Shown here: piece after piece, positions 1 through 22,302 of the stretch
Layout: each line of letters starts with the position of its first letter
How positions within the stretch are numbered: position 1 is the first letter of the stretch
Virus record (IMG/VR): IMGVR_UViG_3300032291_000843
Span: 1-22,302 of that record
Reading direction: 5' to 3' (one strand)
Length of the DNA stretch: 22,302 bases
From: a virus
Notes under the pieces: generated by a model
Told to the model about the DNA's origin: nothing
What the model saw: only the letters and a program-made list of their open reading frames with translations
The model's database searches: none
Program-made: the position numbers and the translations under genes

Positions 1-37
1 AAAATCCCTGAAAATGTCGACAAATCTATATAGAATC

Positions 38-51
38 ATATAGATCTATAT
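38..51. repeat. Perfect 14-bp palindrome
   Basis: ATATAGATCTATAT reads the same on both strands. It is embedded in a longer tract rich in CTATATA/TATAGAT words, with ATCTATA (about 25-31) and TATAGAT (39-45) also forming an imperfect inverted repeat. It could be a protein-binding site, but in such AT-rich sequence chance palindromes are not rare. Confidence 0.4.
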
Positions 52-113
52 ATAAAAGTATACTAAATCTAGCATAATATACCCAGAATCTGTCAGAATT
101 TTTCTATGAAAAT

Positions 114-178
114 CTATTGACAATGTGGGCAAAATATGCCATTTACGAGGCTATTGACAAAATCCCTGAAATATGCCA
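114..178 (+). repeat. Two-copy 28-bp imperfect direct repeat
   Basis: Copy 1 (114-141) and copy 2 (151-178) share CTATTGACAA at the left end and ATATGCCA at the right end with the same spacing, while the central 10 bases differ. The period is 37 bp. A third, weaker copy begins with TTGACA at 207. The identical decamer CTATTGACAA recurs, in the minus orientation, at the -35 box of the protease promoter near 8350. Confidence 0.55.
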
Positions 179-301
179 GCATGTCTATATATCCAGAATG
201 GAAAATTTGACATTACGGGCATTCATATAGTAAGGTTCAATTAGACATATATTAATTTGTCGATAAATCAATAACTAATCTAATAGTATCTATAGTATAA
301 A

Positions 302-331
302 TTCTCCACAATGCTCCACTTTGCTCCATTT
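302..331 (+). repeat. Three tandem decamers
   Basis: TTCTCCACAA, TGCTCCACTT and TGCTCCATTT follow one another without gaps. The first resembles a DnaA box (TTATCCACA) with one difference, but the others do not. They lie just upstream of a strong plus-strand SD-like AGGAGG at about 343-348. Confidence 0.45.
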
Positions 332-386
332 ATAAGGGGTCTAGGAGGCTATATGAGACACTTTAATGAGCGGGGGGATATAGGAG

Positions 387-632
387 TTAGATGCCATATC
401 TGTCTGGATCAGCCAGAATATCTTGGAGCAAGTCCTCTGGCATAGAATGACCAGCATTGGCATGAGCTTCTAAATGATCTCTTAATTGATCATCATTGGT
501 TATCTTATTATTGGATATATATAAACTTAATCCAGAGGTATCTTTATCTAACCAACATCCAGCACATTCTATATGTCCGTCTACATGAGGGTATATGTAT
601 ATATGGCTATCTATGAATCTGCTATATGCCAT
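387..632 (-). CDS. Small conserved-type phage protein, HxxxH C-terminus
   Basis: This 81-residue protein has no function I recognise. The N-terminal half is aromatic-rich with a CAGC pair of cysteines (residues 23-26). The C-terminal third reads HLEAHANAGHSMPEDLL, a His-rich helical segment of a type I remember from short actinophage proteins. That resemblance is from memory, not a search. The start overlaps the end of the next upstream gene by 11 nt, consistent with translational coupling. It is the last gene of the leftward cluster, with no clear terminator behind it. Confidence 0.75.
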   Translation of the reverse strand: MAYSRFIDSHIYIYPHVDGHIECAGCWLDKDTSGLSLYISNNKITNDDQLRDHLEAHANAGHSMPEDLLQDILADPDRYGI

Positions 633-807
633 TGTTCTTCCGCCTTTGATTCTCCCGTTTTTGTTTAGCCCTATGCTCTTTTAATTTCTCAGGATCAGCT
701 TTTTGGACTATTGTTACCTCACCACATAGCCTGTTATATCTCTCTCTAGCCCTTCCAGGGCCAGGATGAGCACCAGGCTTTTTTAGTTTATATTTACCGA
801 ATGGCAT
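622..807 (-). CDS. Small basic hypothetical protein
   Basis: The protein has 61 residues and is strongly basic, with Lys/Arg-rich stretches at both ends, one cysteine and no transmembrane segment. A nucleic-acid-binding role is possible from charge alone. It overlaps its upstream neighbour by 14 nt and its downstream neighbour by 11 nt, which supports its being a real coupled gene. I do not recognise the family. Confidence 0.65.
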   Translation of the reverse strand: MPFGKYKLKKPGAHPGPGRARERYNRLCGEVTIVQKADPEKLKEHRAKQKRENQRRKNNGI

Positions 808-1015
808 TAGTTCTTACCAGTAGTTCTCTCATTACTATCTCTTCCGCCTGCTTTTGGCTATGGCAATAGCCATATGTCAGGATCTCTCCGTGATTGTATA
901 ATGTCCATTTATAGGGCATAGGATCAAGCTTAAACCCTTTTATAATCTTGGGATTTCTATAGCTATTAGGTTTCTCTAATTTAGGTACATACTCTTCAAT
1001 CTCATGGTATATCAT
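794..1015 (-). CDS. Hypothetical protein, 73 aa
   Basis: No recognisable domain. The sequence is Lys/Glu/Tyr-rich and soluble, with a segment around residues 36-60 (WTLYNHGEILTYGY...) that looks like short beta strands followed by a helix. Its ATG overlaps the stop codon of the 19-codon gene upstream (ATGA overlap at 1012-1015), so its translation is probably coupled to that gene. Confidence 0.65.
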   Translation of the reverse strand: MIYHEIEEYVPKLEKPNSYRNPKIIKGFKLDPMPYKWTLYNHGEILTYGYCHSQKQAEEIVMRELLVRTNAIR

Positions 1016-1071
1016 CTATTAGGTCCAAGAAATGGAGTTATGCCCTCGCACCCATACTTTGTACAGGTCAT
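1012..1071 (-). CDS. 19-aa coupled microprotein with two cysteines
   Basis: The frame reads MTCTKYGCEGITPFLGPNR and then TGA. It exactly fills the gap between two accepted genes. Its ATG overlaps the upstream stop by 4 nt (1068-1071) and its TGA overlaps the downstream ATG by 4 nt (1012-1015). An AAGGA Shine-Dalgarno lies 7 nt before the ATG. The Cys3 and Cys8 pair resembles the other Cys-bearing microproteins of this window. Double ATGA coupling plus a well-placed SD argues for real translation; length alone argues for caution. Confidence 0.5.
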   Translation of the reverse strand: MTCTKYGCEGITPFLGPNR

Positions 1072-1271
1072 GATAGTTCCTTCTCAATAGCTTGAATAGT
1101 CGGGCAAGGATAATCGGTTACGCAATCCTCGCAAAGAACTTTATTTATAGTTTCTACCATTTTATGCAATTCCACTACTGCACGAAGGGCGTGTATTGAT
1201 TGAGCATCACCATTGTAAAGTGCAACATCTAACCTACGATTGATTTCAACAATCAATTCATCGTGTGTCAT
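1068..1271 (-). CDS. Conserved-type phage protein with CxxC...YPCP tail
   Basis: The start at 1271 (67 aa, MTHDELI...) is preferred over an in-frame ATG at 1289. The 1271 ATG forms a TAATG junction with the upstream stop, while the 1289 ATG has no SD. The protein is mostly helical (residues 1-47) and ends with CEDCVTDYPCPTIQAIEKEL, where three cysteines could bind a metal. This type of tail is familiar to me from small actinophage proteins, but the function is unknown. Confidence 0.7.
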   Translation of the reverse strand: MTHDELIVEINRRLDVALYNGDAQSIHALRAVVELHKMVETINKVLCEDCVTDYPCPTIQAIEKELS

Positions 1272-1480
1272 TAGTATCCACCCATACATTCATTACGAGT
1301 ATGATATAGTCTGATCTTTGTCATTGTCTTCTTATTAGGAGCATAAAGCTCTTCTCCACAGCAGGCCGTCTTTAAATACCATTCTTTAGCAAAGTAGTCA
1401 TAGACCATGCCCTTGAAATTGGCATACTTATGCGCCACAAATGTAGCAAATGGATCAGGTATCTCAAGGCTTTGTATCAT
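1271..1480 (-). CDS. Hypothetical protein from a leaderless promoter
   Basis: The protein has 69 residues, is aromatic-rich, and carries adjacent cysteines (CCGEE) and one more near the C-terminus, a possible metal site. No family is recognised. The ATG lies 6 nt after a TATACT box and no SD is present, so it is probably translated from a leaderless mRNA and heads a leftward cluster that runs to 387. An inverted repeat covers the -35 region of that promoter, suggesting a repressor site. Confidence 0.7.
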   Translation of the reverse strand: MIQSLEIPDPFATFVAHKYANFKGMVYDYFAKEWYLKTACCGEELYAPNKKTMTKIRLYHTRNECMGGY

Positions 1481-1486
1481 GCTTTA

Positions 1487-1515
1487 AGTATAACATTTAT
1501 GACGGGTGCCGTCAA
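1487..1515 (-). promoter_or_regulatory. Leaderless promoter with overlapping inverted repeat
   Basis: Minus-strand TTGACG (1510-1515), a 17-nt spacer, and TATACT (1487-1492), followed 6 nt later by the ATG at 1480. The perfect inverted repeat TGACGG-cac-CCGTCA (1500-1514) covers the -35 box and part of the spacer, where a repressor would block RNA polymerase. Confidence 0.7.
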
Positions 1516-1519
1516 TGGT

Positions 1520-1550
1520 CTCTACCGCCGAACTTTTCGCACTAATTGCG
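1520..1550. repeat. Intergenic repeat, copy A
   Basis: Read on the minus strand it runs CGCAATTAGTG, then CGAAAAGTT, then CGGCGGTAGAG. A close copy lies at 3974-4006. Both copies begin 6-8 nt after the stop codon of the preceding gene. No stable hairpin is evident, and the function is unknown. Confidence 0.5.
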
Positions 1551-1558
1551 ATCTATAT

Positions 1559-1756
1559 TTAACTTAATCTAATATTAGAGTTATAGTATTTTCCAGTAGG
1601 ATTAGATTCAAAATCAGATAGTTGATCTTCATCCATTACATACTCAGCAGACCCACCCCTATTAAAGGATATGTCTACAGTATAGTTTTCATTCTTTTCA
1701 TCCCATTGAGCTTCTACAGCCCCTATGCTTATCGGGAACTCTTTGCTCTCTGGCAT
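1559..1756 (-). CDS. Hypothetical acidic protein, 65 aa
   Basis: The acidic, beta-strand-rich sequence includes AQWDEKNENYTVDISFNRGG and no cysteines or membrane segments. It starts 1 nt after the stop of the gene upstream and has no good SD, so it is probably coupled to it. It is followed by the 31-bp intergenic repeat and a new promoter, so it appears to end a transcription unit. No function can be proposed. Confidence 0.7.
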   Translation of the reverse strand: MPESKEFPISIGAVEAQWDEKNENYTVDISFNRGGSAEYVMDEDQLSDFESNPTGKYYNSNIRLS

Positions 1757-1757
1757 A

Positions 1758-2522
1758 TTAATTATTTCTAGGTATTAGAGTTTGAGGACCTTCTGTGCCA
1801 AATAGAGACTTCTTTACAGGAACACAGTTAGGAACTCTTCTGCCGTTCTTATCCTTCATTCCTACCTGCTTATATCCAGCCCAGCAGGCTTTCTCCATAT
1901 TGTCCCATTTATCTTCTTCTTCATTCTCTGAGTCATAAGACTTTGAAATCTCTTCATCTGAAAGCTCTTCTGCCTTCTTCATACCATTATGACCAGAACA
2001 CATCTTTTGAGCACATCCGCCCTTAGACTTACACTCTTCGCAACCTTCGCAATCGCAGCCTTCTGTGTCTTCCATATCGTCTTCTTCTTCTTCTTCAATT
2101 TCAATCTCAATTGATTTAGTAATAGGATTAACTACATCGTCAAGAATATCTTTAATCTCTTCCATGATCTCTTCTTCATGTCCATGCCAGTCTTTTTTCA
2201 TTGTTTTCTCCCTATTAACTATTTTTCTGGACCAAGAAAATCCTGCGTCCCCGCCCCATGCAAGCCACATAATTTTGCCATTTGATGGGCTTTCTGCGTT
2301 ATCCCAGTCTTTACCTTGTTTATCTACTTCGTGACGTGAGAAATAAGAATACATTCTCTTTACGGTAGACAGGCTTAAGGTTTCTCCTCTTGCTAGTTGT
2401 CCAGCTCTTGTCCAGCCCACTGCAGTTCCTGCACCCTTTGCTTTACCCTGCTCTTTAAGTTTAATTGCTCTACGAGCAGCAGATTGCATTCCTGATGTTG
2501 GCTTGTATCCTTCTTTACTCAT
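1758..2522 (-). CDS. Mosaic phage protein: SARR-type N-domain, acidic linker, Cys cluster
   Basis: 254 residues in three parts. Residues 5-105 (SGMQSAARRAIKLKEQG ... TVKRMYSYFSRHEVDKQGK ... MWLAWGGDAGFSW) form a basic module that I have seen as a stand-alone or fused domain in phage structural and head-protease gene neighbourhoods. Residues 110-155 are a very acidic linker with a run of Glu. Residues 156-178 hold six cysteines and a histidine in 23 positions, a likely zinc cluster. Residues 212-237 (KACWAGYKQVGM ... VPNCVPVKK) match a short motif common in phage virion or protease proteins. The exact role is unknown; a head-assembly accessory or DNA-binding protein is possible. The ATG lies 6 nt after a TATAAT box. 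Confidence 0.8.
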   Translation of the reverse strand: MSKEGYKPTSGMQSAARRAIKLKEQGKAKGAGTAVGWTRAGQLARGETLSLSTVKRMYSYFSRHEVDKQGKDWDNAESPSNGKIMWLAWGGDAGFSWSRKIVNREKTMKKDWHGHEEEIMEEIKDILDDVVNPITKSIEIEIEEEEEDDMEDTEGCDCEGCEECKSKGGCAQKMCSGHNGMKKAEELSDEEISKSYDSENEEEDKWDNMEKACWAGYKQVGMKDKNGRRVPNCVPVKKSLFGTEGPQTLIPRNN

Positions 2523-2528
2523 AGGTAT

Positions 2529-2537
2529 ATTATATCA
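2529..2537 (-). promoter_or_regulatory. Extended -10 leaderless promoter
   Basis: Minus-strand TGATATAAT is an extended -10 box (TG at 2536-2537). TATAAT (2529-2534) ends 6 nt before the ATG at 2522. There is no clear -35 box, which an extended -10 can tolerate. Confidence 0.6.
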
Positions 2538-2539
2538 TT

Positions 2540-2725
2540 TCATTCATGAAGATCTGGGCTCATCCAAAGATCTCCGTGTATAATTGTGTACCTTAATACT
2601 AGTCGACTAGAATTACATTTCAAACATCTAGGAATATAATCTAATTCTTTAGACAGTTCCATATACAATTCAGCTTTACATTTACATATAAAGGAATAAG
2701 TATAGTCTCCTGCTACATTACTCAA
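2540..2725 (-). CDS. Small zinc-ribbon-like protein
   Basis: This 61-residue protein has a CKC pair (residues 14-16) and a CLKC pair (34-37) about 20 residues apart, the usual layout of a four-cysteine zinc ribbon. The hydrophobic residues between fit beta strands. It overlaps the 3' end of the SpeD-like gene by 8 nt, so it is coupled to it. Zinc-ribbon proteins of this size in phages are often DNA- or protein-binding accessories; the specific partner is unknown. Confidence 0.7.
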   Translation of the reverse strand: MSNVAGDYTYSFICKCKAELYMELSKELDYIPRCLKCNSSRLVLRYTIIHGDLWMSPDLHE

Positions 2726-3149
2726 AGTCTATTTGTGCTTCAAACAATGTATCTATAGTTGAAGAGTTTCCTCCACGACTTTGTTTGAGAACATTGAATC
2801 CTGTTTCTCTCTCTAGTATCATGTAGCTATAATCAAATAAGCCCAGTTCATCTTCTAACTTTCTTAAAATCTGTTCTTCTGGTAGTTCCCCGCAAGTATA
2901 TAGATCAAATTGTATCTCTGCTGGAAATGGCTCATCCCAGACGTGTAGGGCTATGTGTGATGTCTCTATCATAACTACACATGTTAATCCCCTGTTCCCG
3001 TCCTTTGTTACGTATGAGGCATATGGTCCTTGTATTGTCTTCATGTTGATGGAATCAACTAATGACTGCATCCACTCTACCGCCGACGCTTCACTTTTGA
3101 TTGCATTATTTGTGTACCCATTAACGAGTAATTGATTATGTAATGGCAT
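2718..3149 (-). CDS. speD: S-adenosylmethionine decarboxylase-like (SpeD family)
   Basis: 143 residues, close to the usual length of prokaryotic SpeD. The family makes a pyruvoyl cofactor by self-cleavage before a serine and normally converts S-adenosylmethionine to its decarboxylated form for spermidine synthesis. The core reads ETSHIALHVWDEP (62-74) and DLYTCG (82-87), keeping the cleavage Ser64, His65, His69 and the catalytic Cys86. The residue before Ser64 is Thr63 where classical enzymes have Glu (ESH). Related SpeD homologues are reported to decarboxylate ornithine or arginine instead, so the substrate is open. A GAAAGG SD precedes the ATG. No other polyamine gene is in the window. Confidence 0.8.
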   Translation of the reverse strand: MPLHNQLLVNGYTNNAIKSEASAVEWMQSLVDSINMKTIQGPYASYVTKDGNRGLTCVVMIETSHIALHVWDEPFPAEIQFDLYTCGELPEEQILRKLEDELGLFDYSYMILERETGFNVLKQSRGGNSSTIDTLFEAQIDFE

Positions 3150-3153
3150 ATGT

Positions 3154-3420
3154 TTAACCTTTCTTTTTTGGTTTTGGCTTTCTATCTTCGATCAGTTTAA
3201 CTACATAATCTAATCCTTCTGCATAGGCAGACGCATCGTCCTTGGCCCAGAGAAGATTGCCTTCTGCATCAAATGACGAGCCCCTATAAACAAGATACTC
3301 CGCCTTATGTAGTAGTATTAATTCTACCAAATTCTCTCTCTCAAAGGCCACAGCTTTTGAGCACCCAGAGCATGGGCATACCCAACTACCCCTGTCTGGC
3401 GTTTGATTTGGATCTGCCAT
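3154..3420 (-). CDS. Hypothetical protein with CPCSGC motif
   Basis: The start at 3420 (88 aa, MADPNQ...) is preferred over 3426, because the GAGAGG SD is 9 nt from it but only 3 nt from the other ATG. Residues around 15-21 read CPCSGC, a compact cysteine cluster that may bind zinc or a metal. The rest is helical and ends with a basic KPKPKKKG tail. The gene overlaps the end of its upstream neighbour by 35 nt. No family is recognised. Confidence 0.7.
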   Translation of the reverse strand: MADPNQTPDRGSWVCPCSGCSKAVAFERENLVELILLHKAEYLVYRGSSFDAEGNLLWAKDDASAYAEGLDYVVKLIEDRKPKPKKKG

Positions 3421-3685
3421 CTTCATCAGCCTCTCTTGCCCATTGATCTTCCCATAGTCCCATCAATGATTCGTTTCCAATATCATCAAAGTAATAACGC
3501 TTGGCGTTACTATTGTATGTCCATCCATACCATCTATCGCCTTCAGACCATGTTAGATTAGTTGGTCCTTCTTTTTCATGATCTACCCTAGCCTTAGTTA
3601 CAGATTGATATAGCATTACTTCATCAAATACTGCATGTCTTAGTGTATCCCACCGAAATATTCTATTTACTAGCCAATTAATCAT
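3386..3685 (-). CDS. Hypothetical protein, 99 aa, Trp-rich
   Basis: A Trp- and Tyr-rich protein with no cysteines, beginning MINWLVNRIFRWDTL. The first helix is amphipathic, but there is no clear transmembrane segment. The C-terminus is very hydrophilic. Its ATG overlaps the upstream stop by 4 nt (3682-3685), indicating coupling. Function unknown. Confidence 0.7.
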   Translation of the reverse strand: MINWLVNRIFRWDTLRHAVFDEVMLYQSVTKARVDHEKEGPTNLTWSEGDRWYGWTYNSNAKRYYFDDIGNESLMGLWEDQWAREADEDGRSKSNARQG

Positions 3686-3876
3686 GCTCTTCCCGTCTTT
3701 TCAAGATAGTAAATAACATCACAATCTACATCACAAAGATCTAGCGTGATAATCTCTGCAACAACATCTGATCTAATTGAGTTCATTATTGCCCTGGTCA
3801 TTTGTTGGTCAACATCTAGCTCTAGGTTGACATATCTAACCCATGGCCTACGTAATGTATATGAACCTATTTTCAT
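3682..3876 (-). CDS. Hypothetical protein, 64 aa
   Basis: A short soluble protein with a CDVDCD segment near the C-terminus. It is joined by 4-nt ATGA overlaps to both neighbours, the CxxCG microprotein gene upstream and the Trp-rich gene downstream, so all three are probably translated together. No family recognised. Confidence 0.7.
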   Translation of the reverse strand: MKIGSYTLRRPWVRYVNLELDVDQQMTRAIMNSIRSDVVAEIITLDLCDVDCDVIYYLEKTGRA

Positions 3877-3965
3877 TTAGCACACCATACCCTATAGTCA
3901 GACATAGTCTGGTGGTTATCCCAGTATTCTATGTTTTCTTTGTCCATTCCGCATTTATTGCACAT
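3873..3965 (-). CDS. 30-aa CxxC microprotein
   Basis: The frame begins MCNKCGMDKENIEYWD and ends with WCAK. It has a purine-rich GAGAGAAG SD just before the ATG and shares a 4-nt ATGA overlap with the following gene. The N-terminal MCxxCG resembles the starts of two other microgenes here (4433 and 4841). The CxxC pair plus the C-terminal Cys and a His could bind one zinc ion. It lies directly after intergenic repeat copy B, which supplies part of the SD region. Confidence 0.6.
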   Translation of the reverse strand: MCNKCGMDKENIEYWDNHQTMSDYRVWCAK

Positions 3966-3973
3966 GTTCTTCT

Positions 3974-4006
3974 CTCTCCCGCCGCACTTTTGCTTCACTA
4001 ATTGCG
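3974..4006. repeat. Intergenic repeat, copy B
   Basis: Minus strand: CGCAATTAGTG, AAGCAAAAGTG, CGGCGGGAGAG. It matches copy A (1520-1550) at nearly every position apart from a 2-nt insertion and a few substitutions. It begins 6 nt after the groES-like stop codon. A looser match sits inside the SpeD-like gene near 3075-3105 and may be coincidence. Confidence 0.5.
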
Positions 4007-4012
4007 TGTATA

Positions 4013-4309
4013 TTAAGCTAATTTAGCCATTACATGTTTATTACTAAGCAATAGGTATTTGTTGCCTTCTTCATCTTCAATTTCTGTTCCAGAGTGATCT
4101 GGGTAGTAAATAGTATCACCGATATCAATACCTAAAATTGGGATAAGGTCGCCTTTGTAGTTAAACTCTCCATCGCCCATATCAACTACCTTGCCTTGCT
4201 TTGGACCGCTGTCTGTGAAGGCTGCAGATATAACTAAACCAGTCTTAGTAGTTTTATCTCCGTGCTCAATTTTTTCAATTAATAGCATACTGCCGATTGG
4301 CTTAATCAT
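4013..4309 (-). CDS. groES: GroES-like co-chaperonin
   Basis: 98 residues, the normal length of a 10-kDa chaperonin. The order of elements fits GroES/Cpn10: an N-terminal strand (MIKPIGSMLLIEKIE), a mobile loop at about 16-30 (GDKTTKTGLVISAA) that would contact host GroEL, then GKVVDMGDGE, a GDTIYYP strand, and a C-terminal strand (YLLLSNKHVMAKL). Phage co-chaperonins such as T4 gp31 replace host GroES to enlarge the folding chamber for capsid protein; that role is inference here. No GroEL gene is in the window. It has the strongest promoter seen (TTGACT-N17-TATAAT) and a GAGAGAAG SD, so high expression is likely. Confidence 0.92.
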   Translation of the reverse strand: MIKPIGSMLLIEKIEHGDKTTKTGLVISAAFTDSGPKQGKVVDMGDGEFNYKGDLIPILGIDIGDTIYYPDHSGTEIEDEEGNKYLLLSNKHVMAKLA

Positions 4310-4334
4310 TTAAAACTTCTCTCTATAGATACCT

Positions 4335-4363
4335 ATTATATAATATTTATATAGGTGAGTCAA
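4335..4363 (-). promoter_or_regulatory. Strong sigma-A-type promoter of groES
   Basis: Minus-strand TTGACT (4358-4363), a 17-nt spacer, and TATAAT (4335-4340). The leader is about 20 nt and carries a GAGAGAAG SD. The -35 box overlaps the 3' end of the microgene at 4347-4433. Confidence 0.8.
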
Positions 4364-4433
4364 GGGTTTCATCTATAGAATCATCTATAGTTCTTGAATG
4401 CTCTTTTGAGCAGTTACCGCATTCTTTGCACAT
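4347..4433 (-). CDS. 28-aa CxxCGxC microprotein
   Basis: The frame begins MCKECGNCSKEHSRT and continues as an acidic tail to a TAA at 4347. An AAGGA SD lies a few nt before the ATG. Three cysteines and a His in the first 12 residues form a compact potential metal site. It follows a terminator-like hairpin and overlaps the groES promoter, so its expression may depend on read-through. The resemblance of its start to those at 3965 and 4841 supports a small family. Confidence 0.55.
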   Translation of the reverse strand: MCKECGNCSKEHSRTIDDSIDETLDSPI

Positions 4434-4452
4434 CTTTATCCTTAAATAAATA

Positions 4453-4472
4453 TAGCCCCAATTACGGGGCCA
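4453..4472 (-). terminator. Rho-independent-type hairpin
   Basis: On the minus strand GCCCC and GGGGC pair (5 G-C pairs plus G-U and U-A) around the loop GUAAUU, followed by the U-rich tail UAUAUUUAUUU. It lies 14 nt after the stop of the gene at 4487-4699, so it plausibly ends or attenuates that transcript. Confidence 0.6.
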
Positions 4473-4486
4473 TATTCAATATATAG

Positions 4487-4699
4487 TTAGACCTTCTTTG
4501 GTCTTGTCTTCTTAGGCTTTGGGTCTAGAGAAGTTTCTCTACGTATTCCGTGACTATTGATATCTATCTTCATTCTTGGCTTAATGCCTTGCTTTGGATA
4601 TTTTCTTGTAGCTTCACGACTTGTTACTGCTCCAGAAGCAGATCCTGCTGCTGGTGGTGGCGTCATACCAGTTCCATCATCTTTTTGAAAATTACTCAT
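4487..4699 (-). CDS. Hypothetical basic protein, 70 aa
   Basis: A low-complexity, Pro/Gly/Lys-rich and probably disordered protein that ends in a basic KPKKTRPKKV tail. It overlaps the upstream 49-aa gene by 8 nt (ATGAGTAA junction), which supports coupling. A terminator-like hairpin follows. It could be a nucleic-acid-binding or virion-internal peptide, but nothing specific is recognised. Confidence 0.6.
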   Translation of the reverse strand: MSNFQKDDGTGMTPPPAAGSASGAVTSREATRKYPKQGIKPRMKIDINSHGIRRETSLDPKPKKTRPKKV

Positions 4700-4841
4700 T
4701 GATGAATTGTCTTGTCTGCTCTGGTGTTGAAGTCATGTCTAAAGTTAGACCTGATTCACCATCTCTTGAAACATCAATAACTGTAACTGGAATAATTCCA
4801 GTCTCGCTACCCAATGCCTCACATCCGCATTCAATACACAT
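4692..4841 (-). CDS. 49-aa microprotein with CIECGC start
   Basis: The frame begins MCIECGCEALGSETG and continues with a beta-rich stretch and a helix (TPEQTRQFINE). Three cysteines in the first seven residues suggest metal binding. It starts 2 nt after the stop of the gene at 4844-4999 and overlaps the next gene by 8 nt. No strong SD is visible, so coupling is likely. Its start resembles those of the microproteins at 4433 and 3965. Confidence 0.6.
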   Translation of the reverse strand: MCIECGCEALGSETGIIPVTVIDVSRDGESGLTLDMTSTPEQTRQFINE

Positions 4842-4843
4842 GA

Positions 4844-4999
4844 TTACTTACCGCCGTTGCCTAGGCCAGAACCATCTTGTGTTGACTTATCTGTTGCTGG
4901 TGTAGCTGATCCTGTATTATCTGAATAGTGTCCATCAATTGTAACTGGCGCTGAAGGCTTTACTTCATTGAAGCCTGTTAGGTTAATTCCGTCTGTCAT
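4844..4999 (-). CDS. 51-aa Gly/Ser/Thr-rich protein
   Basis: Begins MTDGINLTGFNEVKPSAP and ends in a Gly/Asn-rich tail (GSGLGNGGK). The composition suggests a flexible or disordered peptide. A TAGGAG SD lies 7 nt upstream. An extended -10 box about 55 nt upstream makes it the likely first gene of the run down to 4487. No family recognised. Confidence 0.6.
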   Translation of the reverse strand: MTDGINLTGFNEVKPSAPVTIDGHYSDNTGSATPATDKSTQDGSGLGNGGK

Positions 5000-5025
5000 T
5001 TTATTACTCCTATAGGTTGTATTTA

Positions 5026-5063
5026 GATGGGTCTAGAAATCCATCTATGAGTCTATTATAGCA
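5026..5063 (-). promoter_or_regulatory. Extended -10 promoter and leader hairpin
   Basis: Minus-strand TGCTATAAT (5055-5063) is an extended -10 box; no good -35 is present. A short stem AGATGG/CCATCT (5026-5046) lies in the predicted leader, upstream of the TAGGAG SD of the gene starting at 4999. Confidence 0.45.
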
Positions 5064-5072
5064 TTTAGTTGA

Positions 5073-5195
5073 TTAGGATCTAAATTCTTTATGCCAGCAG
5101 TCGTCACATATATCTAATATTCTGCCTTCTGATCTAGCGGCTATCCTAGTAGATTTATTATTACATCCCGCAATTTCGCATATTTCACCAAACAT
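5073..5195 (-). CDS. 40-aa four-cysteine microprotein
   Basis: Begins MFGEICEIAGCNNKSTRIAA and ends CDDCWHKEFRS. The CxxxxC and CxxC pairs separated by about 18 residues form a classic miniature zinc-ribbon layout. The ATG is part of a TAATG junction with the upstream stop, so the gene is translationally coupled. Function unknown; such proteins can bind nucleic acid or protein. Confidence 0.6.
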   Translation of the reverse strand: MFGEICEIAGCNNKSTRIAARSEGRILDICDDCWHKEFRS

Positions 5196-5338
5196 TATTT
5201 TGATCCTTTGGCTGTTTGGCCACGATATCCCGTCTTTTTCTTATTCATTGACCCAGGCTTTTTATACCCAGCTCCGCCTGGAGTTGCTGCAATTCTTTGC
5301 TCTAAAGCTTTTTTAATTTTGTCGTGGTGTTTACCCAT
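5195..5338 (-). CDS. 47-aa very basic protein
   Basis: Lys-rich (MGKHHDKIKKALEQRIAATP ... MNKKKTGYRGQTAKGSK), with a short helix and a glycine-rich turn. It overlaps the gene upstream by 8 nt and the one downstream by 1 nt. The charge suggests RNA or DNA contact; nothing more can be said. Confidence 0.55.
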   Translation of the reverse strand: MGKHHDKIKKALEQRIAATPGGAGYKKPGSMNKKKTGYRGQTAKGSK

Positions 5339-5474
5339 TGTTTTTTTCTATTATCCTAACTATATATCTGATTACTTCGTTTGGACTCCACTCTGGAGGC
5401 AATTCTAAATATCTTATTTCATCCGCAATTTTTTTTCTATAACTTCCGTCTAAATATTCTGCGAGTTTATCCAT
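5331..5474 (-). CDS. 47-aa hypothetical protein
   Basis: Begins MDKLAEYLDGSYRKKIADEI and is predicted helical throughout, with a LPPEWSPNEV turn in the middle. It heads a run of three overlapping microgenes ending at 5073. An AAGGTTAT stretch before the ATG is at best a weak SD. It lies just downstream, on the minus strand, of the terminator after the secreted-protein gene, so it needs its own promoter or read-through. Confidence 0.55.
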   Translation of the reverse strand: MDKLAEYLDGSYRKKIADEIRYLELPPEWSPNEVIRYIVRIIEKNNG

Positions 5475-5499
5475 AAGGTTATTCTAGCATTTATAAGGT

Positions 5500-5531
5500 A
5501 AAGGGGCAAGACCCTTGAGTCCTGCCCCTTT
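5500..5531 (-). terminator. Terminator hairpin after the secreted-protein gene
   Basis: AAAGGGGCA (5500-5508) and TGCCCCTTT (5523-5531) form a perfect 9-bp stem, extended inside by a mismatch and 3 bp. It lies 12 nt after the stop at 5543. The tail on the minus strand (UUUACCUUAU) is only moderately U-rich. Confidence 0.7.
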
Positions 5532-5542
5532 AATTTAAAGTA

Positions 5543-6649
5543 TTACTTAACTAAAGTAACCTTAGCCTTTGGATTCTTTACATTCCACTTCTTTGCAAGT
5601 GCATTGAAAGCATCCTTGATTGACTTAAGCGCAGCAGCATTATCTGCTGTAAGCTTTGCAATCTGTGCATCCTTATCAAGGATTGCCTTGTCAAAAACAG
5701 CCTTTGCGTCTGCAAGAGCCTTTGCTGAAGCCGCCTTTTCTGCAGCGATTAGCGCTGTGTGTTCTGCGGTTGCCTTAACAAGTGCTGCATCTGAAGCAGC
5801 CTTTGCAGCGATAGCAGCGTCCTTAGCAGCAACCTGTGCAGAAAGTTCTGATACTAGATCACGAACTGCAATTTCTGCAAACGGTGCAAGAGCACGTGCA
5901 GGTAGTCCGACAACGTCTGCTGTTGTTGCATCAGATGATGTTGTTGGCGCAAATGTAATTAGTGATCGTGTTCCAGTTGTTGGTAGTGTTGCCTTAAATG
6001 TAGCAACTCCAAAATCTGAAAGTGTAGCACCAGTTGTTGCTGTTGCTGTGTCTAGTGTTGCTGTTGCAGCAAATACAGTTGCAGTAATTGACTTACCTGA
6101 TACCTTGTTTCCAAAAGTATCTGTAGCTGTTACTGTGATGTCTTGCTTGGTTCCAGCAGCACCTGATGCAGGTGAAGATAGTGTAAGAGTATTAATCTTG
6201 CCAGCAGTTCCCTGTACATAGTATGTGAAAGTTGTTCCTTGATTAGTAACAGTTACTGTTCCAATCGCTGTAGTCTTTGTGTAGACCCAGAATGTTGCTG
6301 TTGTTCCTGTACCAGTTGCAACTGTCAAGGATGAAGATCCTGAAGATGCTCCTACTGGTGCAGCAGATGTATGTAATGCAGAAACGATTGTTGCATTTGT
6401 TGTTACAACAGAAACGTTTGTTCCTGCGTCAACTGTTGCTACAAACTTTAGTGCGTCAGCAGCATCTACTGAATTGTCTGAAGGTACTGGTAATGAAGCT
6501 GGTGTAGCAATTGCAGATGCCGTAGTGTTTGCTACAGAATCCAATGATACAGCGACTGTCATTACAGCAGCACTTGCAGGTGTTGCTACAATTGTGCCCA
6601 GAGTCATGGCTGCAACCATGGCTAGTGCGATTTTCTTAAATGAGTTCAT
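5543..6649 (-). CDS. Secreted Ig-like, Ala-rich surface protein
   Basis: 368 residues. Residues 1-27 are a signal peptide (MNSFKKIALAMVAAMTLG then ATPASA). Residues 30-150 are Thr/Ser/Val-rich beta sequence. Residues 152-235 resemble a bacterial Ig-like (invasin/Big-type) domain, with DITVTATDTFGNKVSGKSI as the core. Residues 255-350 are an Ala/Lys-rich coiled coil, and the C-terminus is a basic motif (FNALAKKWNVKNPKAKVTLVK). Composition and base usage look less AT-rich and more repetitive than the neighbours, and the architecture resembles actinobacterial cell-surface proteins. It may be host-derived cargo or a secreted phage factor. It has an AAGGAG SD 10 nt upstream and a terminator downstream. 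Export from an infected cell is unusual for a virion protein. Confidence 0.85.
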   Translation of the reverse strand: MNSFKKIALAMVAAMTLGTIVATPASAAVMTVAVSLDSVANTTASAIATPASLPVPSDNSVDAADALKFVATVDAGTNVSVVTTNATIVSALHTSAAPVGASSGSSSLTVATGTGTTATFWVYTKTTAIGTVTVTNQGTTFTYYVQGTAGKINTLTLSSPASGAAGTKQDITVTATDTFGNKVSGKSITATVFAATATLDTATATTGATLSDFGVATFKATLPTTGTRSLITFAPTTSSDATTADVVGLPARALAPFAEIAVRDLVSELSAQVAAKDAAIAAKAASDAALVKATAEHTALIAAEKAASAKALADAKAVFDKAILDKDAQIAKLTADNAAALKSIKDAFNALAKKWNVKNPKAKVTLVK

Positions 6650-6696
6650 TTAATTTATTCTCCTTATTTCCTCTGCCTCTTGATGAGCGCAGAATT

Positions 6697-6897
6697 TTAA
6701 TGTAATTCATGTATCTTTACATGAAACGAACATGGGTCTCCGCCTTCTTCCCATTCTTGCATTTCTTCATCTGACATTGGTGGGCCATCATGTGTATCGC
6801 AAAATACATCAGATACCCAGCCCCGATCATAACCATTCTTAAGCCAGATTTCAAACTCTAAATGATTAGAATCTTCTGAATCAAATTCTAAAACCAT
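6697..6897 (-). CDS. Conserved-type acidic phage protein (CDTHDGPP motif)
   Basis: An acidic protein of 66 residues containing FCDTHDGPPMSDEEMQEWE and then GGDPCSFH. The paired CxxH and DPC elements could hold a metal. I recall similar short proteins in actinophage genomes, always without assigned function. It overlaps the thioredoxin gene by 10 nt. Confidence 0.75.
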   Translation of the reverse strand: MVLEFDSEDSNHLEFEIWLKNGYDRGWVSDVFCDTHDGPPMSDEEMQEWEEGGDPCSFHVKIHELH

Positions 6898-7190
6898 TCT
6901 GACAACTCCTCAAGCATCTTATGCTTTGGTTTTGCCCCGATGATTGTCTTAATGACAACACCATCTTCAAATAATACCATAGTAGGTATAGAGGATACTG
7001 AGTATTCAAGAGTTTTTATAGGATTATCATCAATATTTAACTTACCGACGAGTATTCCATGCTCTTTTGATATCTCATCTAGGATGGGTGAGACCTTTTT
7101 GCAAGGCCCACACCATTCTGCCCAGAAGTCAATTAGTACTAATCCGTTGGATTCAATAACCTCATTAAAGTTTTCATCCGTTACTAGCAT
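6888..7190 (-). CDS. trxA: Thioredoxin
   Basis: 100 residues with the full thioredoxin fold signature: DFWAEWCGPCKK with the redox pair Cys27/Cys30, and the cis-proline segment SIPTMVLF (Pro69). It reduces disulfides in the cytoplasm; phage thioredoxins can serve ribonucleotide reductase or replace the host protein as a polymerase factor, but neither partner is visible here. It overlaps both neighbours (17 nt upstream, 10 nt downstream), so it is expressed from the protease-led cluster. Confidence 0.95.
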   Translation of the reverse strand: MLVTDENFNEVIESNGLVLIDFWAEWCGPCKKVSPILDEISKEHGILVGKLNIDDNPIKTLEYSVSSIPTMVLFEDGVVIKTIIGAKPKHKMLEELSEWF

Positions 7191-7395
7191 CTGGCTTTAA
7201 TTCCTCTGCTGCTGCATTAAACTTATTCATGAATGTTTGAATAACCCAAAATGCTGTTTCGCCAGCATTAACTGACATAGCTTTTGAAGTATCTTCTGTT
7301 CGATCTTCAATTGCAAGACCGTTATACCATTTTTGATACAGCTCTTCGCCAATATCTTTGATTATTCCTTCAAGTACTGTTAGCTTATCATCCAT
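7174..7395 (-). CDS. Conserved-type phage protein, helical
   Basis: 73 residues, mostly helical, with segments EELYQKWYNGLAIEDRTEDT and ETAFWVIQTFMNKFNAAAEEL. I recall similar proteins beside thioredoxin or structural genes in actinophages, without a function. It overlaps the end of the protease gene by 8 nt and the thioredoxin gene by 17 nt, a tightly coupled trio. Confidence 0.75.
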   Translation of the reverse strand: MDDKLTVLEGIIKDIGEELYQKWYNGLAIEDRTEDTSKAMSVNAGETAFWVIQTFMNKFNAAAEELKPDASNG

Positions 7396-8317
7396 TGAGT
7401 AGTGACCATGAATCTATCATTTTACCAAATGCACTTTTGCTTTTAACATCTACTGATTTGGATAAAAATAGGCTATAAATATCTTGATAAGTCATTGAAG
7501 GATTTTTTGACTTAACACCTACCCATGTTGCTGCTGCTACTTGTGCAGAAATAGAAGTGCCCGCACCATTAATTTGTTTGTTACCTGGAACCTTGACTCG
7601 CATAGATCCGATAGCAAAAAAATCTGTTAGATTGGAGTCAAAATTTCCGTAAGATGCAATATAGTCTCCAGGCATCGTTGCAGCAACTGCAATTGATTCA
7701 GGAATGCATGCAGGCCAATCAATGCGCTTGTAGTCTTTAGCATTACCTACTGGGAAAAACGAAGGGACTCCTACATTCTTTAGCATGCTTACTGCAGAGT
7801 TAGTAACTGGTGTGTTTAAACAGTAGTTCGTACCGCTTAGAAGAGTGTGAGTACCCTGTGACATAGACAAAGCTTGAATGTTAAACTTTATTCTATTGTC
7901 ATATACCCACTGCAATGCTAGGTTAACTGTTTTTTCGTTAACAATTTGTCTTCCGCCATTTGAAGTGTTTCCCACTATTCGGATAAATACAATGTTCATA
8001 TTTGGATTAGTTTGAAGTGCGGAATAAGTCATTTGTGTTCCATGATCAAACCCTGCTGTGTTCATAAACTTTAATGGCATGCTGGAAGATCCAACACCTT
8101 CCATAAACTGCTTACCATTTGGACAAGTTGACCATTCAATAAAACAAACTTCATAGACAATCTTTCCATTAAATTCTGGGATAGATGTATCAAGAGCAGT
8201 ATCAATAATTGCTAATGATGGTACCGAATCAACTGTACGGTTTTTTAATGCCGCATGAGCGGTTGTAGGTAAAACAAGTGTTAAGGCTACTAGAGCCGTG
8301 ATTATTTTTTTATTCAT
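7388..8317 (-). CDS. Secreted subtilisin-family (S8) serine protease
   Basis: 309 residues. Residues 1-22 form a signal peptide (MNKKIITALVALTLVLP then TTAHA). The catalytic triad of the S8 family is visible: Asp39 in LAIIDTALD, His92 in GFDHGTQM, Ser255 in GAGTSISAQVAAATW, with the oxyanion Asn192 in FFPVGNAKD. Four or more cysteines may form disulfides outside the cell. There is no evident propeptide and no cell-wall anchor. The ATG is 7 nt after a TAGAAT -10 box, so it is probably leaderless, and a long inverted repeat overlaps the promoter. An exported protease could trim host surface or competing phage proteins; the target is unknown. It heads the cluster with thioredoxin. Confidence 0.9.
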   Translation of the reverse strand: MNKKIITALVALTLVLPTTAHAALKNRTVDSVPSLAIIDTALDTSIPEFNGKIVYEVCFIEWSTCPNGKQFMEGVGSSSMPLKFMNTAGFDHGTQMTYSALQTNPNMNIVFIRIVGNTSNGGRQIVNEKTVNLALQWVYDNRIKFNIQALSMSQGTHTLLSGTNYCLNTPVTNSAVSMLKNVGVPSFFPVGNAKDYKRIDWPACIPESIAVAATMPGDYIASYGNFDSNLTDFFAIGSMRVKVPGNKQINGAGTSISAQVAAATWVGVKSKNPSMTYQDIYSLFLSKSVDVKSKSAFGKMIDSWSLLNG

Positions 8318-8324
8318 AGTACCT

Positions 8325-8352
8325 ATTCTACTAAATATTGACGGATTGTCAA
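8325..8352 (-). promoter_or_regulatory. Leaderless promoter of the secreted protease
   Basis: Minus-strand TTGACA (8347-8352), a 16-nt spacer, and TAGAAT (8325-8330), then 7 nt to the ATG at 8317. The -35 box lies inside the 19-bp inverted repeat 8336-8354. Confidence 0.7.
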
Positions 8353-8354
8353 TA
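8336..8354. promoter_or_regulatory. Inverted repeat, operator candidate
   Basis: TATTGAC-ggatt-GTCAATA has perfect 7-bp arms and covers the -35 box and spacer of the protease promoter. It also lies 2 nt after the stop of the 59-aa gene, so a weak terminator role is an alternative, although the stem is AT-rich and no U-run follows. Confidence 0.5.
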
Positions 8355-8356
8355 GG

Positions 8357-8536
8357 TTATTCGTTGTCTAATTTATTTAACTTAGCCTGATACCATTTGC
8401 CAGCATCTAGATTAGTTGGTGGTTGCATTCCTTGAGATTCTAATAGATTAGTTAGTGTTTGTGTATACAACTCAACTAACATTTCAAGCCTGACTACTTG
8501 CATTTCTAGTAGTCTAAGTCTTTCTGACTTTCTCAT
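8357..8536 (-). CDS. 59-aa coiled-coil protein
   Basis: Begins MRKSERLRLLEMQVVRLEML and continues VELYTQTLTNLL, a heptad pattern of Leu/Val typical of a short coiled coil. It ends with a KWYQAKLNKLDNE helix. The ATG overlaps the stop of the zinc-ribbon membrane protein by 4 nt (ATGA, 8533-8536), so it is coupled. Small coiled-coil proteins often oligomerise; the partner is unknown. Confidence 0.65.
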   Translation of the reverse strand: MRKSERLRLLEMQVVRLEMLVELYTQTLTNLLESQGMQPPTNLDAGKWYQAKLNKLDNE

Positions 8537-8892
8537 TCTGTTTCCTCTCTATCTACGGGGGTAGGTGCTGTAGCAACACTACCGCAGCTAACACATTCCA
8601 TGTCCAGAAAATATGTAGCAATTTCAAAATCATCAAAAATAACCTTAAGGTTCCATATGTTTGATCCACATGGGCATAGGTGCGTTGGAGTGCCTCTTAA
8701 ATCAATAGACTTATCGTAACTGTCTGGACGAAGTTGAAGGATATCGTCTGTGTGTCTTCCTTCTCGCTCAACATCCTCTTTGTCTACAAAAAAAACATCA
8801 TAGTTGTCTAAAAATAGATTTATCTTTCTTTTAATGTTTGATGCCCATACGTATACCAATAATGTAACTGAAATTACTATGAGCCACTTCAT
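8533..8892 (-). CDS. Membrane-anchored zinc-ribbon protein
   Basis: 119 residues. Residues 2-17 form one transmembrane helix (MKWLIVISVTLLVYVW), followed by a basic KRK stretch. The domain after residue 60 reads RGTPTHLCPCGSNIWNLKV and then FLDMECVSCGSVA, i.e. CPCG and CVSCG knuckles of a zinc ribbon. I recall this soluble domain from other actinophages, usually annotated as hypothetical. The ATG lies 6 nt after TATAAT, suggesting a leaderless mRNA. Confidence 0.8.
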   Translation of the reverse strand: MKWLIVISVTLLVYVWASNIKRKINLFLDNYDVFFVDKEDVEREGRHTDDILQLRPDSYDKSIDLRGTPTHLCPCGSNIWNLKVIFDDFEIATYFLDMECVSCGSVATAPTPVDREETE

Positions 8893-8898
8893 ACCTCT

Positions 8899-8904
8899 AT
8901 TATA
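8899..8904 (-). promoter_or_regulatory. Leaderless -10 box
   Basis: Minus-strand TATAAT ends 6 nt before the ATG at 8892. No clear -35. The 6 nt (AGAGGT) resemble an SD but sit too close to the ATG to act as one. Confidence 0.55.
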
Positions 8905-8906
8905 CC

Positions 8907-9464
8907 TTAAACTTGAATGTATGTATAGGGGGCAGACACGCTCATATTAAATTCTGTAGCTGCTTCTAAAGCTGCTTTCAAGCGTAACCTTGGATTCTTT
9001 TGATTTTTTGTAGCATATAGGGCACCTAGGGCAATCATTCCGCCGCTTCCCTCTGCCATATAATTAACTACGTTTTCTCCTACATGAAAGTCTTCATCTA
9101 TTGTAAAGATTCTACCTTCAACTCCAACTATAAAAATTCCGCCTGTATCTTCTTCAGAAGAAGATCCGATACTTCCGTACCCATTGTCTTTAAATGCCTG
9201 CTTTACTGAATCAATAAATTTAGTTCTCATAAATTTATCTAATCCAGAATTAGTTTTTGTTGGTGTATATTTTGGTGGCGTCCAGGAATACTGTAGGATC
9301 TGACCCATTCTAAATGAATCTGTGAATGCCACGCCATACTGTCCCACTTTAAATACCTTTGGCTCTTTTCTAGAAAGTATCCACCCAGTTTTATCATCTG
9401 AAGCAGCATGATCTGATGCCATATAAACGACACCATTTTGGGCAATTGCTACTATACAGGTCAT
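8907..9464 (-). CDS. Proteasome-beta/HslV-like Ntn hydrolase
   Basis: 185 residues, about the length of HslV. After removal of Met1 the mature N-terminus would be Thr (TCIVAIAQNGVVYMASD), matching the catalytic N-terminal threonine of proteasome beta and HslV. Asp18 aligns with Asp17 of mature HslV, and Lys36 in RKEPKVFKVG with Lys33. The AEGSGGMIALGAL segment (137-149) fits the family's conserved Gly-Ser loop. No HslU, Mpa/ARC or other ATPase is in the window, so it may act alone, use host ATPases, or have a different Ntn activity. It starts 6 nt after a TATACT box. Confidence 0.85.
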   Translation of the reverse strand: MTCIVAIAQNGVVYMASDHAASDDKTGWILSRKEPKVFKVGQYGVAFTDSFRMGQILQYSWTPPKYTPTKTNSGLDKFMRTKFIDSVKQAFKDNGYGSIGSSSEEDTGGIFIVGVEGRIFTIDEDFHVGENVVNYMAEGSGGMIALGALYATKNQKNPRLRLKAALEAATEFNMSVSAPYTYIQV

Positions 9465-9470
9465 AATCCT

Positions 9471-9499
9471 AGTATACTAAATATAAATTCGAAGGTCTA
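9471..9499 (-). promoter_or_regulatory. Leaderless promoter of the Ntn-hydrolase gene
   Basis: Minus-strand TAGACC (9494-9499; four of six match TTGACA), a 17-nt spacer, and TATACT (9471-9476), then 6 nt to the ATG at 9464. It lies between the stop of the coiled-coil gene (9497) and this gene. Confidence 0.65.
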
Positions 9500-9796
9500 G
9501 TCGTGCATATTTATGTGCGTAAGCTTAATTAAAGTATCTTCAAGCTCAGCCTTGACCTCAATTAGCTCCTGTACTGCAGCATAGTATTTATCTCGCCACT
9601 CAATTAGATCTTTTTCTAATTTATACAGTTTAATTTCAAGGTCTTTTAATTCCATTTTGAGCATATCTTGTTCACGCTCAGCTCGTCTAATTTTTTCTCT
9701 TTTAGACTCTTTAATCTCCGCCACCAACGCTGTACCCATACCGCTCAATATTGAGGCGACAATAACAATAATTACAGAGTTGGCGTCCAGGGTCAT
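9497..9796 (-). CDS. Membrane protein with long coiled coil
   Basis: 99 residues. Residues 6-26 form a transmembrane helix (SVIIVIVASILSGMGTALVA), followed by a highly charged coiled coil to residue 90 (EREQDMLKMELKDLEIKLYK and on). One membrane span plus a coiled coil resembles i-spanins or a membrane-tethered scaffold, but there is no lipoprotein partner and actinobacteria generally lack the outer membrane that spanins fuse, so I leave the role open. TATAAT lies 9 nt before the ATG. Confidence 0.75.
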   Translation of the reverse strand: MTLDANSVIIVIVASILSGMGTALVAEIKESKREKIRRAEREQDMLKMELKDLEIKLYKLEKDLIEWRDKYYAAVQELIEVKAELEDTLIKLTHINMHD

Positions 9797-9805
9797 AGTA
9801 CTTTA

Positions 9806-9811
9806 ATTATA
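9806..9811 (-). promoter_or_regulatory. Near-leaderless -10 box
   Basis: Minus-strand TATAAT ends 9 nt before the ATG at 9796, so the predicted leader is only 2-3 nt. No SD and no clear -35. Confidence 0.5.
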
Positions 9812-9836
9812 CCCTAAAACGAGTGCTAATACTTAA

Positions 9837-10073
9837 TTAAACAAGCAATTCAGACGCTGCAATATCATTACCGATGTACTTCTTTTTAAGAATAAATTCT
9901 TTAACAGCATCGGATCCCATTTGTCTTCCAGCAAGTATAACTACCCACCTAGGTTCAAATTTAGATGATATGCATGTTTCGCACATTAACAAGTTGATTG
10001 GGATTAAAATTGATTTTCTTACATTTAATTTGTTTTTAGTCTTATTGCAACTATAGCATAATATTTTTTCCAT
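9837..10073 (-). CDS. Conserved-type phage zinc-finger protein
   Basis: 78 residues, with CYSCNKTKNKL at the N-terminus and MCETCISSKFEPRWVV in the middle: two CxxC pairs 25 residues apart, a four-Cys zinc-binding layout. The rest (LAGRQMGSDAVKEFILKKKY) is helical and basic. I recall closely similar proteins from actinophages with no function assigned. The ATG is in a TAATG junction with the upstream gene. Confidence 0.8.
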   Translation of the reverse strand: MEKILCYSCNKTKNKLNVRKSILIPINLLMCETCISSKFEPRWVVILAGRQMGSDAVKEFILKKKYIGNDIAASELLV

Positions 10074-10270
10074 TAATTAGATTCCTCTACGTGTTCAAAA
10101 ACGATTTCATCCATTATGGTAAACTCATCATTTTCTAGCACTTCTTCTATTTCAATACCATCTTTTTGGTATTTAACTTTTGATGCATATAGGCCCAAGC
10201 TTTCTACTGAGCCATATACTCTTTCAGCATGAATAAATACTATCTTAATTATTTCGTAATATTCTCGCAC
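10073..10270 (-). CDS. Conserved-type hypothetical protein, 65 aa
   Basis: A beta-rich N-terminus (EIIKIVFIHAERVYGSVESL) is followed by YASKVKYQKDGIEIEEVLEN and an acidic tail. I recall this pattern from other actinophage small proteins. It overlaps the upstream gene by 26 nt and the downstream gene by 1 nt. Function unknown. Confidence 0.7.
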   Translation of the reverse strand: MREYYEIIKIVFIHAERVYGSVESLGLYASKVKYQKDGIEIEEVLENDEFTIMDEIVFEHVEESN

Positions 10271-10574
10271 TTGGTACCCCCTCCAGTTCGCATCTTACTC
10301 CGTAAGACTCGATTAGCTTTTTAACCTTTCCAACATAATCAATTACCATTTCTTTTTTAATACCTTCGTACTTTAAAAAATTGTCTTCATATAGTCTTAT
10401 TGCTAAAAACTCTGGATACTTTGCTATGTCCATCTGCAAAAGCATATCAGGCTTTTTAATTTCCCTAATTCTTTTTGCCATCTCTGGGGTGTAAAAAACA
10501 GGTTTATTTGGTTCACCTGTCCATTCATTAACCCCATACTTAAAATGGTCTTTATCTTTATTTATGAATTCCAT
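10245..10574 (-). CDS. Conserved-type hypothetical protein, 109 aa
   Basis: A helical protein with the segments AIRLYEDNFLKYEGIKKEMV and DYVGKVKKLIESYGVRCELE. I recall near-identical segments in proteins beside whiB in related phages, without function. It overlaps the whiB gene by 17 nt and the next gene by 26 nt. Confidence 0.75.
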   Translation of the reverse strand: MEFINKDKDHFKYGVNEWTGEPNKPVFYTPEMAKRIREIKKPDMLLQMDIAKYPEFLAIRLYEDNFLKYEGIKKEMVIDYVGKVKKLIESYGVRCELEGVPSARILRNN

Positions 10575-10908
10575 TTTTAGCCCTTATTCTTTTCCAAACT
10601 TCTGGGGTTTTATGTAAATTTCTTGTCTTATCTATGGATCCAGAATTTAAATAAATTCCTCCCCATACTCCTTGCTCATCATTATCAACACCTGCTTGAT
10701 AACACATCTTGGATACTGGACAACTTAAGCAAGCCTCATCAATACTTTTTGCTATGTTTGCATCAGCCTCATACTTATCATAAAATAGATTAGTATCCAT
10801 TCCACGGCACAGGCCAAGATGAAACCAATCTAGATCATCTTTATCAATACCTAGTTCATTTAAAATGTTTGACATATTTTGCTGGAAGCTTCCAGACCCC
10901 TTGTTCAT
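10558..10908 (-). CDS. whiB: WhiB-family [4Fe-4S] transcription factor
   Basis: 116 residues. The WhiB pattern is complete: Cys34 in LGLCRGMD, then Cys60, Cys63 and Cys69 in CLSCPVSKMC, and the GVWGG turn (80-84) followed by a basic helix (KTPEVWKRIRAKNG). These proteins bind an iron-sulfur cluster, contact the primary sigma factor and alter promoter choice in actinobacteria; phage versions can mimic or block host WhiB proteins. The start at 10908 has an AGAGAGA SD 10 nt away; a second ATG at 10875 would reduce the 53-nt overlap with the upstream gene. This is the best single marker of host phylum in the window. Confidence 0.95.
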   Translation of the reverse strand: MNKGSGSFQQNMSNILNELGIDKDDLDWFHLGLCRGMDTNLFYDKYEADANIAKSIDEACLSCPVSKMCYQAGVDNDEQGVWGGIYLNSGSIDKTRNLHKTPEVWKRIRAKNGIHK

Positions 10909-11089
10909 TCGCAGGTATTCTCTCTGTAATACCCCATTGATCTTTTCTGAACATTCCCTTTACATTTGTAAAGCCGCCTGGATTTTGTTTCCATATTAGT
11001 AAATCGTAATTATCCCAATATGATTCTTGACTTTTGGTTCTAGATCTTTCTATAAAGACTTCTACACCTTTAAGTGTAAGGTTAAGCAT
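10856..11089 (-). CDS. Conserved-type hypothetical protein, 77 aa
   Basis: A beta-rich protein with YWDNYDLLIWKQNPGGF, GMFRKDQWGITERIP and GVWKLPAKYVKHF. I recall this pattern from actinophage small proteins of unknown role. An AGGAAACAA SD precedes the ATG. It is the first protein gene after tRNA-Asn, so it is probably co-transcribed with the tRNA from the 11223-11252 promoter and heads the whiB cluster. Confidence 0.75.
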   Translation of the reverse strand: MLNLTLKGVEVFIERSRTKSQESYWDNYDLLIWKQNPGGFTNVKGMFRKDQWGITERIPANEQGVWKLPAKYVKHFK

Positions 11090-11122
11090 TTGTTTCCTAT
11101 CTAGTAAGTCCGCCTAGATTTG

Positions 11123-11195
11123 CTGGCCCACTAGGATTCGAACCTAGGACCTAGAAGTTAACAGCTTCCCGCTCTGCCTGCTGAGCTATGGGCCA
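11123..11195 (-). tRNA. tRNA-Asn (GTT)
   Basis: 73 nt, full cloverleaf. Acceptor TGGCCCA/TGGGCCA, D-arm GCTC/GAGC, anticodon loop CTGTTAA (anticodon GTT), T-arm CTAGG-TTCGAAT-CCTAG, discriminator G. CCA is not fully encoded (GCA follows). It has a strong promoter upstream (11223-11252). Confidence 0.95.
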
Positions 11196-11222
11196 AAGCA
11201 GAAACCGCAGTCTCTATGTATT

Positions 11223-11252
11223 ATTATACAGTAAAAACCACGGCCCTGTCAA
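11223..11252 (-). promoter_or_regulatory. Strong promoter of tRNA-Asn
   Basis: Minus-strand TTGACA (11247-11252) is a perfect -35, with an 18-nt spacer and a perfect TATAAT (11223-11228). Transcription would start near 11215, about 20 nt before the tRNA. The -35 lies just after the stop of the 49-aa gene at 11258. Confidence 0.8.
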
Positions 11253-11257
11253 CGATT

Positions 11258-11407
11258 TTATTTATTTTTTTCTGTTATTTTGATTATATTAACCTTTTTA
11301 ATTTCATCGTCTATATTAAATATATCACCAACATAGTCTCTGGCGTCAGTCTCATTAAAGGCTGTTACCTCTAACTCTACATCCATTTTAACTTTATAGG
11401 TGTTCAT
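11258..11407 (-). CDS. 49-aa hypothetical protein
   Basis: Begins MNTYKVKMDVELEVTAFNET and ends with a Lys/Ile-rich segment; predicted to be two strands and a helix. It sits in the gap between the holin candidate and tRNA-Asn. The ATG is 6 nt after a TATACT box, supporting a leaderless start. No family recognised. Confidence 0.65.
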   Translation of the reverse strand: MNTYKVKMDVELEVTAFNETDARDYVGDIFNIDDEIKKVNIIKITEKNK

Positions 11408-11413
11408 AGTATA

Positions 11414-11419
11414 AGTATA
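11414..11419 (-). promoter_or_regulatory. Leaderless -10 box
   Basis: Minus-strand TATACT, followed by a second TATACT and then the ATG at 11407. The first box is 6 nt from the ATG. No good -35 in the upstream coding sequence. Confidence 0.5.
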
Positions 11420-11710
11420 TCACTTTGCAGCTTTTTTATCTACCGCTGAAAATGCAGCGTTGATTTCTGCTACGGTCAATTTGCCATCATCAAGGAAGCC
11501 ACGAGCTAGTTTTTCAACAACTGTTGCTACACCTAATGTTCCAGCAAGTATTACGGCTTTATAGGTTTCAATGCCAACCACTGCTCCTGCGCCAATTACT
11601 GAAAGTCCTGATGCTGCAAATACAGCAACAATTCTCATAAATATATTATTTATGCTTGCAATTGCTCCAGTTCCTACCTGAGTTGGCTCTTCAATATGTG
11701 CTTTTGCCAT
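11420..11710 (-). CDS. Small membrane protein, holin candidate
   Basis: 96 residues. Two hydrophobic segments, about 24-47 (IFMRIVAVFAASGLSVIGAG) and 50-66 (YKAVILAGTLGVATVV), are followed by a charged C-terminus (DDGKLTVAEINAAFSAVDKK). Length, two spans and a soluble C-tail fit a class II holin, and I recall similar sequences annotated as holins in actinophages. It is 1 nt-coupled to another small membrane protein, and the endolysin lies about 3.6 kb upstream in the direction of transcription. Holin is inferred. Confidence 0.7.
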   Translation of the reverse strand: MAKAHIEEPTQVGTGAIASINNIFMRIVAVFAASGLSVIGAGAVVGIETYKAVILAGTLGVATVVEKLARGFLDDGKLTVAEINAAFSAVDKKAAK

Positions 11711-11937
11711 TATTTATCCTTTCTTAATGGGATTGTAATTAACCAAATAATTGTTGTTGCTAATACAGCAACTCCTACAATATCTCTAGCTGATCCCGTC
11801 AATGTTAACCATGCGATAAAGAAGCCAAGGAGGGTGAATGCCTGTGCAATTAATTCCATTCCTGCATCTTTAAACCATTTAATTAATCCGTTTAGGGCTT
11901 TACCTATTAGATTAAAGGCTTTTTTGATTATCTTCAT
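11710..11937 (-). CDS. Small two-span membrane protein
   Basis: 75 residues. An amphipathic basic N-terminus (MKIIKKAFNLIGKALNGLIK) precedes two hydrophobic segments (about 30-47 and 53-70) and a basic RKDK tail. It shares ATGA overlap with the PA14 gene and a 1-nt overlap with the holin candidate, with a very good GAGGAGG SD. It may be a second holin or antiholin; the evidence is topology and context only. Confidence 0.7.
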   Translation of the reverse strand: MKIIKKAFNLIGKALNGLIKWFKDAGMELIAQAFTLLGFFIAWLTLTGSARDIVGVAVLATTIIWLITIPLRKDK

Positions 11938-14009
11938 TTGTTCCTCCTCATGACTGCCCCTGCAATTTGTGATGCAATGACCACTGGGACAATTACTTCT
12001 TGTGCTTTTTCTCTCTGATCATCTGTCATGTCCATACCTAATTCAGAGAAATTAGATAGGAGTTCTATTGGGTCCACCGCAAAAACTGCTCCAAGTGGGT
12101 CTGATAAAAATGCTTCCGTTTGTACTTCTGTTACTGCATCTGCTAATGTAAATGGCATTGGGGTATCTCCTGCATCCCCCGCTCTTTCTGAGAACTCAAC
12201 AAATGCTGAAGCAAGCGCTGGGTTAGATTTCATCTGCTCAGCAATCTGTGCAACTTCTGAAGCCTTGATACCAAGATCACTTGCTACCTCTGCTTTTGCT
12301 TCTTGTGTCAATGCTCTAAGTGTTTGGCTAACTGCCGTAATTTGTTCAGAAGATAGTTTAACTAACTTATTATCCTTGCTTGTAAGGTTAGCAATAACTC
12401 CAGATAAATCTTCTGATGTACCAGTTCCTTTTTCAGGAATTAGGGCTGCTAGTACTTCATCTTTAATTTCTGCATCTGGGGTAGTCCAAGGTTTCTCTTC
12501 TGGCTCTGGCCCAGGTGCTGGAGCAGGATCTTCAGTTGGTTCTGGTGTTGGTTCAGGAGTAGGTGGTTCCTCTGGTGTAGGTTCAGGTGTAGGCTCGTCT
12601 GTAGGGCCTACTGTAGGCTCTGGTGTTGGTGGTTCCTCTGCAGTTGGTTCTGGGCTTGGCTCTGGCGTAGGTGGTTCCTCCGCAGTTGGCTCAGGACTTG
12701 GTTCTGGTGTTGGTGGTTCCTCCGCAGTTGGCTCAGGACTTGGTTCTGGTGTTGGTTGATTTGCTGCAGCATTTGCTGTTGCTTGTGCAATAGCAGCATT
12801 AAGTTCTCTTTGAGACTGCTCGTCATAGTAACGCCATGCGTTATCAATGGCACTATTAACATTATTAATTGCTTGCTCATATGCGCTGATAGCATTATTT
12901 TTATTCTGTAATGCTGTAGCAACATTTAAAACTGAATTATTATACTCAGTTGTTTTATTATTTAGTGTTTGATTGTATCCATTAAGTGTTGAGACTGCTT
13001 GGTTATAAACATTTAGTTTATCATTGTATACATCTTGGGCTGAGTTTTTTGCAGCAAGTGCATTATTATACTCATTGGTTTGTTCTTGAGTTGCTCCAGA
13101 TCCAGAAGAAAATGTATTTAAATTACAGCTAAAGTTTTGTCCCCATACTCTTGGATCTCCAGCATAGTCACAACCTGCTCCAGTCCAACCACCAGGAATG
13201 CCCCATCCAAGATGGTACGAGCCTGGCCCCCCACCGTTGTACCACCAAATCTCTACATCAAAAACCTTGTCTGTCGTTACATCATATACAGGAGAGTAAT
13301 CACTCCAAGTTGTTCCTTGTTCCCGCCAATTATTAATGGCAAGCTCTCCATCAATATACATTCTAAACCCATCATCTGTATATCCTGCAAAATATGCCTG
13401 TGTAAACCAAGATGGAACTGTTATCTGTCCAGTAAATTTAACAATAAAGTTGCTATACCGATTACCACAAACTGGTAGTTGCATATAATTTGAATTCCAT
13501 GTGCCACTGCATAGCAATTGATCTGTGGCTGCTTGCCCATCAACTCTAATTAGACTATAAACATCGTATTGTAATCCTGCTCCGCCAGCACTGTTTAATG
13601 CTTGTTGGGCTGTTTGTAGATTAATATTGGCTACGCCAAGTGCATCGTAGGCATCATTCTTATTAGTTAAAGCAGTGGCCAACTCCATTGTTTGTTCATC
13701 TACTGCTGATTGGGCTAAGCCTTTTTCTTCAAGTGCCGTGGATTCTGCGTCAAGAGAATTATCATATAAGTCTGAGGTTTGTGTCTGGCTTTCTTTTGCA
13801 GATACTGCAATAGCATATCTATCTTCTGCCTCTTCAATCAAAGATATAAATTCATCTTTGTAGCCTAGGTCGTCTATACTATTATTAAGCTCTTCAATTT
13901 CTTGAGCTGCTAAACTTAGTGGATCATCGCTATAGGCGGGGGACATAAAAAGCCATCCAAATGCAAGCATTATGGACGCTGTTATTCTAAATAACTTTTC
14001 CCTTTTCAA
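11934..14009 (-). CDS. Secreted PA14-domain protein with Pro/Glu repeats
   Basis: 691 residues, TTG start. Residues 1-27 are a signal peptide. Residues 31-138 form a coiled coil. Residues 147-275 resemble a PA14/GLEYA carbohydrate-binding domain (YFAGYTDDGFRMYIDG and VEIWWYNGGGPGSYHLGW are typical strands). Residues 305-412 are a second coiled coil, 419-505 are PTPEPSPEP-type repeats like wall-spanning linkers, and 506-691 form a helical C-domain ending in a short hydrophobic stretch and RRNK. This layout fits a protein exported and held at the cell surface, not a tail fibre, although a fibre-like role cannot be excluded. An AGGAG SD lies 7 nt before the TTG, partly inside a hairpin. The next in-frame ATG would remove the signal peptide. 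Confidence 0.85.
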   Translation of the reverse strand: MKREKLFRITASIMLAFGWLFMSPAYSDDPLSLAAQEIEELNNSIDDLGYKDEFISLIEEAEDRYAIAVSAKESQTQTSDLYDNSLDAESTALEEKGLAQSAVDEQTMELATALTNKNDAYDALGVANINLQTAQQALNSAGGAGLQYDVYSLIRVDGQAATDQLLCSGTWNSNYMQLPVCGNRYSNFIVKFTGQITVPSWFTQAYFAGYTDDGFRMYIDGELAINNWREQGTTWSDYSPVYDVTTDKVFDVEIWWYNGGGPGSYHLGWGIPGGWTGAGCDYAGDPRVWGQNFSCNLNTFSSGSGATQEQTNEYNNALAAKNSAQDVYNDKLNVYNQAVSTLNGYNQTLNNKTTEYNNSVLNVATALQNKNNAISAYEQAINNVNSAIDNAWRYYDEQSQRELNAAIAQATANAAANQPTPEPSPEPTAEEPPTPEPSPEPTAEEPPTPEPSPEPTAEEPPTPEPTVGPTDEPTPEPTPEEPPTPEPTPEPTEDPAPAPGPEPEEKPWTTPDAEIKDEVLAALIPEKGTGTSEDLSGVIANLTSKDNKLVKLSSEQITAVSQTLRALTQEAKAEVASDLGIKASEVAQIAEQMKSNPALASAFVEFSERAGDAGDTPMPFTLADAVTEVQTEAFLSDPLGAVFAVDPIELLSNFSELGMDMTDDQREKAQEVIVPVVIASQIAGAVMRRNK
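12630..12755 (-). repeat. Three 42-bp tandem repeats (PTPEPSPEPTAEEP)
   Basis: Three in-frame 14-residue units, nearly identical in DNA, followed by more degenerate PEPT units to about 12495. Such repeats expand and contract by slippage and make a stiff extended linker in the PA14 protein. Confidence 0.85.
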
Positions 14010-14018
14010 CTATAACTC

Positions 14019-14043
14019 CTAGGCAAACTATTTGTTTACCTAG
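14019..14043 (-). promoter_or_regulatory. Leader hairpin overlapping the PA14-gene SD
   Basis: CTAGG and CCTAG plus AAAC and GTTT pair (10-position stem with one mismatch) around a 5-nt loop. The distal strand includes the first two bases of the AGGAG SD (14016-14020). It may set translation efficiency of the TTG start. Confidence 0.5.
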
Positions 14044-14045
14044 TA

Positions 14046-14054
14046 ATTATATCA
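14046..14054 (-). promoter_or_regulatory. Extended -10 promoter of the PA14 gene
   Basis: Minus-strand TGATATAAT, with no clear -35. Transcription would start near 14040, so the hairpin 14019-14043 would be at the very 5' end of the mRNA. Confidence 0.5.
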
Positions 14055-14074
14055 TGATGGTGTTGTTAAATTAA

Positions 14075-14260
14075 TTAGCTATTATCTGTCTTGTAAAAAC
14101 CAGTACCCTTGAACTGTATACCAAATGGAGTAAAGTGTCTTGTCATATTAGATTCACATTCTACGCAACTATAACCTGGATCTTCATCCCTAATTGATCT
14201 ATGTACCGACATTGTTGCATGTGCATCATCATATGAGCATTTGTATTCGTATACTGGCAT
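14075..14260 (-). CDS. FmdB-like zinc-ribbon protein
   Basis: 61 residues, beginning MPVYEYKCSYDDAHATMSVH, the FmdB/CxxC_CxxC_SSSS-type opening, then CVECESNMTRHFTPFGIQFK and GTGFYKTD at the end. Cellular members have CxxC in both knuckles; here the first knuckle has only Cys8 with Asp and His nearby, so metal binding may be altered. Phage copies are common and of unknown role. It has an AAGGA SD. The preceding 111-nt gap holds a structured RNA segment. Confidence 0.85.
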   Translation of the reverse strand: MPVYEYKCSYDDAHATMSVHRSIRDEDPGYSCVECESNMTRHFTPFGIQFKGTGFYKTDNS

Positions 14261-14303
14261 TACCTATTCCTTAATTATAATGAGCAGTTTAGCGACATAC
14301 TCA

Positions 14304-14361
14304 GGTCCATCCAGCGGGTAGCGGCCCGCTATCTGCGACTCCCCGATGAAGGGGTGCAGAT
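14304..14361 (-). ncRNA. GC-rich double-hairpin RNA element
   Basis: Two hairpins stand back to back with no spacer. The first is ATCTGC-a-CCCC-ttcatc-GGGG-agtc-GCAGAT (14331-14361) and the second AGCGGG-ccgcta-CCCGCT (14313-14330), followed by GGATGGACC. It is strikingly GC-rich in an AT-rich genome. A minus-strand TATAAT (14366-14371) would start transcription at the first stem. It could be a small RNA, a leader element of the fmdB-like gene, or a stabilising 3' end of the hsp20 mRNA. No known RNA family is recognised. Confidence 0.55.
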
Positions 14362-14365
14362 TTCT

Positions 14366-14395
14366 ATTATACTATTTCTTTGTTCTTTTTGTCTT
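14366..14395 (-). promoter_or_regulatory. Promoter candidate in front of the double hairpin
   Basis: Minus-strand AAGACA (14390-14395), an 18-nt spacer and a perfect TATAAT (14366-14371), beginning immediately after the TAG stop of hsp20. The predicted start falls at the first base pairs of the hairpin. Confidence 0.5.
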
Positions 14396-14869
14396 TACTG
14401 TAGAATCTTCTTCAAGATCTCTAAGATCTCCGAAGCTATCCTCTGCATCAAAGTCATGAATGTCGAACTTGACTGGTCTTTCACTTTCTGGAATAAACTT
14501 AGTTAGTCCTACCATTAAGATTCCGTTTAAAATAACTACGGAATTAACCTTTACATATTCTGCAAGAGAAAATGTTTTAACAAATGAACGTGCTCCGATA
14601 CCCTTGTAAAGATATTCTTTACTTGAGTCTTCGTGAGAAGCGCCTTTAATTGTTAGTACATTCTTATCTTGCTCTACTTCAATATCTTCCTTGTTGAATC
14701 CCGCCAAAGCAAGTTCAATTACATACATATCTTCTGAGCCTTTAACCTTAGAGATATTATGAGGTGGATAGTTTGAAGTGTTTCTGTTTATGTTTTGTAG
14801 ATCTTTAATTTGGCGATCAAAACCAATAAAAAATGGATCATTAAAAAAATCCAGAGTTGTTGTTACCAT
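14372..14869 (-). CDS. hsp20: Small heat-shock protein (Hsp20/alpha-crystallin)
   Basis: 165 residues. The alpha-crystallin domain spans about 36-135: YVIELALAGFNKEDIEVEQD, then NVLTIKG, ARSFVKTFSLAEYVKV, and the final strand LNGILMVGLTKFIPE in place of the usual GVL/GIL-LPK motif. A charged tail (EDSTVKTKRTKK) follows. Hsp20 proteins hold unfolded proteins in the cytoplasm; cyanophages and other phages carry them, presumably for virion assembly. It has an AAAGGGGAA SD and a strong promoter (TAGACA-N17-TGCTATAAT region) with an inverted repeat at the predicted start site. Confidence 0.93.
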   Translation of the reverse strand: MVTTTLDFFNDPFFIGFDRQIKDLQNINRNTSNYPPHNISKVKGSEDMYVIELALAGFNKEDIEVEQDKNVLTIKGASHEDSSKEYLYKGIGARSFVKTFSLAEYVKVNSVVILNGILMVGLTKFIPESERPVKFDIHDFDAEDSFGDLRDLEEDSTVKTKRTKK

Positions 14870-14897
14870 TATATTCCCCTTTCAAGCGAATAAATTA

Positions 14898-14930
14898 ATA
14901 TATGGACCCTCTAATGAGCGATCCATATAT
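14898..14930. promoter_or_regulatory. Inverted repeat at the hsp20 start site
   Basis: ATATATGGA (14898-14906) and TCCATATAT (14922-14930) are perfect 9-bp arms 15 nt apart, between the -10 box and the SD. It could be an operator, or a leader hairpin if transcription begins slightly earlier than predicted. Confidence 0.5.
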
Positions 14931-14931
14931 T

Positions 14932-14960
14932 ATTATAGCAAAATATTTCTAGTTTGTCTA
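14932..14960 (-). promoter_or_regulatory. Strong promoter of hsp20
   Basis: Minus-strand TAGACA (14955-14960; five of six match), a 17-nt spacer, and TATAAT (14932-14937) with an extended TGC before it. The -35 overlaps the TAG stop of the nuclease gene. Confidence 0.75.
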
Positions 14961-15362
14961 CTTCTTTTTAGCCCTTACTTTTGCAAGCATTTCAAAGTCT
15001 TTTACCTTAGTATCTCCTAGGTATCCCCAAGCATATCCATCGGCAATCATTTGTTCATTAATAGAAACCTTAGATCCATCTAGGAATACCCAACCAAGGA
15101 TACGACCATATTTCTCTGATGAGTCCATCTTTTCTGTTTTAATTATAACTTCCTTAGCGTCTTTAATCTTAGACTTGACATACTCTTTAGCCTCTAGTCC
15201 CAGAACCTTTTCCGCCTTGTTTGTTGTTCTGCTTTCTGGAGTATCAATTCCAGCTAGCCTGACTCTTGAGCTAAATGATATGTCAAATCCTAGATCAATC
15301 TCTACGTCTATTGTATCTCCGTCTACGACGTTAGTTACTTTCTTAACGTGGTATTCGTACAT
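14958..15362 (-). CDS. nuc: Staphylococcal-type thermonuclease (SNase)
   Basis: 134 residues from the ATG at 15362, which forms a TAATG junction with the endolysin stop. A longer in-frame reading to 15440 runs only through the endolysin's C-terminal coding region and is rejected. The SNase signature is clear: VDGDTIDVEI near the N-terminus, RVRLAGIDTPE with Arg35, Asp40, Thr41 and Glu43, and KYGRILGWVF with Arg87, the catalytic set of the family in nearly the same numbering. It has no signal peptide, so it would act inside the cell, on host DNA or RNA, or during lysis. It is co-expressed with the endolysin. Confidence 0.92.
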   Translation of the reverse strand: MYEYHVKKVTNVVDGDTIDVEIDLGFDISFSSRVRLAGIDTPESRTTNKAEKVLGLEAKEYVKSKIKDAKEVIIKTEKMDSSEKYGRILGWVFLDGSKVSINEQMIADGYAWGYLGDTKVKDFEMLAKVRAKKK

Positions 15363-15925
15363 TACTTCTTCTTTACTGCAGCCTTCTTTACTGGGGCCGC
15401 CTTCTTTGCAGGCGCAGCCTTTGGCGCTGGTGCGTCCCAATCTGGGCGAGCAACTGCCATTACTAGACTGTATGCTCTCTTTTTAAGGAATACTCCATCG
15501 CCATTCGATTGGCTTCCCTTTGCATTACCTGAAGTGTTTCCTTCAAAACAATGTAGATTCTTTCCGTCATTCTTGTAAACAATTCCAACGTGCTCTGTGT
15601 CTGTTGGTGTCTTGTCAAAATTAAAGAATACAACATCGCCTGGTTGTGCTTGTCCAATTGGAACAATTCTTTTATTCTTTGCAAACCATTGTGCTCCTGC
15701 ATCGCAAGATGCAAAGCCTTTCTTTGTTGAAGCTGCAACTAAATGAACTAGGCCTGCGTCATCAAAGCATCCTGAAACGAACATTGCACACCAAGGCTGG
15801 TGATTCATTCCGTATCTCTTTCCAAAAATTGTATCGTTGTTTGGTCCTTCTGAATATCCTTCATCAGCATATTTCTTTGCTGCTGCTAAAACTTTTACTG
15901 CTAGTGGGTGTCTATCTTCTGCCAT
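15362..15925 (-). CDS. CHAP-domain endolysin
   Basis: 187 residues. The CHAP cysteine-peptidase fold covers about 20-155: PWCAMFVSGCFDDAG with nucleophile Cys46, PGDVVFFNFD, HVGIVYKND with His112, and HCFEGNTSG (Glu128/Asn130 region). CHAP endolysins cut peptidoglycan peptide or amide bonds at lysis. The C-terminal 30 residues are a low-complexity Ala/Pro/Lys tail (APAPKAAPAKKAAPVKKAA), probably a cell-wall-binding basic tail in place of a binding domain. There is no signal peptide, so a holin is needed. It has an AAAGGAG SD and an extended -10 promoter just upstream. Confidence 0.9.
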   Translation of the reverse strand: MAEDRHPLAVKVLAAAKKYADEGYSEGPNNDTIFGKRYGMNHQPWCAMFVSGCFDDAGLVHLVAASTKKGFASCDAGAQWFAKNKRIVPIGQAQPGDVVFFNFDKTPTDTEHVGIVYKNDGKNLHCFEGNTSGNAKGSQSNGDGVFLKKRAYSLVMAVARPDWDAPAPKAAPAKKAAPVKKAAVKKK

Positions 15926-15959
15926 TTTATTTCTCCTTTATTTTGGTTGACTTGCTTAT

Positions 15960-15968
15960 AGTATATCA
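15960..15968 (-). promoter_or_regulatory. Extended -10 promoter of the endolysin
   Basis: Minus-strand TGATATACT is an extended -10 box about 34 nt before the ATG at 15925. No -35 is evident. It lies between the last tRNA of the cluster and the endolysin. Confidence 0.5.
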
Positions 15969-15982
15969 TTTTTTTATTTTTG

Positions 15983-16053
15983 CTTTGGGTGAAGGAGTCG
16001 GACCTTCGTTTACAGGCTCGGAACCTGGTGTACTACCATTATACGAACCCAAA
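15983..16053 (-). tRNA. tRNA-Arg-like (CCG), divergent
   Basis: 71 nt. Acceptor TTTGGGT/ACCCAAA, D-stem GTAT/GTAC, anticodon stem CCAGG/CCTGT with a C-U mismatch at its base, loop TTCCGAG (anticodon CCG), T-stem GAAGG/CCTTC. The T-loop is TCCGACT instead of the usual TTCGAnT, so U55 is C, and base 38 is G. The variable loop is only 4 nt. It could be an unusual but functional tRNA or a decaying copy; CGG is expected to be rare in this AT-rich genome. Confidence 0.65.
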
Positions 16054-16057
16054 ATAG

Positions 16058-16128
16058 AGCGGATGATCAGAATCGAACTGACCCCTTCTGCTTGGAAGGC
16101 AGAGGCACTACCAATATGCAACATCCGC
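16058..16128 (-). tRNA. tRNA-Gly (TCC)
   Basis: 71 nt, complete cloverleaf. Acceptor GCGGATG/CATCCGC, D-stem GCAT/GTGC, anticodon stem TCTGC/GCAGA with loop CTTCCAA (TCC), T-loop TTCGATT, discriminator T. CCA is not encoded. It sits 4 nt from the tRNA on either side. Confidence 0.93.
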
Positions 16129-16132
16129 GTTG

Positions 16133-16204
16133 CGCCCTTAAAGAGATTCGAACTCCTGGCCTAACGGGTAGAAACCGTCCGCTCTTCCGCTGAGCTATAA
16201 GGGC
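16133..16204 (-). tRNA. tRNA-Arg (TCT)
   Basis: 72 nt, complete cloverleaf. Acceptor GCCCTTA/TAAGGGC, D-stem GCTC/GAGC, anticodon stem GACGG/CCGTT with loop TTTCTAC (TCT), T-arm AGGAG-TTCGAAT-CTCTT. It reads AGA, a codon that AT-rich phages use heavily but GC-rich actinobacterial hosts often use little. It begins 2 nt after the stop of the gene at 16207. Confidence 0.93.
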
Positions 16205-16206
16205 AT

Positions 16207-16518
16207 TTAATCGTTTGGAATATCTTCCTCATGCATATCAACTTCTACCAGCCCTAGCTCTTTAGCCATTTCATGGCCCTCTTCGGACATTTCTATTATT
16301 GCTTCAAGGTTATCATCGTATGTAACATTTATCAAGCCCGCCTCATATAGCTGGACTAATGATCTATCAACATGTTCTTGATGTGCCTCCCACAACTCTG
16401 GGGCAATATCTTTTGCCTTTTCTGTAATTTGAAAGATAAACTCTCCGCTCTCATCCATTCCAGATAACTCTACGGCACCCATTTCTAGGTACATTGCTAA
16501 TTTATCATCATCATTCAT
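16207..16518 (-). CDS. Conserved-type protein, winged-helix-like
   Basis: 103 residues, acidic and helical: PELWEAHQEHVDRSLVQLYE, GLINVTYDDNLEAIIEMSEE, then GHEMAKELGLVEVD. The helix-helix-wing rhythm of residues 40-90 resembles a small winged-helix domain, but without a basic recognition helix. I recall such proteins from related phages with no function. It lies between two tRNA segments, and its GGAG SD begins just after the 3' end of the CAT tRNA. Confidence 0.7.
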   Translation of the reverse strand: MNDDDKLAMYLEMGAVELSGMDESGEFIFQITEKAKDIAPELWEAHQEHVDRSLVQLYEAGLINVTYDDNLEAIIEMSEEGHEMAKELGLVEVDMHEEDIPND

Positions 16519-16530
16519 ATGATCTCCTTG

Positions 16531-16604
16531 TGCAACAAGTAGGACTTGAACCTACGATTACCGAATTATGAGTTCGGGGCTTTAACCAACTAAGCTATTG
16601 TTGC
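16531..16604 (-). tRNA. tRNA with CAT anticodon (Met or Ile2)
   Basis: 74 nt, complete cloverleaf. Acceptor GCAACAA/TTGTTGC, D-stem GCTT/AAGC, anticodon stem CCGAA/TTCGG with loop CTCATAA (CAT), T-arm GTAGG-TTCAAGT-CCTAC, discriminator A. It may be elongator Met or, if C34 is modified by TilS, Ile for AUA codons; sequence alone does not settle this. The first pair G-C and the absence of three G-C pairs in the anticodon stem argue against initiator. Confidence 0.9.
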
Positions 16605-16615
16605 TTAGAAGTCTA

Positions 16616-16864
16616 TTATAACGTGCCATCTTCGTTTTTGTCAATGGTTTCTTCTACTATTTGCTGCACATATTCTGAAAAATGTTTGCGGATATTCCCC
16701 ATTGGCCTATAACCAGAAGATCTCCATATTCTCTTATATTCAATTACATTAGAGAATGTTGTTGGGCAAAGAGTTATTCCATTATATTCTTTTAATACTG
16801 TTGGGAGTGGAACATGCTTGCCACAACACTTACATTCTTTTGCCTTTTCTTGATACGTGCTCAT
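16616..16864 (-). CDS. Zinc-knuckle protein next to the terminase
   Basis: 82 residues. ECKCCGKHVPLPTVLKEYNG and ITLCPTTFSNVIEYKRIW contain three clustered cysteines and a fourth 20 residues later, a potential zinc site. A basic helical stretch (SGYRPMGNIRKHFSEYVQ) follows. The position just downstream of the large terminase, with a 4-nt ATGA overlap, and its presence in related phages as I recall them suggest a role in packaging or an HNH-like accessory, but the HNH motif itself is absent. Confidence 0.75.
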   Translation of the reverse strand: MSTYQEKAKECKCCGKHVPLPTVLKEYNGITLCPTTFSNVIEYKRIWRSSGYRPMGNIRKHFSEYVQQIVEETIDKNEDGTL

Positions 16865-18663
16865 ATTATTGTTATCCTGTCCATTGCATCTCTTAAGTTT
16901 TCTGGCATTCTTGGTGCCCTTATCATATTATATGATTCTGTCTGCCCGTCATTTTTTGTCCCAAAGTCATTGTCGTAACTCATAGATTCATATGTATGTA
17001 TATTTATTTCTTGGTTTGTATCAAATTTAGTTCTACTAATAGAATTATAAATAGCTCCACAAACAGCATCCGCCAAGTCCTTTGAACCTTTTCTTGGGTG
17101 GTCTACCCTATCTCTCATTATCTTAAGCTGAAGTAATTCATCAATCAACAACTGAATATAAGGGCCAGAGAGTCTTTCTTCCGCCACGATCATAGCCATA
17201 TCATCATAATGCTTTTTAGCGACAGATAGAATCTCTGTATTGATGCCGTATTGTTTTAGTTGTTGCATCATGTCATGAGAGTTCCATCTGTCAAAAGTAC
17301 ATACTCGGATTTTAAATCCACGAGTCTTCAAAGAAAGAATATAATCTTTAACTTCGGTAAAATCTACAGACTTATCGGCAGTCGGCGTCCAATACCTAAC
17401 AGCATCAATCTCTACAATTGGAGCAGGCTGAGAATATGTATCCGTAACTTTAACATTTACCCACTTGTTAACATGACCCATTGCTACTGCACAATGGTCA
17501 TGTTTTTGTGCAAGGTCAACGTGAATAAAGTAATCTTTATCTGGATCTGGGATAAACCATTCTTCTAATCTTCCAAAATTATCTACCGCCAGGTGCCCTT
17601 TGTTAAATGCCTTTTCAATTTTTTCTCTTGACTTGAAGAACGCATCTACAGCATCTGGTGGCATACAAGCAAATCTAGACAGAGCGTCCAAAGGGTTTGT
17701 AAAGAATGCTACCTTAAAATCATCAATCTTTCTAACTGGGTTAACTTCCCATGTGGGTCTTTTAAGAGCATACACTCTAGGTATCTTATAAGAAATGATA
17801 TGATCTTCTTCCCACTCTACACTAAATTCATTTCCTTGTGTATCATCTGGCAGATCTTCATCCATCTTAAATTTATGATCACGAATAATAGTTTCTTTTT
17901 CCGCCACAACAGCATTGTATCTTTGCTGTATATAATCGTTTTTGTATCTAGGAAATGACAACAGAATTACTTTTCCAAAGTCTGGAAAACGTGAGTCTAC
18001 AGATGCACGGTACATATCGTATATAGCTGCACCTGTCTTTGCCTGTTCATGCCCTGTTGTATTATCAATTGCAAATCCTGAAATTTCATCAAGGATAACT
18101 ACAATAACGTTGTAGCCTTCCCATGCTTCACGCTCTGAGTGACCTGAGTGTACTGTAATGGCTTTGTCAAACTTAACTTCTGAGGCTTTATCGTTATACT
18201 TTCCAGCAAACCAAGGTGACTTATCAATACGTGTTTTAAATCCTTTAAAGAATACGTTGCTTGCCTGTTGAGAGTTAATAGCAATGTTAATAATATCAAT
18301 GCTGTCCCCTGGAGGCTTTCCATAATATGTGGCTGGATCTTTAAGGCACAATAGTAAATATACTATGTAGGCTACTGCAATAGTTGAGCAGTAATCTTTA
18401 CCTGACCCCTTGCCTAATTGAGCAACTACTTCATTAGCAGTTTGCTTAAATCTTATTCTTCCTTCTTCTTCTCCGAAGAGCTTGATGAGGGTTGACTCTT
18501 TGTATATCTGCGAGCTTTTTTCGATAAGCGTGTATTGATAGTCGGAAAGTTCTGGAAGCCCAAGGTATTCTGGACTTCTAACAAACGTTTTAAGATCGAC
18601 TGGTTTTTCATCGAACTCCTCTCCATCGAGCATGTCGATAAGATCGCTAAAATCAAACGACAT
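16861..18663 (-). CDS. terL: Terminase large subunit
   Basis: 600 residues, the DNA-packaging motor and nuclease. ATPase domain: Walker A GKGSGKD (84-90), Walker B VVILDE (188-193), coupling motif LLSFPR (234-239). RNase H-like nuclease domain: HVDLAQKHDHCAVA with Asp383, TFDRW with Asp458, and KDLADAV with Asp529/Asp532, the acidic triad that binds two metal ions. It overlaps the small-subunit gene by 11 nt. The N-terminal 75 residues are an extension that may bind the small subunit or portal. A full-length and intact gene. Confidence 0.95.
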   Translation of the reverse strand: MSFDFSDLIDMLDGEEFDEKPVDLKTFVRSPEYLGLPELSDYQYTLIEKSSQIYKESTLIKLFGEEEGRIRFKQTANEVVAQLGKGSGKDYCSTIAVAYIVYLLLCLKDPATYYGKPPGDSIDIINIAINSQQASNVFFKGFKTRIDKSPWFAGKYNDKASEVKFDKAITVHSGHSEREAWEGYNVIVVILDEISGFAIDNTTGHEQAKTGAAIYDMYRASVDSRFPDFGKVILLSFPRYKNDYIQQRYNAVVAEKETIIRDHKFKMDEDLPDDTQGNEFSVEWEEDHIISYKIPRVYALKRPTWEVNPVRKIDDFKVAFFTNPLDALSRFACMPPDAVDAFFKSREKIEKAFNKGHLAVDNFGRLEEWFIPDPDKDYFIHVDLAQKHDHCAVAMGHVNKWVNVKVTDTYSQPAPIVEIDAVRYWTPTADKSVDFTEVKDYILSLKTRGFKIRVCTFDRWNSHDMMQQLKQYGINTEILSVAKKHYDDMAMIVAEERLSGPYIQLLIDELLQLKIMRDRVDHPRKGSKDLADAVCGAIYNSISRTKFDTNQEINIHTYESMSYDNDFGTKNDGQTESYNMIRAPRMPENLRDAMDRITII

Positions 18664-19189
18664 CTGCTTCCTCTACTGGAACTGATTCAATTACTCCAGT
18701 TATTTGGGATAATCTTTTAGCGACATCCATCTTGCATTTAGGGCATGTAGATGTAGCTTCTTTTAAAATTCTAACTAAGATTTCTTGTTTACGTTCTGTC
18801 TCTGCAATTTGTGCAGCAATTTCATTATTTTCTAACACACCAATTGATTGCAGCATTGCAATTCTTTTAGTTTCAATATCAGCAATAAGCTTTAATGCTC
18901 CAGACTTGATACCTAGTTGCCCTGATGTATCTGCATCTTCTACAGTCTTCCACGCTTCTTTAATAAGCATGGCATAATGTTGATCCGCCCCTGAAATGGC
19001 CTCTCTGGCACGATCTCGGATGTTGCTATCATTGTGTACTACATCTTTCCAGTCATCAATCAGCTCTAGGACCTCCTTGCGCTGCATGCCTGTAATTGTA
19101 GCGATCTGAGTGGGCGTACTCCCCTTAAGAAGTTCTTCAACCACCCTATTCATTCTATCGAAATGCTGTGATAATTCTATTTCGCTCAT
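18653..19189 (-). CDS. terS: Terminase small subunit candidate
   Basis: 178 residues. Residues 15-45 (VVEELLKGSTPTQIATITGM and on) form a helix-turn-helix of the kind that binds the packaging site; residues 60-150 are long helices (LIADIETKRIAMLQSIGVLE) that would oligomerise; a CPKC pair (about 146-149) is an extra feature. The gene lies directly upstream of terL and overlaps it by 11 nt, the standard place. It begins 6 nt after a TATAAT box, so the packaging genes start from a leaderless promoter. The assignment rests on position, HTH and size. Confidence 0.8.
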   Translation of the reverse strand: MSEIELSQHFDRMNRVVEELLKGSTPTQIATITGMQRKEVLELIDDWKDVVHNDSNIRDRAREAISGADQHYAMLIKEAWKTVEDADTSGQLGIKSGALKLIADIETKRIAMLQSIGVLENNEIAAQIAETERKQEILVRILKEATSTCPKCKMDVAKRLSQITGVIESVPVEEADVV

Positions 19190-19195
19190 TACTAT

Positions 19196-19224
19196 ATTAT
19201 ACTTTCAGTCGACTAAAATAGCAA
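19196..19224 (-). promoter_or_regulatory. Leaderless promoter of the terminase genes
   Basis: Minus-strand TTGCTA (19219-19224), a 17-nt spacer and a perfect TATAAT (19196-19201), then 6 nt to the ATG at 19189. It overlaps the 3' end of the Nmad1-like gene. Confidence 0.65.
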
Positions 19225-19555
19225 CCTGAGACTGGGCAATTCTTAAAAGAATTAGGTAGCCAATCAGATCATCTATATCATTATCCCCTGCAAAACCTTG
19301 TGAGTTTTTAATTCTATTTAGCTTGTCATCAATTCTTACTTTTAATTGCTCTATCGAATCCGATTGTGCAAATAATCTCATTGGATTTAGCGCAGAGTCT
19401 CCGTATGAAACATTCTTTTTAATTAACATTTCTGCAACCTCCAAGCACTCTGAAATAATTTTATGGCCAGATGGTGCGTCAGTTGCCATTAACTGTAGGT
19501 CTGTTACCCACATCTGATAGCCATTATCTTTATTTGGATATGATACAAATCCCAT
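19205..19555 (-). CDS. Nmad1/DUF1599-like protein
   Basis: 116 residues. KKNVSYGDSALNPMRLFA, then VRIDDKLNRIKNSQG and DDLIGYLILLRIAQ match the pattern of the DUF1599/Nmad1 (nucleotide modification associated) family as I know it: KN-YGD, a Lys-Arg-Ile helix, and a D-LIGYL helix. The all-alpha fold is MazG-like in style, and the family is linked by context to modified phage nucleotides. It is TAATG-coupled to the nucleotidyltransferase upstream, supporting a shared pathway. The biochemical role is unproven. Confidence 0.75.
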   Translation of the reverse strand: MGFVSYPNKDNGYQMWVTDLQLMATDAPSGHKIISECLEVAEMLIKKNVSYGDSALNPMRLFAQSDSIEQLKVRIDDKLNRIKNSQGFAGDNDIDDLIGYLILLRIAQSQVAILVD

Positions 19556-20217
19556 TATTCCATCTCCTTATACAATTGTTTAAGTCCCCTTAGCGTTCCA
19601 ATATCCATATATTGTCCGCCTGGTCTTACCGCTTTAATATTAGCGCCTTTAGATATCCATTCTTTTAATTGTTTTCCTGGGTGATCTAATGTAGTATCTA
19701 TGTATCTTATCATATTCTTTCGGAATAGCATAGTCCCCCACATATCTGGATAATTACAATCATCTACCTTGTCTTCTGAATCAATTACTTTGTCATGAGA
19801 TACCAGTACTTGACCCACACGGCCTTTCAAGTTTTCTCCGCATTCCCAAATACCTAAAACAAGGTCGGCAGTATTATCTTTAAATAAAGGCTTATATATA
19901 TTCCCAGGTGCGTTTAATATATATGTGTCTGGCATTCCAATAAGCACAGTATCGTTATATTCTCCCACCATAAACTTTACTGCATCAGACATTGTTGATG
20001 GCTCACGAACAATTAGCTTGATATTCATATCCATATTTTGAATAATAGGTACCCACTCTGCTCTAGTAGACACTCTAACTTCATCACACACCTCAAGCAT
20101 TTGCTCTACGTGCCACTGCAAAAGAGATCTTTCATCTGATATAGGTAAGCAAAATTTTGGAATGCCTCCAATCCTAGAAGCTTTTCCTGATGCTGGCAAT
20201 ACTCCTATGGTAGACAT
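19555..20217 (-). CDS. Sugar-phosphate nucleotidyltransferase
   Basis: 220 residues from the ATG at 20217, which is TAATG-coupled to the glycosyltransferase stop; a start 12 nt further upstream (20229) is possible. The NTP-transferase fold is shown by VLPASGKASRIGGIPK (signature GxGxRxxPxxK with the catalytic Lys21) and the metal-binding GMPDTYI (Asp97); YMDIGTLRGLKQLYKEM at the end is typical of RmlA/GlmU-like proteins. It would activate a sugar 1-phosphate as a nucleotide sugar in the cytoplasm. The sugar cannot be read from sequence. The signature is PASGKASRIGG where many have AGGxGxR, a divergent form. Its neighbour is a glycosyltransferase, the likely user. Confidence 0.87.
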   Translation of the reverse strand: MSTIGVLPASGKASRIGGIPKFCLPISDERSLLQWHVEQMLEVCDEVRVSTRAEWVPIIQNMDMNIKLIVREPSTMSDAVKFMVGEYNDTVLIGMPDTYILNAPGNIYKPLFKDNTADLVLGIWECGENLKGRVGQVLVSHDKVIDSEDKVDDCNYPDMWGTMLFRKNMIRYIDTTLDHPGKQLKEWISKGANIKAVRPGGQYMDIGTLRGLKQLYKEME

Positions 20218-20975
20218 TACTTTTCCCATTCGTGAGGATTGAATCCGTTTGGATATGACTCATTAACCATGGGATCTTTCTTCCAGGCAATCCAACCAGC
20301 TTCTCTGTCATCACCCCAATACAAGTGAACTACATCTACATCTAGTAGGCGCCTTGCTTCTGATCCGTTTAATATCTTTACATTGTTATTTTTTAGCCAG
20401 TCCATTTCCATCAGCTCTGGCGCCCAATCATTTAAATGCTTTTGATAAGGCTCTACGCCTAGCTCTTTATACATAGCGTCTGTAAACATTTGAACATCAG
20501 TATAGTAATGAACCATATGATTGTGCTTGATGATACCATCTGCACATCTTTCAACGCATAAATCTATTGCTGCTTTTAGTATTGGGCTTCCAGCTTTTGC
20601 CGCAATTACTTGCGTTGCAAGCCATGGCGTGTCTCTTTCAATATCCAAAAGGACATCGCTGTCGTCGCTTAGCCAATTAGAAATTGGTGCTTTGCAGTGA
20701 GTATCCATATCTGCATAAACCCCACCGTTAATATAAAGAATTGCAAATCTCCAAAGTCCAGCTTTCATTACGCCTAGTGGCAAATTAATATATGTATTAT
20801 AAACCTCTTCTGAAAAGTTTTCTTTAAAAAAGTTTTCTCTATCTGGCCCGCTCATGTACCCGTGTTGCCATTCAGGGTTCATATGCTTCCAAGTCCCTAT
20901 ACTTTCCTTAGCATACTGTGGTAGATCGTCATATGGTGTTTCGTATGTTTGCCAAATAATCTTTTCGATACTCAT
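20217..20975 (-). CDS. DXD-type glycosyltransferase (GT32-like)
   Basis: 252 residues. IEKIIWQTYETP opens the domain, then MNPEWQHGYMSGPDRENFF, and the sugar-nucleotide-binding LWRFAILYINGGVYADMD with the DMD motif at 89-91. This is the Gly_transf_sug (OCH1/capsular) arrangement, which transfers sugars from nucleotide donors. Later parts (VVHLYWGDDREAGW) fit the family's C-terminal His/Trp region. No membrane segment. It may glycosylate phage DNA, virion protein or host surface. It is joined by ATGA overlap to a small HTH gene. Confidence 0.9.
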   Translation of the reverse strand: MSIEKIIWQTYETPYDDLPQYAKESIGTWKHMNPEWQHGYMSGPDRENFFKENFSEEVYNTYINLPLGVMKAGLWRFAILYINGGVYADMDTHCKAPISNWLSDDSDVLLDIERDTPWLATQVIAAKAGSPILKAAIDLCVERCADGIIKHNHMVHYYTDVQMFTDAMYKELGVEPYQKHLNDWAPELMEMDWLKNNNVKILNGSEARRLLDVDVVHLYWGDDREAGWIAWKKDPMVNESYPNGFNPHEWEK

Positions 20976-21118
20976 CTTTTTTTAATTAATCCAAACTGGT
21001 CTAGGTATCTCTGTATAGTCATAGCAGAGACATTGCATTCTTTAGCTATTTCTGTGACTGTCTTTTTCTGCAAGACATATCTCCTATGTAGCCAATCTTT
21101 ACTTTGATAGTATTTCAT
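20972..21118 (-). CDS. 48-aa helix-turn-helix protein
   Basis: MKYYQSKDWLHRRYVLQKKT followed by VTEIAKECNVSAMTIQRYLD and QFGLIKKR. The second segment is a clear helix-turn-helix (EIAKECNVSAMTIQRYL) like those in small phage HTH proteins. It overlaps both neighbours by 4 nt (ATGA), the RuvC-like gene upstream and the glycosyltransferase gene downstream. It could regulate this cluster or assist DNA processing. Confidence 0.75.
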   Translation of the reverse strand: MKYYQSKDWLHRRYVLQKKTVTEIAKECNVSAMTIQRYLDQFGLIKKR

Positions 21119-21681
21119 CGTTCCGTCAATATACTGTTTGAATAATGTGCAATCCCGAATGAATCAGCCACATCAAAATCTGATAGCGCTAGGTTATATT
21201 TGGAGTTAAAGTAATCTACTGTTCTTTGCTTACGCATATTGCGTAGTTGATTTTGATACCAAGAGTCTGCGTAGCCTGGATTCTTTACCCTGATAGCCGC
21301 CTTCTCTTCCTTTGTAGGGTTCTTATTACCTATATATGCCTGCCAAGAAGATGGGGCTATTGTAATAACCTTAGCTCCAGTAGACATCAACTCTGCTATA
21401 ACAACTCCATAAACATATGATAGTTTAATTACAGCATCTGCAGACTTAACAAATACTGCTCCTTCAACAACAATATAGTCTGATTTAAGTTCATCAAGCA
21501 TTGAAGCCATCTTGATCTTAGCATCATGAATCTTTTCATATATGTCATTGCCTACTAGATTAATCTTACCCCACTTTAATGGAACATCATTCTCCATCAA
21601 GCAAAAAGCAATAGAGTTAGTTGAGGCGTCTATGCCTAACACCCTATTGGCTTGAGTCTTCTTCAAACTAGCTAATGTCAT
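21115..21681 (-). CDS. RuvC-like Holliday junction resolvase
   Basis: 188 residues, RNase H-like fold. VLGIDASTNSIAFCLME carries Asp18; DYIVVEGAVFVKS carries Glu73; APSSWQAYIGNK is the RuvC-type W/K region; and DFDVADSFGIAHYS gives Asp170 and Asp173: the full acidic quartet of RuvC. It resolves branched DNA before packaging. It overlaps its neighbours by 14 and 4 nt. Annotators often call such phage proteins RuvC-like or Holliday junction resolvase. Confidence 0.88.
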   Translation of the reverse strand: MTLASLKKTQANRVLGIDASTNSIAFCLMENDVPLKWGKINLVGNDIYEKIHDAKIKMASMLDELKSDYIVVEGAVFVKSADAVIKLSYVYGVVIAELMSTGAKVITIAPSSWQAYIGNKNPTKEEKAAIRVKNPGYADSWYQNQLRNMRKQRTVDYFNSKYNLALSDFDVADSFGIAHYSNSILTER

Positions 21682-21946
21682 CTATCATCCTAAATAACTT
21701 ATTTTTGTTTTCAAGGTTTATATTCTTTTCACATGTTGCACAGAAATTACCTTTGTTATATCTGCTTAACTGGTGGCCACATCTAGAACATGGGCGCAGT
21801 GCTCCATTTCTAATAGCCTTGCGCTCATAATACTTTTCCATAATTCTACGGTTAGTAGCAATTCGGCAACACTCATCAGTACAATACTTTTGGTTATGCG
21901 TCTTTGGAGTAAAGTCTTTCTTGCATTCCGAATTGGCGCAGATCAT
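21668..21946 (-). CDS. Two-zinc-finger protein
   Basis: 92 residues. The first site is ICANSECKKDF plus QKYCTDECCRIATNRR (an FCS-like or recombination-accessory zinc finger); the second is CSRCGHQ plus FCATCEKN. A basic helix lies between (YYERKAIRNGALR). This layout suits nucleic-acid binding. The ATG overlaps the stop of the nuclease gene upstream by 4 nt, so nuclease, finger protein and resolvase form one recombination cluster. Confidence 0.8.
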   Translation of the reverse strand: MICANSECKKDFTPKTHNQKYCTDECCRIATNRRIMEKYYERKAIRNGALRPCSRCGHQLSRYNKGNFCATCEKNINLENKNKLFRMIDDIS

Positions 21947-22302
21947 ACAGAAGGAACCTCAAACTTTTCAATTTGAACTGTGCCCACTGGTGTTTCTTTA
22001 GAGTAGCATTCCTTTTTAACTGGGCAATATGTACAAGGCATCTTTGACTTTGTAGCCCCAGCAGGTCTCATAGGTAGGTCGCCATCTTTAAAGTTATCCC
22101 AAACTTCGCACATCCATAAGAATGTGTCTTCAATAATCTTTGTATTCTTTTCATTCATTGAAATTGGAATAACAAGGATCTCTTGGGTATTTTTATTCTC
22201 ATATAGGAAGAAGCCTTCTTTAGCATTCTTTAGCTTCATATATGTTAGCAATTGAAGCATATGATTGGCAGTAGGTTTCATCTCAGACTGTCTTGTATCC
22301 CA
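21943..22302 (-). CDS. PD-(D/E)XK nuclease, Cas4/RecB-like (partial)
   Basis: The C-terminal 119 residues of a gene that continues past the right edge of the window. Near its start here, HMLQLLTYMKLKN is the QxxxY motif of the RecB/Cas4 nuclease family. MPCTYCPVKKECYS is the CxxCxxxxxC triplet that, with a fourth cysteine upstream, binds a [4Fe-4S] cluster in Cas4-type exonucleases. The PD-(D/E)XK active-site residues would lie upstream of the window. Phage versions take part in recombination and DNA-end processing. The first ATG in the window at 22281 is probably internal. Confidence 0.8.
   Translation of the reverse strand, partial: WDTRQSEMKPTANHMLQLLTYMKLKNAKEGFFLYENKNTQEILVIPISMNEKNTKIIEDTFLWMCEVWDNFKDGDLPMRPAGATKSKMPCTYCPVKKECYSKETPVGTVQIEKFEVPSV

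Follow-up and report, generated by a model that had tools for sequence, protein, structure and literature searches.

What kind of element separates the hsp20 gene from its FmdB-like neighbour in the virus record IMGVR_UViG_3300032291_000843? The window, that is, the whole stretch of 22,302 nt analysed here, codes on its minus strand for an Hsp20/alpha-crystallin protein of 165 amino acids (14372-14869, PF00011; stop codon at 14374-14372) and, downstream of it, for a zinc-ribbon protein of 61 amino acids (14075-14260) whose FmdB-like match, PF09723, lies under the curated cut-off. An initial annotation had flagged the interval 14304-14371 between the two genes as a phage element, a GC-rich double hairpin with its own promoter in an AT-rich genome. 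Its phage origin was borne out, and the terminase of the window phage shows 62-66% identity to its counterparts in Streptomyces phages, for example Gilson and BillNye. On the minus strand, the order of features is the hsp20 stop codon, TATAAT, hairpin 1 (HP1), hairpin 2 (HP2), GGAU, GACCUGAGUAUGUCGCUAAACUGCUCA (14307-14281), a short spacer with the Shine-Dalgarno-like AAGGA (14261-14280) and the ATG of the FmdB-like gene. The flagged interval covers both hairpins, but it missed the most conserved part of the locus, a pseudoknot at 14307-14281.

The -10 hexamer TATAAT (14366-14371, minus strand) lies directly 3' of the hsp20 stop codon and is found in the same place in relatives. Upstream of it, within the 3' end of hsp20, a weak -35-like hexamer, AAGACA (14390-14395, minus strand), was assigned by consensus match only; the pair has 10 of 12 consensus letters and a spacer of 18 nt, with the -35 being poor. 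HP1 (14331-14361, minus strand) begins about 4-5 nt after TATAAT and HP2 occupies 14313-14330 on the same strand, both being assigned by folding and from relatives. In HP2, six perfect pairs (AGCGGG/CCCGCU) enclose the loop CCGCUA, whose consensus is [CU][CU]GYUA. The perfect arms that had been claimed for both hairpins are therefore a property of HP2, whereas in HP1 six outer pairs (AUCUGC/GCAGAU) and four inner pairs (CCCC/GGGG, with the loop uucauc) flank an asymmetric A/AGUC internal loop. The two hairpins abut without a spacer in the window copy, as had been noted, and are 0-4 nt apart among relatives. Their GC content of 65% versus 38% for the window, matched by only 0.2% of 49-nt windows, and their conservation in relatives agree with the description of a GC-rich double hairpin. 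The fold of the 59-nt double hairpin (-25.2 kcal/mol, z -2.2, 5 of 200 shuffles as good) is moderately unusual and that of the entire 105-nt leader has a z of -0.9; thermodynamic stability was thus discarded as sole support for structure, being unimpressive in the window. We consider the hairpins real because they are conserved among relatives.

An exact 21-nt hairpin pattern was matched in 42 viral contigs, with flanking genes that vary on both sides. TATAAT and the leader are kept in dozens of relatives despite different flanking genes, in keeping with the proposal of an own promoter followed by a structured leader. The conserved unit is TATAAT-HP1-HP2-GGAU-pseudoknot; its upstream neighbours comprise two hsp20 types and other genes, and downstream it is mostly followed by FmdB, and also by a nuclease-like gene or unrelated starts. 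The initial annotation had named compensatory changes in homologues as the test of its hairpins. These are few in the hairpins, with one double change among 22 distinct relatives for the nearly invariant HP1 and three standard pair types (G-C, U-A and A-U) at pair 2-17 of the HP2 stem, and overwhelming in the adjacent pseudoknot. In other actinophage loci, different hairpins occupy the slot between TATAAT and the pseudoknot. Since the unit stays intact while its neighbours change and since other hairpins can take the same slot, the double hairpin together with TATAAT forms a promoter-leader cassette conserved in freshwater actinophages, and the hairpins are its less conserved part.

A GC hairpin followed by a T-run is absent from the site on either strand, and the hairpins are not an intrinsic terminator because no T-run follows them, as had been concluded for a simple hsp20 terminator. 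The suggestion of a discrete small RNA found no support, as the leader is not followed by a terminator and an ORF begins 20 nt past the pseudoknot. Two coding explanations were also rejected. A leader peptide (ATG frame MDLSMSLNCSL) overlaps the window knot, but by eye its start and stop are lost in relatives; readthrough of the hsp20 stop codon would find an open in-frame extension of 36 codons here, yet other phages conserve the RNA pairing and not the frame.

When the leader was compared by blastn, it matched unrelated phages through its 3' part only, and this led to the H-type pseudoknot of 27 nt at 14281-14307 (minus strand), whose homologous copies carry compensatory changes in both stems. 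It is made up of stem 1, GAC/GUC (14307-14305 with 14296-14294), a first loop of a single C (14304), stem 2, UGAGUA/UGCUCA (14303-14298 with 14286-14281), a single U between the 5' strand of stem 2 and the 3' strand of stem 1 (14297), and a third loop, GCUAAAC (14293-14287); both stems were assigned by covariation. Stem 1 of the window copy has three pairs only. The consensus of the element, (n)nnAC-C-URRRYA-N-GUnn(n)-n..UAAAC-UGYYYA, was derived from Lactobacillus, Roseobacter and crAss-like phage sequences and then from those recovered by pattern scans. In its common form, stem 1 is nnAC/GUnn, followed by a single C, stem 2 is UGAGYA/UGCUCA, one nucleotide separates the strands, and the third loop ends in UAAAC.

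The pairing was assayed in several ways, the first three of which are unbiased. With the usual base and its partner forbidden at position 2 of stem 2 (not G, partner not C), A-U was found in 81 of the 95 matches listed, and with the same restriction at position 3 (not A, partner not U) G-C was found in 80 of the 81 matches listed. When the 5' strand of stem 1 was left unconstrained, pairs 1 to 4 formed in 88, 88, 87 and 62 of 88 distinct copies, with null values of 42/88 for pair 3 and 34/88 for pair 4. A descriptor that leaves loop 1 and the identity of the stem letters free recovered 361 distinct copies in 3.8 Mb, versus 7 in Markov-shuffled sequence of equal size; loop 1 was C in 360 of these 361 copies, and in 72/73 among the copies matching no search pattern. 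In alignment A4, which contains descriptor-selected rows and so leans towards structure, 97.8% of the cells pair, compared to 21-37% in slid versions, and 72 double-change cells were counted versus 19 in shuffles. Because of these descriptor-selected rows, the first two tests (forbidden bases and free stem 1 strand) weigh more. These results show that the strongly covarying H-type pseudoknot, with both of its stems, is real.

The element is very widespread, with hundreds of unrelated phages carrying it, and virus-associated, and it is rare in cellular genomes. When 2.9 million viral contigs were scanned for exact patterns, very many copies were obtained, the matches listed for three of the scans being lower bounds, while the strict pattern was found in 12 stretches of about 85,000 prokaryote genomes (257 Gb). 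Its carriers infect Actinobacteria, Firmicutes, cyanobacteria, roseobacters and the hosts of crAss-like phages; one of them is a microvirus. Matches in named phages, for part of which the pairing was inspected, include Lactobacillus phig1e, KC5a, Lj771 and JNU_P7, Staphylococcus StB12, Streptococcus Javan271, Lactococcus GE1 and the thermophilic D6E; Corynebacterium phi673/674, Roseobacter SIO1 and CRP-6, Lentibacter ICBM1-3 and a Paracoccus phage; and Synechococcus S-CRM01, S-H35 and S-EIV1, Microcystis Ma-LMM01 and the crAss-like cr7_1/cr124_1. In one Vibrio and one E. coli phage, imperfect, near-perfect copies were found. That of Vibrio phage D456 (locus L457, 301-325), in which C-A stands at the first position of stem 2, lies antisense to annotated small hypothetical genes and is present in 28 near-identical phages. 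In the circular genome of Sigmofec virus UA08Rod_4626 (Microviridae, 6-kb ssDNA; L470, 5803-5826), a BLAST match to the knot lies between the peptidase and major capsid genes. Among the strict-pattern copies, one is on a Methanobrevibacter contig (L450, 376-402) and others are on candidate-phyla contigs, including those of Saccharibacteria (L445, L449 and L451); these archaeal and candidate-phyla copies are possibly proviruses. A plasmid search returned only short matches and matches of 89% identity that fall within an integrase gene of Serratia plasmids.

Some contigs carry 5-8 copies each, while the reversed-pattern control gave 0. Groups of 3-7 knots spread over several kb, with one per intergenic gap, were observed in L192 (14 kb of a 38.7-kb contig), L189, L131, L158 and L278; in both L192 and L189, one of the knots lies behind a DUF932 gene, and an ORF of 139-140 amino acids that belongs to no known family is bracketed by knots. 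In the crAss-like cr7_1 (L126, 1441-1527), two tandem knots are about 30 nt apart, the first one being a variant in which GAG/CUC forms stem 1 and UAGCA/UGCUA forms stem 2.

In agreement with the initial annotation, to which no known RNA family had come to mind, Rfam 15 at the gathering score gave no match in the window or in ten other loci, and in the 251-nt window region no match was obtained up to an E-value of 10, abiF (RF03085) and GP20-b included. With relaxed E-values, applied to eight and five named loci, the sole relevant match was a sub-threshold one to GP20-b (RF03003) in Lactobacillus KC5a, full-length and exactly at the knot, with 20.5 bits (E 9.9e-4 for that genome) against a threshold of 36.2. 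RF03002, considered as GP20-a, is actually lysM-Prevotella. GP20-b reportedly came from a 2017 comparative study of 224 candidate RNAs. It is a cis-regulatory phage RNA before the GP20/scaffold gene in Firmicutes, and some pseudoknot copies likewise precede scaffold genes. The KC5a copy (L462, 1500-1568) bridges both, with a canonical knot, a GP20-b-like downstream hairpin and then the scaffold gene. The Rfam model line of GP20-b marks hairpins only, and the H-type layout was read by eye in one member (L475), with a stem 1 of 4, a loop 1 of 1, a stem 2 of 6, 1 nt, and a loop 3 of about 7 with UAA. Genuine Clostridia members have by eye the same general layout and another sequence. However, GP20-b differs from the pseudoknot element in sequence core, hosts and gene contexts, and it has a hairpin after the knot, whereas the window element has two hairpins before it; nor is there a scaffold gene downstream in the window, where the flanks are hsp20 and FmdB. 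Since only the KC5a copy matches, below threshold, and the Clostridia members differ in sequence, we do not treat the element as a member of GP20-b but as a new, much wider form within the known phage leader pseudoknots. Open-licence papers, searched with the core sequence included, gave no description of it.

The position of the element was analysed by simple ORF calling in the 331 copies with enough flank. Most of them (278/331) lie outside called ORFs, and they are co-directional with the upstream gene in 253 of 277 cases (24 opposite) and with the downstream gene in 252 of 275 (23 opposite). Stem 1 most often starts 4-9 nt past the stop codon, and a second maximum at 50-75 nt is consistent with the hairpin cassette. 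Hexamers resembling a -10 box occur about three times as often as expected in the stretch 5-14 nt upstream of stem 1 (43 in 10 offsets against about 13), as in loci L148, L227 and L245, and in this minority of copies the box would place the knot at or near the 5' end of the transcript. In cobaviruses the pseudoknot is found between ribonucleotide reductase and glutaredoxin, and in Lactobacillus, D6E (Geobacillus-type) and Streptococcus phages directly before scaffold genes. Among the upstream proteins (144 distinct contexts, A1) there were 19 Hsp20, a count slightly inflated by a few loci from the initial Hsp20 search, 7 DUF932, 4 ribonucleotide reductases and one Abi_2, and among 146 downstream proteins 9 FmdB, 7 glutaredoxins, 4 PhoH and 3 scaffold proteins. 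Hsp20 directly upstream of knots spans actinophages and other phages. No unifying function was found among these 144 upstream and 146 downstream proteins.

Because a compact, conserved knot lies between genes without a common function, is biased towards viruses and is placed sometimes at 5' ends and sometimes right after stop codons, the element seems to act on the mRNA itself. The reading that we prefer, with a confidence that stays somewhat short of even, is that of a cis-acting element of mRNA punctuation or stability that could serve as a nuclease roadblock or 5'-end shield. The locus in the window would then be a cis-acting leader composed of promoter, two hairpins, mini-pseudoknot and the start of the FmdB-like gene. 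The compact knot, with a stem 1 of 3-5 pairs, an invariant C crossing stem 2 and an A-rich loop 3, might form a mechanically stable mark that stops or slows 5'-end-dependent or 5'->3' enzymes (RNase J, RNase E) on behalf of the downstream gene and that possibly blocks 3'->5' exonucleases on behalf of the upstream one. Segments of polycistronic phage mRNAs could in this way decay independently, and scaffold, capsid, gp32, glutaredoxin and other genes could stay expressed; in the window phage, the two hairpins may cap the 5' end of the leader that carries the knot. A precedent is the gene 32 mRNA of T4, the most stable message of that phage, which RNase E cleaves at -71, immediately 5' of the pseudoknot at -67 (PMC3014915). 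In this proposed function only, the element would resemble the xrRNAs, compact virus-encoded pseudoknotted folds that block exonucleases, which differ in being larger and in coming from RNA viruses of eukaryotes. A mechanism through RNase J alone is unlikely, since near-perfect copies occur in Vibrio and E. coli phages, whose hosts, to our knowledge, lack RNase J. A role at the 3' end of the upstream gene is equally possible because in intergenic regions longer than 200 nt the knot is closer to the upstream stop codon in 18 of 22 cases. Two further observations speak against the preferred reading, namely the apparent intrinsic terminator (hairpin and T-run, by eye) between the knot and the scaffold gene of Staphylococcus StB12, and the stem 1 of only three pairs in the window. 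The diversity of the neighbours argues against regulation of a single gene, yet it is no proof of a role in stability.

An unlikely, although still arguable, alternative is a translational operator, in which a phage or host protein binds the knot, spreads over the ribosome-binding region and represses or activates the downstream gene, as is the case for gp32. The gene 32 pseudoknots of T2, T4 and RB69 are likewise of the H-type, with a short loop 1 and a stem 2 of 6-7 bp in a phage leader upstream of the start codon, and their loop sizes are, we assume, those of the element described here. Across the family, moreover, the approximately 8 nt after stem 2 are G-poor (2-12% G), the start codon most often lies 17-30 nt beyond stem 2, and in cyanophage S-CRM01 the pseudoknot precedes gp32 itself. 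However, we know of no sequence core common to both pseudoknots, and the gene 32 site is a single, dedicated autoregulatory one, while the element is multi-copy and found beside unrelated genes. The downstream gene in the window is FmdB-like and not one for a ssDNA-binding protein, and the neighbours in the family are mixed, with none of the downstream proteins counted above exceeding 9 of 146. Since phages with unrelated proteomes carry the element, with 5-8 copies on some contigs, a single autoregulated gene does not account for it, and any conserved binder would need to come from the host.

Two further explanations are improbable to a similar degree. The knot might be a signal for the transcription machinery, letting RNA polymerase through phage operons by put-like antitermination, pausing or control of termination; it lies near promoters in some actinophages, and the hairpin and T-run of StB12 would fit. 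Nevertheless, terminators within 250 nt downstream of knots are not clearly enriched (8/302 versus 6/361 at random positions), and repeat copies spaced by about 1 kb do not resemble put sites. Protection of the 3' end of the upstream gene would agree with the peak at 4-9 nt after stop codons, with the location closer to the stop codon in long intergenic regions, with Hsp20 being upstream in 19/144 contexts, and with two cyanophage ORFs that are bracketed by knots and for which PHROG and Pfam scans detected DUF932 only, in the largest ORF. Copies right behind a -10 box, however, would be the 5' end of the downstream message, and the cassette form remains constant while upstream genes change. 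Even less probable is a small-molecule or ion riboswitch of the pseudoknot type: a small, sequence-conserved leader pseudoknot with invariant loop letters (C, UAAAC) would suit it, but the downstream genes share no metabolic function, without a dominant family among the 146, and the element, unlike known riboswitches, is rare in cellular genomes.

Pseudoknots 5-8 nt downstream often stimulate readthrough or frameshifting, and the stop-to-stem peak is at 4-9 nt; the very small H-type fold with C in loop 1 and an A-rich third loop is presumably also that of the BWYV/luteovirus frameshift knots, which differ in stems and location. Such a stimulator is nonetheless hardly credible, since the frame entering the knot varies with the stop-to-stem distance, most copies lie outside reading frames (278/331), and copies behind promoters have no upstream stop codon in the transcript. 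A decoy of the pseudoknotted RNA antitoxin of a type III toxin-antitoxin system or of AbiF, or a free small RNA, is just as implausible, for although ToxI is a 36-nt interlocked pseudoknot, AbiF uses a 36-37-nt RNA motif (PMC12373285) and one upstream gene is Abi_2, no Rfam family including abiF matched, the copies are single ones inside operons without a general link to toxin genes, and the window has a single knot copy, no adjacent toxin gene and no RF03085 match.

Returning to an element of mRNA stability, we put forward, as a doubtful extension, that one minimal pseudoknot of 27-34 nt, common to viruses of many bacterial phyla, may act as roadblock or punctuation, be a counterpart of the xrRNAs and set the relative stability of message parts, with the GP20-b and gene 32 knots being specialised branches or look-alikes. 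Whatever its function, this structured RNA, so common in phages, almost perfectly covarying and with a core that does not vary, is without a family in Rfam 15. Should it serve stability or punctuation, it would account for the way in which phages of many hosts adjust expression within long operons (capsid and scaffold genes included) and would provide a portable 30-nt part for the control of mRNA decay, and leader knots like that of gene 32 become testable as a general phenomenon and not as a speciality of T4.

Elsewhere on the minus strand of the window there are five tRNA genes, Arg-CCG, Gly-TCC, Arg-TCT and Met-CAT at 15982-16604 and Asn-GTT set apart at 11122-11195, and a gene at 11934-14009 codes for a protein of 691 amino acids that contains a PA14 domain and a tandem repeat rich in proline and glutamate.
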